Below, piece by piece: positions 1 through 64,000 of a DNA stretch of 64,000 bases. Source of the stretch: Mycetohabitans endofungorum (lineage in GTDB: Bacteria > Pseudomonadota > Gammaproteobacteria > Burkholderiales > Burkholderiaceae); contig NZ_CP132744.1 of assembly GCF_037477895.1 (NCBI RefSeq), positions 2,108,001 through 2,172,000 of the forward strand, read 5' to 3'. The translations under genes were made by a program, and so were the position numbers. The notes beneath the pieces are model-generated. The model did no database searches and was not told where the DNA came from. It saw only the letters and a program-made list of their open reading frames with translations. Position 1 is the first letter of the stretch, and every line of letters starts with the position of its first letter.

Positions 1-641
1 ACGTCCCGCGCCATCGCAAGCAACATCTTACGGAAATTCTCCGCCTGCGCCTCCTCGCGGTTGCGGAATTCCATCTTGTCCAACTTGGACAGCCCGTCGA
101 CCAGCTCAGCCACCTTCGGCCCGAAACGCTCAGCCAGTTCCGTCTTTGTGACGCCCTGGTCCTCCATCACGTCGTGCAGCAGCGCGGCCATGATCGACTG
201 CGAGTCCAGCTTCCAGCCGGCGCAGATCTCGGCCACTGCCACTGGGTGCGTGATGTACGGCTCGCCGCTTTGCCGGTATTGGCCTAGGTGGGCCTCGTCG
301 CTGAAGTGAAACGCGGCCTTGATCTCCTTGATCTCGGCCGGCGTCATGTATGAGCCCAACTCTTCGGTCAGCTTCGCGATCGATACGACTTCGTGCTTGC
401 GTGGCTGCTCGGGCGTGGCGGTCGGACCGAACAAGTGCCGAAACGATTGTTCGAGCACTGCATCGATGTACGCGCGTGCAGGCGACGTTTTGCTCGCCAT
501 GCCAGCGCCGCCCGCAGCGTCCGCGCCGGTCGGCGACGTGGACGGGCGTTTCGTCCCGGCCTGAGGACGCCGTGCCGCGGCCTCGTCATCCGCGCGCGCG
601 GCGCACGACAACGTGGAGGCGTGCGATGGATTGGAACTCAT
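1..641 (-). CDS. spoT: Bifunctional (p)ppGpp synthetase/hydrolase (SpoT/RelA family), N-terminal part
   Basis: This RelA/SpoT homologue makes and degrades the alarmone (p)ppGpp in the cytoplasm. Only the first 213 codons are present; the gene runs off the left edge. The visible part holds a variable 50-residue leader and then the HD hydrolase domain, with YITHP (His132) and LLHDVMED (His156-Asp157) as metal-binding HD motifs. The intact HD residues suggest active hydrolase, so a bifunctional enzyme rather than a synthetase-only RelA. The ATG at 641 is preferred because GGAGG lies just upstream; an ATG at 500 starts the conserved part and is the alternative. It follows rpoZ, a linkage common in proteobacteria. 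The synthetase, TGS and ACT domains lie outside the window, so the spoT/rsh name is by family. Confidence 0.93.
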   Translation of the reverse strand, partial: MSSNPSHASTLSCAARADDEAAARRPQAGTKRPSTSPTGADAAGGAGMASKTSPARAYIDAVLEQSFRHLFGPTATPEQPRKHEVVSIAKLTEELGSYMTPAEIKEIKAAFHFSDEAHLGQYRQSGEPYITHPVAVAEICAGWKLDSQSIMAALLHDVMEDQGVTKTELAERFGPKVAELVDGLSKLDKMEFRNREEAQAENFRKMLLAMARD

Positions 642-691
642 TTGCGCCTCCAGGTGTGTTGCGTTGTGTCGTCACATGGCGGGCGTGCCGG

Positions 692-895
692 TCAGACCGG
701 CACTTTCTTCAACATCTCGATGCCGACCTTTCCTTCGGCAATCTCGCGCAACGCGAGTACCGTCGGCTTATCCTTGCTTTCGATCTTCGGTGTGTGGCCC
801 TGCGCGAGTTGGCGCGCACGATACGTCGCCGCAAGCGCAAGCTCGAAGCGGTTCGGGATATTTTCCAGGCAGTCTTCGACGGTAATGCGAGCCAT
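692..895 (-). CDS. rpoZ: RNA polymerase omega subunit
   Basis: The omega subunit binds the beta-prime subunit, helps RNA polymerase assemble, and contributes to the ppGpp site in proteobacteria. The 67-residue protein starts [19 protein letters not shown], the conserved omega N-terminus, and continues with the RARQL and [14 protein letters not shown] segments typical of betaproteobacterial omega. Its length is normal for the family. It lies between gmk (26 bp upstream) and spoT (50 bp downstream), probably in one leftward transcript, which pairs the enzyme that sets ppGpp levels with a polymerase subunit that senses it. Confidence 0.97.
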
Positions 896-920
896 ATTGG
901 AATTCCTTGTTGCTATAAAT

Positions 921-1604
921 CTATTTTAACTCACCGCACGATCCATCCGCCTGCGATGAGTGGATGCCCAACTCGACGAATAGCTTCTCGTGACGTGCGC
1001 GCTGCGATGCGAAACGCAGCCGTGTCGCGGCGACCACAGTCTGCATTTCGGTTAACGTACGATCGAAATGCTCGTTGATCAATACATATTCGAATTCGGG
1101 CGCATGCGAGATCTCGCTGCCAGCGGCCAGCAGCCGGCGCACGATCACGTTCGGCTCGTCCTGTCCACGCTTGCGCAGACGCTCCTCGAGCGCATCGAGC
1201 GACGGCGGCAGAATAAAGACGCCGACCGCGTTTCGGAACTGCTTGCGCACCTGCTGCGCGCCCTGCCAATCGATTTCCAGCAGCACGTCCACGCCACGCT
1301 TCATCTGCTCCTCGATCCACACGCGTGATGTGCCATAGTAGTTGCCATGGACTTCGGCACTCTCGAGGAATTCACCCCGGGCATGGCGCTCTAGGAAATC
1401 AGACGTCGGGATGAAATGATATTGAACGCCGTTCGTCTCGTTCGGCCTCGGTGGCCGGGTGGTGTACGACACCGACAGCCGGATCGACGGGTCGCGCGCC
1501 AATAGCGCGTTGACCAGCGTCGACTTGCCCGCGCCGGACGGCGCGACCACCATGAACAGGTTACCGGGATATTCTGCAGTATAGGGATTGAGATTGTTCG
1601 TCAT
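921..1604 (-). CDS. gmk: Guanylate kinase
   Basis: Guanylate kinase phosphorylates GMP to GDP with ATP. The 227-residue protein has the P-loop PSGAGKST at residues 22-29, followed by the GMP-binding [10 protein letters not shown] segment and later the [11 protein letters not shown] region of the nucleoside monophosphate kinase fold. It is slightly longer than the roughly 207-residue E. coli enzyme because of a short N-terminal extension and tail. It starts 9 bp after the yicC stop and precedes rpoZ, so the three genes are probably co-transcribed. Its link to spoT is functional as well, because guanine nucleotides are the substrates for ppGpp synthesis and ppGpp inhibits many guanylate kinases. 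Confidence 0.97.
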
Positions 1605-1613
1605 CGTGTCGGA

Positions 1614-2555
1614 CTACTCCAAATTCTGAACTTGCTCACGCATCTGCTCAATCAGCAGCTTCAGCGTCATCGACGCGTCAGCCAGTTCTTTCGCCGCGGC
1701 CTTGGACCCTAGCGTGTTCGCTTCCCGGTTCAGTTCCTGCATCATGAAATCGAGCCGCTTGCCAACCCGGCCGCCCTTTTCAATCACGTGGCGAGTCTCG
1801 GCCAAATGCGTACTCAGCCGCGACAGCTCCTCGGCGATGTCGATTCGGATGCCGTACATTGTCACCTCTTGACGGATCCGTTCAGCGATTTCCTCGCGCG
1901 AGACAAGTTGTGGCGAGCCGTCCGACGCCGCCACGCCGAGCGCTGCTTGCAGCCGCTCAACAATCTTTTGCTGATGACGCGCGATCAGCTCGGGCACCAA
2001 CGGCGTAATACGGGTGACGATCGCCTCCATCTCGGTCACATTGGCCAACAGCATCGCGGCCAATTGCGCCCCTTCGCGGCCGCGCACGTTGACTAGCTCG
2101 TCCACGGCCTGCTTACCGCAGGCCAGCACTGCGTCGCGCAGCAATGCGGCCGACAGGCCGCTATCGGCGATTACACCGGGCCAACGCAAGATTTCACCGG
2201 TGCGCAGGCCGCCCGCGCCGGGAAACACATCGAGCACGGAGCGCTCCAGTGCCGCCAGTTGCAGCAGCGCGTCGCGATTGAGCGACCCGGTCAGCGCCAC
2301 CTGCTCGCTGCGTTGCACGTTGATACGGATATCGACCTTGCCGCGCGAGAGACGATTCATCAGCATTTCACGCAACGTCGGCTCACAGGTGCGCACCTCT
2401 TCAGGCATACGGAAATTGAGGTCAAGAAACCGCGAATTCACGGTGCGCAACTCGACCGATACGCTGGCAGTATGGGTACTGCCGCCGACCTCGGATACAC
2501 CGTCGGCGACCAGTTCCCGCGTCACGCTCGCATAGCCCGTCATGCTGTAGATCAT
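1614..2555 (-). CDS. yicC: YicC family endoribonuclease
   Basis: YicC proteins are conserved bacterial RNases involved in RNA turnover. The protein has 313 residues with the start at the ATG at 2555 (MIYSMTGYASVTREL), the conserved YicC opening. The open frame extends 37 codons further upstream but that segment is not family-like. The N-terminal YicC domain is followed by a C-terminal DUF1732 part with GKRLDFMMQELNREANTLGS, the most conserved stretch of the family. It is the first gene of the leftward yicC-gmk-rpoZ-spoT set and diverges from rph; the 189 bp between the starts should hold both promoters. Confidence 0.93.
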   Translation of the reverse strand: MIYSMTGYASVTRELVADGVSEVGGSTHTASVSVELRTVNSRFLDLNFRMPEEVRTCEPTLREMLMNRLSRGKVDIRINVQRSEQVALTGSLNRDALLQLAALERSVLDVFPGAGGLRTGEILRWPGVIADSGLSAALLRDAVLACGKQAVDELVNVRGREGAQLAAMLLANVTEMEAIVTRITPLVPELIARHQQKIVERLQAALGVAASDGSPQLVSREEIAERIRQEVTMYGIRIDIAEELSRLSTHLAETRHVIEKGGRVGKRLDFMMQELNREANTLGSKAAAKELADASMTLKLLIEQMREQVQNLE

Positions 2556-2744
2556 TGTGCGTCTCGCGAAAAGTTCTGGTAAATGACAATTATCGCACTG
2601 AACGCCTACCTGCCCCCGGCAACAGCGGCCAGCATGAGGGAAACGCCTCCGGCTCACCGAGGACAATCGCGTTTAGCGCTAAGATGCGGGTTTCGGGTCG
2701 GCGCAGCTGACCTCCAACCGCATCCACTTTCTGACTGTTCCACT

Positions 2745-3476
2745 ATGAAAGTCCCAACTCCGCGGCCCAGCGGCCGCGCCGCCGACGCACTGCGAGACGT
2801 GTGCATCACGCGACACTATACGAAGCATGCCGAAGGTTCCGTATTGATCGAATGCGGCGACACAAAAGTGATCTGCACCGCCAGCGTGCTGGAGAAAGTG
2901 CCCGAATTCCTGCGCGATCGCGGGCGCGGCTGGCTCACCGCCGAGTACGGCATGCTGCCGCGCGCGACGCACACGCGCAGCGATCGCGAGGCGGCGCGTG
3001 GCAAGCAGACCGGCCGCACGCAGGAAATCCAGCGGCTCATTGGTCGTGCGCTGCGCGCGGTGTTTGACTTGGAGAAATTGGGCCCGCGCACGCTGCATAT
3101 CGATTGCGACGTGATTCAGGCCGACGGCGGTACACGTTGTGCGAGCATCACTGGCGCATTCATCGCCGCACACGATGCGGTGGATACGCTGCTGGCGCAC
3201 GGCAAGCTCACCGCGACGCCGATCCTCGACCACGTCGCGGCGGTATCAGTCGGCATCCACGGCGCGACGCCGGTGCTCGATCTAGACTACGCAGAAGACT
3301 CGCGTTGCGACACCGACATGAATGTGGTGATGACCGGGGCCGGCCGCTTCGTTGAGGTGCAGGGCACGGCCGAAGGCGAACCGTTCAGCCGCGGCGAGAT
3401 GAACGCACTGCTCGATCTCGCCGAGTCCGGCATCATGCGACTCATCGAGCTGCAAAAAAAGGCGCTGCAGCCATGA
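2745..3476 (+). CDS. rph: Ribonuclease PH
   Basis: RNase PH is a phosphate-dependent 3' exoribonuclease that trims tRNA and other RNA 3' ends. The 243-residue protein, from the ATG at 2745, opens with [20 protein letters not shown] and has the family core [17 protein letters not shown], and [20 protein letters not shown] with the catalytic Asp residues. The full length indicates an intact enzyme, unlike the frameshifted rph of E. coli K-12. The open frame runs on upstream to 2583, but the conserved N-terminus fixes the start at 2745. Its stop overlaps the rdgB start by 4 bp (ATGA), so the pair are translationally coupled. Confidence 0.96.
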
Positions 3477-4093
3477 ACAGCCATTTCGGATCTGCGCAGT
3501 CGCGCATCGTGCTGGCGTCGAACAATCCTGGCAAGCTGCGCGAATTTTCTGCGCTAAACGCGTTTGGCATTGATCTCGTGCCGCAGCACGCATTGTGCGT
3601 GGGCGAAGCACCCGAGCCCCATCCGACGTTCATCGAGAACGCACTGGAAAAAGCGCGCCACGCGGCACGCGTCACCGGCTTGCCCGCGCTTGCCGATGAT
3701 TCGGGGCTATGCGTGCATGCGCTGGGCGGCGCCCCAGGCGTCTATTCAGCCCGCTATGCGCAATTAGCCGGTGGCGAGAAATCCGATGCGGCCAACAACA
3801 CGCGCCTGCTCGACATGTTGCGCACGCACGCCGACCGGCGCGCCTACTATTATTGCGTGCTAGTGCTGGTGCGCCATGTCGACGATCCCGAGCCGTTGAT
3901 CGCCGACGGTCGCTGGCACGGCGAAATCCTCACCGAGGCCCGTGGCGGGCACGGTTTCGGCTACGATCCGCTGTTCTATATCCCTGCGCTACAGGCAAGC
4001 GCCGCCCAGTTGCAGCCGGAAGTGAAGAACGCCCATAGCCATCGCGCGCTGGCGTTGGCAGAGTTGATCCGTCGATTGAAGAACGCATGGTGA
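3473..4093 (+). CDS. rdgB: dITP/XTP pyrophosphatase (RdgB/HAM1)
   Basis: This house-cleaning enzyme hydrolyses non-canonical purine nucleotides (dITP, ITP, XTP) to monophosphates, keeping deaminated bases out of DNA and RNA. The 206-residue protein shows the HAM1 signature [11 protein letters not shown] near residues 15-25, the catalytic [19 protein letters not shown] block, and [12 protein letters not shown] with the C-terminal SHRALAL. Its length is normal. It overlaps rph at its start and hemW at its end (the hemW ATG lies inside the last codons), giving a compact rph-rdgB-hemW operon that is a common betaproteobacterial arrangement. Confidence 0.96.
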
Positions 4094-5367
4094 ATCATCC
4101 CATCGCGGGACGCGCACCCGCCCGTCCCTCACCGCTCGCGCACACCGACGCTCCAGGATCGGGCGGCGCGGTGTCCGCGTTCATTGCACCGGGACGCATC
4201 CGGCTCACCGCACTGCCGCCGCTGTCCCTGTATGTGCATTTTCCATGGTGCGTGCGCAAGTGCCCGTATTGCGACTTCAATTCGCACGCGTTCACACGCG
4301 GTCCAAACAACGCGCAGTTTCCTGAAACCGAGTATCTGGACGCGCTACGCGCCGACCTAGAAGCGGCGTTGCCGTTGATCTGGGGACGGCCGGTCCATAC
4401 CGTGTTCATCGGCGGCGGGACGCCGAGCTTGCTATCGGCCCAGGCGATTGACCGGCTGTTGTCAGACCTACGCGCGTTGCTGCCACTGGACGCAGATGTG
4501 GAAATCACGCTCGAGGCGAATCCCGGCACGTTCGAAGCCGTCAAGTTCGCGAGCTTTCGCAGCAGCGGCGTCAACCGGCTCTCGATCGGCATCCAGAGCT
4601 TCAACGACGCTCACCTGCAGGCACTGGGCCGCATTCACGACGCAGCGCAGGCTCGCCGCGCGGTAGAGATCGCGCGCTCGAGTTTCGACAACTTCAATCT
4701 GGACTTGATGTTTGCGCTGCCGGGCCAGACACTGGCGCAATGCCAGGCGGACGTGGAGACTGCGCTGTCATTCGCGCCGCCCCATTTGTCGCTGTACCAT
4801 CTCACGCTGGAGCCGAACACCTATTTCCACAAGTATCCCCCTACGCTGCCCGACGATGACACGTCGGCCGACATGCAGGAGTGGATCCATGCACGCACGC
4901 GTGAAGCCGACTACCACCGCTACGAAGTGTCAGCGTACGCTAAAGCGCACCGGCAAAGCCGGCACAACCTGAACTACTGGCAATTCGGCGACTACTTAGG
5001 CATCGGCGCAGGCGCGCATTCGAAACTGTCTTTTCCGGAACGGATCGTGCGACAGATGCGCTACAAACACCCCGCCACCTATCTGGCGCAGACTGCCGCG
5101 GGCGCACCGATCCAGGAACAGCACGAAGTCAGTACGCGTGACCTACCGTTCGAATTCATGCTCAATGCGCTGCGGCTCACCGAAGGCTTCCCGGTGCATC
5201 GGTTCATCGAGCGGACCGGGCTGACGATGACATCGGTCGAGCCCGCCCTCGCGCAAGCCGAACGCCGTGGCTTGATCCGTCGTGACCATACGAGTATCGC
5301 GCCGACGTCGCTCGGCCAGCGTTTCTTGAACGACCTGCAGGCATTGTTCCTGAAGGACGACGCGTGA
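4087..5367 (+). CDS. hemW: Radical SAM heme chaperone HemW
   Basis: HemW is a radical-SAM-family protein that binds heme and is thought to insert it into respiratory targets; it was long annotated as an oxygen-independent coproporphyrinogen oxidase-like protein. The 426-residue sequence carries the Fe-S motif CVRKCPYC (Cys55, Cys59, Cys62), FIGGGTPSLL, EANPGTFE and the RLSIGIQSF segment. It lacks features of a true HemN. A proline-rich leader of about 45 residues precedes the radical SAM domain, so a later start is possible, although the ATG at 4087 overlaps the rdgB stop and suits coupling. Last gene of the rph-rdgB-hemW set. Confidence 0.94.
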   Translation: MVNHPIAGRAPARPSPLAHTDAPGSGGAVSAFIAPGRIRLTALPPLSLYVHFPWCVRKCPYCDFNSHAFTRGPNNAQFPETEYLDALRADLEAALPLIWGRPVHTVFIGGGTPSLLSAQAIDRLLSDLRALLPLDADVEITLEANPGTFEAVKFASFRSSGVNRLSIGIQSFNDAHLQALGRIHDAAQARRAVEIARSSFDNFNLDLMFALPGQTLAQCQADVETALSFAPPHLSLYHLTLEPNTYFHKYPPTLPDDDTSADMQEWIHARTREADYHRYEVSAYAKAHRQSRHNLNYWQFGDYLGIGAGAHSKLSFPERIVRQMRYKHPATYLAQTAAGAPIQEQHEVSTRDLPFEFMLNALRLTEGFPVHRFIERTGLTMTSVEPALAQAERRGLIRRDHTSIAPTSLGQRFLNDLQALFLKDDA

Positions 5368-5465
5368 ACCGGCGCGCATGCCCGCCTTGGCTGCATGAAA
5401 CGGCGTGCGCACGGCCTCGTGGCAGCTGGCCGGGAGGTGCGTGCGCATCCGCCTGCCGGCCGATG

Positions 5466-5494
5466 TTCAGCACGCGCAGCAAATCGGCTACAAT
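5466..5494 (+). promoter_or_regulatory. Probable sigma-70 promoter of tRNA-Ser(UGA)
   Basis: A -10 element TACAAT (5489-5494) lies 11 bp before the mature tRNA 5' end, with a weak -35 TTCAGC at 5466-5471 and a 17-bp spacer. The spacing is ideal and the -10 matches the consensus at five of six positions. Inferred from sequence only. Confidence 0.5.
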
Positions 5495-5505
5495 ATCGCG
5501 TTCCA

Positions 5506-5593
<88 letters not shown>

Positions 5594-6047
5594 ACCTCAT
5601 TCTCAATCCTTTGATCTAAAAGGATTTCAAAAAGTTGAATGCTTGTAACTCTGCCCGTGCAAGCAAAATGGCCATCTCGGCCAAAATTAGCCTAAGTCGC
5701 GACGTTCGACCCCATGATTCGGCCGTGCGATAGGCAAAAAACTGGCCTGGCGAGCCGGTTAAAAACGGTCGAACCGTCGCTCAACATGGCGAATGTTTGT
5801 CATTCATGATGCGGCGATGATTTTGGCGCTTAGGCGATGCGCCGAACTTCCGAGAATGTTGTTATGTCTGGCGAGTGCCGATCATGTTCGACGTACTGGC
5901 ATTCTTGTTATGATCGCGGTGCTGCTACGCAACTCGGTTGGGTTCAGAGTGGTGTATGTCTTCTTTGCGGCCGTTCATTACTCGCCTTCGGCCTCGGTTA
6001 CGACAAAATGCAAGTAGCAGGCGATACAGCGCCACCGATGCTGATTG
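5594..6047. other. Gene-poor stretch after tRNA-Ser, no supported gene
   Basis: About 450 bp with no open frame that looks coding in composition or resembles a known protein. It contains an 8-bp stem (AATCCTTT, 5605-5612, with AAAGGATT, 5619-5626) just after the tRNA. There is no T-run after it, so terminator function is doubtful. The first 200 bp look richer in A+T than the flanking genes. It may be the decayed remnant of an insertion beside the tRNA, but no integrase, terminal repeat or second copy of the tRNA end was found. Confidence 0.4.
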
Positions 6048-6206
6048 TCAGCCGACCGGCACTTCCCCTTCGCCCGGCGCCTTGCCGGGCCGATCATGCG
6101 GCGCCTGCTTGCGGCCGCTGTCGTGGCGCTCTGGCATCCTGCTCTTTTCGTGGTCGCTATGGTGCGCAGGCGTGGGATGTTTCGTCGGTGCATCGTTTTC
6201 CATCAT
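6048..6206 (-). CDS. Small hydrophilic hypothetical protein
   Basis: A 52-residue ORF starting MMENDAPTKHPTPAHHSDHE and ending KAPGEGEVPVG. It is strongly charged and rich in His, Pro, Glu, Lys and Arg, with no hydrophobic core, so it is probably disordered. Support for a real gene is the good ribosome site GGGAGAA just before the ATG pair at 6206-6201 and the biased protein-like composition, unlike the random-looking frames around it. I do not recognise the family with certainty; short DHEK/RPGKAPGEGE-type proteins may occur in Burkholderia. No function can be assigned. It lies alone between the gene-poor stretch and the OpgC-like gene. Confidence 0.45.
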   Translation of the reverse strand: MMENDAPTKHPTPAHHSDHEKSRMPERHDSGRKQAPHDRPGKAPGEGEVPVG

Positions 6207-6559
6207 GGCTTCTCCCGATTTTGGAACGGCGTGCACCGTCCATTATGTAGTGCTCTGTTAGCAAGCGCCGCGCCCACCGACAGGAATGCGCGCCACTGCG
6301 CACGCGCGCACATTCCCGCGTACAGATGACAGGGGCGCAGACCGCTACGCCCAAGGTAATTCCAACCCAAGGTACCCCTCACGCTCACCTTGCACTATAC
6401 GGCCTGCCGCTCGACAGCCGCTCCTTCTTGCTCCCAACCTAGCCTCAATGGTGTCGGCATACAAGATGAAAGACGCCCGGCACATCGATCAAGCCAATGC
6501 AAGTTTGGTCGAGATAACCGATTTGCTGCGGGCCGTACACCGGGCGGCATCGTCAACGT
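6207..6559. other. Intergenic region, nothing recognised
   Basis: About 350 bp between the small hydrophilic ORF and the end of the OpgC-like gene. Both neighbours read leftward, so this holds the 3' region of the OpgC-like gene and the promoter region of the small ORF. I see no strong hairpin with a T-run, no RNA gene and no repeat. Confidence 0.4.
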
Positions 6560-7672
6560 CTATTCGGAGCGCGGCACGGCGAGACTGCCACACGGGGCCA
6601 CCGCGCGCCGCTTCCGCGCCCGGACCAGTCGCGCCGTAGCGATCACCGCGCCGATCGCCAGCGCGTCGCCGCACAGCCCCGCGACGAACGGCATCCGCTG
6701 CGGACCGCTGGCCCGCAGCGCCGTATCGATGACGATCGATATGAACGCACCGGCCACAAAGCACGGCATCCCTTGCTGTCCCACGTTGACGACGTCCCGC
6801 ATCCGGATGGCCAGTACGCGGAGCCAGCCGCGCTGGACCGCGACGGCCACGGGCCACGCCAACGCGGCAAAGCTGACGATTCGCAGCGGCGCAAGGTTCT
6901 GTTTCATGACGCCTGGCATCGGCTGGGTCTGCAGCACCAGCTTAGAGAACGCAAAGCCGAGCGCAGTGCCAATGGCGATCCACGTCAATTCGCGAGCTGT
7001 ATGCGATGCATAAAACGCTGGAGGCACGGGATGCAGCCGTGCCAGCATCCCGCAAACAAACATAAATTGCCACGCGAACGGATTAAATCCCCAGCCGCCC
7101 GCTCTGGCGCTGGGCAGCAGCGGCCCCAGCACTGGCCCTAACAACCATACCACGAGGCTACTCAATAACGTGACGACGGGTGCACGGCGTGCGTAGGGTA
7201 CCGAAACGCCGGCGCCGAGCGCAAAGAACGCATACATGGGCAGCACGGCAGACAAGTATGGCTGGTGCCGAAACAATGCGATGTCACGGATCATTGACCA
7301 TGGCTGCGCCACGAACAACGGCCATTCGCTCTCGGCGAGCATCGGCGTGCGCAAGCGCAGCGCGGCGATCATCGCTCCCGAGGCAAGCATCAACGCCGCG
7401 GTCAGCCAATAGGCGCGATAGATTTGCATGCTGCGCGACAGGAAGCGCATAGTCGCGGCCCGCCCGCCGCGGTTCGCTTCGACCGCCGCATAGGCAGCCG
7501 CTGACGCATAGCCGCCCAGGAATACGAACACTTCCGCGGCATCACAAAATGCGTAGTTATGTAGCATGAACTTGGCCAGCGAGCTGCCGGAGATGTGATC
7601 GAGCACGATCACAATCAGGACCACGCCTCGAAGGAAATCGACTTCGATTGAGCGTCGTATAGGCGTCGTCAT
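6560..7672 (-). CDS. OpgC domain-containing membrane protein
   Basis: A 370-residue multi-spanning inner-membrane protein of the OpgC/acyltransferase-3-like group. E. coli OpgC transfers succinyl groups onto osmoregulated periplasmic glucans. The opening RRSIEVDFLRGVVLIVIVLD matches the conserved first helix of OpgC-domain proteins, and FVFLGGYASAAAY follows. At least eight further hydrophobic segments can be seen, including LPMYAFFALGAGVSV and FNPFAWQFMFVCGML. The length suits the family. It stands alone, with no opgG/opgH neighbours visible, so the substrate is unknown and it could modify another envelope glycan. Start at the ATG at 7672 (MTTPIRRSIE). Confidence 0.82.
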   Translation of the reverse strand: MTTPIRRSIEVDFLRGVVLIVIVLDHISGSSLAKFMLHNYAFCDAAEVFVFLGGYASAAAYAAVEANRGGRAATMRFLSRSMQIYRAYWLTAALMLASGAMIAALRLRTPMLAESEWPLFVAQPWSMIRDIALFRHQPYLSAVLPMYAFFALGAGVSVPYARRAPVVTLLSSLVVWLLGPVLGPLLPSARAGGWGFNPFAWQFMFVCGMLARLHPVPPAFYASHTARELTWIAIGTALGFAFSKLVLQTQPMPGVMKQNLAPLRIVSFAALAWPVAVAVQRGWLRVLAIRMRDVVNVGQQGMPCFVAGAFISIVIDTALRASGPQRMPFVAGLCGDALAIGAVIATARLVRARKRRAVAPCGSLAVPRSE

Positions 7673-7928
7673 TCACCGCTCCCGCATTACCGTCACCAAC
7701 CGCCGTGCTCCCTTGCCCAGTTCAGGTCGTGGAGTCGGATCGGCCCGAAAAGATTCCGGGAAAGTTTAGATCGCGCAGGAACGCTGCGTTTCATGACGCA
7801 ATCGTGCGGATTGGCCATCGATACGGCAAGGTTCTTCGCCGGTTTCGGCAGGATCGCACGCACTGAAGCGGCGTCACCCAACAGGACTTCAGTCGCTAGT
7901 CACGCGCCGCACACACGGCCGGCGGCGG

Positions 7929-8183
7929 TCACGATTGCGGAATTTCGATTTTGACTTCAAGCACCTCGAGATCGTCCTGCCGCTCGAGCTGAACCTTGAT
8001 GTCGTCGTTTGAGATCGCCACGTACTTCGAAATCACCGCGACCAGCTCACGCTGCAGCGCCGGCAAATAGTTGGCCGGCGCTCGTCCGGCCGCACGCTCA
8101 TGCGCGATGATCAGCTGCAAACGCTCTTTTGCAACCGACGCGGACTTGCGTTTCTCGCCCAGCAGAAAAGAAAGAATTGACAT
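7929..8183 (-). CDS. minE: Cell division topological specificity factor MinE
   Basis: MinE displaces MinC from MinD, stimulates the MinD ATPase and drives pole-to-pole oscillation that keeps the division site at midcell. The 84-residue protein begins [20 protein letters not shown] (amphipathic membrane-binding start) and has the anti-MinCD helix [12 protein letters not shown], followed by the topological specificity domain with [15 protein letters not shown]. Length is typical. It follows minD by 9 bp and is the last gene of the leftward minCDE operon. Confidence 0.97.
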
Positions 8184-8192
8184 TTCCCCCCC

Positions 8193-9008
8193 TTACTTGC
8201 TACCGAACAGACGTTGCAACAAGCCCGGTTTTTGATAATCAATGTACCGCAGCGGCTTTTGCGCCCCAAGAAAACGCGCGATCACGTCCTTGTACGACTC
8301 AGCCACGTCGGTCCCGTCCAAATGCACCGCCGGCACGCCCTGGTTCGATGCATGCAGCACCGACTCGGATTCCGGAATCACGCCGATCAACGGGATCCGC
8401 AGAATCTCCTGGATGTCGTCCAGCGACAGCATCTCGCCTTCGCTGACACGCTTTGGGTTATAGCGCGTGATCAGCAGGTGTTCCTTGACCGGTTCCTTAC
8501 CCTCAATCGCGCGTCGCGTCTTGGACGCCAGGATCCCGAGGATGCGGTCCGAATCTCGAACCGACGATACCTCGGGATTCGTGACAATCAGCGCCTCATC
8601 CGCAAAGTGCATCGCCATCAACGCACCGGACTCGATACCGGCTGGCGAGTCGCAGACGATGTACTCGAAGTCCATTTCAATCAAGTCGTTGATGACTTTC
8701 TCGACGCCCTCCAGTGTCAATGCATCCTTGTCGCGCGTTTGCGATGCGGGCAGGACGTATAACTGCTCGCACTTCTTGTCTTTGATCAACGCCTGGTGCA
8801 GGTTCGCTTCACCCTGGATCACGTTGATCAGGTCGTACACGACACGACGCTCACAGCCCATGATGAGATCGAGATTACGCAGGCCGACGTCGAAATCGAT
8901 GACGGCCGTCTTGTGCCCGCGCAACGCGAGTCCGGCCGCAAAGCTTGCGCTTGTCGTCGTCTTGCCGACCCCGCCCTTGCCCGAAGTCACCACAATGATT
9001 TTTGCCAT
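8193..9008 (-). CDS. minD: Septum site-determining protein MinD
   Basis: MinD is a membrane-associated ParA-type ATPase that recruits MinC and oscillates with MinE. The 271-residue sequence has the deviant Walker A SGKGGVGKTTTS (from residue 9), the VIDFDVGLRNLD switch, DSPAGIESGA and a C-terminal amphipathic membrane-targeting helix (GLLQRLFGSK at the end). These are all hallmarks of active MinD. It lies between minC (77 bp upstream) and minE (9 bp downstream) in the usual order. Confidence 0.98.
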   Translation of the reverse strand: MAKIIVVTSGKGGVGKTTTSASFAAGLALRGHKTAVIDFDVGLRNLDLIMGCERRVVYDLINVIQGEANLHQALIKDKKCEQLYVLPASQTRDKDALTLEGVEKVINDLIEMDFEYIVCDSPAGIESGALMAMHFADEALIVTNPEVSSVRDSDRILGILASKTRRAIEGKEPVKEHLLITRYNPKRVSEGEMLSLDDIQEILRIPLIGVIPESESVLHASNQGVPAVHLDGTDVAESYKDVIARFLGAQKPLRYIDYQKPGLLQRLFGSK

Positions 9009-9085
9009 ACCATTACCTTGTATTCGTCAATGTGCTCCGCCACTGTCGGTGCGGATGTCTTCCTGTCTTCCAATACGAATTGCCG

Positions 9086-9874
9086 CTACGTCAACCGCAG
9101 CGGCTCGATGATCAACTTCTCGTCCGCCAACCGGATCTGTACCGACTTGCCAAGCACATCGGACCCGAGTGGCGTCTCGGTGGTCCGGTAGATACCGGCG
9201 ATCGAGATCAGTTCCGGCTCCAGGCACGTGCAAAAGATCCGCGCGCCGTGGTTGCCATGCACGCCCGCCAGTGCGCGTCCTCGCAGCGGCGCATAGATGT
9301 GGATGTTGCCTTCGGCAATGACTTCCGCCCCATAGCTGACCAAGCCCAGCACAACGAGGTCGCCCTTTGCATAGACTTGCTGCCCCGAACGCAGCGGCTT
9401 GTCGATCACCAGTGTCGCACCGCCGCCGCCCCGCTCGGTGTCGGCTGCGGCATCGCTCTGTGGCTTGGCCGTCATGTCACACGATGTGGCCTGCGGCACC
9501 GTCGATGCGGCCTGTGGCGGCGATTCGGCCGCGGGCTCGTCGCTGCGTGCCACACGCCGCTCACGTGACTCGACGAACGGCAGTGCATCAAGTTGTGCCC
9601 ACGGCCGCTGAGCGTCGTTCGCGACAATGCCGGCCGGATGCATCCGGAATGCCTTCAGCATTTCGGCCACTTCTGCGACCGGCACGCGTTGGTTCGCCGG
9701 CAGGCGCCGCAGGTCGATCGCCACCACATCGTTGGCGAAAAACTCCGGTGTCGCGTCGAAGCGTCGACTCAGTTCAGCGCGCATCTCGGCCAAATCAGTC
9801 GTCTTCACAATGAACAGAAGCGTATCCAGCGTACCGCTGCGCAGTTCGAAAAAGGGCGATTTCTTGGCCGACAT
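9086..9874 (-). CDS. minC: Septum site-determining protein MinC
   Basis: MinC inhibits FtsZ polymer assembly away from midcell and forms copolymers with MinD. The protein has 262 residues from the ATG at 9874 ([20 protein letters not shown]); a TTG four codons upstream is an unlikely alternative. The N-terminal FtsZ-inhibiting domain covers about residues 1-105. A variable alanine-rich linker (about 110-165) then leads to the C-terminal beta-helical domain with [20 protein letters not shown] and [14 protein letters not shown]. First gene of minCDE. No strong ribosome site is visible before the start. Confidence 0.95.
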
Positions 9875-10038
9875 AAGAGATTGCAAAAAATTTACCGTAT
9901 TTTACAGGCCTGCGGGGTGACACCGCGAAAGATTGGCCGTGTTTGCCCTAAATAATGGCGTGGCGGCTCATAGCTTCGCTTGCCGTCATGGAATGGGGCT
10001 TGCTACAGAAATGGTGATCATTTAATCGAAGCGATCCA

Positions 10039-10674
10039 ATGGACTCGACAGACAAAAACCCGCCCCAGCCCGAGCAACGACGCCAGGCAGCCGAAAGCCT
10101 GTTGAAAAAGCCAGAGACTGAAACGGCGCGCGCGCAAGTGAGCGACATCGAGCGCGCGTCGAGCGGAAAAGAAGCCGGGTTGGGCAATATGCAATCTACG
10201 TCGTCGCCCGGTGCAACGTCATACGCGCCCCGCGCAGGCATCGACGGCCCCGCGGACCCCGTGCAGGCGGCTCATCCACGCGGCACCGACCTGCTCAACA
10301 ACGATGCCACCGATAACACGGTGGACACCGACGGCAAGAACGCAGAGGCAAAGAAGACCGGCCAAAACATCCAGGCCATTGTGTCGCAGGCCACGCTGGA
10401 CAACGCTGTCCCCACGCCGGCCCGTGGACTTGGCGGCTTTGACAGCCGCGTCGGTGGCGAATTGCCGCTCATTGCGCTGCGTGATAGCTACGAGCTTGTA
10501 GACCATGGCGTTGTAACACCAGTCGAATTGCCACACCCGGCGCTCGAATCGACGTTGACCGACCGGGAGTCGCTTGCCGTCGCGGCCGCAGCGCGCGGCG
10601 AATCGTACGCCGCTCATCGGCTTCGGCCCGAGCGCTTGATTGAAATACGCCTGCGTGGCGGCGCAAAGCACTGA
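10039..10674 (+). CDS. DUF3005-like hypothetical protein
   Basis: A 211-residue soluble protein of unknown function. The first 90 residues are hydrophilic and low-complexity. From about residue 95 it becomes orderly, with DNTVDTDGKNAEA, TLDNAVPTPARGLGGFDSRV and YELVDHGVVTPVELPHP, then ESTLTDRESLAVAAAARGES and a basic end. The second half resembles my recollection of the Burkholderia-restricted DUF3005 family, but I cannot confirm it here. No signal peptide, membrane segment or catalytic motif is visible. It diverges from minC across 164 bp and precedes a CsbD gene by 90 bp in the same direction, so the two may respond together to stress. The ribosome site is weak (GAAG). Confidence 0.65.
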   Translation: MDSTDKNPPQPEQRRQAAESLLKKPETETARAQVSDIERASSGKEAGLGNMQSTSSPGATSYAPRAGIDGPADPVQAAHPRGTDLLNNDATDNTVDTDGKNAEAKKTGQNIQAIVSQATLDNAVPTPARGLGGFDSRVGGELPLIALRDSYELVDHGVVTPVELPHPALESTLTDRESLAVAAAARGESYAAHRLRPERLIEIRLRGGAKH

Positions 10675-10764
10675 CGGCAGTTCAAGCCGGGCAGGAACGG
10701 TGCTTGCGACACCATACAACATACCGGCCTGCGATTAGGCCGGGCAATCAAACAGGAGAAATCT

Positions 10765-10941
10765 ATGAACAAGGACCAAATCAAAGGCGCAACCCAACAG
10801 GTCAAAGGGAAAGCCAACGAGGTCGCCGGGAAGGTGACCGGAAACAAGGCTCATGAACTGAAAGGCGATGTTCAGCAGGCTGTCGGCAAGACACAGCGGA
10901 CGTGGGGTGATGCGAAGGAACAGGTAAAGAAAGGTTCGTGA
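10765..10941 (+). CDS. CsbD family stress-response protein
   Basis: A 58-residue CsbD-like protein; members are abundant small hydrophilic proteins induced by general stress, with no known enzymatic activity. The start MNKDQIKGATQQVKGKANEV and the later repeat ELKGDVQQAVGKTQRTWGDA show the paired KG-x-x-x-x-x-KGK pattern of the family. AGGAG lies just upstream of the ATG, an excellent ribosome site. It is the second of two rightward genes between minC and tRNA-Ser(CGA). Confidence 0.92.
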   Translation: MNKDQIKGATQQVKGKANEVAGKVTGNKAHELKGDVQQAVGKTQRTWGDAKEQVKKGS

Positions 10942-11100
10942 GTTGCACATGCCCTGCCGCGCTGGTGGGCATTGGCCGTCCCTTACTAAGGGGCGTGTGT
11001 TCCGAGCGCGGCGTGTTCTGGCATCGTGATACGTGCTCGACACAACAACACAAGAAAGCCGCCGGCGGGGGTGGCTCTATTCGGCTGAAAGCCTTGTCTG

Positions 11101-11191
11101 TGGCGGAAAGGGAGGGATTCGAACCCTCGATACGGGAGAACCGTATACCGGATTTCGAGTCCGGCGCATTCGACCACTCTGCCACCTTTCC
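11101..11191 (-). tRNA. tRNA-Ser (anticodon CGA)
   Basis: A 91-nt leftward serine tRNA with acceptor stem GGAAAGG/CCTTTCC, D-arm GTGGCAGAGTGG, anticodon stem CCGGA/TCCGG around CTCGAAA (anticodon CGA), an extended class II variable arm, a GTTCGAATC T-loop and an encoded CCA. It reads UCG codons, frequent in this high-GC genome. It lies 111 bp downstream of serS in the same direction, so the synthetase and one of its substrates are neighbours. Confidence 0.97.
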
Positions 11192-11199
11192 TGGGATTT

Positions 11200-11235
11200 T
11201 GACTTCGCTGATCGGGTCGCTGCTCAGCGAAGTCA
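11200..11235. repeat. Perfect 12-bp inverted repeat in the tRNA-Ser(CGA) leader
   Basis: TGACTTCGCTGA at 11200-11211 is the exact reverse complement of TCAGCGAAGTCA at 11224-11235, with a 12-nt loop. It lies between the promoter -10 box and the tRNA 5' end. In RNA it would form a leader hairpin ahead of the RNase P cleavage site; in DNA it could be an operator overlapping +1. Confidence 0.7.
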
Positions 11236-11238
11236 GAT

Positions 11239-11267
11239 ATTATAGACAATCCGTCGAGCAATTCCAA
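11239..11267 (-). promoter_or_regulatory. Strong sigma-70 promoter of tRNA-Ser(CGA)
   Basis: On the minus strand, TTGGAA (11267-11262) and a perfect TATAAT (11244-11239) are separated by exactly 17 bp and sit about 48 bp before the tRNA 5' end. This is among the best consensus promoters in the window, as expected for a stable RNA gene. It means the tRNA need not depend on serS readthrough. Confidence 0.75.
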
Positions 11268-11302
11268 GCGGATTTTCACGCGTCAAGCTTCACCCTATCT
11301 GC

Positions 11303-12631
<1,329 letters not shown>

Positions 12632-12692
12632 TTACCTTACCGACAGCGCGGATCGCGGCAGCCTAGAGACCAAGTGGCAGTGTGTCCCCATG

Positions 12693-12724
12693 CCTTGGTG
12701 CCTTGGTGCCTTGGTGCCTTGGTG
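12693..12724. repeat. Four perfect 8-bp tandem repeats between serS and rarA
   Basis: CCTTGGTG is repeated four times without mismatch at 12693-12724, followed by degenerate copies (CCGTAGTG and similar). It lies between the rarA 3' end and the serS start, in or near the serS promoter region. Copy number is likely to vary by replication slippage, making it a potential strain-typing VNTR locus. Confidence 0.85.
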
Positions 12725-12774
12725 TCGTAATGCCGTAGTGCCGCAGCGTGTAGCGCCTGCAGCCAGGCACATGT

Positions 12775-14091
12775 TCAACCTTCCCCGTGCTTATGCTCGC
12801 GGCGCCACGCCTGGTCCAGCCCGCGCAGGCGCTCTAGCTTTTCGCCGATCTTCTGCTCCAGTCCGCGCGGCACAGGCGTATACCAGCCGGGCTCGCGCAT
12901 GCCGTCCGGCAAGTATGTCTCACCCGCCGCATAAGCGTCGGGCTCGTCATGCGCGTAGCGGTATGCATGGCCATAACCGAGCTCCTTCATCAGCTTGGTC
13001 GGCGCGTTGCGCAGATGCACCGGCACCGCCCGCGACCTGTCCTGCGAGACGAACCGCCGAGCCGCGTTATATGCGTTGTAGCCGGCATTCGACTTCGGCG
13101 CGACGGCCAAATACAGCACCGCCTGCGCGAGGGCAAGCTCCCCTTCGGGGGTACCCAGCCGCTCGTACGTTTCCGACGCATCCAGCGCAATACGCGCGGC
13201 GCGGGGATCGGCCAGCCCAATGTCTTCCCAAGCCATGCGCACAATGCGACGCGCAAGGTAACGCGGATCAGCACCTGCGTCGAGCATCCGGCACAGCCAA
13301 TACAATGCACCGTCGGGGTGGCTGCCCCGCACCGATTTGTGCAATGCACTGATTTGGTCGTAGAACGCATCGCCGCCTTTGTCAAAGCGGCGCAGATTGT
13401 CGGCCAACGCCGAGCCAAGCAGTGTATCGTCGATCGATGTGGTCTTCGCACGGTGCGCGGCGCGTGCAACGATTTCGACGTTATTGAGCAACTTGCGTCC
13501 GTCGCCATCGGCAGAGCCAATCAGCGCGTCGCGTGCGCTGTCCGTGATGGTCAACCCGCCGCCCAATTCGGCGAACGCGCGCTCGAGCAATGCACGCTGC
13601 TCATCATCGTCCAGGCTCTTGAGGACATAGACCGCCGCACGGGACAACAAGGCGCTGTTGACCTCGAACGATGGATTTTCGGTCGTGGCGCCGACGAATA
13701 CGAACAAGCCGGACTCTACATGCGGCAGGAAGGCATCCTGCTGGCTCTTGTTGAAGCGATGGACTTCGTCGACAAACACCAATGTCTGCCGCCCGCGCGC
13801 GCGATGGGCCTGTGCCAAATCGACCGCCTCGCGGATATCCTTGACGCCGGAGAGCACGGCGGACAGCGCAATGAATTCGGCGTGAAATGCGGCGGCCATC
13901 AAGCGCGCCAACGTCGTCTTACCCACGCCAGGCGGCCCCCACAGAATCATCGAATGCGGCTCGCCGGACTCAAACGCCACTCGCAACGGCTTGTTTTCGC
14001 CAAGCAAGTGGCGCTGGCCAATCACTTCGTCGATTGTCTTCGGGCGCAGCCGTTCCGCCAGCGGAATGGCGGTGCGGGTATCTTCGAACAT
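12775..14091 (-). CDS. rarA: Replication-associated recombination protein A (MgsA/RarA AAA+ ATPase)
   Basis: RarA is a clamp-loader-like AAA+ ATPase that acts at stalled replication forks with SSB. The 438-residue protein has Walker A GPPGVGKTT at residues 52-60, Walker B LVFVDEVHRFNKSQQD, sensor 1 GATTENPSF, and the C-terminal MgsA tetramerisation part (GNAYNAARRFV-like NAYNAARRFVSQDRS, then GYGHAYRYAHDEPDAY). The length is typical. It follows lolA with 202 bp between, in the common ftsK-lolA-rarA-serS order of beta- and gammaproteobacteria. Confidence 0.96.
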   Translation of the reverse strand: MFEDTRTAIPLAERLRPKTIDEVIGQRHLLGENKPLRVAFESGEPHSMILWGPPGVGKTTLARLMAAAFHAEFIALSAVLSGVKDIREAVDLAQAHRARGRQTLVFVDEVHRFNKSQQDAFLPHVESGLFVFVGATTENPSFEVNSALLSRAAVYVLKSLDDDEQRALLERAFAELGGGLTITDSARDALIGSADGDGRKLLNNVEIVARAAHRAKTTSIDDTLLGSALADNLRRFDKGGDAFYDQISALHKSVRGSHPDGALYWLCRMLDAGADPRYLARRIVRMAWEDIGLADPRAARIALDASETYERLGTPEGELALAQAVLYLAVAPKSNAGYNAYNAARRFVSQDRSRAVPVHLRNAPTKLMKELGYGHAYRYAHDEPDAYAAGETYLPDGMREPGWYTPVPRGLEQKIGEKLERLRGLDQAWRREHKHGEG

Positions 14092-14293
14092 GGACTTAGC
14101 GTATCACTTCACAACATCGTGCATGCATTATGACAGCCGCCGATGCGCCCGTGCGAACACGCCCGCCGCAAGCTGCCTCATGGCGGACACAGCAATCGCC
14201 GCACTCATGCGCATCGGCACACGACATTCGACCCGTTGATCAATGACACGATGTCAGCGTGTCGCGCGACACCGCGGATCTGCCAGGCGCCGG

Positions 14294-14971
14294 TCAGCCA
14301 TTGATCACATCGGCACCCTTTGGCACCGCAAACTTGAATGTATCGGCGGGCAGCGCCGGATTCTTGTGGATGCTCGAGAACGTGAGCAGCGTCACATTGC
14401 CGAATACGTCATGCAGTTCCATCGCCTCGAGGTTGCCGTCGCGAAAACCGATGCCGACACGCTCGAACTGCGTATCCTTCGATTTCGGGATCAACTCGAG
14501 CCAGTCGATGCCTTGTTTGACGCCCGCATCGCGCAGCGTAAAGTTCTTTTCCAGGTCGTTGCTGCCAAACAGGATGGCGGCCGGGCTGGCGCCCAGCGCG
14601 CCACTGAGCGCCCGCACGGTCACCTGATTTAGATCCTTGTCCCAGACGTACAGCTTGTCGCCGTCAGACTGCAGCAACTGTTCATACGGTTTCTGGTACG
14701 CCCACACGAACCTGCCCGGCCGCGCAAACCGGAATGTGCCGCTCGACGTGGCCATCGACGTGCGTGCCGCCTGGCCCTGTGCCTGTGACGCACTGCCGCC
14801 GGCCGCCTTGACCTGGTGCTGGACGAACTCGCCATCGGCAGAACGCACCTGTGCCACGAACGCCTTCAATTGCGCCGTGCCGCTCGCCTGCGCGGACGGT
14901 ACGGCGGCCAAGGCAATCAATGCGCCTGTCGCCACGACCCGCGTAGCGCGAAAAAGCGATCCCATCATCAA
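14294..14971 (-). CDS. lolA: Outer-membrane lipoprotein carrier protein LolA
   Basis: LolA shuttles lipoproteins across the periplasm from LolCDE to LolB. The 225-residue precursor starts with a signal peptide (hydrophobic [14 protein letters not shown], cleavage near residue 29). The mature part shows [20 protein letters not shown] and [14 protein letters not shown], the conserved LolA half-barrel strands. An alanine/glycine/glutamine-rich insertion (about residues 55-72) is unusual but lies in a loop. It starts 27 bp after ftsK, so the two are probably co-transcribed, a widely conserved pairing. Confidence 0.95.
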
Positions 14972-14998
14972 AGCGTTTCCTGTGTTGATTTCATGCGC

Positions 14999-17314
14999 TC
15001 AGTCATCGCCGCCGCGCGCCGGCACCCGTATTTCGCGATTGCCGTTGGATGCCATCGCCGAGACCAGCCCCGACTGCTCCATCTGTTCAAGCAGCCGTGC
15101 AGCGCGGTTGTAACCGATACGCAAGTGACGCTGCACCAGCGAGATCGACGCGCGGCGCTGCTTAAGCACGACTTCGACAGCCTGGTCGTACAACGGATCG
15201 GACTCGCCATCCGCATTGCCGGTTCCCGCGCCGCCTGCTTCGTCGCCTTCGCCAGCCAGGCCCCCTTCCAGAATGCCGTCGATGTAGTTCGGCTCACCTT
15301 GCTCCTTGAGCTTCTCGACGACACGATGAACCTCATCGTCGGACACGAACGCGCCATGGACGCGGACCGGCAGGCCGGTGCCCGGCGGCAGGTACAACAT
15401 GTCGCCTTGGCCGAGCAGCGACTCGGCGCCCATCTGGTCGAGGATCGTGCGGGAATCGATCTTGGACGATACTTGAAACGCAATGCGCGTGGGCACATTC
15501 GCCTTGATCAACCCAGTGATCACATCGACCGATGGCCGCTGCGTCGCGAGCACGAGATGGATACCGGCCGCCCGCGCCTTCTGTGCGATACGCGCGATCA
15601 GCTCCTCCACCTTCTTGCCGACGACCATCATCAAGTCGGCCAACTCGTCGATGATCACCACGATGAACGGCAGCTTCTCGAGCGGCTCCGGTGCATCGGG
15701 CGTCAGGCTGAACGGATTCGGAATCTTCTCGTCGCGCTTGGCTGCGTCGTCGATCTTACTGTTGTAGCCGGCCAGATTGCGCACACCAAGCTTGCTCATC
15801 AACTTGTAGCGCCGTTCCATTTCACCGACTGCCCAGTTCAGCGCGTGACCAGCCTGCCGCATGTCGGTGACGACTGGGCACAGCAGGTGCGGGATACCTT
15901 CATAGACCGACAACTCAAGCATCTTCGGGTCGATCATGATGAGGCGGACCTGCTCCGCGCTGGCTTTGTACAGCAGCGACAGGATCATCGCGTTGATGCC
16001 GACCGATTTACCCGAGCCAGTCGTGCCGGCCACCAGCAGGTGCGGCATCTTGGCCAGGTCCGCACATATCGGATTGCCACCGATGTCCTTGCCCAGTCCC
16101 ATCGTAAGCAGTGACGGTGCATTCGCATAGACCTCGGAGCCCAGAATTTCCGTCAGCCGCACGGTCTGGCGGCGCTGATTGGGCAATTCCAGGCCCATGT
16201 AGTTCTTGCCGGGAATTGTCTCGACCACGCGGATCGACACGAGCGACAGCGAGCGCGCGAGGTCCTTCGCGAGGTTAACCACTTGGCTGCCTTTGACCCC
16301 GGTCGCCGGCTCGATTTCGTAGCGGGTGACCACCGGGCCGGGATAGGCGGCCACCACGCTGACCTCGACGCCGAAGTCCTTCAGCTTCTTTTCGATCAGT
16401 CGTGACGTAAACTCGAGTGTGTCGGCCGATACGGTTTCCCGCGTGGCCGGCGGCGCGTCGAGCAGTGTAAGCGGCGGCAACGTGCTGTCGCCCGGCAGGT
16501 CCTGGAACAGCGGCACCTGCTTTTCCTTTTCGATGCGCTCGGACTTGGTCGGCGTCACCACGGCCGGCACGATCGTCACCGGCTCGTGCTCCTCGAGCCG
16601 CACCCGACTGCGCTCGACCTTGCCCTCGCGCTTGACCGCTGCTTGCTGGCCAGCCTTGCGGTCGCGCTTCTCGTCGCGCCGCAACTGCGCGATCATCACC
16701 GCGTTGATGATCGCATCGCCGACGCGCTCGGCCACCGACAGCCACGAAAAGCGGAAAAACAACGACAGGCCGATCGCCAGCGCGAGCAGCAACGCCAGCG
16801 TGCCGCCGGTGAATCCGAGCGCGTGCTGCACGCCGTGGGCCACCGCGTCGCCGACAATGCCGCCGGGCGCCCGGGGCAACTGAGCCTTGAGCGACCACAT
16901 CCGCAATGCCTCCAGGCCGTCGCTGGCCACGAGCACGAGCGCGAACGACAGCATCTCGGCCAACCAGCCGCCTTCGCGCGGCGCAGTCGGCTCGTCCAGC
17001 GCGTCGTGACGCGTGATGCGCCGGTAATTGTCGGCGATACGCCGCCCCAGCAGCACGATCCACCAATAGGCGGACAAACCGAACAGTAGCAACAGGATGT
17101 CGGATGTCCACGCACCGACACGGCCGCCCCAGTTCGCGATCTGATCGACCTGCACAGCATGCGTCCAGCTCGGGTCGCGCCGGCTGTAGCTGACCAGCGC
17201 CATTAGCAGGAACAGGCCGAGCGCGACCTGCAGCAGCCAGCGGATCTCGCTTAGCAAACGCGACAGACGATGCGGTAAAGCTTGTGCCCCGGGAGAATAC
17301 GTGGATTTCGCCAT
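14999..17314 (-). CDS. ftsK: DNA translocase FtsK
   Basis: FtsK couples division to chromosome segregation: it sits at the septum, pumps DNA and activates XerCD at dif. From the ATG at 17314 ([11 protein letters not shown]) it has 771 residues, the short FtsK form common in betaproteobacteria. About four N-terminal membrane segments (first [18 protein letters not shown]) precede a charged linker (300-360), the RecA-like motor with Walker [11 protein letters not shown] (Lys436) and [15 protein letters not shown], and the winged-helix gamma domain ([20 protein letters not shown]) that reads KOPS. The open frame continues 86 codons upstream, but that segment lies in the minisatellite flank and is not FtsK-like. 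Confidence 0.96.
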
Positions 17315-17462
17315 TGAATCGACAAGAGAGCGGCATGCGGCCGCCGGAGTTCGAGCGCCTTCATTGTAAACGGTCGGACCGGCGCGCCACGCAACAAGTT
17401 GTAAGACCGGTGTTGCAAGCGCGCACCAGCGTGCCGAGTGAGGTGCCCAAACGCCGCCGAAC

Positions 17463-18785
<1,323 letters not shown>

Positions 18786-18832
18786 GCGTCGCGCGATACC
18801 ATCGCAGCGATAGCATCGAGTCGAGGGCGACC

Positions 18833-19609
18833 ATGCCGAAGGACAAAGCCCATCCGAATGACCGCGTGCGGGTGCGGCCAACACCTGCTGCCCCGTCCAC
18901 CATCGTAGGAGCCGAGCCTGACGCGGCGATATCCGCGCCGATCCCTGCCAGCCCTGCCGCCGGCATGCGCCTATCCAGTCTGGCGTCGCTCGGCGCGCTG
19001 CGCGACAGGCTCAAAAGCGACGCCACAGCCCGCGAGCAGGCGCATCGCCACGCCGAGCGCGAGCAGCGCGCCGCGCACGCGGCCGCCACCGAATTTCGCC
19101 GCGAGATTGGCGACATCACGCCGCTCAAGCCCTCCGGCCGCGCGCCGCTGCCCCGCATGCAGCCGCCCCCCGTGCCGCTGCAAACGCAGCGCGACGAGCA
19201 GGCCGTGCTCGATGAGGCACTGTCCGACGAATTCGATCCGGAAACGCTGCTCGACGTCGATGAATCGCTGTCTTATTGCCGGCCGGGTGTGGCGGCCGAC
19301 GTCGTGCGCAAGCTGCGCAGCGGCGCGTGGGTCGTGCAGGCGCAAATCGACCTGCACGGACTGCGCCGCGATGAGGCACGCGAAGCCCTGGCGGATTTCC
19401 TACGCGCGTCGCTCAAGCGGGGGCTGCGCTGCGTGCGCGTGATCCACGGCAAGGGCTTGGGCTCGATCGGCAAGGAACCGGTGCTCAAGGGCAAAGTACG
19501 CAGTTGGCTAGCACAAAAGGCCGAAGTGATTGCCTTCTGCCAGACTCGGGCGCACGACGGCGGAGCCGGTGCCGTACTTGTGCTGCTGCAGCCGGAGCCG
19601 CGTGACTGA
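18833..19609 (+). CDS. Smr/MutS2 domain protein
   Basis: A 258-residue protein with a C-terminal Smr domain, a small nuclease-like fold found in MutS2 and in stand-alone SmrA/SmrB proteins (SmrB cleaves mRNA at collided ribosomes). The signature is IDLHGLRRDEAREAL followed by RVIHGKGLGS and a closing AGAVLVLLQP. The first 150 residues are a charged, alanine- and arginine-rich coiled-coil-like region (RLKSDATAREQAHRHAERE). It lies downstream of trxB in the same direction, the usual Burkholderia neighbour. The exact RNA or DNA target cannot be told from sequence. Confidence 0.9.
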   Translation: MPKDKAHPNDRVRVRPTPAAPSTIVGAEPDAAISAPIPASPAAGMRLSSLASLGALRDRLKSDATAREQAHRHAEREQRAAHAAATEFRREIGDITPLKPSGRAPLPRMQPPPVPLQTQRDEQAVLDEALSDEFDPETLLDVDESLSYCRPGVAADVVRKLRSGAWVVQAQIDLHGLRRDEAREALADFLRASLKRGLRCVRVIHGKGLGSIGKEPVLKGKVRSWLAQKAEVIAFCQTRAHDGGAGAVLVLLQPEPRD

Positions 19610-19714
19610 GGCAGGCTGCGTCGCATGCACATCGCCGCCTTCGCCGGTGTTGGCCTTGCTGCCGATGCGGTTCATCGCGATCGCCAGCGTCGCATGCAGC
19701 GCGAGCGATGTGAA

Positions 19715-20089
<375 letters not shown>

Positions 20090-20191
20090 CTATTCTAACC
20101 AGCGCGCGCGGAGCGCGAGCGCGTGCGCGACCCCACCGGCCAGGGCACCGCGCCGCACACCGTTGCGGTGCAGCGCCGTTGCCGCGCATGC

Positions 20192-21871
20192 TCAAGAGGC
20201 CTCGCTAAAATGTGATGTGATCGGATAGCGCCAATCCCGGCCGAATGCGCGATGCGTAACACGGATCCCGATCGGCGCCTGACGCCGCTTGTATTCGTTG
20301 ATCTTAATCAGCCGCGCAACCCGCTGGACATCGTCGCGAGCATAGCCGGCCGCGACGATCTCAGCCAACGACCGGTCTTCCTCCATGTACATCCGCATGA
20401 TCGCATCCAGCACTTCGTACGGCGGCAAGCTGTCCTGGTCGGTCTGGTTCTCGCGCAGCTCGGCCGACGGCGCCCGGGTTAGGATCCGTTCCGGGATGAT
20501 GTCGCGCATGGCAAACGTGGGCGCCGCGTTCCGATAGCGGCACAGCCGATACACCCATGTCTTCGCGATATCCTTGATGACCGCAAAGCCCCCCGCCATG
20601 TCCCCGTACAACGTGCAATAGCCCACGGCCATCTCACTCTTGTTGCCGGTGGTCAGGACGATCGAGCCGAATTTGTTCGACAGCGCCATGAGCAGCGTAC
20701 CGCGAATGCGGGCCTGAATGTTTTCTTCGGTGGCATCTTCGGACAAGCCGGCAAACTCCGCGGCCAGCGATGCGCGGAACGCGTCGAACATCGGACCAAT
20801 CGCAATTTCATCGTAGCGCACGCCGACACGCCGCGCCATCTCCGCTGCATCGGACGTGGACATCTGCGCGGTATAGCGGGACGGCATCATGACCGCACGC
20901 ACGCGCTCGGCACCCAATGCGTCGCACGCAACAGCCAGTACCAGCGCGGAATCCACGCCGCCGGACAACCCAATGATCGCGCCCGGAAATCCATTCTTGT
21001 TCACGTAATCGCGCACGCCGAGCATCAGCGCGGCATAGACCTGCGCCTCGACGCATTCGCGCGGCGCGATCTCGCCACGCTGCGCCTGTGCGCCGTCGAA
21101 CTCGACAATTGCCGTCTGCTCGACAAATTGCGGCAGGCGTGCCACTAGCTCGCCCTGCGCGTCGAGCACGAACGAGCCCCCGTCGAACACAAGCTCGTCC
21201 TGTGCACCGACCAGGTTCAAGTAGACGGCCGACATGCCGGTCTCGCGAATGCGCTCGCGCAGGATATCGACGCGCACATCCTCTTTGTTCATGTGATACG
21301 GCGAGCCATTCGGTACGAGCAGCACCTGGGCGCCCGCCGCCTTCGCCAACAACGCGGCCGATGGATGCCACACGTCCTCGCAGATGACGACGCCGAATTT
21401 CACGCCCCCCAGCTCGAACACGAACGGTTGCGGATTCGATGCGAAATACCGCTTTTCGTCGAACACCTCGGTATTGGGTAGTTCTTGCTTGAGGTATGTC
21501 CCCGCAATCTGGCCATCGACCAACAGCGACGCCGCGTTGAACGTGTCCACCGGCGATACGCCGCGCTCGATCGGCCTGTTTGGATTAACATCGCCTGTCA
21601 GCGCGCTGCGAAACGGATGGCCGACCAACACGCGTAGTCCGGCAAAGCGCGCGAGCTGAGCGGCCAACTCGCTGAGCGCCGCATGGCTTGCCGTGTAAAA
21701 CGCCGGCCGCAGCAGCAGGTCTTCGGGTGGATAGCCGGACAACGCCAGTTCTGGTGTGATCATCAGCGACGCGCCGGCATCGTGGGCGGTTTGTGCGGCG
21801 GCGACGATTTTCGCAATATTGCCGGCAAAGTCGCCGACGGTCACATTGATCTGGGCAAGAGCGATTTTCAT
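20192..21871 (-). CDS. nadE: Glutamine-dependent NAD+ synthase
   Basis: NadE makes NAD+ from nicotinic acid adenine dinucleotide, ATP and glutamine. The 559-residue two-domain enzyme has an N-terminal nitrilase-type glutaminase (catalytic Glu in ITPELALSGYPPEDLLLR, Cys in VVICEDVWHPS) for about 260 residues. A C-terminal synthetase domain follows with the PP-loop GLSGGVDSALVLAVA, then LTTGNKSEMAVGYCTLYGDM. The length matches the two-domain form. It diverges from the GNAT-like gene with only 9 bp between the start codons, so the promoters must overlap the coding regions or each other. Confidence 0.96.
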   Translation of the reverse strand: MKIALAQINVTVGDFAGNIAKIVAAAQTAHDAGASLMITPELALSGYPPEDLLLRPAFYTASHAALSELAAQLARFAGLRVLVGHPFRSALTGDVNPNRPIERGVSPVDTFNAASLLVDGQIAGTYLKQELPNTEVFDEKRYFASNPQPFVFELGGVKFGVVICEDVWHPSAALLAKAAGAQVLLVPNGSPYHMNKEDVRVDILRERIRETGMSAVYLNLVGAQDELVFDGGSFVLDAQGELVARLPQFVEQTAIVEFDGAQAQRGEIAPRECVEAQVYAALMLGVRDYVNKNGFPGAIIGLSGGVDSALVLAVACDALGAERVRAVMMPSRYTAQMSTSDAAEMARRVGVRYDEIAIGPMFDAFRASLAAEFAGLSEDATEENIQARIRGTLLMALSNKFGSIVLTTGNKSEMAVGYCTLYGDMAGGFAVIKDIAKTWVYRLCRYRNAAPTFAMRDIIPERILTRAPSAELRENQTDQDSLPPYEVLDAIMRMYMEEDRSLAEIVAAGYARDDVQRVARLIKINEYKRRQAPIGIRVTHRAFGRDWRYPITSHFSEAS

Positions 21872-21880
21872 GGAAGAACG

Positions 21881-23116
21881 ATGAACGAGTTGGCTTCACA
21901 GCGCATGAATGATTATCGCACGCGGATTTTGAACTCCCCGGCCGAGGTCGACGCTTCGCAATGGAACACGCTACTCGCGCAGCAAGCGCGGCCCACGCCG
22001 TTCTTGCGGCACGAATTCCTCAACGCGTTGCAGGCCACGCGGTGCGCGATTGTGGAAACCGGCTGGTCCGCGCAGTTCATCACACTGTGGCGGGATGCCC
22101 ACGACGCAAACGGACGCGCGCGCGAAGTGCTCGCGGCGGCGGCACCGCTCTATATGAAGCAACACAGCTACGGCGAGTACGTGTTCGACTGGGCGTGGGC
22201 CGATGCATACCAGCGTCATGGATTACGCTACTACCCGAAGCTGCTATGCGCAGTACCCTTTACGCCGGTGCAGGGCACGCGGCTAATGGCGGAGGGTGAC
22301 GAATCACGCCGCCGCTTGGCCGCCACGCTTGTCTCGGTGGCTAAACACGCCAACGTGTCATCGTTGCACGTACTTTATCCGGAGCCCGGAGACGCCGAAC
22401 TACTCGTAGAGGCGGGGATGCTGCTGCGCGAAGGCATGCAGTTCCATTGGCTGAACCGCGGGTATCGTCATTTCGAGGACTTTTTATCCACGCTCGAACA
22501 CAAGAAACGCAAGAACATCCGCGCCGAACGACGCAAAGTGCGTAACGCCGGTGTCACGCTACGCCGCGTGCCAGGCGAAGCCATCACCGCAAAGGAATGG
22601 GCGTTTTTCTCGCGCTGCTACCGTCAGACTTATCGCGAACATCATTCGAGCCCCTACCTGAACCTGGATTTTTTCCGAATGATCGGCGCAACCATGCCGG
22701 AAAACCTGTTGCTCGTGATCGCCGAGCGCGCCGGTGCGCCGATTGCCAGTTCGCTGCTTGTCTACGAACGCAACGCATTACCATTGCGGGGACAAGGCAA
22801 AGGTGTGTTGTATGGACGTTACTGGGGGGCGCTTGAACATGTCCCATGTCTGCACTTCGAGACCGCGTACTATCAGCCGCTAGAGTTTTGCATCGAGGCG
22901 GGCGTCGCCGCATTCGAGGGCGGCGCGCAAGGGGAGCACAAAATGGCTCGTGGCTTCCTGCCCACTCTAACCCACTCGACGCATTGGCTCGCCCACCCGG
23001 CTTTCGCGGATGCGGTCGCACGCTTTCTCGACAGCGAGGCCGGCGGCATCCACCGTTATATGGACGAGTTGCGCGAACACGATCCTTTTCGGTGCAGTGC
23101 TCAAGCGGCATGCTGA
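21881..23116 (+). CDS. GNAT-like family protein (DUF482/peptidogalycan biosynthesis type)
   Basis: A 411-residue cytosolic protein with the two-GNAT fold of the DUF482 family, related to FemXAB aminoacyl transferases. Recognisable segments are PTPFLRHEFLNALQ near the start, VFDWAWADAYQRHGLRYYPK, HKKRKNIRAERRKV and FEGGAQGEHKMARGFLP. Annotated relatives are often called peptidogalycan biosynthesis proteins without biochemical proof. The ATG at 21881 is chosen because GGAAG precedes it; a second ATG lies at 21905. It is divergent from nadE and separated by one base from the GIY-YIG gene, implying coupled translation. Confidence 0.88.
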   Translation: MNELASQRMNDYRTRILNSPAEVDASQWNTLLAQQARPTPFLRHEFLNALQATRCAIVETGWSAQFITLWRDAHDANGRAREVLAAAAPLYMKQHSYGEYVFDWAWADAYQRHGLRYYPKLLCAVPFTPVQGTRLMAEGDESRRRLAATLVSVAKHANVSSLHVLYPEPGDAELLVEAGMLLREGMQFHWLNRGYRHFEDFLSTLEHKKRKNIRAERRKVRNAGVTLRRVPGEAITAKEWAFFSRCYRQTYREHHSSPYLNLDFFRMIGATMPENLLLVIAERAGAPIASSLLVYERNALPLRGQGKGVLYGRYWGALEHVPCLHFETAYYQPLEFCIEAGVAAFEGGAQGEHKMARGFLPTLTHSTHWLAHPAFADAVARFLDSEAGGIHRYMDELREHDPFRCSAQAAC

Positions 23117-23117
23117 C

Positions 23118-23444
23118 ATGGCCTGGCACCTATACTTGATTGAATGCGCGAACGGCAGCATTTACACCGGCATTGCCGTTAATGTACAGGCCCGCTACGC
23201 CAAGCATGTCGACGGCACTGGCGCACGTTACACGCGTGCGCACAAACCAGTGCGACTACTAGCCACGTTCATAATGGCCGACCGCTCAACGGCGTGTCGG
23301 ACCGAATACCGGGTGAAGCGATTACCTGCACACGAGAAACGCGCGCTTGCGCAAGGGCTGCGCGCGCTGCCCGACACGTCATCTGACTCACACGCCTGCC
23401 CTCAAAGAAAGAGGACGCACCATACAGCGCAAAATCGACAATAA
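23118..23444 (+). CDS. GIY-YIG nuclease superfamily protein
   Basis: A 108-residue single-domain GIY-YIG (UPF0213/YhbQ-like) protein. The motif pair appears as LYLIECANGSIYTGIAVNV, where IYTG stands for YIG, with the conserved Arg in QARYAKH and the catalytic Glu likely in CRTEYRVKRLP. Stand-alone members are presumed DNA nucleases of uncertain cellular role. The C-terminal 25 residues (THHTAQNRQ end) are longer than usual and overlap the small ORF that follows. It starts one base after the previous stop. Confidence 0.9.
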   Translation: MAWHLYLIECANGSIYTGIAVNVQARYAKHVDGTGARYTRAHKPVRLLATFIMADRSTACRTEYRVKRLPAHEKRALAQGLRALPDTSSDSHACPQRKRTHHTAQNRQ

Positions 23445-23574
23445 GATCACCGAGCATCTCTCCAAGGCGAGCCTGGATGCGGCGAAACTGGTGGCCCAAG
23501 GCGCAGCCCTCCTCGAGCCAGAGGATAAGGACAATCCGTCTTTGCAGATGCCAGGAGCGTATCGGCAACGCTGA
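23422..23574 (+). CDS. Small ORF with an apparent ATA start
   Basis: A 50-codon frame encoding IQRKIDNKITEHLSKASL, then AAKLVAQGAALLEPEDKDNP and a PGAYRQR end. The composition is typical of a real small protein: an amphipathic helix and then an acidic turn. AGAGGA sits 7-9 bases upstream of the first codon, where ATG is expected but ATA is read. Either ATA is used as a rare start, the ATG has mutated and the gene is dead, or translation enters from 23347 in the same frame. It overlaps the tail of the GIY-YIG gene by 23 bp. The family is not recognised. Confidence 0.45.
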   Translation: MQRKIDNKITEHLSKASLDAAKLVAQGAALLEPEDKDNPSLQMPGAYRQR

Positions 23575-23790
23575 GCGTGCCGTCGATCCTCCTCACTGAT
23601 CAACCTATTTTTAACGCAGACATCCGCGCCGGGTTCGCCGTTTCGAGTTGAATGGGGCCCGGTGCGTTGGCCGGACAAATTAAGCGCCCTGCGCTACATC
23701 CGACAGCGATTGTTTGCGCAAATAAGACAGTGAATTCACAATATTGATCTTTATCCGCATCGGTCTGTGGCGTAACGTCTGTGCTGGAGA

Positions 23791-24273
23791 ATGCACGGAA
23801 CAATTGCCATGACTGCCTTTGCAAAACGCGCGGATCCTTGGCGGCAAACCGTCCGCTGTCTCGGCACACGGGTGCGCAAAACTGCCGCAGATTGCCATGT
23901 TGCTGCCCCTTTTCCGTCAAAGACGGCTCGCCGTGCTCGTTTGACTCAGCGCAGCAAAGAGACCACTGTGGTATCACTAGACCGGCAACATGCCGACATG
24001 GCCGCGGGCAAACCGACCATTCGCATTCTTGACCGGCCTAGCAGCGTGACCGCGATTGTGTACTGGTCCGATGCGGCAACCTGTCATTATGGTTATCAGG
24101 GTTGGCGGCTGGCGGGAGCGGAAAAGGACGGCCAATGCGCGCTGAGCGGCCAGCCGGTACGGCGCGGTGATCTCGTGTACCGACCGGCGCAACGCGAGCC
24201 GAGCCCCCGCAACGTCGACGCAATGATCCTGGCTAGCGCGATGCCGGAAACGGTCGAAGCCGAGGCTGCCTAA
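23791..24273 (+). CDS. DUF3331 domain-containing protein
   Basis: A 160-residue hypothetical protein that I recognise as DUF3331-like, a family largely confined to Burkholderia and relatives with no assigned function. The diagnostic part is the C-terminal half: KPTIRILDRPSSVTAIVYWS, ATCHYGYQGWRLA, GQCALSGQPVRRGDLVYRP and NVDAMILASAMPE. The Cys-x(n)-Cys pair (TCHYG and QCALSG) suggests a small metal or redox site. The start is uncertain: the ATG at 23791 has GGAG directly before it, whereas the ATG at 23809 has better spacing to a GGAA. It stands alone, convergent with ppa. Confidence 0.75.
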   Translation: MHGTIAMTAFAKRADPWRQTVRCLGTRVRKTAADCHVAAPFPSKTARRARLTQRSKETTVVSLDRQHADMAAGKPTIRILDRPSSVTAIVYWSDAATCHYGYQGWRLAGAEKDGQCALSGQPVRRGDLVYRPAQREPSPRNVDAMILASAMPETVEAEAA

Positions 24274-24422
24274 GCAGATCAGATCGGTCCCGCCGGACGG
24301 CGCGGTCGCAGAAGCCCTACGCGAACGCGTTACGCCCGCCCAAAATCCGCCGAGTCGGTCCGACCGCGGCGGGTTGTCGTCGCCAGGCGAGCCGGCCAGC
24401 GCACGCCGGTACGGCGCGTCGT

Positions 24423-24953
24423 TTATGGCTTATTGAAGTTCGCGACGCCGTTGGTAATCTCCTTGTGCGCGGCCTCGATACCTTCCCAGCCTTCGACCTT
24501 GACCCACTTGCCCTTCTCGAGCGCCTTGTACTGCTCAAAGAAATGCTTGATCTGGTCCTTCAGATAAGCCGGCACGTCGTCGGCCGATTTCAGGTGCGCA
24601 GTCATCGGGCAGATCTTGTCAGCCGGCACCGCAATCAGCTTCGCATCCTGGCCGGATTCGTCCGTCATGTTCAGCATGCCCAACGCGCGGCAGCGCACGA
24701 CTGAACCCGCCAGCAGTGGGAATGGTGTGATCACCAACACATCGACCGGATCGCCATCGCCGGCAAGCGTTTGCGGGATGAACCCGTAGTTGGCCGGATA
24801 GCGCATGCCGGTGCCGATGAAACGATCTACGACGAGCAGGCCCAGCTCCTTGTCCGCCTCGTACTTGACCGGGTCGCTTTGCGCCGGAATTTCAATGATG
24901 ACGTTGAAATCGTGCGGCAGGTCCTTGCCTGGCGGGACGTGATCGAAGCTCAT
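24423..24953 (-). CDS. ppa: Inorganic pyrophosphatase
   Basis: Ppa hydrolyses pyrophosphate, pulling biosynthetic reactions forward. The 176-residue family I enzyme starts [20 protein letters not shown] and carries the signature [15 protein letters not shown] with metal-binding Asp residues, KYEADKELG and the [15 protein letters not shown] block. The length is that of the hexameric bacterial form. It stands alone on the minus strand with 298 bp of upstream sequence that includes two copies of GCATACTGCCATCGC (25086-25100, 25108-25122). Confidence 0.97.
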
Positions 24954-25251
24954 GTCGAATTTCCTGGTAACGATAGAACAAACGGTGGAAGCGAAAACCC
25001 GATTATATCAACCGACCTGCTGCGATCGCGTAAGGAGCTCACGCTAGTGGGCGCGGCGGCACAGGACAGCCGTCGCCGGCGCCACGCATACTGCCATCGC
25101 CAACCAAGCATACTGCCATCGCTAGCGAGTCAACATGGCGGGCGTGCCAGCAACTGAATGCGGCTGCCGTCAACAGGCGAATACGGACGTCCCTGGCAAC
25201 CCGTGCATACGATCCGCCAACGGCCGAATCCGACCGTCGTCGCGGCGCCAG

Positions 25252-26445
25252 CTAGACGACATTCATCGCCATGGCGCTGGCGCGGTAGTGCTCAGCGGCC
25301 TGCTGCGCGTTGCCCAACTGCTCATGCAGGCGTGCGAGCGTCCGGTGCGCTCGGATTTTCAGCGGTTCGTTGTCCGCGGCGAGCTTGAGCGCCTGCTCGA
25401 GGAATGCTTGTGCCTTGCCCCACAGCTTTTGCTGCAGGCACAAACGTCCCAGCGTAAAGGACAGGTCGGGATCCTCTTGGCGCTCCTTCTGCCAGGCTTC
25501 TGCACGCTGGATCAACGGCAACGGATCGTCGTCCGCGCAGTCGGCGTAGCGGCGCAGCAGCCTAGGATCCCAGTGATGCGCGAGCGCCTCCTCGACGATC
25601 CTGCGCGCATCGGCCGGGCGGTTCAGCTCGATCAGCAATTCTGCGGCCAAATCCGCGATGCGGGGCGACTGGCGCTCGGCGGCACTCAGCGATTGCCATA
25701 GTTGCAGCAGCGCATCGGGGTTGTGACGCTGATCGCGCAGCAGATGCTCAGCGGCGAGTTGCTTCAGGTGCACCGACACCGCCGGGTGGATCGCCTCGCG
25801 CTTTTCCAGGGTTTTCACCAGTTTGAGCACTTCCGCCCAGTTCTTCAGCTGCTGCTGCGCACGCAACGCGATTTGCAACGCATGGATGCGCCGTCCACCC
25901 TGTGCACGCATCTCGGTCAATGCCGCCAACGCCCCGTCGGCATCACGCGCATCCGCGCGCAATTCGGCGCTGGCCATCAACCTCGCCTCTTGCCAATCGT
26001 TGCCACTCACCTGCACCAGCCATTCATCGCGACGTGCAAATTCGCGCATGCGATGTGCGGCGGCTGCACCGATCAGGCCAGCCGGCGCCTTGTTTGCGTC
26101 AAATGCACTGGCCTCGCGTGCGGCTTTCTCCGCACGAGAAAAACGACCCGCGTACAAGCTGCCGATCGCCTCACGCAGCGCCTGGTGCGCATTGGCAAGC
26201 CGCACGCGTGCCCGGTACGCCGCGACCCGTTCGGGCATTCTCAGCACCGCGCGGATCGAGCGCACGACGATATAGAACACGATGAACGACACGACCAGCG
26301 CCGCCACGAACAGGTTCAGTGAGATATCGATCCGATAGGGCGCCCAGACGATCAGCACCTGCCCCGCGCCGTGCGTGCCGACGATCGCCAGCAGCACGGC
26401 GGTCGCAAACAGCACCATCAGCCACAAGATTGCTCGAATTGCCAT
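25252..26445 (-). CDS. hemY: Heme biosynthesis protein HemY
   Basis: HemY is an inner-membrane TPR protein of the gamma/beta type, distinct from protoporphyrinogen oxidase, encoded at the end of hemC-hemD-hemX-hemY operons and thought to scaffold late heme synthesis. The 397-residue sequence has two N-terminal membrane segments (ILWLMVLFATAVLLAIVG and FVAALVVSFIVFYIVVRSI) followed by about 300 residues of TPR-like helices, ending with FTLGRLCLQQKLWGKAQAFL. It starts 3 bp after the hemDX stop, so it is the third gene of the leftward heme operon. Confidence 0.93.
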   Translation of the reverse strand: MAIRAILWLMVLFATAVLLAIVGTHGAGQVLIVWAPYRIDISLNLFVAALVVSFIVFYIVVRSIRAVLRMPERVAAYRARVRLANAHQALREAIGSLYAGRFSRAEKAAREASAFDANKAPAGLIGAAAAHRMREFARRDEWLVQVSGNDWQEARLMASAELRADARDADGALAALTEMRAQGGRRIHALQIALRAQQQLKNWAEVLKLVKTLEKREAIHPAVSVHLKQLAAEHLLRDQRHNPDALLQLWQSLSAAERQSPRIADLAAELLIELNRPADARRIVEEALAHHWDPRLLRRYADCADDDPLPLIQRAEAWQKERQEDPDLSFTLGRLCLQQKLWGKAQAFLEQALKLAADNEPLKIRAHRTLARLHEQLGNAQQAAEHYRASAMAMNVV

Positions 26446-26448
26446 CGT

Positions 26449-28806
26449 TCAGCCTCGGCTCTTGTTCTGATGGATTGCATTCAGGCTCGCATCCAGGTTC
26501 GGCAGCTCGATGTGCGCCGCACCTTTTCGTACCTGATCGAGCGACTCATGCGCGTTGCGCGTGGCCTGGGCCGACGGATCAAAGTACCGCGCGAGCGCCT
26601 GCTGCGCGGCCTGCAAGTCCGCATTTGTCAGCTTCTCGTCGCGCGAGAGCAGCGCGATGCGCGCAGACAGCAGCCGCAGCTTTACATTCTCACGCAACAG
26701 ATAGCCCTGGTCTGGTGCGACCAGCATCGCGTCCGCGTTGTCGATGCGGCGCACCTGCACGAGACCGGTCAGTTGTGCCATCACCCCGGCCGAGAATGTA
26801 TGCCACCATGCCTTCCAGCGCGGCTCGCCATGGGCGGCGGCCTCCTTCGCCACGTCCGCCGGCGTGCCAGCACGCGGCTTGAGCGGCGCAGCCGGCGCCT
26901 CGCCGGCCAACGGCAGGGTATCAACCTGCGCGATCACGTCGTCAAGCTTGATGGCGAGTCCCGCCAGGTCGGCGCTGGGCGCAGCCTTCAGCTTATCGAT
27001 GTCCTGCGCGATCGCCTTGCGCACCGCGATGACTTGCGCACCTGTCAATGCCGCGAGCCGCGTGTCCGCGCTTTGCAACGCGAACAACGCCAAGCCGACA
27101 TTGCCAGTTAATTGCAGTTGCTGGCTGGCAGACGAGATTGTCTGCTCGACTTCGGCCAGGGTCCAATCGTCGCGGTCCTTTGCCAAATCCTGCAACGACG
27201 CCTGCAGGGTCTGATGCTGCGTCTGCACGTCACCGACCTGGCCGGCGAGTTGGGCCAGCTGCGAATCGAGTTGGCGTACCGCGCTCGCGGCCTCGTTGGC
27301 CTTGAGCAGGGTGTCGCGACTTTGCATGTCGCTCGCCTGCTGGCGCACGGCAAGTTGCTGCTGCAGCCGCTCGATCTTGCGTTCGAGCACGTAGCCGCCC
27401 GCGCCCGCGCCTGCCAGCACCACCACCGCGACGATCCAGGCGAGCACCGTGCTGGCTGAGCGACGGCGACGCTTCGATTCGTACGGAGGGGAAGATGCAG
27501 CCGGTGGGACGTTGGCCGCGGCAGGGCGCGCCGGTTGCGCCGCGTGTGGGGCCACACCCGGTGCTGGCTGGGAATCTTTAGAATCTGTCATGCGTGATTG
27601 AGCCGATTGCGATTGAGTCTTCGAGAAGGACGCTGCTTGAGTGATCGGTGAAAACACCGCTCGCAATGCGCTGACGATCGCCTGATCGCCTGCGCCGGAC
27701 ACGGTAATCGTATCAAAACCCGCTTTGCGCGCCGTTTCGCCGATGCGCGGATGCGGTGTGACAATCGGTGCGCGCTTGAGCGCGACAATCTCGTCGCGAT
27801 TCAGATGCTCGCGCGCTAACTCTTCCAGGTTGCGCACGCCTTCCGAACTAGTCAATACCCAGGCGTGCGGTTGGTCAGCGAGCAGCGCGTGCACGCGCTG
27901 CCACGCATCAAAGCTCGGCTCGGGCAGCCGTCGCTGGTACGCACCGAGCGTCTGGACGATCGCGCCATGCGCACGCAGCGTATCAGCAAGCAACTCACGG
28001 CCGCCGTCGCCGCGCACCAGCAACACATGCCGCCCTTGTAGCGCAGTGAGCCCGTGCGGCGCAAAGGCCGTGGCGAGCGCGCCGATCAACGCCTCGGAAT
28101 CGTAGCGCGGCGCATCCCCGCTCGCATACGAATCGGACGAGACCTGCGCCGCCGGGGTATCGTCGAGCCGCGGCGGCTCGCCAGTATGGGAAGCGCCCGC
28201 GCCGCCGTCCTTGCCGCCATCGTGCACCGGCGCCTGCAGCGCGACGCGCACCGCATCGCCGGGCGCGATGATCCGATGCGTGTGTGGCTGCACGCCATGG
28301 CGCGCCAACGCCCGCACCGTGCCCGGACCCACGCCAGCGACCGGCACCGTGGTCGGCCACAAGAAAGCGAGCGGCGGCACGGCGGCGGCCGACGGATGCG
28401 CCGACGACGTATCCATTGACGACACATCCGTTGACGACGTATCAGCCGACAATGCATCCGCGGGCGGTACGTCCACCGGGGATGCGCTTTCTGGCGATGC
28501 CTTCGGCCGAGCCGCAGCGAGCGCCGCGAATGCGCGATCCACCGCATTCGGCGACACAAATACCGCCAGCGCATAACGCTCGAGGTCGAGCAACCCGTCG
28601 ACCAGCGGCGCATTGTCCGTCGCGTCGGCAATATCGATCAGCGGAAACTCGAAGCCTTCGAATCCAGCCGCGGCAAGCGCGGTCAGCAGCTCAGCGCTCT
28701 GTCCCGCTGGGCGCGTGATCACCACGGTCGGACGTGCCTCGACAGGAGCGCCGGCCTCGCCCGCGGCCGCCGACTGCGACGTAGAAGGAAGCGACGTCTG
28801 CGTCAC
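26449..28806 (-). CDS. hemDX: Fused uroporphyrinogen-III synthase HemD / membrane protein HemX
   Basis: HemD closes hydroxymethylbilane to uroporphyrinogen III; HemX is a membrane-anchored coiled-coil protein of uncertain role. One 785-residue frame covers both. HemD spans about 1-385 (PTVVITRPAGQSAELLTALA, AVFVSPNAVDRAFAAL, HAWVLTSSEGVRNLEELARE) and HemX about 406-785 with a membrane helix (STVLAWIVAVVVLAGAGAGG) and a Gln-rich coiled coil. The GTG at 28806 is the start, behind GGGAGGAGG and 17 bp after hemC. HemD carries two low-complexity insertions (about 100-140 and 190-235), the first a pentapeptide repeat. The Met at 406 could restart HemX alone. HemD-HemX fusion is common in Burkholderia. 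Confidence 0.9.
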   Translation of the reverse strand: MTQTSLPSTSQSAAAGEAGAPVEARPTVVITRPAGQSAELLTALAAAGFEGFEFPLIDIADATDNAPLVDGLLDLERYALAVFVSPNAVDRAFAALAAARPKASPESASPVDVPPADALSADTSSTDVSSMDTSSAHPSAAAVPPLAFLWPTTVPVAGVGPGTVRALARHGVQPHTHRIIAPGDAVRVALQAPVHDGGKDGGAGASHTGEPPRLDDTPAAQVSSDSYASGDAPRYDSEALIGALATAFAPHGLTALQGRHVLLVRGDGGRELLADTLRAHGAIVQTLGAYQRRLPEPSFDAWQRVHALLADQPHAWVLTSSEGVRNLEELAREHLNRDEIVALKRAPIVTPHPRIGETARKAGFDTITVSGAGDQAIVSALRAVFSPITQAASFSKTQSQSAQSRMTDSKDSQPAPGVAPHAAQPARPAAANVPPAASSPPYESKRRRRSASTVLAWIVAVVVLAGAGAGGYVLERKIERLQQQLAVRQQASDMQSRDTLLKANEAASAVRQLDSQLAQLAGQVGDVQTQHQTLQASLQDLAKDRDDWTLAEVEQTISSASQQLQLTGNVGLALFALQSADTRLAALTGAQVIAVRKAIAQDIDKLKAAPSADLAGLAIKLDDVIAQVDTLPLAGEAPAAPLKPRAGTPADVAKEAAAHGEPRWKAWWHTFSAGVMAQLTGLVQVRRIDNADAMLVAPDQGYLLRENVKLRLLSARIALLSRDEKLTNADLQAAQQALARYFDPSAQATRNAHESLDQVRKGAAHIELPNLDASLNAIHQNKSRG
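28403..28462. repeat. Coding minisatellite, four 15-bp units inside hemD
   Basis: Four consecutive 15-bp units (28403-28417, 28418-28432, 28433-28447, 28448-28462) starting GACGACGTATCC or variants. On the hemDX strand they encode the pentapeptides DTSST, DVSSM, DTSSA and relatives within residues about 115-135 of HemD. The unit is a multiple of three, so copy-number change keeps the frame. Confidence 0.85.
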
Positions 28807-28822
28807 GATTGGCCTCCTCCCA

Positions 28823-29791
28823 TCACGCGGTTCCGCCGCGCGACGCGTCAAGCAGTTGCTGCACGATCTGCATCGCGCCCTGCGCTTGCAACTGCTGTAC
28901 CACGTGCAGGCCGAGTGCCAGCGCACCGGCCGTATCCGTCGGCGCCGCGCTGCCATGCGCGGCCAGCACACGGCTGCCGTCGGGCGTGGCGACCGACGCC
29001 CGCAGTTGCAGCACGTCGCCCTGCCACTGCGCATACGCGGCGAGCGGCACCTCGCAGCTGCCGCCGAGCGCGCGCGATACGGCCCGCTCGGCCTCCACGG
29101 CCAGCGCCGTGCGCATGTCGCGCAATGGCGCGAGCCACTGGTGCAGATCGGCGCGTGAGGCACGGATTTCGATGCCGAGCGCCCCCTGCCCGGGCGCCGG
29201 CAGGCTATCAGCGGGGTCCAGCAGCGTGCGGATCCGCGCTGCGAGGCCAAGCCGCTTGAGCCCGGCGGCCGCGAGGATGATCGCCGCGTAGTCGCCGCGG
29301 TCGAGCTTGGCCAGCCGGGTGTCCAGATTGCCGCGCAGCGGCTTGATCACCAGATGCGGATAGCGGCTGCGCAACATCGCCTCGCGGCGCAGGCTCGATG
29401 TCCCTACCACAGCGCCTGCCGGCAATTGCGCCAACGAGGTAAATTGCGACGACACGAACGCATCACGCGGGTCTTCCCGTGTGAGGACAACCGGCAGCGC
29501 AAAGCCATCGGGCAGCGTCATCGGTACGTCCTTGAGCGAGTGAACCGCCAGGTCCGCGCGGCCATCCGCCAGTGCATTCTCCAATTCCTTGACGAACAAT
29601 CCCTTGCCGCCCACCTTAGACAGCGCGCGATCCAAAATTTGATCGCCACGGGTGGTCATACCGAGGATCTTCACGTCGCAAGACGGATATAATTTGTGCA
29701 GCGCACGGCCCACATGCTCGGCTTGCCACAGCGCAAGCCGGCTCTCACGCGAGGCGATCACCAGCGTCGCGGGCGGTATCGCGCATTGCAT
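28823..29791 (-). CDS. hemC: Hydroxymethylbilane synthase (porphobilinogen deaminase)
   Basis: HemC polymerises four porphobilinogens into hydroxymethylbilane. The 322-residue protein, from the ATG at 29791, has [19 protein letters not shown], the [20 protein letters not shown] block, the substrate-binding [15 protein letters not shown], and the dipyrromethane-cofactor Cys in [13 protein letters not shown]. The frame is open to an ATG at 29866, but those 25 residues are not family-like. First gene of hemC-hemDX-hemY, divergent from ppc with 131 bp between the starts. The ribosome site is weak. Confidence 0.96.
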
Positions 29792-29922
29792 CTCGAGACT
29801 CAAGTCGACCTCGTACCCAATCGGGATGTGATAACGAATCAAATGGTAGCACGCACCCTTCGGCATCCCGATACTACGCGCGGATGCCGGAACCCTTCAA
29901 TCGCCAGTTTGGGGAATTGCTT

Positions 29923-32898
29923 GTGACTACTTCTGGATCGGCCACTGCCGCGCGCCGCAACGCCCAGACCGCCTCTGCCACCCCCCACGCCACCCCCGCA
30001 CGGCCGACCCCGACTGCGGCGACGCCGCCGGCGCACGCCGCGGCATCGCCCACGCGCAGTCGCACCCGCGAGGACAAGGACGGGCCACTGTTCGAGGACA
30101 TCCGCTTCCTTGGCCGGTTGCTTGGCGACGTGGTCCGCGAGCAAGAGGGAGACGCCGTATTCAACGTAGTCGAGACGATCCGACAATTAGCGGTGAAATT
30201 CCGCCGCGAGGACGACATCGACGCAGCCAAGAAGCTAGACAAGATGCTCAAGGGTCTCACACCGGAGCAAACGGTCAGCGTGGTGCGCGCATTCAGCTAC
30301 TTCTCCCATCTAGCAAACATCGCCGAAGATCGCCACCATAACCGCCGCCGGCGCATCCATGCGCTGGCCGGCTCCGCCCCACAGGCAGGCACCGTCGCAT
30401 ACGCCCTTGCGCGGCTGGCCACAAGCGGCGGTGAATCGCTGTCCGCGCTGAAGACATTCTTCGACACCGGGCTGATCATGCTGGTGCTCACCGCGCATCC
30501 CACCGAGGTGCAGCGCAAAAGCATCCTAGACGCGCAGCACGACATCGCACGCTTGCTGGCCGAGCGTGACCAGCCGCTCACCGCGCGTGAGCGCGCGGCC
30601 AACGAAGCGCTGCTGCGCGCCCGTGTCACGTCGCTGTGGCAGACCCGCATGCTGCGTGGCTCGCGGCTTACGGTCGCCGACGAGATCGAAAACGCGCTGT
30701 CATATTATCGAGCGACCTTCCTGGACGAGATCCCGGCATTGTATGCAGACATCGAACAGGCACTGGCCGAGCACGGCCTGCCCATCCGACTGCCTCCGTT
30801 CTTTCAGATGGGCAGTTGGATCGGCGGCGACCGCGACGGCAATCCGAACGTAACGGCGGCCACGCTCGAGCGGGCGATCACGCGCCAGGCGGCGGTGATC
30901 TTCCAACACTATTTGGAGCAGGTGCACCGGCTCGGCGCGGAGCTGTCCGTCTCCGAGTTGCTGGCGGGCTCCAGCGACGCGCTGAAGCAACTGGCGGATA
31001 CCTCACCCGATATTTCGCCGCACCGCGTGGACGAGCCGTATCGGCGCGCGCTGATCGGCATCTATGCGCGGCTGGCCGCCACCGCACGCGCGCTACTCGG
31101 CGACGCAGCCGTCTCGATCCGCGGCGAACACCGCGACGCGGTGCCCTACGCGTCGCCCGATGCATTTCGCGCCGATCTGCAGGTGTTGATCGACTCACTG
31201 CAGGCGCGCCATGGCGCGTCGCTCGCCGCCCCCCGGCTAGCACCGCTCGCGCGCGCGGTCGAAGTCTTCGGCTTTCATCTTGCGAGCATCGACCTGCGGC
31301 AAAGTTCGGATATTCACGAAGCCGTGCTGACCGAGCTGTTTGCCCGTGCCGGCGTGGTCGACGACTATGCCGCGTTGTCCGAAGACGACAAGCTGGCGCT
31401 GCTGCTGGCTGAACTGGCGCAGCCGCGCGCTTTGCGCCTGCCGTACGCAGCGTACTCGCCACTGGTGCACAGCGAGCTTGCCGTGCTGGAGGCCACGCGT
31501 GCGATACGGCAGCGCTTTGGCGAGCGGGCCGTGCGCAACTACATCATCTCCCATACCGAAACCGTATCGGACCTGGTTGAAGTGATGCTGCTGCAAAAGG
31601 AAACCGGCCTGATGCACGGCAGCCTGCCCGCCGCGGCCCCACAGGGGGGCAACGGCCAGCACGCAACCCATGCTGGGCAGAATGCGCCGCGCGTCAGTTT
31701 GATGGTGATTCCCCTGTTCGAGACCATCGCCGACCTGCGTCACGCGCCGCGCATCATGGAAGCGCTGCTGGCGCTGCCAGGCATAGAGTCGATCGTACGC
31801 CACCAGGGCGGCGAACAGGAAGTGATGCTCGGCTACTCGGACAGCAACAAGGACGGTGGCTTCCTCACGTCAAACTGGGAACTGTATCGGGCCGAACTGG
31901 CGCTGGTCGCGCTGTTCCGTGAGCACGGCGTAAGGTTACGACTGTTTCACGGCCGAGGCGGCACGGTCGGGCGCGGTGGCGGCCCGACCTATCAGGCGAT
32001 CCTATCGCAGCCACCGGGCACGGTGGATGGGCAGATCCGGTTGACCGAGCAGGGCGAGGTGATCGCCAGCAAGTTCGGCAATCCGGAAATTGGCCGCCGC
32101 AATCTCGAAACCGTGATTGCCGCGACGCTGGAGGCGACATTGCAGCCACATGCCCAGTCGCCCCGTGCGCTGCCGCAGTTCGAGGCGCTGATGCAGACGC
32201 TATCGGACGCGGCGATGTCGGCCTACCGCGCGCTCGTCTACGAAACCCCGGGCTTCACCGACTATTTCTTCGAATCCACGCCAATTGCCGAGATTGCGGA
32301 ACTCAATATCGGCAGCCGCCCCGCGTCGCGCAAGCTGCACGATCCCAAGCATCGCCGCATCGAGGACCTGCGCGCGATTCCATGGGGCTTCTCGTGGGGT
32401 CAATGCCGTCTGCTGCTCACCGGCTGGTACGGCTTTGGCAGCGCAATCAGCACGTACCTGGATGCCGCGCCGGATGCAGTGGACCGGGAAAAGCGCGTGG
32501 CGCTGCTGCGCAAAATGGTCAAGACGTGGCCGTTCTTCTCAAACCTGCTCTCCAACATGGACATGGTGCTCGCCAAGTCGGATCTGGCGGTCGCGTCACG
32601 CTATGCACACCTGGTGTCGGACAAGAAGCTTCGCAAACAGGTATTCGGTCAGATCGTTGCCGAATGGCATCGCACCGCGGACGCACTCGCACAGATCACC
32701 GGCCATTCATCGCGGCTAGCGGACAATCCGCTGCTCGCCCGCTCGATCAAGAACCGCTTCCCGTACCTCGATCCGCTGAACCACTTGCAGGTCGAACTGC
32801 TACGCCGGCACCGCGCGGGCACCACGAACGCACGGTTGCGCCGCGGCATTCACTTGACGATCAACGGAATCGCCGCAGGGTTGCGCAACACGGGCTGA
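29923..32898 (+). CDS. ppc: Phosphoenolpyruvate carboxylase
   Basis: Ppc carboxylates PEP to oxaloacetate, refilling the TCA cycle. The 991-residue protein has the catalytic His192 in [13 protein letters not shown], the [10 protein letters not shown] loop (Lys643), the [15 protein letters not shown] bicarbonate/PEP loop (Arg678), [13 protein letters not shown] and the conserved C-terminus [11 protein letters not shown]. The GTG at 29923 is preferred: GGGGAA lies at good distance, and a Thr/Ser/Ala-rich leader ([14 protein letters not shown]) is usual in Burkholderia. An in-frame ATG at 29884 is the alternative. It is transcribed away from hemC. Confidence 0.96.
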
Positions 32899-32999
32899 CG
32901 CCGGCAGGCCGGCGCTACGGCGTGAGTCTGTACAATACGCATCTGCGTTATACCAGTACAAGATCGCTCGCCATCCTAGTACCGATGACCTCCCGGATC

Positions 33000-33959
33000 A
33001 TGACGACCGCTTTGCCTGCTGCATTAGATGCCGCGCGTCGCGGCACTCGCGAATCCGCTCCGCGCGCCGACGCGTCAGCCGCGCGCGCGCTCGGCGATTT
33101 TATCCGCTCACATCGTGAACGGCTCACGCCGGCCGACGTCGGGCTGCCGCGCGGGACGCGGCGCCGCACGCCGGGTTTGCGACGCGAGGAAGTGGCGCAA
33201 TTGTGCGACGTTAGCGCCACGTGGTACACGTGGATCGAGCAGGGCCGTCCCGTGTCGGCATCCGCCGACGCGCTGGCGCGGATTGCCGTCGCGTTGCGGC
33301 TGTCGCGCGCGGAACGGGCCTATCTGTTCGAGCTTGCCGCGCAGCGCGATCCCGCCGAGCCGGACGCGAGCACGGCCGACGTGCCCGCGGCGCTGCTGGC
33401 GAGCGTCGGGCTGATCGCCGCCCCCACCTACGTGCTGGATCCGCGGTGGAATGCGCTCGCCTGGAACGCGGCAGCGGCGGAATTGTTCATCGGCTGGCTC
33501 GACGCAGCCAAGCCGGCCGCGACCGCCGGCGTACTGGTTCCCCAGGACGCGCAAGGCAACGGCCCCAACCTGCTGCGTTATACCTTCACATCGCCGGCTG
33601 CGCGCACGCTGATCGTCGACTGGGAGAGGCGCGCACGCCGGCTCGTCGCCGAATTCCGCGCCGACTCGATCCGACACCTGAACGACGCACCCACGCGCGC
33701 GCTACTCGACGCGCTGATTGCGCAATGCGATCCGTTCGCGCGCTTCTGGGCATCGCAGGACGTGTTTGAGCGCGAGGGCGGCCGGCGCGAGTTCAACCAT
33801 CCGGCGCGCGGGCGCATCGCCTACGATCAGATCACCTTCGTGCCGGCCCAGCGCGACGACATGAAACTCGTGGTGCTAATCGCACAACACAAGCCGCGCT
33901 GCGAAGCCACCGCCGCGGCCGCCGCGCACGACGCCGGCGCCACACTGCCGCGATGCTAG
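33000..33959 (+). CDS. XRE-family transcriptional regulator with MmyB-like ligand-binding domain
   Basis: A 319-residue DNA-binding protein. The N-terminal helix-turn-helix (about residues 25-95) includes [39 protein letters not shown] and [15 protein letters not shown], the hallmark of the large actinobacterial/proteobacterial XRE-MmyB group. The C-terminal PAS-like domain starts at [21 protein letters not shown] and is thought to bind a small, possibly fatty-acyl, ligand. Starts at 32985 and 33000 are both possible and neither has a clear ribosome site. It sits between ppc and argH. Such regulators usually control a neighbouring reductase gene, but none is adjacent here, so the target is unknown. 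Confidence 0.87.
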
Positions 33960-33970
33960 AATGTTTGTCT

Positions 33971-33992
33971 TTGCCGCACGGCCGTGCGGCAA
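33971..33992. repeat. Perfect 22-bp palindrome upstream of argH
   Basis: The half-site TTGCCGCACGG (33971-33981) is followed without spacer by its exact reverse complement. It lies between the XRE stop and the argH ATG (34024), about 9 bp after a TAGAAT -10-like box (33957-33962). It could be an operator near +1 of argH, a binding site for the upstream XRE regulator, or a leader hairpin; there is no T-run. Confidence 0.75.
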
Positions 33993-34023
33993 GCGGCACC
34001 CTCCACTATTGCGGCATCCTGTC

Positions 34024-35433
34024 ATGACTTCCCAATTGCACAAAAAGGGCGAAGCTTGGTCGGCGCGTTTTTCCGAGCCGATGTCCGAGCTTGTCAAACG
34101 CTATACGTCGTCCGTGTTCTTCGATAAGCGGCTCGCGCTCGTCGACATCGAAGGCTCGCTCGCGCACGCGGCAATGCTCGGTGCGCAACGGATTATCAGC
34201 GACGACGACGTCGCGGCAATCCGCAAAGGCATGGAGCAGATCCGCGGCGAGATCGAGCGCGGCGAATTCGAATGGCAGCTGGACCTCGAAGACGTCCACC
34301 TGAATATCGAGGCCCGGCTGACCGCGCTGATCGGCGACGCGGGCAAGCGGCTGCACACCGGGCGCTCGCGCAACGACCAGGTCGCCACCGACATCCGGCT
34401 CTGGCTGCGCGGCGAAATCGACCGGATCAGCGCGCTGCTTAAGGATTTGCGAAGCGCGCTGCTCGACCTCGCGGAAAGGTATGCCGACACGATCCTGCCG
34501 GGCTTCACGCACCTGCAAGTCGCGCAACCGGTGACCTTCGGCCACCATCTGCTCGCGTACGTGGAGATGTTTGCACGCGACACCGAGCGGATGCTCGACT
34601 GCCGCAAGCGGGTCAACCGGCTGCCGTTGGGCGCTGCGGCGCTCGCGGGGACCAGCTATCCGATTGACCGTGAGCAAGTCGCCAGGACGCTCGGTTTCGA
34701 CGGCGTCTGCACGAATTCACTCGATGCGGTGTCGGACCGGGACTTCGCGATCGAATTCACGGCGGCCGCGGCGCTGGTCATGACGCACGTGTCGCGGCTA
34801 TCCGAGGAGCTGGTGCTGTGGATGAGCCCGCGGGTCGGCTTCATCGACCTGGCCGACCGTTTTTGCACCGGCTCGTCGATCATGCCGCAGAAAAAAAACC
34901 CCGACGTGCCTGAGCTTGCGCGCGGCAAGACCGGCCGCGTGAACGGGCACCTGATCGCGCTACTCACGCTCATGAAGGGCCAGCCGCTCGCGTACAACAA
35001 GGACAATCAGGAAGACAAGGAGCCGCTGTTCGATACCGTTGACACGGTGGCCGACACGCTGCGCATCTTCACCGAAATGGTCGCCGGCATCACAGTCAAG
35101 CCGGATACGATGCGCGCCGCGGCGCTGCAGGGCTTTTCGACTGCGACCGACCTAGCCGATTACCTCGTCAAGCGTGGCTTGCCGTTTCGCGACGCGCACG
35201 AAGCAGTGGCGCATGCGGTACGAGTCTGCGTGGACCGGCGCTGTGACCTGGCGGACCTGACGCTTGACCAATTGCGCGCCGAGCTGCCGAAAGTCTCGTC
35301 GCTGCTGGGCGACAACGTATTCGACTGTCTGACACTGGAAGGCTCGGTCGCCAGCCGCGATCACGTGGGCGGCACGGCGCCGCAGCAAGTGCGCGCCGCG
35401 ATCGCGACAGCACGCGCCGCGCTGTCTCGGTAG
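34024..35433 (+). CDS. argH: Argininosuccinate lyase
   Basis: ArgH splits argininosuccinate into arginine and fumarate, the last step of arginine synthesis. The 469-residue fumarase/aspartase superfamily enzyme starts [19 protein letters not shown]. It has [37 protein letters not shown] and the superfamily signature [12 protein letters not shown] (from residue 283), which holds the catalytic-site loop. Length is typical. The frame is open for 21 further codons upstream, but the conserved N-terminus sets the ATG at 34024. It is convergent with the decarboxylase gene, whose product may consume arginine. Confidence 0.97.
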
Positions 35434-35614
35434 CGGCGGCGCGCGGCTATTGGCCGACTATCGCACCATCGAACACTGCCCGCCTGTCGCACCGTCAATC
35501 ACCTACCTTGCCCGCCTATCGCGCCGCCGGACATCTGCTCTGCCATGCCATCGGTGCCACCGGGCACCTACCGTGCCATCGGTGCCGCCCGCCGGCCGAT
35601 GGCCGGCGCGCCGC

Positions 35615-37900
35615 TCACGGCCGCACGCAATCCACAAAGTATTCGACGTTGCCGCCGACCACGTCGGTGACCAGCCCGTGAATATCGGTATGAAAGCCGG
35701 GGAACCGTGCATTGAAGTCACGCGCGAACCTCAGATAGCGCACGATGGTCTCGTTGAACCGCTCGCCCGGGATCAGCAGCGGAATACCCGGGGGATACGG
35801 CGTGAGCAGAATGCTGGTGACGCGGCCCTCGAGGTCGTCGATCGGCACGCGGTCGATCTCGCGGTGCGCAATCTTCGAAAACGCGTCGGTCGGACGCATT
35901 GCCGGTTCCATGTTGGACAGGTACATCTCAGTCGTCAGCCGCGCGATATCATTGTCACGGTACACGCTGTGAATCTGCTCGCACAGGTCGCGCAGCCCGA
36001 CGCGCTCATACATGGGATACTGCGCGACGAATTCCGGCAGCACGCGCCATAGCGGCTGGTTTCGATCGTAGTCGTCCTTGAACTGCTGCAACTCGGTGAC
36101 CATCGAGTTCCAGCGGCCCTTGGTGATGCCGATCGTGAACATGATGAAGAACGAGTACAGTCCGGTCTTCTCGACAATAATGCCGTGCTCGGCCAGGTAA
36201 CGGGTGACAATCGCCGCCGGAATGCCCGCCTCGCCAAACTCGCCGTCCACGTCCAGCCCGGGCGTGATGATCGTCGCCTTGATCGGGTCCAGCATGTTGA
36301 AGCCTTCGGCCAGGTTGCCGAAACCATGCCAGCGGTCGTTCGGCCGCAGCATCCAGTCCTCGCGCGAACCAATACCCTCGGTCACCAGCTGATCGGGTCC
36401 CCACACCTTGAAGAACCAATCGTTGCCATATTCGGCATCGACCTTGCGCATCGCACGACGGAAATCAAGCGCCTCGGCAATCGACTCCTCGACGAGCGCG
36501 GTGCCGCCGGGCGGCTCCATCATCGCCGCAGCCACATCGCACGACGCAATGATCGCGTATTGCGGGCTGGTCGACGTATGCATCAGGTACGCCTCGTTGA
36601 AGCGATGCCGGTCAAAGCGCGGTAGCTGCGAATCCTGTACCAGGATCTGCGATGCCTGCGAGATGCCGGCCAGCAGCTTGTGCGTCGAATGGGTCGCGAA
36701 CACCAGCGCGTCGGTCCGGCGGGCGTTCTGCCCGATCGCATGCATGTCCTGGTAGAACGGGTGGAACTCGGCGTGCGGCAGCCAGGCCTCGTCAAAATGC
36801 AGCGTGTCGATCGTGTCGCCAAGCAGGTCTTTGATCATCTCGACGTTGTAGACGACACCATCGTAGGTACTTTGCGTGATCGTCAGAATCCGCGGCTTGA
36901 GCTTCGGGTTTTTCGCGAGCGCCTCGCGCGCGAACGGATTCGCGTCGATCTTGCGGCGAATGTTCTCCGGTTGGAACTCATCGCGCGGGATCGGCCCAAT
37001 GATGCCGAAATGGTTGCGGGTGGGCGTCAGGAAGACCGGGATTGCGCCGGTCATCGTGATTGCGTGCAAGATCGACTTGTGGCAGTTGCGGTCCACCACG
37101 ACGATGTCGCCCGGCGCGACGGTGGCGTGCCAGACGATCTTGTTCGACGTGGACGTGCCGTTAGTCACAAAGAACAGGTGATCGGCGCTGAAGATGCGCG
37201 CCGCATTGCGCTCGGACGCGGCCACCGGCCCGGTATGGTCCAGCAGTTGCCCAAGTTCGTCCACCGCGTTGCACACGTCCGCGCGCAGCATGTTCTCGCC
37301 GAAGAACTGGTGAAACATCTGGCCAAGCGGACTCTTCAAAAACGCGACACCTCCGGAGTGACCCGGGCAATGCCACGAATACGAACCTTCGTCCGCGTAT
37401 TTGACCAGTTCCTTGAAGAACGGGGGCGCCAGCGAATCCAGGTACACCTTCGCCTCGCGGATGATATGCCGCGCAACGAACTCAGGCGTATCCTCGAACA
37501 TATGAATGAAGCCGTGCAATTCGCGCAGGATGTCGTTCGGAATATGACGCGACGTGCGCGTCTCGCCGTACAGGAAGATCGGGATATCGGCGTTGCGACG
37601 CCGCACCTCGGCGACGAACGAGCGCAGCGCCAGGATCGCGTGGGCGAGATCGGGCACCTGGTCGTGCGTCGCGGCAACCTCATCGACCAGCGCGATCTCG
37701 TCGTCGTCGATCGACAGGATGAAGCAAGACGCGCGGCTGGACTGCTGCGCGAACGAGGTCAGATCACCGTAGCTCGTCAGGCCGAGCACCTCGCCCCCCT
37801 CGCGCTCGATCGCCTCGGCAAGCGCGCGGATACCCGAGCCGGAGATGTTCTCCGAGCGAAAATCCTCGTCGATGATGACGACAGGGTAACGAAACTTCAT
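35615..37900 (-). CDS. Orn/Lys/Arg decarboxylase (AdiA-like, PLP-dependent)
   Basis: A 761-residue fold-III PLP decarboxylase of the large Orn/Lys/Arg family (compare E. coli AdiA 756, LdcI 715, SpeF 732 residues). It has an N-terminal wing domain (MKFRYPVVIIDEDFRSENIS), the core with WHCPGHSGGVAFLKSPLGQ, and the PLP lysine (Lys408) in ATHSTHKLLAGISQASQ. Its length points to an AdiA-type arginine decarboxylase, but substrate cannot be settled by eye. Such enzymes consume protons for acid resistance and make polyamine precursors. GGAG precedes the ATG at 37900; the frame is open 10 codons further. No antiporter gene is adjacent. Confidence 0.9.
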   Translation of the reverse strand: MKFRYPVVIIDEDFRSENISGSGIRALAEAIEREGGEVLGLTSYGDLTSFAQQSSRASCFILSIDDDEIALVDEVAATHDQVPDLAHAILALRSFVAEVRRRNADIPIFLYGETRTSRHIPNDILRELHGFIHMFEDTPEFVARHIIREAKVYLDSLAPPFFKELVKYADEGSYSWHCPGHSGGVAFLKSPLGQMFHQFFGENMLRADVCNAVDELGQLLDHTGPVAASERNAARIFSADHLFFVTNGTSTSNKIVWHATVAPGDIVVVDRNCHKSILHAITMTGAIPVFLTPTRNHFGIIGPIPRDEFQPENIRRKIDANPFAREALAKNPKLKPRILTITQSTYDGVVYNVEMIKDLLGDTIDTLHFDEAWLPHAEFHPFYQDMHAIGQNARRTDALVFATHSTHKLLAGISQASQILVQDSQLPRFDRHRFNEAYLMHTSTSPQYAIIASCDVAAAMMEPPGGTALVEESIAEALDFRRAMRKVDAEYGNDWFFKVWGPDQLVTEGIGSREDWMLRPNDRWHGFGNLAEGFNMLDPIKATIITPGLDVDGEFGEAGIPAAIVTRYLAEHGIIVEKTGLYSFFIMFTIGITKGRWNSMVTELQQFKDDYDRNQPLWRVLPEFVAQYPMYERVGLRDLCEQIHSVYRDNDIARLTTEMYLSNMEPAMRPTDAFSKIAHREIDRVPIDDLEGRVTSILLTPYPPGIPLLIPGERFNETIVRYLRFARDFNARFPGFHTDIHGLVTDVVGGNVEYFVDCVRP

Positions 37901-38005
37901 CGGTGATTCTCCAAAAACAAACCGCTGCACTCTACCGTTCGGGTATGCAGCGGCCGTGATATGCCGGATTGAGCCGCGCTGCGTGGCGCGGCGGCGCGCG
38001 ACAAC

Positions 38006-38575
38006 TCAGGTCTTGGGCAGCGTGACGCCATGCTGGCCCTGGTACTTGCCGCCACGGTCCGCATAGGATGTCTCGCAGACTTCGTCGCTCTCGAAGAACA
38101 GTACCTGCGCCACGCCCTCGTTCGCGTAGATCTTCGCCGGCAGTGGCGTCGTGTTCGAGAACTCCAGTGTCACGTGCCCTTCCCATTCGGGCTCGAACGG
38201 CGTGACGTTGACGATGATCCCGCAGCGCGCATACGTGGACTTGCCCAGGCACACGGTCAGCACGTTGCGCGGAATGCGAAAGTACTCGACGGTGCGTGCC
38301 AGCGCAAACGAGTTCGGCGGGATGATGCACACGTCGCCCTTGAAGTCGACAAAGGACTTCTCGTCGAAGTTCTTCGGATCGACGATCGTCGAGTTGATGT
38401 TAGTGAAGATCTTGAATTCGTCCGCACAGCGGATGTCATAGCCGTAGCTCGACGTGCCGTAGCTGACAATCTTATGACCATCCGGCGCAACGCGCACCTG
38501 ATCCGGCGCGAATGGCTCGATCATGCTGTACTGCTCGACCATGCGCCGGATCCATTTATCGGATTTGATCGTCAT
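38006..38575 (-). CDS. dcd: dCTP deaminase
   Basis: Dcd converts dCTP to dUTP, the main source of dTMP precursors in many proteobacteria. The 189-residue trimeric enzyme starts [21 protein letters not shown] in the Burkholderia manner. It shows [20 protein letters not shown], the active-site block [20 protein letters not shown] and [19 protein letters not shown]. The length is normal. It reads leftward just upstream of the decarboxylase gene with 105 bp between. Confidence 0.96.
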
Positions 38576-38677
38576 ACGTGCAATCGAAAGGCGGCAGGGC
38601 CGCGGGTTGAAAACGAGCGAACGGAGCGGGGCGCCGCCGCCTCATCGTAGTGGGGCCATTTCATCGCAGCGTGGCCA

Positions 38678-39205
38678 TTACCTGCGAATGATGCCGCAGC
38701 CCAGCGCGGGACCAGCGTCGCGCGGCGGAAACGCATAATAGTCCTGCGCGTCGCGGTGCACGATCAGCGCGCGGCCGACCACCGAGCGCACGCCGTCGAG
38801 CGATACGTACGGCGACACGATGAACCCGGCCGCCACGCCGTTCGCGTCCGCGTGCAGGTTCACCAGGTCGCCTTCGAGCCTAATCCCTTGCTTCAGGCGC
38901 TCGGCCCCAGGGCTGAACACCCCGCCTGCAGCACCCGGCGAATGGCAGTCGCCGCGCTCATGGATCTGCAGCGCATGATCACTGTCCGGCGGCAGCCCAC
39001 TGAGGTTATAGGTCACCTGCACACCATCGGCATGCTCGATCAACGTGACCGTGCCGCGTGCGGCATGGCCAGCCGCCGGCACGATCTGAACGTCGGCACG
39101 CTTGTCGTGCCTGCCGAAGATCGACGCACAACCGACCAGCATCACGCTAGTCGCAAGCAGCGTAATCATCGTGCCGACAAGACGCCATCCCAATCGCGGT
39201 TCCAT
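38678..39205 (-). CDS. SodC-like (Cu/Zn superoxide dismutase family) lipoprotein with degenerate metal site
   Basis: A 175-residue exported lipoprotein with lipobox LVGC (Cys26), whose mature part follows the Cu/Zn superoxide dismutase fold: SGLPPDSDHALQIHERGDC, AAGGVFSPG, EGDLVNLHADANG and GRALIVHRDAQDYY, closing with the disulfide Cys170 (partner Cys87). Compared with active SodC, the HxH Cu pair is reduced (Gln80 in place of the first His, His82 kept). The bridging His is Val96, the Zn His before GDL is Leu110, and no His follows GGVFSPG. Asp113 and His150 remain. It is therefore probably not a functional dismutase. It stands between dcd and apbC on the same strand. Confidence 0.85.
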   Translation of the reverse strand: MEPRLGWRLVGTMITLLATSVMLVGCASIFGRHDKRADVQIVPAAGHAARGTVTLIEHADGVQVTYNLSGLPPDSDHALQIHERGDCHSPGAAGGVFSPGAERLKQGIRLEGDLVNLHADANGVAAGFIVSPYVSLDGVRSVVGRALIVHRDAQDYYAFPPRDAGPALGCGIIRR

Positions 39206-39294
39206 TAAGCCTCAGGGTACTGAACAAGCCGCAATGATACCGCGTCTGGCCCATCTAGCGGGGCGGCCGCCATAGAGGATGTCACAGAGCCATG

Positions 39295-40383
39295 TCAGGT
39301 GTTCTGCACGACGATGGTCGGGAACTTCGAACTCATGTCGCGCGACAGCTTCGCAATCCGGAGCGCGACCTGGCGGGCCATGTCGCGATACAGGCCGGCG
39401 ATGCGTCCATGCGGGTCGGCGACCACCGTCGGACGTCCCGCATCGGCCTGCTCGCGGATGCCGATATCCAGCGGCAGACTGCCCAGGAACGGCACGCTAT
39501 ACTGTGCGCAAAGGCGCTCGCCACCGCCAGCGCCGAAGATCGGCTCGGCGTGGCCACAGTGGGAGCAGATATGGATGCTCATGTTCTCGACGACGCCTAG
39601 GATCGGCACGCCGACCTTCTCGAACATTTTCAGACCCTTTCGCGCGTCCAACAGCGCAATGTCCTGCGGCGTCGTGACGATCACTGCACCGGTCACTGGC
39701 ACCCGCTGCGCGAGCGTGAGTTGGATATCGCCGGTGCCGGGTGGCATGTCGACAATCAGATAGTCCAGGTCGCGCCAATTCGTCTGCCGCAGCAACTGCT
39801 CGAGCGCGGACGTGACCATCGGCCCACGCCACACCATCGGATTGTCCTGCTCGACCAGGAAGCCGATCGAGTTAGCCTGTACGCCATGGCCTTCGAGCGG
39901 AATCATCGTCTTGCCATCCTCGGACGCCGGACGGCCGTTGATGCCAAGCATCGTCGGCTGCGATGGGCCGTAGATGTCCGCGTCCAGCACGCCAACCGAC
40001 GCGCCTTCGGCAGCCAGCGCAAGCGCGAGATTTGCGGCCGTGGTGCTCTTGCCAACCCCGCCCTTACCAGAGGCGACCGCGACAATATTGCGTACGTTCG
40101 GCAACAATTGCACGCCGCGTTGCACCGCGTGCGCCACGATCTGGTGAGATACCGTCACGTGCAGATGCGCCACGCCCTGCACGGCGCGCAGCGCTTGTTC
40201 GACACGCGCTTGGATCAGTGCATACTGACTCTTGGCCGGATAGCCCAGCACGACCTCGAGTGATACCGTGTCGCCGTCAATCGCGACGTTGCGCACCCCT
40301 TTGCCCGCCGTTATCGGCTCTGCGGTGTTCGGGTCGATCACGCCGTGCAGCACGGCGTCGATCTGGGCCCTGTCGATTGTCAT
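39295..40383 (-). CDS. apbC: Iron-sulfur cluster carrier protein ApbC (Mrp/NBP35 family)
   Basis: ApbC/Mrp is a cytoplasmic P-loop ATPase that binds and transfers Fe-S clusters. The 362-residue protein, from the ATG at 40383 (MTIDRAQIDAVLHGVIDPNT), has an N-terminal DUF59/MIP18 domain and the deviant Walker A VASGKGGVGKSTTAANLAL. DADIYGPSQPTMLG, YLIVDMPPGTGDIQLTL and the cluster-binding CSHCGH motif (ENMSIHICSHCGHAEPIF) follow. A GGAG ribosome site precedes the start. It is divergent from the OmpA-lipoprotein gene and close to metG, the usual mrp neighbour. Confidence 0.95.
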   Translation of the reverse strand: MTIDRAQIDAVLHGVIDPNTAEPITAGKGVRNVAIDGDTVSLEVVLGYPAKSQYALIQARVEQALRAVQGVAHLHVTVSHQIVAHAVQRGVQLLPNVRNIVAVASGKGGVGKSTTAANLALALAAEGASVGVLDADIYGPSQPTMLGINGRPASEDGKTMIPLEGHGVQANSIGFLVEQDNPMVWRGPMVTSALEQLLRQTNWRDLDYLIVDMPPGTGDIQLTLAQRVPVTGAVIVTTPQDIALLDARKGLKMFEKVGVPILGVVENMSIHICSHCGHAEPIFGAGGGERLCAQYSVPFLGSLPLDIGIREQADAGRPTVVADPHGRIAGLYRDMARQVALRIAKLSRDMSSKFPTIVVQNT

Positions 40384-40701
40384 CGTTGCTCCGTTACTTG
40401 AAGTGTTCCATCCGATCACCCAACGCCTGCCGCGTGCATCGAACCTTGCGTGCGGGGTCGCGTCGAACCTCATACCAGAAGTTGCAAAAAATTGTTGCGT
40501 GGCGTTGCCAAACGGCGCTTCCCGCGGCACGCTCTGCGATCGGCAGCTGTTTCGACATTGTAGTGGCATGAAGCCTGCGATGCTGCGGGCGCGCTCGTCG
40601 GAAGATCACGCTTAAATGCCGCACGCAAGCATCGCTCCCGACGGTGTGCCATGCACATCGTTCTACTATCGGCCCAATCAACCTAACCCATGAGGTGTCA
40701 T
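40384..40701. other. Divergent intergenic region between apbC and the OmpA-like lipoprotein
   Basis: 318 bp separating two divergent genes, so it should hold both promoters. Open frames here translate to nothing recognisable and look like background. I see no strong -10/-35 pair, hairpin with T-run or RNA gene; the ribosome sites lie at its two ends (GGAG before apbC, GAGG before the lipoprotein). Confidence 0.5.
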
Positions 40702-41364
40702 ATGAACGCGAAACTCACCTTCCGCCTTCCGCTGCAAGTGTCGGTCCTCGCAGTCGCAGGCGCGCTGCTGGCCGGCTGCCAGACGCCGCAAGGCAGCAAC
40801 GCGGCGGTTGGCACCGGCGTCGGCGCGGCCACCGGCGCCGGACTCGGGGCAATTTTCGGCGGCAGCAACGGGGCGGCGATCGGCGCTGCGGCCGGCGCCG
40901 CGGTCGGAGGCATCACCGGGTACAACTGGCAGGCGATCAAGCACAAACTGTCGGGTGTCACCGCGGGCACCGGCACCCAAGTGTCCGAGCAACCGGATGG
41001 CTCGCTGAAGCTCAATATCCCGAGCTCGGTCTCGTTCGACACAAATAGCTACGCAATCAAACCTTCGTTCACACTGGTGCTCGACCAGGTGGCGCAGACG
41101 CTGACCCAGCATCCCGAGTTGGTGGCACACGTGGTCGGACACACCGACAGCACCGGCCAGCCGCGGTACAATCAAACGCTGTCGCAAGAACGTGCGCAAA
41201 GCGTCGCGCAATACCTGGCGCAGCATGGCGTCGCCGCGCAACGGCTGGCCGCCGAAGGCCGCGGACAGACGCAACCAATTGCGGACAATAGCACGGAGGC
41301 TGGCCGCGCACAGAACCGGCGCGTGGAGATCTACCTGCGGGCCACCTCACAACCGCGCGGATGA
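40702..41364 (+). CDS. OmpA family lipoprotein with glycine-zipper region
   Basis: A 220-residue outer-membrane lipoprotein. The signal peptide ends in the lipobox LLAGC (Cys26). A glycine-zipper stretch (about residues 37-75, GVGAATGAGLGAIFGGSNG then GAAAGAAVGGITGY) probably inserts in or packs on the membrane. The C-terminal OmpA-like domain (about 105-215) binds peptidoglycan, with ISSVSFDT-like PSSVSFDTNSYAIKP, VVGHTDSTGQPRYNQTLSQE and the final QNRRVEIYL. The YiaD/Pal-like layout suggests a role in envelope anchoring. The start at 40702 has GAGG seven bases upstream. Confidence 0.93.
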   Translation: MNAKLTFRLPLQVSVLAVAGALLAGCQTPQGSNAAVGTGVGAATGAGLGAIFGGSNGAAIGAAAGAAVGGITGYNWQAIKHKLSGVTAGTGTQVSEQPDGSLKLNIPSSVSFDTNSYAIKPSFTLVLDQVAQTLTQHPELVAHVVGHTDSTGQPRYNQTLSQERAQSVAQYLAQHGVAAQRLAAEGRGQTQPIADNSTEAGRAQNRRVEIYLRATSQPRG

Positions 41365-41395
41365 TGCGCCCTAATTTTCTGCCACCGTGATGATT

Positions 41396-41416
41396 GCCGC
41401 CGCGACACGCGGCGGC
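41396..41416 (+). terminator. GC-rich stem-loop after the OmpA-like lipoprotein gene
   Basis: A perfect 9-bp stem (GCCGCCGCG with CGCGGCGGC, 3-nt loop) 30 bp after the stop codon. No T-run follows, so it is at best a pause or mRNA-stabilising 3' structure rather than a canonical terminator. Confidence 0.35.
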
Positions 41417-41483
41417 AGACGGATCGTTGTTAAATCTCGAAATTTTTTCGAACTTCGTAGCTGATTCGATGTCTGTTTATATG

Positions 41484-41562
41484 GTACGTGACGGCGATAC
41501 CGTTGCGTCACCATTCTCCTCTTGTCGTTGTTGCTCCGGGGCTCGAAGCCCCGGTTTTTTTT
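41484..41562 (+). ncRNA. Candidate small RNA with anti-Shine-Dalgarno loop
   Basis: About 75-80 nt in the 363-bp gap between the OmpA-like gene and metG has the layout of a trans-acting sRNA. A 5' hairpin (GTGACG/CGTCAC, about 41488-41511) is followed by a single-stranded pyrimidine-rich tract CATTCTCCTCTTG (about 41512-41524) complementary to Shine-Dalgarno sequences, and a strong intrinsic terminator ends it. A TATATG/TTTATA -10-like box lies at 41476-41483. No ORF is plausible here. The 5' end is a guess. Confidence 0.5.
41536..41562 (+). terminator. Strong rho-independent terminator
   Basis: An 8-bp GC stem CCGGGGCT/AGCCCCGG with a 3-nt loop, followed directly by eight T residues (41555-41562). 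It is too far (170 bp) from the OmpA-like stop to be its obvious terminator, which supports a separate short transcript ending here. Confidence 0.9.
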
Positions 41563-41727
41563 AGCATTGCACGATGACCGCCTGCGCCCGCCAGTCTGCG
41601 GCAAAGCGCGGACAATGTGGGCCCGCGCGTGCTTCGCGCGTCCACTGTCGCGACCGTGTCATCGCAGTCGCGCCTGCTAAAATCGGCGCTCCATCCCGTT
41701 TTCGTCGAATCAAACGCTCTATCCGCC

Positions 41728-43836
41728 ATGTCAGCTCCCGTCTCCGCCGGCGCGCCGCGCCGCATGCTCGTCACCTCCGCGCTGCCGTACGCAAACGGCC
41801 CGATCCACATTGGCCATCTCGTTGAATATATCCAGACCGACATCTGGGTGCGCGCGATGCGAATGCACGGTCACGAGGTGTACTATGTCGGCGCGGACGA
41901 TACCCATGGCACGCCGATCATGCTGCGCGCGCAGTCCGAGGGCATCACGCCGCGGCAGTTGATCGAGCGCGTCTGGCAAGAGCATAAGCGCGATTTCGAC
42001 CATTTCGGCATCTCGTTCGACAATTATTACTCGACGGACTCGGACGAGAACCGGGCGTTGTCCGAGCGCATTTTCACCGCACTCCACGATGCCGGATTGA
42101 TCGCGGCGCGCGATATCGAACAAGCGTATGACCCGGTCAAGGAGATGTTCCTGCCAGACCGCTTCATCAAAGGTGAATGCCCGAAATGCGGCGCGAAGGA
42201 CCAGTATGGCGACAGTTGCGAGGTGTGTGGATCGACGTACCAGCCAACTGAACTGGTCAAACCGTATTCAGTGTTGTCCGGCGCGACGCCGGTGAAAAAA
42301 ACATCGACGCACTATTTTTTCAAGCTGTCCGATCCGCGCTGCGAGACCTTCCTGCGCGGCTGGGTCAGCCAGCTCGCGCAGCAGGAAGCCACCAACAAGA
42401 TGCGCGAGTGGCTCGGCGAGGACGACGACGCGAAGCTCGCCGACTGGGACATCTCGCGCGATGCGCCGTACTTTGGCTTCGAAATCCCGGGCGCGCCCGG
42501 CAAGTATTTCTACGTGTGGCTCGATGCACCGGTCGGCTACTATGCAAGCTTCAAGAACCTATGCGAGCGTCGCGGCTTGGATTTCGACGAATGGGTCCGT
42601 CCGGATTCGACCACCGAGCAATACCACTTCATTGGCAAGGACATCCTGTATTTCCACACGCTGTTCTGGCCTGCGATGCTGCAATTTTCCGGCTACCGCA
42701 CGCCGACCAACGTGTTCGCGCATGGCTTCCTGACCGTGGACGGCACGAAAATGTCTAAGTCGCGCGGCACCTTCATCAACGCGAACAGCTACATCACGAC
42801 CGGTTTGGATCCGCAATGGCTGCGGTACTACCTCGCCGCGAAACTTAACAGCACGATGGAGGACATCGATCTGAACCTCGATGACTTCCAGGCGCGCGTC
42901 AACAGCGACCTGATCGGCAAATACGTGAACATCGCGAGCCGCGCCGCCGGTTTCCTGGTCAAGCGGTTCGATGCACGCGTGCAGGACAGCGCGATGAACC
43001 ATCCGCTGCTGGTCCGGCTGCGCGCCGCGATCCCGACGATCGCGGCGCACTACGAAGGCCGCGAATACAGCCGCGCACTGCGCCAGACCATGGAGTTGGC
43101 GGATGCCGTCAACGCGTACGTGGATGCCGCCAAGCCTTGGGAACAGGCCAAGGATCCCGCCAATGCGGTGGCGTTGCACGAGACGTGCAGCGTCAGCCTT
43201 GAGGCGTTTCGGTTGCTCACGCTGGCGCTCAAGCCGGTATTGCCGAAGCTCGCCGAATCGGTCGAAACATTCCTGTCGATCGAGCCGCTCACATGGGCCG
43301 ACGTCACAGTGCCGCTGTCGTCAGCGCGGCCGATCCGGCCGTACCAGCACCTCATGCAGCGCGTGGACCCCAAGCAGATCGACGCGCTGCTTGCCGCCAA
43401 CCGCCAGTCATTGCAGCCGAACGCGACCACGGCCGCCACCGCGGCGGGCACGGCCAAGTCGTTGGGCGCCAACAACACGTCGGCAAACGGCGAGCGCTTC
43501 ATCACGATCGACGATTTTGCCAAGATCGACCTGCGCATTGCGCGCATCGTCGACTGCAAAGCGGTGGAAGGGTCCGACAAACTGCTGCAACTGACCCTGG
43601 ACGTGGGCGAAGCGAGCACGCGCAATGTGTTCTCTGGAATCAAGGCAGCCTACCGCCCCGAGGAACTGATCGGCAAGCTGACCGTGATGGTCGCGAACCT
43701 CGCGCCACGCAAGATGAAGTTTGGCGTGTCCGAAGGCATGGTATTGGCCGCGTCGGCGGCGGATGAGAAAAAGGAACCCGGCATCTACGTGCTCGAGCCG
43801 CACAGCGGTGCAAAGCCCGGCATGCGGGTCAAATAG
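41728..43836 (+). CDS. metG: Methionine-tRNA ligase
   Basis: MetG charges initiator and elongator tRNA-Met. The 702-residue class I synthetase has the HIGH motif in [15 protein letters not shown] (residues 27-30), and the zinc knuckle [18 protein letters not shown]. The KMSKS motif (341-345) and a C-terminal EMAP-II-type tRNA-binding domain (about 590-702, [19 protein letters not shown]) that dimerises the enzyme complete the long form. An Ala/Thr/Asn-rich linker joins core and tail. The frame is open for 37 codons upstream, but the conserved start is at 41728. Convergent with tamB. Confidence 0.98.
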
Positions 43837-43860
43837 CGCACTAGCGCGCACTGCGCGCCG

Positions 43861-46800
43861 CTACTTTTTCCAAAAGCCGTCGAAGCGACGGGTGAACTGC
43901 AGGTCCACGCCGTTATAGGTGCCGGCGTAGGACATGATGGCCCAGAACCGCGACAGGTTCACCGTCACCTTGAACGCGTTGTTCGTCGTCTCAATGCCTT
44001 GCTCGTAGCCGAGCACGAGCCGCTCGGTGATGGCCTTCGAGAGCGTCACCACTTGCGGATCTGTTAGGCCGACCTCACTTTGGCCGACCGAGACTTCGTC
44101 CAGTCCAAAGGTTTGCGCGATCCGCTTGCCGGTCGCGCTGCCCAGCAGCGCGATCGCCGCATTCATCGTGCTCTGCTGCCCAAGGTTCGCGCCGGTATCG
44201 GTGCCATGCCCAAGTAGCAGCCATGACAGCTTCTCGTTGTCGTTCACGTTGGGCTCCGACACCAGCTTGACCTTGGACGACTGCACGGTGCCGGTCACCT
44301 GTACACCGGCTTCGATCTCCTGGTTGCGCCGCATCGCGAGGATGTTGATACCCGGGTCGTTAACCGGCCCATTAAACGTGAAATAGCCGTTCTCGATACC
44401 CAGCTTGCGGCCAAACGCGGTATAGGTGGACCCTTCCACGACCCGCACGTTGCCCACGGCACGCAACAGCTGGTTCGGTGCGCTGACGAGGTTGATCACA
44501 CCACGCAGCCCCAAATCGGCGCCAGCGCCGCGAAAGCGAAAATTCTGACCCAGGTCGACGTCAATGTTGGCGCGTGGCGCGAACGGGCCCGCCGGCTTGC
44601 CGGCGTCGGCACGCGCCGCAGCGTGCTCGTCCTCGACCGTGCCGTCCGGTCGCACGATCACGACGTCGTCGGACAAACTTGGCGCCGATTGCTCCGGCAA
44701 ATCGAACAGTGCCTTGTTGACAAAAAACCGGCCATTGATCGCCATCCCGCCCTGCGCGCCGGCATTGGCCACCGTCGCATCACCGGACAACGACAGCTGG
44801 CGATACGGCGACGCGAACAGCTCGAGCTGATCGGCCACGATATGCGCGCTCAAATCAGGGTTCTGTTGGTCGAGCATCACGTTGCCGGTGGCGCGCAGCG
44901 TGCCTTGAGCGCCATGAAACTGAACCTGTCGGAATTCGACCTGGTTCTCGGTCAGCACCACGCGCACGATACCGTCTTTGAGCGTGATGCCTTGGTCAAC
45001 AACGGTCGCCGACAAGCCATCGCCGGTCAGCGTGCCGGAGACCTTCGGGTGCGATACCTGACCCGCGATCGCCAGCTTCAGTAACATCTGCCCATCGAGC
45101 CGGTAGCTTGGTCCGAGCAGCCCGCCGGTAGTACGCAGCGACGGCAGGTCAAGCACAACCGTGCCGTCCAGCGGTGCGTCGCCGGCCACCACCGGCACAC
45201 CGTCCTGCATGGCAACCGGCATGCGCAGCGTCGCCTCCAGCGTGCCAAGGCGCTCTGCCACCGCTTGGACCGTCGCATTCAGGCGGCGGCCCGCTGCAAA
45301 GTCAATGCGTGCCATTGCGTCGCTGATGCCCAGCGACGCAATGCCGCGTCCCGCATCAATCGTGACGTCCCCTGAGCGCCGCTTGATCTGCACATAGCCC
45401 GCGGCGCGCGGCCCGAACGACACGTCCCACTGCGCATCGAACACCAAATCGGTCCTGAACGACGCCTGCTGGTGCGTGAGTTGCTCGCGAAGCTGCAGCA
45501 GGCGCGCCACGTCGACATGCGCCAGCGAGCCGCTCGATTGCAAACGCCCGCCCGCATATTGAAACGACTTCAAGTCCAGCAACGCGCGCTCCACGCTCAA
45601 GCGCGTGGCGCCGATCACCCAATGCCCGGCGCTGGCGCTCACGGTCGCCGGCGCGGCCAGCTTGACCTCGGGCAGGCCGCGGTTTTCCAGTTGTCTGATC
45701 GTGCCATCCCAGCCGATACCGCCCCGCGCGTCGGTTAGCTTGCCGCTTGCCGCCACGTTGAAATCGACCGGCTGTCCACCGACGCTGCCGTTCCCGCTGG
45801 CGATCAACGTGTGGTGCGCGCGCACCCCATCCAGCCGTAGCGACAGCGCATTGAACCGCACCTGCGGCGTGGTTACCGCTCGCGCGTCAAGGGTCGCGAT
45901 CATCGCGCCCTGCGCCCCGTCGCGCAACTCGATACGGCCCGCGGCATGGCCGATCCGGTTGCCGCCCATGACCACGCCGTCTGCCTGATAGCTGGCGACC
46001 ACATTCGGATGCGCGAGCGAGCCGGTCACGTCGCCCTTGGCGTGCGCCGCGCCCGCCATGCCAAAACCAAGCCGCTCTAGCGCCGGGGCATCGACATGGA
46101 ACAGCAACCGGTCGCCGGCTGCGCCGAAGCTGCCGCGTAATTGGATGTCGTTGCCGGCCACGCTCACGTGCACGTCACTGGACATGATCCGCGTGCCGGC
46201 CAGCGCCAGCGTCCCGCCGCCATTCAGCGGCAAGCCGTTGTAGACGCTATCGCGCACCGCAAAGTCGGCCTGGACGGTCAGCGTCGGCGTCAATGCGCCT
46301 TTTGCGTTGAGCGTGCCGGTCACGCGCGCATCGAACCGCTGGGCGGCGCGCTTGCCGGCACCCTTGGCGGCGGCCTTGCCCGTACCGCTGCCGGCAGCCT
46401 TGGGCACCATGCGGCTGCCGTTGTACGGAACCGGTCCACCCGTGCGGCCTGTCTGCAGGCTGTCACGCGCCAACAACGCGAACGGATCGAGCGCCGCCAA
46501 CGTGGCCTTCAATTCGTAGTTGGAGTGCTCATCTCGACGCAGCACACCGGCAAGCTCCGCGTGCCCGTCGCCCGCCGTGAGTCTCACGCGCTCTAGCGCA
46601 AGCTGCCTGGGATTGATCGCGACGGCCCCCTGCACACGCAGCTTGGCGTCGGCGTCCGCCAGATCAACCTGCACCTGCTGACGAGCGGCATCGAGCTCGA
46701 CGCCGATGGGTCCGGCAAGCCGGGTCGTGCGCAACGTGGCGCTCAACACGCTCAGATCCAGGTCGGACGTGCACAGCTCAACACGGCCACGACCATGCTC

Positions 46801-47997
46801 CAGCGCGCCCGCTCCGCTCACCGTCGCGCCGCCGAGCAGACGGACCTTCAGCGCGGAGAGGATTTGCCGGCTCGCGTCCACGCGCACGTTGGTACGCGCG
46901 TCGATCAGCGGCAGGCGTTGCTGTGCGGGTAGCCCGGGCACCGCATTGACGACGGATACTTCACCAGCGACGACCAGCGGCATGTCGGGGGCAGCGGCGC
47001 CGCGCGCCTGAGCGCGCGGCGCGGGCTCGACCGGCCGCAAGCGGGCGCGTATCGATAGGTCCGCATGCGGTGCGCCCGGATTGAAGGCTCGGGGATCGAG
47101 ACGGTCGACGTCGAGCGTGACGACCTTCAACGGCACGTCGGCAAATGGGGTAGCCTCCACGTGCGCGACCCCATTCAACTGCAAGCCGTTCGACTGCATA
47201 CCGCTCGCCTGCATGTCGGCGACGAGCGCCTGCAGCGAACCGGACACCTGCACACCAAGCCGCATCTCATGCCCGCCGAACTGGCCTGACAGCCCTGTCT
47301 CGCCACGCACGGCGAACGGCCGTACGCCGTCTAGCGCCACGTCCGCATGGAGCGGGCCATACGGAGTTTGCAGCCTGTCGAGCACAAGATGATGACGCCG
47401 CCCGTCGCTGCTGCCGTGCGCGTGCAATGCCGATAGCTCGATCGTCGATCCCGGCTCGTGGAGGCGGATCGCGGCCACGTCCAGTGAATGGATCTGCACC
47501 TGCAGCGGCACGGTCAACCGCTGCGGCAGCGTCGCACGCGTGGCGGGTTGACCAGCCGGGGCGAGCCGAGCCTCGACCGTGCCAATTCTTAGCGATTGGA
47601 TGGACAATCGCCACGGTAGGTGCGTCACCCTCCACTGTCCGTCGATACGATCGAGCCGGATATCCGTGCCCCCGCGCTGCCACCTGACGTCACGTGCTCG
47701 CAGCCCGTGCGCAAGCGTACCCCCGTCGAGTGTCCCGGAGAACGCACCCGCCGTGGCCCGACTCGCGATCTGCCACAACGCGCGCGTGCCCGGTTCGGTA
47801 TGCACAGCCACCAGCAACGCGACCACCGCCAGCACGAGACTGAACCCCAGGCCGCTGGCCCAGCGCAGCACGCGCCGGCCGCGGCCACGCCGCCCTGGTG
47901 CGCGATCGCCGTGCTGCCCGGCAGCGCCACTGGTGCGCGGCTCGCCGCCGGGGCGGGAGGGTTCACGGTCGGCAGGCTGGTGGTCGTCGTCGCTCAT
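43861..47997 (-). CDS. tamB: Translocation and assembly module protein TamB
   Basis: TamB is a large inner-membrane-anchored periplasmic protein that bridges to TamA; it acts in autotransporter assembly and, like other AsmA-type proteins, in phospholipid transport to the outer membrane. The 1378-residue sequence has a charged N-terminus, one membrane helix (about 45-65, GLGFSLVLAVVALLVAVHT), and a long repetitive beta-rich body of short strands. The conserved DUF490 C-terminal domain ends with NLSRFWAIMSYAGTYNGVDL and QFTRRFDGFWKK. Length is within the family range. It starts 32 bp after tamA in the same operon. Confidence 0.95.
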   Translation of the reverse strand: MSDDDHQPADREPSRPGGEPRTSGAAGQHGDRAPGRRGRGRRVLRWASGLGFSLVLAVVALLVAVHTEPGTRALWQIASRATAGAFSGTLDGGTLAHGLRARDVRWQRGGTDIRLDRIDGQWRVTHLPWRLSIQSLRIGTVEARLAPAGQPATRATLPQRLTVPLQVQIHSLDVAAIRLHEPGSTIELSALHAHGSSDGRRHHLVLDRLQTPYGPLHADVALDGVRPFAVRGETGLSGQFGGHEMRLGVQVSGSLQALVADMQASGMQSNGLQLNGVAHVEATPFADVPLKVVTLDVDRLDPRAFNPGAPHADLSIRARLRPVEPAPRAQARGAAAPDMPLVVAGEVSVVNAVPGLPAQQRLPLIDARTNVRVDASRQILSALKVRLLGGATVSGAGALEHGRGRVELCTSDLDLSVLSATLRTTRLAGPIGVELDAARQQVQVDLADADAKLRVQGAVAINPRQLALERVRLTAGDGHAELAGVLRRDEHSNYELKATLAALDPFALLARDSLQTGRTGGPVPYNGSRMVPKAAGSGTGKAAAKGAGKRAAQRFDARVTGTLNAKGALTPTLTVQADFAVRDSVYNGLPLNGGGTLALAGTRIMSSDVHVSVAGNDIQLRGSFGAAGDRLLFHVDAPALERLGFGMAGAAHAKGDVTGSLAHPNVVASYQADGVVMGGNRIGHAAGRIELRDGAQGAMIATLDARAVTTPQVRFNALSLRLDGVRAHHTLIASGNGSVGGQPVDFNVAASGKLTDARGGIGWDGTIRQLENRGLPEVKLAAPATVSASAGHWVIGATRLSVERALLDLKSFQYAGGRLQSSGSLAHVDVARLLQLREQLTHQQASFRTDLVFDAQWDVSFGPRAAGYVQIKRRSGDVTIDAGRGIASLGISDAMARIDFAAGRRLNATVQAVAERLGTLEATLRMPVAMQDGVPVVAGDAPLDGTVVLDLPSLRTTGGLLGPSYRLDGQMLLKLAIAGQVSHPKVSGTLTGDGLSATVVDQGITLKDGIVRVVLTENQVEFRQVQFHGAQGTLRATGNVMLDQQNPDLSAHIVADQLELFASPYRQLSLSGDATVANAGAQGGMAINGRFFVNKALFDLPEQSAPSLSDDVVIVRPDGTVEDEHAAARADAGKPAGPFAPRANIDVDLGQNFRFRGAGADLGLRGVINLVSAPNQLLRAVGNVRVVEGSTYTAFGRKLGIENGYFTFNGPVNDPGINILAMRRNQEIEAGVQVTGTVQSSKVKLVSEPNVNDNEKLSWLLLGHGTDTGANLGQQSTMNAAIALLGSATGKRIAQTFGLDEVSVGQSEVGLTDPQVVTLSKAITERLVLGYEQGIETTNNAFKVTVNLSRFWAIMSYAGTYNGVDLQFTRRFDGFWKK

Positions 47998-48029
47998 GCG
48001 TCAAGAATCGGGTAGTGCCGCAAGGTGAA

Positions 48030-49772
48030 TCAGAACGCGATGCCCAGCGTCAAATAGGGGCGCCAGCTATGGTTGCGCAGGCCATATGCGAGGTCAACAT
48101 TGATTGGCCCGACGGGGCTGCGCCAGCGTGCGCCGACGCCCACACCCTGGTAAAAAAACTTTTCGGTCCAGTTGTCGGTCGCCGTGCCGATATCCCAGAA
48201 GGCCGCCGCGCCCCAGTCGTGGTTGAACCAGTGCTGGTATTCGGCGGCGCCGCTGAGCAGATATTTGGTCGGCAGCACCGAGCCGCCCACATTGTTGCCA
48301 ATGCTGTCGTAGCCATAGCCGCGTATCGTCTCCGTGCCGCCGGCGCGAAACAGCAACGATGCCGGTATGCCGCGCGAGCCGCCGGTCGTGAATACGCCAC
48401 CGGCTTGCAGCCGCAGCAGCACGATGTCGCGTCGACCAATCGGCACGTACTGCCGTGCGTTCGCGTAGGCCCGCCCGAACGTCTGATCCGTCATCACGCC
48501 CTTGATCGCCAAACCGGCCTCTAGGCGCAGCAGGTTGCCCGCTCGCGGAAACACCGGATCGTCGACGTTACGCCGGGTCCACAACCACGCCGGCACGAGC
48601 GCGCGGCTCACGGTGGGCCCGGCGCTATTCTGGTCCAGACGATCCAGGTAGAACAGCACCTGGTAGTTGTAGTCGATATTTTGCGACGTGCGCGTGCGCT
48701 GCGCGCCGACCCGCGCGCTATGGATATCGGTGCCCGACACGTCGGTGCGCGTGTACGAGCCGAGCAGCGTGTTGGTCCACGCGCGCGGTCCCGGCGGCAT
48801 CGACAGCTGCACCTGGCCGTACTGCTGCGTCTGGTCCAACCGGCCCGAGAAGCTGAAGGGCCAGGCAACGCCGAACATGTCCAGGTACGAGTATGCCCCC
48901 TGGATGTGTCCGCCGGTATCGGACGAATAGCCAATGCCAGTACGCACCGCGTTGTACTGGTATTCACTGACCTTAACGTGCACGGGCGTGTTCTGCGGTT
49001 GGCGGACGTCGTCATCGACTGAAATGCCAACGCTGGCATAGTACGGCGTGTTCTGCACCTGCCGCTGCAGTTCGGCGATGCGCTCGGCGCTGTAGATTTC
49101 GCCCGGACCCAGCGGGTTGACGTTCGTGATAATCGATTGCGGATAGCGCCGCGTGCCGGACACATCCAGCGGCCCAATGGTGAACGTCGGCCCGCTCTCA
49201 TACGTGATGCTCAAGCTTGCCTCATGAGTACGAGGATTGATCCGCGCTTGCGAACGCGCAATCGTCGCGCCCAGGTAGCGGTGCGACTGCAGCGTCTTAA
49301 GCGAGGCCTTCTTGGCCTCGTCCCACGCCGTCTGCGTAAACGGCTCACCGCTTGTCAGCCCGAATGCGCTGCGTACCGCCTTTTCCTTTTCGGGCGCCTC
49401 GGTCAGCATCGGCCCAGTGAACGACAACTCGACCGCCGACACGTGCGTGCGCGGGCCCGGCTCCACATGCACGGTCACCGCGCGACGCTTATCGGCGCGC
49501 ACGTCGGTGCGCACCACCGGCTCGAAATACCCTTCAGTGGACAGTAGGTCGCGCACTTGCTGCGGTACCGCCGTCACGAGAAACTCAAATTGCTCGTCCG
49601 AGATGTCATTTCGCTTAGCGAAACGCGACACATCCAGGTGAGCCCGCAGCAGCTTACGCAGTGCATAGGACGGCGCGTCAATATCCACGTCGTACTTGGC
49701 CAGGGCGGCGCCAGGCGTCATCAGTGGCATGACCATTATGGCGCATTGCAGCGCCCAGCGCACCGCGTGCAC
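48030..49772 (-). CDS. tamA: Translocation and assembly module protein TamA (Omp85 family)
   Basis: TamA is an outer-membrane Omp85 barrel that works with TamB. The mature protein starts at about KYDVDIDAPSYALRKLLRAH and has three POTRA domains (to about residue 270), then a 16-strand barrel containing LFRAGGTETIRGYGYDSIGN with the Omp85 RGY motif, and a terminal aromatic-F signal (YLTLGIAF). The start is uncertain: I chose the GTG at 49772, which gives a compact signal peptide (WALQCAIMVMPLMTPGAALA); a TTG at 49838 opens a longer frame. The upstream half of tamA-tamB. Confidence 0.93.
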   Translation of the reverse strand: MHAVRWALQCAIMVMPLMTPGAALAKYDVDIDAPSYALRKLLRAHLDVSRFAKRNDISDEQFEFLVTAVPQQVRDLLSTEGYFEPVVRTDVRADKRRAVTVHVEPGPRTHVSAVELSFTGPMLTEAPEKEKAVRSAFGLTSGEPFTQTAWDEAKKASLKTLQSHRYLGATIARSQARINPRTHEASLSITYESGPTFTIGPLDVSGTRRYPQSIITNVNPLGPGEIYSAERIAELQRQVQNTPYYASVGISVDDDVRQPQNTPVHVKVSEYQYNAVRTGIGYSSDTGGHIQGAYSYLDMFGVAWPFSFSGRLDQTQQYGQVQLSMPPGPRAWTNTLLGSYTRTDVSGTDIHSARVGAQRTRTSQNIDYNYQVLFYLDRLDQNSAGPTVSRALVPAWLWTRRNVDDPVFPRAGNLLRLEAGLAIKGVMTDQTFGRAYANARQYVPIGRRDIVLLRLQAGGVFTTGGSRGIPASLLFRAGGTETIRGYGYDSIGNNVGGSVLPTKYLLSGAAEYQHWFNHDWGAAAFWDIGTATDNWTEKFFYQGVGVGARWRSPVGPINVDLAYGLRNHSWRPYLTLGIAF

Positions 49773-50071
49773 TCGCGTGTATATTGCTCGCGCGCGCCGG
49801 GCAACACCGCAAGGCAGCCCAGAAGAACTACGTGGCAAATCGAACTCCGTCGATGAACATGGCGGTCAACGTCGCAGCGTCGGTAGCGCGAAGTGGCAAA
49901 CCTATATTGGAACATATCACACGCGCCAGGCACTCAGGCATGAATGACGCAATGCGCTGGCGCGGGCGGGCCGGGTTGCGCCATTGGAGAGGCGGCCCGC
50001 CCCCTTTGTTCCGAGTCCGGAAGCTTGCGGTAAAATCTGGAATCGGATTTTTTGGTTTGCGGAGTATTGTC

Positions 50072-50257
50072 ATGTATCAATCAGACATCAGCCAATTCCT
50101 GGCCCAGCTCAAGCAGCAACATCCGGAACTCGAGGAACAGCAACGCAACGGCCGCGCACTGCTGTGGGACAAAGCGCCGATCGATCTGGACGAGCGCACG
50201 CGCCAGCAACAGGCACGCGTGCCGCAGACACCCTACGTGTACTACCAGAATTTCTGA
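50072..50257 (+). CDS. DUF3460 family protein
   Basis: A 61-residue soluble protein, recognised as the small betaproteobacterial DUF3460 family of unknown function, by MYQSDISQFLAQLKQQHPEL, GRALLWDKAPIDLDE and PQTPYVYYQNF. GGAG lies upstream at useful distance. The stop is separated by one base from the scpA GTG start, so it is very likely translated in tandem with the condensin subunit, and its role may relate to scpA, panC or panD expression. It diverges from tamA across 299 bp in which I see no other gene. Confidence 0.93.
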   Translation: MYQSDISQFLAQLKQQHPELEEQQRNGRALLWDKAPIDLDERTRQQQARVPQTPYVYYQNF

Positions 50258-50258
50258 C

Positions 50259-51132
50259 GTGAGCGCCGTTCCGGCACCGGACGACCCGGGCCAGCAGGCA
50301 TCCGAGGTCGCGCTGTACACGCCGGCCACCGACTCGACGCCGGGCACGCTCGACGGCGTCGCGTTCGCTCGCCTATACGGCGAGCCGCTGTTCAAGGTGC
50401 CGCAAGACCTGTACATCCCGCCGGACGCGCTCGAAGTCTTTCTGGAAGCATTTGAGGGTCCGCTCGATCTGCTGCTCTACTTGATCCGCAAGCAGAATTT
50501 CAACGTGCTCGACATTCCGATGGCGGACGTCACCGCGCAATACTTGGGCTACGTCGACCAGATCCGCGCGACGAACCTGGAGTTGGCGGCCGAATACTTG
50601 CTAATGGCGGCCATGCTGATCGAAATCAAGTCACGCATGTTGCTGCCGGTGAAACAGGCCGACACCGGCGAGGATGTCGAGGACCCGCGTGCCGAATTAG
50701 TACGCCGACTGCTCGAGTACGAGCAAATGAAGCTTGCCGCGCAACAGTTGGACCGCCTGCCGCAGCACGGGCGTGACTTCCTGCGCGCGCAGGTATATAT
50801 CGAGCAAAACCTGGCGCCACGCTGGCCGGACGTCAACGCGGACGACCTGCGCGGCGCATGGGCCGACGTGCTCAAGCGCGCCAAGCTCGTGCAGCATCAC
50901 AAGATCACCCGCGAGGAACTGTCGGTGCGCGAGCACATGAGCCAGATCCTGCGCAAGCTACAGCACGCGCGTTTCATGGAATTCACCGAATTGTTCGATG
51001 TATCGCGTGGCGTGCCCGTGGTGGTCGTCAACTTCATTGCGATGCTGGAGCTCTCCCGCGAATCGTTGCTCGAGATCACGCAGGCCGAGCCGTTCGCACC
51101 GATCTACGTCCGGCTGGCGTACTCACCGACCT

Positions 51133-51134
<2 letters not shown>
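50259..51134 (+). CDS. scpA: Segregation and condensation protein A (kleisin)
   Basis: ScpA is the kleisin that bridges SMC heads and ScpB in chromosome condensation. The 291-residue protein shows the kleisin core FEGPLDLLLYLIRKQNFNVL, DIPMADVTAQYLGYVDQ, YLLMAAMLIEIKSRMLLP and a C-terminal winged helix (FTELFDVSRGVPVVVVNFIA). The likely start is the GTG at 50259, one base after the DUF3460 stop, by coupling; no independent ribosome site is visible. A 70-residue N-terminal extension precedes the core. The order DUF3460-scpA-panC-panD is retained in Burkholderia. No scpB is adjacent. Confidence 0.94.
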
Positions 51135-51998
<864 letters not shown>

Positions 51999-52105
51999 CC
52001 GCCCACGCCGACTCGCTGGCCCCTTTGCTCGCGCGCCGTGCCCTAACCGCAACGCACGACGCGGTGCACACCGCAGTACCGGAGACCCCATTACTGGAGC
52101 CCCCC

Positions 52106-52498
52106 ATGCAACGTACGATGCTCAAATCGAAGATTCACCGCGCCACCGTCACGCACTGTGAATTGCACTATGAAGGTTCCTGCGCCATCGACGAAAATCT
52201 GCTCGAGGCCGCCAACATCGCGGAAAACGAGCAGATCGACATCTGGAACATCAATAACGGCGAGCGCTTGACCACCTACGCGATCCGCGGCGAACGGGGC
52301 AGCGGCATGATCTCGCTGAACGGGTCCGCCGCGCGCCGCGCGCAGGTGGGCGACCTCATTATCATCGCCGCGTTCGCGCTGGTCGACGACGCCGACGTGC
52401 GTCATGGCTTCAAGCCGAACCTGGTGTTCTGCGACGAACGCAATACGATCAAGAGCGCCCGGGACCACGTACCGACGCAGAACTGGGACGCGCGCTGA
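52106..52498 (+). CDS. panD: Aspartate 1-decarboxylase
   Basis: PanD decarboxylates aspartate to beta-alanine for pantothenate. The 130-residue proenzyme, from the ATG at 52106 ([20 protein letters not shown]), contains the self-cleavage site Gly24-Ser25 in YEGSCAIDE that generates the pyruvoyl cofactor. [20 protein letters not shown] and [20 protein letters not shown] follow. GGAG precedes the start; the frame is open upstream into panC but that part is not PanD. Full length and an intact cleavage site indicate activity. Confidence 0.97.
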
Positions 52499-52534
52499 GC
52501 GATGCGGCCGGGCGTCCCGCGCCCTCCCTGCAGC

Positions 52535-53158
52535 TCATTGCTCGGCCCACGCGACGACCGACTGCCACTGCTCCAGGTCCTTGTCGACCCGACTTGACGC
52601 CACATCCCATAGCGTCAGGCCATGCGCGGCCAGTTGCACATAGTTTTGCGTATCGCGCAGGTAGCCAAGCACTGGCAGGCCGAGCCCGTCGACGAATCGA
52701 TGCAACTGCTCCGCCGAACGGGTGCGAGCGTCCACGCGCATGCCGACCACACCGATCTGGATGCCGCCCTTGCGCCCGCCCTTCTCCTGCGCTAGTCGCT
52801 GCAGGAAGTGCTGCGTGGCGAGAATGTCGAACATCGACGGTTGCAGCGGCACCAGCACCTTGTCGGCGACGGACAGTGCCAGGTTCAGGCGTGGGCCGTG
52901 CAAACCGGCCGGCGTATCGACGATCGCATGCTCGAATCCCTTTGGCGGCCGGGCATTGCGCTCCCCGCTCATGTCCCACGGCTCGATCCTGGGCAGCGTG
53001 TCGGGCCGCAGGTCCAGCCATGATCGCGATGATTGCTGCTTGTCCAGGTCGGCGAGCGCCACCCACTCGCCGCGCCATGCAAAATAGCCCGCTAGATTCG
53101 TCGACAGCGTGCTCTTACCCACACCGCCTTTGGGATTAGCGACAACGATGACCGTCAT
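52535..53158 (-). CDS. ParA family ATPase
   Basis: A 207-residue ParA/MinD-like ATPase with the deviant Walker A ANPKGGVGKSTLSTNLAGYF at the N-terminus, VALADLDKQQSSRSW and the DTPAGLHG switch. It is much shorter than chromosomal partition ParA, lacks an N-terminal DNA-binding region and has no parB neighbour, so it belongs to the orphan small-ParA group (cargo positioning, or cobQ/cobB-like). A GGGGGA ribosome site precedes the ATG at 53158. It is convergent with panD and divergent from the thioesterase remnant. The cargo is unknown. Confidence 0.87.
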   Translation of the reverse strand: MTVIVVANPKGGVGKSTLSTNLAGYFAWRGEWVALADLDKQQSSRSWLDLRPDTLPRIEPWDMSGERNARPPKGFEHAIVDTPAGLHGPRLNLALSVADKVLVPLQPSMFDILATQHFLQRLAQEKGGRKGGIQIGVVGMRVDARTRSAEQLHRFVDGLGLPVLGYLRDTQNYVQLAAHGLTLWDVASSRVDKDLEQWQSVVAWAEQ

Positions 53159-53272
53159 GAATTCCCCCAGGATCAATGGCTTGACATAGCCGTTAGGCTT
53201 ATCCAATTACTCAGCCGAATCCAGGTATTATCAAAGAACTTGACCCATTCGGCACTTCTTTCCGGATCTTTA

Positions 53273-53518
53273 ATGAGTTCATTGCGCCCGGACGTTTCTA
53301 TCGAATCGCTGGCGGCGCGCCAGCAAGGCCGGCTCCCCGAGTTGCTCGGCGTGCGTGTGCGCGAGTTGCAGCAGGGCCGCTTGGTCGCCGAGTTGACAGT
53401 GCGCGCGGAGCTGCCCGCGCCGAACGGGTATTGGCATGCTGCCACGGTCGTCGGGCTGGCAAACACCGCATGCGGCTATGCGTGCGTTGCGCACCTGCCG
53501 GAATTCCAATCACGGTGA
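53273..53518 (+). pseudogene. Truncated PaaI-type (hotdog) thioesterase
   Basis: An 81-residue frame, from the ATG at 53273, corresponds to roughly the first 60 % of a PaaI-family acyl-CoA thioesterase: MSSLRPDVSIESLAARQQGR, GRLPELLGVRVREL, and the hotdog helix NGYWHAATVVGLANTACGYA. It stops after CVAHLPEFQSR, where family members go on with a GATGFTT-like strand and about 55 more residues. No continuation is found in any frame downstream, because btuF begins 4 bp after the stop. The missing half removes most of the beta-sheet, so the product cannot fold as an enzyme. Probably a deletion joined it to the btuF region. Confidence 0.8.
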
Positions 53519-53522
53519 AGGC

Positions 53523-54536
53523 ATGATCGCCCACCGGTCTCCTGTCGTGCGGCCCCAGCGCCGCACACGGCGCGCAAGCGGCGTGTTGGTCAGTCTGCTG
53601 CTCGCGCTGTCGGGCGCCGGCACACCCGTATCTTGCGCGGCCGCACCAGTGCAAGTGCTGGACGACAGCGGTGCGCGCGTGACATTGAATGCGCCGGCAC
53701 GGCGCGTCGTGAGCCTAGCGCCCAGCATCACGGAACTGATTTACGCAGCCGGCGGCGGCAGCCGGCTGGTCGGCACGGTCAGCTTCAGCGATTACCCGAG
53801 CGCCGCTCGCGACGTGCCGATCATCGGCAGCAACACGACACTGGACCTCGAACGGATTGCGGCCACGCACCCGGATTTGATCGTCGTCTGGTGGCACGGC
53901 AATCCACAGCGCCAGATCGAACGGTTGCAGTCACTACACGTACCGCTGTTCTACAGTGAACCGCATCGGCTGGCCGACATCAGCTCGACGCTGATCCGCT
54001 TGGGCACACTGCTTGGCACCGAGCCGCAGGCGCGCGAGGCCGCCCGGGCATTCGATACGCGTATTGCCGCGCTGCAACAGCGCTACGCGAGCCGGCCACC
54101 CGTTTCAGTTTTTTTCCAGGTATGGGATGACCCGCTGATGACACTGAACGGTACGCATATCATCAGCGACGTGCTCTCCGTCTGCGGCGGACGTAATCTG
54201 TTTGGCTCGCTGAACGAACGGGTGCCGACGGTGTCAACCGAAGCGGTCATCGCAGTCGATCCTGACGCGATCATTGCCACGCGGCCGGAACCTGCACGGG
54301 TGCACCGGGTCGCGCAGTCCACGGATCCAAGCGGCGACGACTCGGCGCTGCGCCGATGGCAGCGCTGGCCGGGCATGCGCGCGGTCGCGCGCGACAACCT
54401 GTTCACCGTCGACGCGGACTTGATCAGCCGTCCCGGCCCGCGGTTGGCCGACGCCACAGCGTTATTGTGCCAGGCGTTAGAACAAGCCCGCCAGCGCGCC
54501 CCGGCACGAAACCCTGACGGCTTACTTCGTCCCTAA
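53523..54536 (+). CDS. btuF: Vitamin B12 ABC transporter substrate-binding protein BtuF
   Basis: BtuF is the periplasmic cobalamin-binding protein that delivers B12 to BtuCD. The 337-residue precursor has an Arg-rich N-terminus, a hydrophobic signal segment (GVLVSLLLALSGAGTPV) and a type III periplasmic binding fold: RRVVSLAPSITELIYAAGGG, LVGTVSFSDYPSAARDVP, DLIVVWWHGNPQRQIERL and VSTEAVIAVDPDAIIATRPE. GAAGG precedes the ATG at 53523. It faces the btuBCD genes tail to tail and lacks a riboswitch of its own; expression may come from the promoter of the thioesterase remnant. Confidence 0.9.
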   Translation: MIAHRSPVVRPQRRTRRASGVLVSLLLALSGAGTPVSCAAAPVQVLDDSGARVTLNAPARRVVSLAPSITELIYAAGGGSRLVGTVSFSDYPSAARDVPIIGSNTTLDLERIAATHPDLIVVWWHGNPQRQIERLQSLHVPLFYSEPHRLADISSTLIRLGTLLGTEPQAREAARAFDTRIAALQQRYASRPPVSVFFQVWDDPLMTLNGTHIISDVLSVCGGRNLFGSLNERVPTVSTEAVIAVDPDAIIATRPEPARVHRVAQSTDPSGDDSALRRWQRWPGMRAVARDNLFTVDADLISRPGPRLADATALLCQALEQARQRAPARNPDGLLRP

Positions 54537-54645
54537 CGGTGCCAGCAGCCCAACGTCCAACGCGAAGCGAGACGGGCACCCGACGGTGCAACGCCGCGCT
54601 CCGTCACGCGGATCACCGGCGAGCGGCTCGATTGCCGCGGGCGCA

Positions 54646-55497
54646 TCACCAGAGATCATCGCCATCTCGCCCACTTAAAACAGGTGCATCGCCCCGCGCC
54701 GGCGCCAGCGCGGGTATCAGCGCCTCGTTCGCGCCGTCGCGCAACAGCACCAGCGGATAGCCAAACGCGTGACTGGCAAGAACTGGTGTCAGCACGTCAC
54801 GCACGGGCCCAGCCCACGCGCGCCCACGCCCGTCGATTAACAACGCGTGCGTTGCAAACCGCCTTGCCAGCGTAAGATCGTGGCACGAGAACACCACTGT
54901 GCGGGGCGCTGCACCGACCCATTTCGCCAGCAATGTCACCGCATCGATCTGGTGGTGCAAATCCAGGTGCGCCAACGGCTCGTCCAGCAACAGCAGCGGC
55001 ACGTCCTGGCAGAGGGCAGCGGCAAGGGCCACACGTTGCCGCTCGCCGCCGGACAGCGACAGCACGTCGCGCGCGGCAAACCCGGCTAGGCCGACCGCCG
55101 CCAGCGCCTCATATGCCGCGGCGCGATCCACGTCGCGCTCCCAGCCCCAACCCGACAGGTGGGGATAGCGTGCCAGCAGGACGGTATCGAGGGCCGTTGC
55201 GCTGAACGCATCGTGAAGCTGCTGGGTCATCCATGCCCGATGCTGCGCGAGCCGATGGACCGGCCACCGGGTGAGTGGCACGCCATCGAATACGACGCTG
55301 CCGCGCGTGGGTGCACGCAATCCGGCAAGGGTCATCAATAAGGTCGACTTGCCAGCGCCGTTCGGTCCGGCGAGGCACCACAGCTCGCCGGGCTCAAAGC
55401 GCTGCGACAGCGCATCAAGCAGCGTGCGGCCGCCCACCTGCAGCGTCAGTGCCTGTACGCTCAGCGGCGCCGGCCCCAGCCCACCCGCTCGATTCAT
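54646..55497 (-). CDS. btuD: Vitamin B12 ABC transporter ATP-binding protein BtuD
   Basis: BtuD powers cobalamin import with BtuC and BtuF. The 283-residue ATPase starts at the ATG at 55497, overlapping the btuC stop as ATGA. It has Walker A GPNGAGKST, the Q-loop in WMTQQLHDAFSA, the signature LSGGERQRVALAAALCQ, Walker B LLLLDEPLAHLDLHHQ and the switch His in VFSCHDLTLARRF. An unrelated frame continues upstream through btuC and was ignored. Last gene of the riboswitch-led btuB-btuC-btuD operon. Its C-terminal tail is about 25 residues longer than usual. Confidence 0.93.
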   Translation of the reverse strand: MNRAGGLGPAPLSVQALTLQVGGRTLLDALSQRFEPGELWCLAGPNGAGKSTLLMTLAGLRAPTRGSVVFDGVPLTRWPVHRLAQHRAWMTQQLHDAFSATALDTVLLARYPHLSGWGWERDVDRAAAYEALAAVGLAGFAARDVLSLSGGERQRVALAAALCQDVPLLLLDEPLAHLDLHHQIDAVTLLAKWVGAAPRTVVFSCHDLTLARRFATHALLIDGRGRAWAGPVRDVLTPVLASHAFGYPLVLLRDGANEALIPALAPARGDAPVLSGRDGDDLW

Positions 55498-56516
55498 CGC
55501 CTGCACCCCAACAGCATCCAGAGGAACAGCGGCACGCCGACCAACGCGGTCACCACGCCCACCGGCAATTGCGTCGGCGCGAAGGCACTGCGCGCGACCA
55601 GGTCCGCGCCCATCACGGCCGCGCCGCCGCCGAGCATCGACGCGGGCACCAGCATACGCTGGTCGTTGCCCCACGTCAGCCGCACCAAGTGCGGCACCAC
55701 CAGACCGACAAAGCCGAGCGTGCCGGCCGTAGTGACAGCCGCCGCAGCAGCCAACGACGCCATCACATAAACGCGCGCGCGCAACGCGACGACCGGCACG
55801 CCCAGCGCCTGCGCAAACTGATCGCCGCGGGCCAGCGCATTGAGTTGGCGCGTGGCCGGCACGCACAAGGCGACCAGCATCACCAGCACGGCCAGCGCGA
55901 ACCACGGCATGCCGGCGCCGTTCAAATCGCCTTGCAGCCAGAACACGATGCCGCGCAACGTGCGTTCGGGGCTAAACGTCATCATTAACGCGGTGGCCGC
56001 ACTGAAGCCCGCGGCCACGACAACGCCGGTCAGCAGCAGCCGCGGCGATGCGTCGCGCGGCTCACCCAGCCACAATGTGCGGCGTGCAAGGCCGAACACG
56101 ATGCCCATCGACACCAGCGAGCCGGCGAACGCGGCCACCTGCGTGCCCCACCATGGCACGCCCAGCAACATCGCAGCCACCGCGAATGCCGCCGCGCCGC
56201 CCGATACGCCGAGCACGTACGGATCGGCGAGCGGATTGCGCAACAGCACTTGCAGCAACGCGCCGGCCAGCGACAACAGCGCGCCGCAGGCAAAGCCCGC
56301 GAGCGAGCGCGGCAGCCGCAGCGCGCGCACGATATCCGCGTCAAAGCCGGGGCTGCCGGCCAACGCGGCGAGCACGCGCGCTGGCGCGATCCGCACGCTG
56401 CCTGTAGCAAGCGAGATCACCAGCAGCAAGCCGGCGGCGACGGCCAGTGCGAGCCAGATCGCCGCCGCACGGCGCGGCGACATCGGGCGGGCGCTGCCGC
56501 TAGACCCTGCGCCCAT
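55494..56516 (-). CDS. btuC: Vitamin B12 ABC transporter permease BtuC
   Basis: BtuC forms the inner-membrane channel for cobalamin. The 340-residue FecCD-family permease has about ten membrane segments, with ALAVAAGLLLVISLATGSV first, then the typical LRLPRSLAGFACGALLSLAG and RNPLADPYVLGVSGGAAAF. VTTAGTLGFVGLVVPHLVRL is the coupling-helix region that meets BtuD. Three starts are possible: a TTG at 56549, which would overlap btuB, and ATGs at 56516 (chosen) and 56483. It lies between btuB (17-bp gap) and btuD (4-bp overlap). Confidence 0.92.
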   Translation of the reverse strand: MGAGSSGSARPMSPRRAAAIWLALAVAAGLLLVISLATGSVRIAPARVLAALAGSPGFDADIVRALRLPRSLAGFACGALLSLAGALLQVLLRNPLADPYVLGVSGGAAAFAVAAMLLGVPWWGTQVAAFAGSLVSMGIVFGLARRTLWLGEPRDASPRLLLTGVVVAAGFSAATALMMTFSPERTLRGIVFWLQGDLNGAGMPWFALAVLVMLVALCVPATRQLNALARGDQFAQALGVPVVALRARVYVMASLAAAAAVTTAGTLGFVGLVVPHLVRLTWGNDQRMLVPASMLGGGAAVMGADLVARSAFAPTQLPVGVVTALVGVPLFLWMLLGCRR

Positions 56517-56533
56517 GATCCGCGCGCCCCACG

Positions 56534-58654
56534 CTATTGCTGCTGCCAACCCAGCGTGAGATACGCGCCACGCTTTGGCGTGTTGTACGTATAGAGCGTC
56601 TCATAATCCTTATCGAATAGGTTCTCGACGCGCGCCGCGACATACCAAGACTTGGTGATATTGTATCGGGCACTCAGATTGACCACGCCATATCCGCCCA
56701 TCGGCTGGCCGTTGTCGTGGCGCGCGCCAGTCAACAGCCATTGCCCGCCGATCCGCCAACCGTCGAAGCTGTGGTTCGCCGACACGGTGGCAAAGCGACG
56801 CGGCCGCCGCGTCAAATCCCGGTCCGAAACCTCATCGACAGGATTTTGGAACGTGAAGCTGGCGCGCACGTCGGTACGGCCCACCTGGCCCGACCATGAG
56901 GCCTCGATACCCTGGACTTTTGCCCGGCCCACGTTCTGCGCAACATACCGCCCATGGTCCGCAAGCGCATACTGGATTAAATTCCGATAGCGGGTCTGGA
57001 ACGCGGTGACGCGCGCCACGCCAAGCGCCGGCGACGCATATTGCAACGCCGTTTCGAGCGAATGCGCCTGCTCCGGTTTCAAGCTCGGATCGCCGGAAAA
57101 GGGAAAATACAAGTCGTTGAAGGTCGGTGCGCGAAATGCATCGGAATAGTTGACGATGGCCTTCCAGTGATCGGTGAATCGGTAACCATAGCCAACGAAG
57201 TAGCTGTTGGCGCCGCCGAAATCCGAATACTGATCGCGCCGCAGGTTGAATTGCATCTCGTTGCGGCCCAGCTCGCCGTTATAGCCGACGTAGCCGGAAT
57301 TCACGCGCCGCGCGGGCGTGGTGAAGTCCGACGCGTCCAGGTCCTGATTGATGTGCTGGTAGCCGAACACCAGCTTGTGGCCAGCGGCGATAGCATAGTC
57401 GTTCTGCCAGTCCAATTGGCCGTTCGTCGTGTCGTAGCGGCTGGTCTGCTGCCCGTTGACGAAGATCTGCGAGCGGTCAGTGCCCTGCGCGACGCTCAGA
57501 TGCGTGCTCCAACGCTCGGTCAGGCCGCCGTTCACGAATACGGACACTTGCCCGACGCGATCGCGCTCTTTGTTCAAGTCGGTTGGCATGCCGAACGGAT
57601 TGTCGAAGCTGGTCTTCGAGAATGATTGAAAGTAGCGGATACCCGCGTCCCAGCCTGGACTGAAGCGGTGCTTCAGCGACGCGCTCACGCTCTCGTTGAA
57701 CGTGCCGTTCGCATTCGGATTCACCGGGGCCCGGTTCGGATCAATCGAAGAAAAACCATCGGTCTTCATGCGCGACGCATCGACGCTAAACGTTGTCGCG
57801 CCGGCCACATCGAGCGCCCCGTTCACGCCCGCATGCTGGCGCTGCGTGCGATAGCTGCCATACTCGCCATCCAGCGTAAAGCGCGGCGGATAATTACCGC
57901 CGTCACGCGTAAATACCTGCACGACGCCGCCAATCGCACTCGATCCGTACAGCGCCGACACGTTGCCGTTGACGACCTCGACGCGCTCGACCTGATCCAA
58001 TGGAATCTGAGCGATTTGCGTCGCGCCCAGCGCCGCGGAGTCCACGCGCACGCCGTCAATCATCACCAATGTCTGCGCGATCGGCGCGCCGCGCATGAAC
58101 AGCCCCGCCGTCTGGCCCGCGCCGCCGTTGCGGGTGATCTGCACACCCGGCGCGAATTGCAGCAGCCCGGCTAGATCCGTCGCGCTGCTGTCCTCAATGG
58201 CACGCCGGTCGAACAGCGTCGTTTGCGGCAGCGCGTCCGGCAACGCCTGCGCGTTGCGCGCGGCGCTCACCACAATCGGCACCAGCGCGCCGCGCCGCAC
58301 CGGGTCATCGCCAGTGCAAGACCGGGCTTCGGTTGCCGAGGCACTGGTGCTCACAGCAGTGCCGGCATTCGCCACAGTGTGGGTATATGCCACAGGGTTG
58401 GCGTTTGCCGTAGTGTCGATGTGTGCTGTAATGCCGGTGTATGCCGCAGTGTCGGTGTGTGCCGTAGTGTCGGCATCCTTCGCTGAATCAACGTTGGCCA
58501 CCATGCCAAAGCGTGTAACAGGGCCGACGAGGTCACTGTCTGCGCGCGAGCCTGTCCCGCGGTCATCGTCGAGGGTCTGGACAAGCTGCGCCGTGGCGAC
58601 GTGCGGCAAGCTGGCGAACGCGAGCAGCGCTGCCGCTGCAATAGGCGTACGCAT
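56534..58654 (-). CDS. btuB: TonB-dependent vitamin B12 receptor BtuB
   Basis: BtuB is the outer-membrane 22-strand receptor that imports cobalamin using TonB energy. The 706-residue precursor has a signal peptide (AAAALLAFASLPHVATAQ), a TonB box (PIVVSAAR, about residue 114) and a plug domain (LQFAPGVQITRNGGAGQTAG, VNGNVSALYGSSAIGGVVQV). A barrel follows, ending in AYLTLGWQQQ. Between signal peptide and TonB box sits an extra segment of about 75 residues with a Thr/Ala/His hexapeptide repeat (residues about 59-95), not usual in BtuB. AAGGAA precedes the ATG at 58654, and a cobalamin riboswitch controls it. Confidence 0.94.
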   Translation of the reverse strand: MRTPIAAAALLAFASLPHVATAQLVQTLDDDRGTGSRADSDLVGPVTRFGMVANVDSAKDADTTAHTDTAAYTGITAHIDTTANANPVAYTHTVANAGTAVSTSASATEARSCTGDDPVRRGALVPIVVSAARNAQALPDALPQTTLFDRRAIEDSSATDLAGLLQFAPGVQITRNGGAGQTAGLFMRGAPIAQTLVMIDGVRVDSAALGATQIAQIPLDQVERVEVVNGNVSALYGSSAIGGVVQVFTRDGGNYPPRFTLDGEYGSYRTQRQHAGVNGALDVAGATTFSVDASRMKTDGFSSIDPNRAPVNPNANGTFNESVSASLKHRFSPGWDAGIRYFQSFSKTSFDNPFGMPTDLNKERDRVGQVSVFVNGGLTERWSTHLSVAQGTDRSQIFVNGQQTSRYDTTNGQLDWQNDYAIAAGHKLVFGYQHINQDLDASDFTTPARRVNSGYVGYNGELGRNEMQFNLRRDQYSDFGGANSYFVGYGYRFTDHWKAIVNYSDAFRAPTFNDLYFPFSGDPSLKPEQAHSLETALQYASPALGVARVTAFQTRYRNLIQYALADHGRYVAQNVGRAKVQGIEASWSGQVGRTDVRASFTFQNPVDEVSDRDLTRRPRRFATVSANHSFDGWRIGGQWLLTGARHDNGQPMGGYGVVNLSARYNITKSWYVAARVENLFDKDYETLYTYNTPKRGAYLTLGWQQQ
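58371..58478. repeat. Coding minisatellite, six 18-bp units inside btuB
   Basis: Six contiguous 18-bp units (starts at 58371, 58389, 58407, 58425, 58443, 58461), typified by GCCGCAGTGTCGGTGTGT. On the btuB strand they encode hexapeptides such as ADTTAH, TDTAAY, TGITAH and IDTTAN at residues about 59-95, between signal peptide and TonB box. The unit is in frame, so copy-number change alters only linker length. Confidence 0.88.
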
Positions 58655-58763
58655 AATGTTTTCCTTGTTGTGCGACTGCGCGACGCCCGTCCCCCGCGGG
58701 CCATGCGCTACGATAAAGCGCGGCGTAGCAATCCACGGCCACACCATGCGCTTCGCGCTCTCG

Positions 58764-58985
58764 GCCGGTATCCGGGCTAGCGACGCATCGGCCCGGCCTT
58801 CCCACGCTCTACGCGCAGTGGCACGCACCGCCGTACGCTGACGCATGCGGCGGTGGGCGGTTCGATGTGCAAAAAGCGGGTCGCTTACCGTTGCGGGGAC
58901 AGCACAGGTTGGCCGGTTCGTGGCGAACTTCGCTCCCTGTTTCCCGTTTAACCCCGCGCATGAACCGTGCGCATGGGCACCGAAA
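58764..58985 (-). promoter_or_regulatory. Cobalamin (AdoCbl) riboswitch
   Basis: Read on the minus strand, the conserved blocks occur in order: GGTGCCCATGCGC (5' end), GGTTAAACGGGAAACAGGG, CTGTCCCCGCAACGGTAAGC, GTGGGAAGGC and the B12 box AGCCCGGATACCGGCC (58779-58764). This is the standard cobalamin riboswitch core. It ends about 110 nt before the btuB ATG, and the last segment probably contains the regulatory hairpin. High cobalamin should repress btuB and thereby btuC and btuD. Confidence 0.96.
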
Positions 58986-59118
58986 GTGCCGCAAGTGTAG
59001 GTAGCGCCATGCGAGGCGTCAATGGCCGGAACACGCCGCTGTTACGTCTGGATACGAGCTTAGGCGTCGAATGCCGCCAGAACCGCGCTAAAATGCCGTT
59101 TCTGCAGAGGACGCAACG

Positions 59119-59475
59119 ATGCTTACCGAACTTGAAAATTTGTCCCAGAACATCGGTCGGCTGATCGAGATCAGCGACCGGAACCGTCAAGCGCGGCTAG
59201 CCGTCGAACAGCAACTCGAGGCCGCGCGTGCGCAACGCGACGCGCTGCGAGCACAACTCGAACAGGCGCAGCGCGAACGCGACGCGCTGCACATCGAACG
59301 CGACGCGTTGTCCGCAAAGATTGACGATGCCCAGGTCCGCTTGAACGCGATCCTGGAAAAACTACCGCACACGCGATTGCCGGATTCCCCGCTCGACGTG
59401 CAGCCATCACAAGCCAGTGACGTACCGTCACCGTCACCCGCATCTGGGGACGAGCGCCAAGGAGAAACCGCATGA
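59119..59475 (+). CDS. ZapB-like coiled-coil protein
   Basis: A 118-residue cytosolic protein that is almost entirely a coiled coil for its first 80 residues (MLTELENLSQNIGRLIEISD, ARAQRDALRAQLEQAQRERD) with heptad leucines, followed by a Pro/Ser-rich tail. Its position just before zapA, with a 4-bp ATGA overlap, and its small coiled-coil form fit a ZapB-type partner of ZapA at the division ring. Homology to E. coli ZapB cannot be proved by eye. The DNA has repeated GACGCGCTGC units encoding RDAL, a mild internal repeat. Confidence 0.75.
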   Translation: MLTELENLSQNIGRLIEISDRNRQARLAVEQQLEAARAQRDALRAQLEQAQRERDALHIERDALSAKIDDAQVRLNAILEKLPHTRLPDSPLDVQPSQASDVPSPSPASGDERQGETA

Positions 59476-59792
59476 CGATGAAACAGATCGAAGTGTCGAT
59501 CCTCGGCCAATCGTATCGGCTCGCCACCTCGCCCGAAAACGAGTCCGCGCTGCACGAAGCGGCCGAGCGCGTGGACCGAGAAATGAACAAGGTCCGCGCC
59601 GCGAGCAGCGTGCGCGGCCATGACCGGATCGCGGTGATGGCCGCCCTGTCGATCGCCTCCGAACTGCTGCAATTGCAAAAGAGCGTGCGACACGGTGAGG
59701 CATTCCCCGCGGAGGAAATCCAGCGTACAATGCGTCAAATGAATGAACAGCTTGCGGCAGTTATCCGCCAGCATGATCTGACGCAAGCATAG
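59472..59792 (+). CDS. zapA: Cell division protein ZapA
   Basis: ZapA crosslinks and stabilises FtsZ filaments at midcell. The 106-residue protein starts MTMKQIEVSILGQSYRLATS and carries the conserved dimerisation and coiled-coil part ALHEAAERVDREMNKVR and RIAVMAALSIASELLQLQKS. Its length and start are typical. It overlaps the ZapB-like gene by 4 bp and is followed 69 bp downstream by 6S RNA, the widely conserved zapA-ssrS linkage. Confidence 0.95.
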   Translation: MTMKQIEVSILGQSYRLATSPENESALHEAAERVDREMNKVRAASSVRGHDRIAVMAALSIASELLQLQKSVRHGEAFPAEEIQRTMRQMNEQLAAVIRQHDLTQA

Positions 59793-59860
59793 GTTGCGCC
59801 ACATTGCGTTGTTTAGGCAGCCTGCGGTTCACGAGCGATACGGCTTATACGTTTTTTGGC

Positions 59861-60040
59861 TTCCCTGCCTGGTTCGCCAAGGTCATAGATTCCTTGAACC
59901 AATGCCATGTGCACGGTTGCGGAAATTTGTAGCATGGGCGTGCGCGTCACTCTGTCTGACGTACCCGAAGTGCTGCTAACTGCGACCAATTCTGAACCTC
60001 AGGTTCAGGATGCCGGCCTAGCGGCCAAGGCGGGGACTTT
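59861..60040 (+). ncRNA. ssrS: 6S RNA
   Basis: 6S RNA mimics an open promoter and binds sigma-70 RNA polymerase in stationary phase. It lies directly downstream of zapA. The 5' segment CCCTGCCTGG (59863-59872) pairs with CCAAGGCGGGG (60025-60035) to close the long irregular stem. The internal part TTCTGAACCTCAGGTTCAGG forms the second inner helix. A TTATAC -10 box at 59845-59850 puts the start near 59860, and a terminator follows at 60047-60078. The size of about 180 nt is right. The exact ends are approximate. Confidence 0.85.
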
Positions 60041-60046
60041 ATTCGG

Positions 60047-60078
60047 CGGCATCGAACTTCGGTTCGATGCCGTTTTTT
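60047..60078 (+). terminator. Rho-independent terminator after 6S RNA
   Basis: A perfect 11-bp stem CGGCATCGAAC/GTTCGATGCCG closed by a TTCG tetraloop (60058-60061), followed by six T residues. This is a textbook intrinsic terminator, 10-40 nt beyond the mature 6S 3' end and 20 bp before the next gene. Confidence 0.92.
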
Positions 60079-60097
60079 ATTCGAGCGTCCCACGGCG

Positions 60098-60565
60098 ATG
60101 CGCTACTGGCTGATGAAGTCCGAACCCGACGAAGCGAGCATCGACGATCTGGCCGCGTCCCCTACCCGCACGTTGCCGTGGACCGGCGTGCGCAATTACC
60201 AAGCGCGTAATTTCATGCGCGACAGCATGCAGCCCGGCGACGGTGTGCTGTTCTATCACAGCAGTTGTACCGAACCCGGCATCGCGGGCCTGGCCGAAGT
60301 CGCCTCCGGCCCCTATGCGGACCCGACACAATTCGATGCCGCTAGTCCTTACTACGATCCCAAGTCGCGTTGCGATGCACCACGTTGGCTTCTGGTCGAC
60401 GTGCGCTTTGTCAAGAAGCTACGACTGATTCCGTTGGGCGAGCTGCGCGCGCACACCGCGCTGGCGGACATGCGGGTGCTGGCGCGCGGCAACCGTCTGT
60501 CGATCACGCCGGTTACGCCCGATCAATGGTGCTATATCACCGATACGCTGGCTGAGGCCGAATAG
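60098..60565 (+). CDS. EVE domain-containing protein
   Basis: A 155-residue single EVE-domain protein of the PUA-like superfamily, which binds modified bases in RNA or DNA. Recognisable parts are the start MRYWLMKSEPDEASIDDLAA, WTGVRNYQARNFMRDSMQPG, and DGVLFYHSSCTEPGIAGLAE, which lines the pocket, with SPYYDPKS and the closing VTPDQWCYI. Its length is standard for the YciO-like bacterial EVE group often found beside zapA/ssrS in betaproteobacteria. The ligand is unknown. No ribosome site is obvious, and the start lies 20 bp after the 6S terminator. Confidence 0.92.
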   Translation: MRYWLMKSEPDEASIDDLAASPTRTLPWTGVRNYQARNFMRDSMQPGDGVLFYHSSCTEPGIAGLAEVASGPYADPTQFDAASPYYDPKSRCDAPRWLLVDVRFVKKLRLIPLGELRAHTALADMRVLARGNRLSITPVTPDQWCYITDTLAEAE

Positions 60566-60652
60566 CGAGATCGCGAGGCGCCACGCCCGCTCAAAGCCGG
60601 CGCGGTGCAACCTGGCCTTCGTTTCACGGAACTTCGCATCGCGCACGCTCAA

Positions 60653-60714
60653 CTAATAGGGCACGGTCCGCCGCACGTATTGCCTAATAGAGCACAGTCC
60701 GCCGCGCGTGCTGC
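60653..60714. repeat. Two-copy 31-bp direct repeat upstream of the SIMPL gene
   Basis: Two adjacent 31-bp units (60653-60683, 60684-60714) begin CTAATAG(G/A)GCAC and share GTCCGCCGC, matching at 26 of 31 positions. They fill the promoter region of the SIMPL-domain gene, 34 bp before its ATG, so each copy may carry a -10-like CTAATA/TAATAG. Confidence 0.8.
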
Positions 60715-60747
60715 GCTGGAGCCGACAATCTCGTTGGGAGTCCAAGA

Positions 60748-61512
60748 ATGATGAATCAGTCCCTACCCTCGCGGCACGTCGCGCGTCGAATGCGCGGCAT
60801 CGTGGCCGCATGCGCGCTTGCGAGTGTTCCGCTGACGCTGGGCCTGGCGCCCGGCGCCGCACTTGCGCAGGCCGCGCCAGTGGCACCGCCGTCCGGCGTG
60901 CTATCGCTGAGCGCTGAGCGAAGCATCGACGTGCAAGAGGACGTCGTGCGCATCACGCTGTTCTATGAGCAGGAGAGCCAGGATGCCGCCACCCTGACCC
61001 GGGCGCTGAACAAACGTGCCGACGAGGCGCTGCGGCAGGCGCGGAGCGACGACAAAGTGACCGTGCAAACCGGCGCCTTCACGATCTATCCATCGACTAG
61101 CCGCGACGGCAAAATCGCCGCCTGGCGCGGTCGAACCGAGATCGTGCTCGAGTCGCGCGACTTCGGTGCCGCGTCGCGGCTCGCGGGCCAGTTGAGCAAC
61201 ACGATGCAAGTGGACAATGTGGCGTTCTCGTTATCACCGCAGGCGCGCCGCGACGCGGAAACCAAGCTGACCTCGGGTGCCATTGCGGCGTTCCGCGACC
61301 AGGCGCAAGCCGCCGCGCAGGCTTTCGGCTATGGCGGCTATACGATTCGGGAAGTGCGCATTAACCAGGGAGCCGGCGCTAGCCCGCGGCCGTTCATGTT
61401 GATGGCCACGCCCACAAGGACCGATGCGAAGGCCGCAGCGCCGCTGCCGATCGAGGCGGGCAAAAGCACGGTGACGGTCGAAGTATCCGGTTCGATCCAG
61501 ATGACGCGCTGA
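60748..61512 (+). CDS. SIMPL domain-containing periplasmic protein
   Basis: A 254-residue exported protein of the SIMPL (DUF541) family, which includes E. coli YggE, linked to oxidative stress tolerance, and Brucella BP26. The signal peptide is long (hydrophobic ACALASVPLTLGLAPGAALA, cleavage near residue 40). The mature part has GVLSLSAERSIDVQEDVVRI, LNKRADEALRQAR and AQAFGYGGYTIREVRINQ, with the C-terminal VTVEVSGSIQM strand. GGGAG precedes the ATG at 60748; a second ATG is immediately next. Single gene, convergent with lgt. Confidence 0.92.
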   Translation: MMNQSLPSRHVARRMRGIVAACALASVPLTLGLAPGAALAQAAPVAPPSGVLSLSAERSIDVQEDVVRITLFYEQESQDAATLTRALNKRADEALRQARSDDKVTVQTGAFTIYPSTSRDGKIAAWRGRTEIVLESRDFGAASRLAGQLSNTMQVDNVAFSLSPQARRDAETKLTSGAIAAFRDQAQAAAQAFGYGGYTIREVRINQGAGASPRPFMLMATPTRTDAKAAAPLPIEAGKSTVTVEVSGSIQMTR

Positions 61513-61631
61513 TGCTGACGTATCATCGCCGGCCGGCCGCTGCCCGCCCTCGCCGCGCACGCGTGTCGCGGGCGCCGGCACATGAGTATGGGCTGTGCGG
61601 GCACATGAGCGTGGGCTGTGCGCAGCGTGCG

Positions 61632-62543
61632 TCAGCCGGCCGAGTCCGCCGAGCGGACACCGGGCAGACGCGCATTGCGCCTGTAGGACCAGACGAGCAC
61701 CAGTGCGCCAACCACGATCATCGGCAGGGAAAGCCACTGCCCCATCGACAGATTGAACGCGAGCAATCCGAGAAAGTCGTCCGGCTCGCGCGCAAACTCG
61801 ACCGTGAAGCGCGCCATGCCATAGCCGAGCAGGAAGACCGCCGAGGCGGCGCCGACCGGACGCGGCTTGCGTGCGAAGCACCAGAGCACGACGAACAGCA
61901 CACCGCCCTCCAGCGCGATCTCATAAAGCTGTGACGGATGACGCGGCAGCATAGAGTAGCGCTGGAACACGTCCAGCAAGTGCCATTGCGCGGCTTGCAG
62001 CGGATGCGACGCGAGCCACCCCAGATCTTCATTGACTGCGCCGGGGAATCCCATCGCCCACGGAGCATCTGGCGCCGTGACGCGCCCCCACAGCTCGCCG
62101 TTGATGAAATTGCCGAACCGGCCGGCTGCCAACCCCGTCGGCACCATCGGCGCGACGAAATCGGTGACCTGCAGCCACGTGCGGTTGCGTTGGTACGCGA
62201 ACACGAGCATCGCGAGCGTCACGCCGAGGAAGCCGCCGTGGAACGACATCCCGCCTTCCCAGACCTTGAAGATGTCAACCGGATGGGCCAGGTAGAAGTC
62301 GGCCTTGTAAAACAGCACGTAGCCGAGGCGGCCGCCGAGGATCGTGCCTAGCACACCATAGAACAGCATGTCGTCGATGTCGCGCAACGTCCAGCCTTGC
62401 GCCGCGACATGCGGCAGGCGCAGCCGCAACCGGCCGACAACGATCGCCGCGATGAACGCGACCAGGTACATCAACCCGTACCAGCGCACCGCGAGTGGAC
62501 CGAGGTGGAACGCAACGGGGTCGAAATTCGGATGAATCAGCAC
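61632..62543 (-). CDS. lgt: Prolipoprotein diacylglyceryl transferase
   Basis: Lgt adds diacylglycerol from phosphatidylglycerol to the lipobox cysteine of prolipoproteins, the first step of lipoprotein maturation. The 303-residue seven-helix enzyme has [22 protein letters not shown], the essential His102 in [11 protein letters not shown], and Arg142 in the Lgt signature [14 protein letters not shown]. Its product serves the lipoproteins encoded in this window (OmpA-like, SodC-like) and feeds LolA. It starts 26 bp after the end of the LysR gene. Confidence 0.97.
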
Positions 62544-62569
62544 GATAGGAATCTGAGGTCAGTAGGATG

Positions 62570-63490
62570 TCAGGGGGTCAATAGCGCATGCGCGCGCACG
62601 ACGTCGATGAAGCCCGCCAGTACTGGGCTGACATCGCCTGTGCGCCATACTAGGCCCGTTTCGACGACCGGCAGCGCACCGCGCAGCGCTCGGTAGACGA
62701 CGCCCGTACGCCGCAAGTTGCGAAGCGATTGCGGCACCAACGCGACGCCCATGCCGGCCGACACAAGACTGACGATCGTCTGCATCTGGATCGCTTCCTG
62801 GCCGATCCGCGGCACGATGCCCGCAGCCTTGTAGCAGCCCATTATGATGTCATAAAACGCGGGCGCCAAACGCCGCGGGAAAATCACCAGCGGCACGTCG
62901 GCGAACTGCGCCAGCTCGATTTCCGCCTGGTTGTACGCCGTGTCCAGCGCCTGGGCCAGTTCGCACGACAGGGCGACGATCAATGGCTCACGCGCGATCG
63001 GCAGATATGACAGCGCGGCCGCATGACGGGGCGGAATCGGCGGGATTACGATGCCCGCGTCGATGCGTCCGGCCACCAGTTCGTCAATCTGCACGTCACT
63101 GGTCGCCTCAAGCAACTGGAGCCTGACGCGCGGAAAACGTTCACCGAATTGCCGCAACAGACCGGGCAGCAGCCCATAGTCGGCGCTCGACACGAACGCC
63201 AACGCGAGCACCCCGGTCTCGCCCTGCGCCAGACTGCGCGCGAGCGGCGCCAACGCATCGGCGGCGGCCAGCACCCGCCGCACTTCGGGCAGCAGCGCGG
63301 CGCCCACCGGTGTCAGCTCGACCGAGCGTTTGGTGCGCTCGAACAAACGCACGCCGAGCGCGTCCTCCAGCAAACGAATCGCCTGCGACAGCGGCGGCTG
63401 CGTCATCGCGAGACGGGCCGCCGCCCGGCTGAAGTGCTGTTCCTCGGCCAGCGTGACAAAGTAGCGCAATTGGCGCAAATCGAAGGACAT
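62570..63490 (-). CDS. LysR family transcriptional regulator
   Basis: A 306-residue LysR-type regulator. The winged helix-turn-helix (residues about 1-65) reads MSFDLRQLRYFVTLAEEQHF, SRAAARLAMTQPPLSQAIRL and LEDALGVRLFERTKRSVELT, and the effector-binding domain covers about 90-300. It is divergent from ilvD with 119 bp between the starts, so it is a good candidate regulator of ilvD and itself; this pair is conserved in Burkholderia. The effector is unknown; branched-chain pathway intermediates are plausible. Full length with no disruption. Confidence 0.93.
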   Translation of the reverse strand: MSFDLRQLRYFVTLAEEQHFSRAAARLAMTQPPLSQAIRLLEDALGVRLFERTKRSVELTPVGAALLPEVRRVLAAADALAPLARSLAQGETGVLALAFVSSADYGLLPGLLRQFGERFPRVRLQLLEATSDVQIDELVAGRIDAGIVIPPIPPRHAAALSYLPIAREPLIVALSCELAQALDTAYNQAEIELAQFADVPLVIFPRRLAPAFYDIIMGCYKAAGIVPRIGQEAIQMQTIVSLVSAGMGVALVPQSLRNLRRTGVVYRALRGALPVVETGLVWRTGDVSPVLAGFIDVVRAHALLTP

Positions 63491-63529
63491 AGGTGAAGGC
63501 GGAATGGAAACTGATACATTTTATGACTT

Positions 63530-63547
63530 TATTAGCTTCAAATAATA
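63530..63547. promoter_or_regulatory. Candidate LysR operator between the regulator and ilvD
   Basis: TATTA (63530-63534) and TAATA (63543-63547) form an interrupted inverted repeat with 8 bp between arms, within an unusually A+T-rich island (63505-63555) in the 119-bp divergent region. LysR sites are typically partial dyads around T-N11-A. Position and symmetry suit an operator for ilvD and autoregulation. Confidence 0.5.
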
Positions 63548-63609
63548 TATTGGACATTTGATTCGCGCCACTGCATGCTGTTACACAAAGCCATAGGAGT
63601 TTCCCCACC

Positions 63610-64000
63610 ATGCCATACAACCGTCGTTCGAAGAACATCACTCAAGGCGTCGCCCGTGCGCCGAACCGCTCGATGTATTACGCGCTCGGCTATAAGAAGG
63701 AAGATTTTGACAAGCCGATGATCGGCATCGCCAACGGTCACTCAACGATCACGCCATGCAACGCGGGGTTGCAACGGCTCGCCGACGCGGCAGTCGGCGC
63801 GATCAAGGACGCCGGCGCCAATGCACAAACGTTCGGCACGCCGACCATCTCGGACGGCATGTCGATGGGCACGGAAGGCATGAAGTACTCGCTGGTGTCG
63901 CGCGAAGTGATCTCCGATTGCATCGAGACTTGCGTGCAGGGGCAGTGGATGGATGGCGTGGCGGTCATCGGCGGCTGCGACAAGAACATGCCGGGTGGCA
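63610..64000 (+). CDS. ilvD: Dihydroxy-acid dehydratase, N-terminal part
   Basis: IlvD dehydrates 2,3-dihydroxy acids in isoleucine and valine synthesis and contains an Fe-S cluster. The first 130 codons are present; the gene runs off the right edge. The start [20 protein letters not shown] is followed by [20 protein letters not shown] (first cluster Cys), [20 protein letters not shown], and [11 protein letters not shown] (second cluster Cys), the IlvD/Edd signature. AGGAG lies 11 bases before the ATG at 63610. Divergent from the LysR gene that may control it. Confidence 0.97.

Follow-up and report, generated by a model that had tools for sequence, protein, structure and literature searches.

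An ncS16 small RNA gene with a predicted, conserved sigma-E-type promoter downstream of an OmpA-like lipoprotein gene in Mycetohabitans endofungorum

The stretch of Mycetohabitans endofungorum DNA analysed here (64,000 nucleotides; hereafter the window) contained a 363-bp intergenic gap (41365–41727) between the stop codon of a lipoprotein gene (41364) and the ATG of the next gene (41728), both on the forward strand (Table 1). The upstream gene matched NF053611 (229.8 bits, cut-off 175) and also PF00691, and may start at the ATG at 40702 in place of 40690. The downstream ORF is presumably metG, a name taken from its translation rather than from a family search. A six-frame list showed ORFs of 50–111 amino acids across the gap. 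The original prediction, made from the letters of the sequence, had described a gap of this length with no ORF, which holds for credible genes; its terminator about 170 bp past the upstream stop codon was found with the stem beginning at 172 nt. An Rfam search, one of the checks proposed with that prediction, placed a match to RF02866 (ncS16) in the gap that spanned model positions 1–83 of 83 (E 1.6e-17, cut-off 48 bits), in a genome of 3.55 Mb on two contigs. The element is, to near certainty, ncS16. This sRNA is already on record, so the locus itself is no discovery; what the analysis adds is a conserved promoter of the ECF/sigma-E type. The named Rfam family and this promoter are absent from the original prediction.

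Table 1. Coordinates of the ncS16 gene, its parts and its neighbours in the window.
Feature	Position	Strand	Evidence
ncS16 sRNA gene (RF02866), about 79–80 nt	41484..41563	+	Rfam match, 95.5 bits, full length, sole match in genome
5' hairpin	41484..41512	+	Fold; covariation in 76 loci
Single-stranded C/U-rich tract, CTCCTC core	41510..41535 (about)	+	Unpaired in fold; conserved columns
Intrinsic terminator (stem 41536–41554, eight T 41555–41562)	41536..41562	+	Fold; terminator scan; 99.4% paired cells across 76 loci
ECF/sigma-E-type promoter (predicted)	41450..41476	+	Sequence; conserved in related loci
Upstream neighbour: YiaD-type glycine-zipper/OmpA lipoprotein gene	40690..41364	+	NF053611, PF00691
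Downstream neighbour: metG (presumed)	41728..43836	+	ORF
Candidate target site: start of divergent Mrp/ApbC-type gene	40378..40393	−	16 contiguous pairs with 41523–41538

The RNA folded at −27.8 kcal/mol, a value equalled or bettered by 3 of 200 dinucleotide shuffles (z −2.90). The 5' hairpin, the open C/U-rich tract and the terminator with eight T all lay where the original prediction had placed them. The terminator scan alone did not exceed chance (2 hits, where shuffles of the 2-kb region lead one to expect 2.0), and 41484–41563 stands above chance because of the RF02866 match rather than that scan. Structural conservation was assessed in a MAFFT alignment (A1) of 76 distinct loci, built without use of the structure from 78 non-redundant loci after removal of L175 (at a contig end) and L179 (without ompA and without such a promoter). 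In these 76 loci, 93.3% of the cells in the two-stem structure paired, compared with 34–51% when the partners were slid. Changes on both sides occurred in 9 of the 18 pairs, compared with 4.0 in shuffles, and none of 500 shuffles reached nine. Two hairpin positions paired poorly, with 30 and 19 of the 76 rows unpaired. The 5' hairpin therefore varies among relatives by compensatory changes, the covariation that had been proposed as a check. The case that was to count against an sRNA, a terminator kept while hairpin and tract are lost, does not apply, since hairpin, tract and promoter are conserved too.

The tract columns of A1 carried 1.4–2.0 bits, most of them 1.8–2.0, in loci most of which had been found by the tract itself. 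This conservation is partly built in, because the tract or RF02866 served to find most loci and the tract to pick the two sets of 138 rows described below; it was rechecked for that reason on 59 loci chosen by RF02866 alone (mostly best-scoring matches, with weak-scoring genomes picked by hand and L005 left out). The identical 31-mer CCATTCTCCTCTTGTCGTTGTTGCTCCGGGG was present in 51 of these 59 loci. The conserved stretch, about 28–31 nt, is longer than an anti-Shine–Dalgarno core. A weak RF02866 match, L178, lacked the exact tract and stood outside the sets of 76 and 138, and had the promoter. Two genomes of 1.9 and 2.3 Mb (L180 and L179, genus g147) contained ncS16-like RNAs that, at 30.2 and 35.6 bits, fall short of the Rfam cut-off and have CTTCTTCTCTTGTTT where the usual tract would be; L180 retained ompA and a GAACTT-GTCTGA promoter, and L179 had neither.

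At E ≤0.001, RF02866 matched 204 of the 398 genomes of the family, 200 of them scoring over the cut-off; 11 of 25 genera were represented. Each genome had a single match, except for two of the 204 with two matches each. Among 300 genomes drawn from the order there were five matches, four of them within the family. The match outside it (L005 in G010, from another family of the order) was rejected as ncS16, being an RF02278 RNA (65 bits) with a weak RF02866 score (33.5 bits); its recognition by both models indicates that they cross-react. A model joining promoter and RNA (R1) matched 6 of 80 genomes, none of them in a new genus; all six were already RF02866-positive, so it shows no wider spread. 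The surroundings of the gene were conserved: it was flanked by an upstream ompA and a downstream metG on the same strand in 130 of 138 tract-bearing loci, a set that counts the locus studied here twice (L194 is the second copy). Four of the remaining eight loci had ompA only, three had metG only and one had neither.

The predicted promoter consists of a −35 element GAACTT (41450–41455), a 16-nt spacer and a −10 element TCTGT (41472–41476) that ends 7 nt before the RNA start. The motif GAA(A)CT[T/C]-N16/17-TC was found upstream of the start in 136 of 138 tract-bearing rows, which represent 116 distinct sequences, some loci being one genome from two collections (e.g. L149 and L157); this set skips L153 (short upstream DNA), lacks L194 and includes L175 and L179. 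Shifted controls, taken 200 to 500 nt to either side, had the motif in 0–1 of 133–137 rows. It was present in 57 of the 59 RF02866 loci (all except L173 and L179) and in 75 of the 76 distinct loci of A1, as two conserved islands with a variable spacer between them. The −35 variants in A1 were GAACTC (51), GAACTT (17), GAAACTT (7) and GAAACTC (1), and the TC of the GTC island followed 16 nt (70 loci) or 17 nt (5 loci) past the −35. At the −10, TCTGT (32), TCTTT (15), TCTCT (15), TCAGT (7), TCTGA (3) and three others occurred, with TCTGA in three divergent loci (L171, L172 and L180). By itself the motif does not stand out in the genome, where GAACTT-N15..17-TCTG occurred 10 times and its reversed control 13 times. 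For Shewanella, Pseudomonas and E. coli, the RpoE promoter is given as GAACTT-16/17 bp-TC (PMC4336711). Most ncS16 −10 elements end in T instead of reading TCTGA or TCTAA, which counts against a reading by RpoE; predicted Shewanella RpoE sites include ones that end in GTCTCT and GTCTGT (PMC4336711). The start-site study gives no sigma-specific motifs (PMC4603805), and the ncS16 literature surveyed, confined to papers outside subscription, contained no mention of an RpoE link.

The genome encodes RpoE (TIGR02939, 325.9 bits, cut-off 236) with an RseA_N protein beside it (36.7 bits, cut-off 24), as well as a second ECF factor (NF006550, 284.4 bits). PF08281 matched six times in the genome, two of these matches having an assigned identity. 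A GAACTT-type site was not found around the genome's own rpoE. As a control, the region upstream of rpoH was inspected in 22 genomes of the family. Nine had a site with an ncS16-like −35 and spacer, in which TCTAA immediately precedes TTAGCACT (GAACT[T/C]-N16-TCTAA; L199, L200, L202–L205, L208, L211 and L219); of the other 13, three had a site elsewhere and ten had none. In Mycetohabitans itself, the rpoH site next to TTAGCACT was degenerate. Eight further control loci, first called rpoD-like, are sigma-70-family paralogues with a length more like that of rpoS, and none of the eight had such a site. We take TTAGCACT to be half of a CIRCE element, and the adjoining sites suggest that rpoH may be under joint control of RpoE and HrcA. 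In Bordetella, SigE was reported to transcribe an rpoH promoter in vitro (PMC3490749).

The closest described relative is ncS16 of Burkholderia cenocepacia, also named Bc_KC_sr1 and RIT32 (PMC10987360), with which the Mycetohabitans gene agrees in the full-length family match, the upstream ompA and the size (79–80 compared with 83 nt). Relative to the RF02866 model, the Mycetohabitans copy is one base shorter in the hairpin and two bases shorter in the terminator loop. In strain J2315, ncS16 is 83 nt long and begins within the ompA 3'UTR at a dedicated transcription start, as documented by dRNA-Seq, RACE (3' end) and Northern blot (PMC5688073). Its level rose in biofilm (6.1-fold), stationary phase (3.9-fold) and starvation (6.6-fold), and did not change significantly with glucose medium, osmotic stress, low pH or low iron (PMC5688073). 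The targets predicted for it by Sass et al. were rich in outer-membrane and envelope genes (PMC5688073). RIT32 was 27-fold down in Caenorhabditis elegans infection, and no virulence effect of its overexpression was detected (PMC10175445).

Because the ncS16 promoter has the form that RpoE reads, the most likely course of events is that envelope stress or growth arrest would free RpoE from RseA and that the freed RpoE would transcribe ncS16. The single-copy gene, on the 3' side of the OmpA-like lipoprotein gene, is most probably transcribed from a promoter of its own, and the RNA ends at its own terminator. Through its unpaired tract, and probably with help from Hfq at the U-tail, the RNA may pair with the translation starts of chosen mRNAs and so repress them; we consider repression by such pairing likely. 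The non-canonical −10, the control counts, the missing site around rpoE, the degenerate rpoH site of the genus, the second ECF factor, the four other PF08281 matches, the lack of an osmotic response, target tests that do not favour outer-membrane mRNAs and the silence of the surveyed literature on RpoE reduce our confidence in RpoE control of ncS16 to somewhat better than even. We infer by analogy that ncS16 may work in the sigma-E response as MicA, RybB or MicL do in E. coli, a likeness of function rather than of sequence relationship that depends on the predicted RpoE-type promoter. The genome has the RpoE and anti-sigma factor genes that such a system needs, and the agreement of the promoter is at the level of sequence. 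E. coli MicL itself starts inside the 3' part of cutC (PMC8103513). The conserved promoter points to RpoE as a candidate regulator of ncS16, whose family has no known function; if RpoE does read it, ncS16 would be tied to the stress response served by MicA, RybB and MicL, which would help to explain its rise in biofilm and stationary phase. In its broadest form, this reading makes ncS16 the sRNA component of the response of Burkholderia and near relatives to envelope stress through sigma-E, kept at one genomic place in at least 11 genera and acting with about 28–31 near-invariant bases on a fixed set of mRNAs, and for this form we see the balance as even.

Possible targets were sought by complement searches and by pairing with leaders, the gene starts of the porin and window leaders being chosen by script. 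The 10-nt sequence exactly complementary to the core, CAAGAGGAGA, occurred in the Mycetohabitans genome only at ncS16 itself; the reversed control pattern was also absent from that genome, so this absence is weak evidence. In the genomes of two relatives there were 2 and 4 further sites, and the control gave 0, 2 and 3 across the three genomes. A search of four genomes for 18-mers nearly complementary to the tract, with at most three mismatches, was rejected as a source of targets: every genome had its own ncS16, G364 and G255 each had one further site with three mismatches, and the reversed control gave 1, 1, 1 and 3. The leaders of ompA (120) and metG (111) paired with the tract no better than with shuffled tracts. 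Taken together, the tests did not single out outer-membrane mRNAs.

It is possible, if on the doubtful side, that another sigma factor reads the promoter, whether the second ECF factor or an activator-assisted sigma-70. ncS16 would still be a real sRNA transcribed on its own, but one that answers growth arrest and not envelope stress. The second ECF factor, the four other PF08281 matches, the −10 that is non-canonical for RpoE in most loci and the reported unresponsiveness of B. cenocepacia ncS16 to osmotic stress all favour this explanation, whereas a sigma-70 scan gave no site at the start (hits only at 41144 and 41656) and the conserved GAACT and GTC islands match RpoE promoters. Another explanation, that 41484–41562 is no more than the 3' end of the lipoprotein mRNA, would fit an RNA start 120 nt past the stop codon on the same strand. 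We rejected it as the sole origin and hold it to be very improbable, given the dedicated start in B. cenocepacia (PMC5688073) and the conserved hairpin, tract and promoter. The same conservation, with the mapped start, RACE end and Northern blot of the family in B. cenocepacia, bears out the part of the original prediction that called the element an independently transcribed sRNA.

Its other part, a generic anti-Shine–Dalgarno action on very many mRNAs like that of the toxic RF02278 sRNAs, was not established by pairing in the window and appears unlikely to us. ncS16 does have its CTCCTC core in an open tract, and has in common with the double-hairpin RF02278 sRNAs (ncS03, ncS05, ncS27 and ncS62) a C/U-rich anti-Shine–Dalgarno sequence and a U-tailed terminator hairpin; a weak RF02278 alignment fell at the same place. 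However, this alignment scored 19.6 bits where the cut-off is 50, the CU stretch of ncS16 is a single open tract and conservation reaches far past the core. Pairing was somewhat better than expected for 30 porin leaders, those with loci among 139 porin matches (8 of 200 shuffled tracts bound as well), but for the 47 leaders of the window the tract had no advantage over its own shuffles, 24 of 200 of which paired as strongly. The best of the window sites points to a possible role in iron or Fe–S homeostasis, in which ncS16 would repress, in its own genus, the adjacent gene for an Mrp/ApbC-type Fe–S carrier. The 16 contiguous pairs cover the ribosome-binding site and start codon of this divergent gene, a match that 7 of 600 shuffled tracts equalled on the 47 leaders, and the pairing was kept in nine rows of the genus (duplicates of the same genomes included). 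According to two reviews, iron depletion induces Bc_KC_sr1 (PMC10987360, PMC6321483), but qPCR in J2315 was reported as unchanged at low iron (PMC5688073). Moreover, the pairing was found post hoc among many leaders, three of the 16 paired bases also belong to the terminator stem, and the site was absent from the 133 rows of other genera. As it is confined to the genus, the Mrp/ApbC pairing is a lead and no more, and this role seems to us quite improbable.

Other Rfam matches in the window were a cobalamin riboswitch (58746–58999, −), a 6S RNA (59859–60040, +) and two tRNAs (11104–11191, −, and 5506–5590, +). A second GAACTT-N17-TCTG site, which may be due to chance, lay at 5844–5870 (+), about 250 nt past a tRNA gene.
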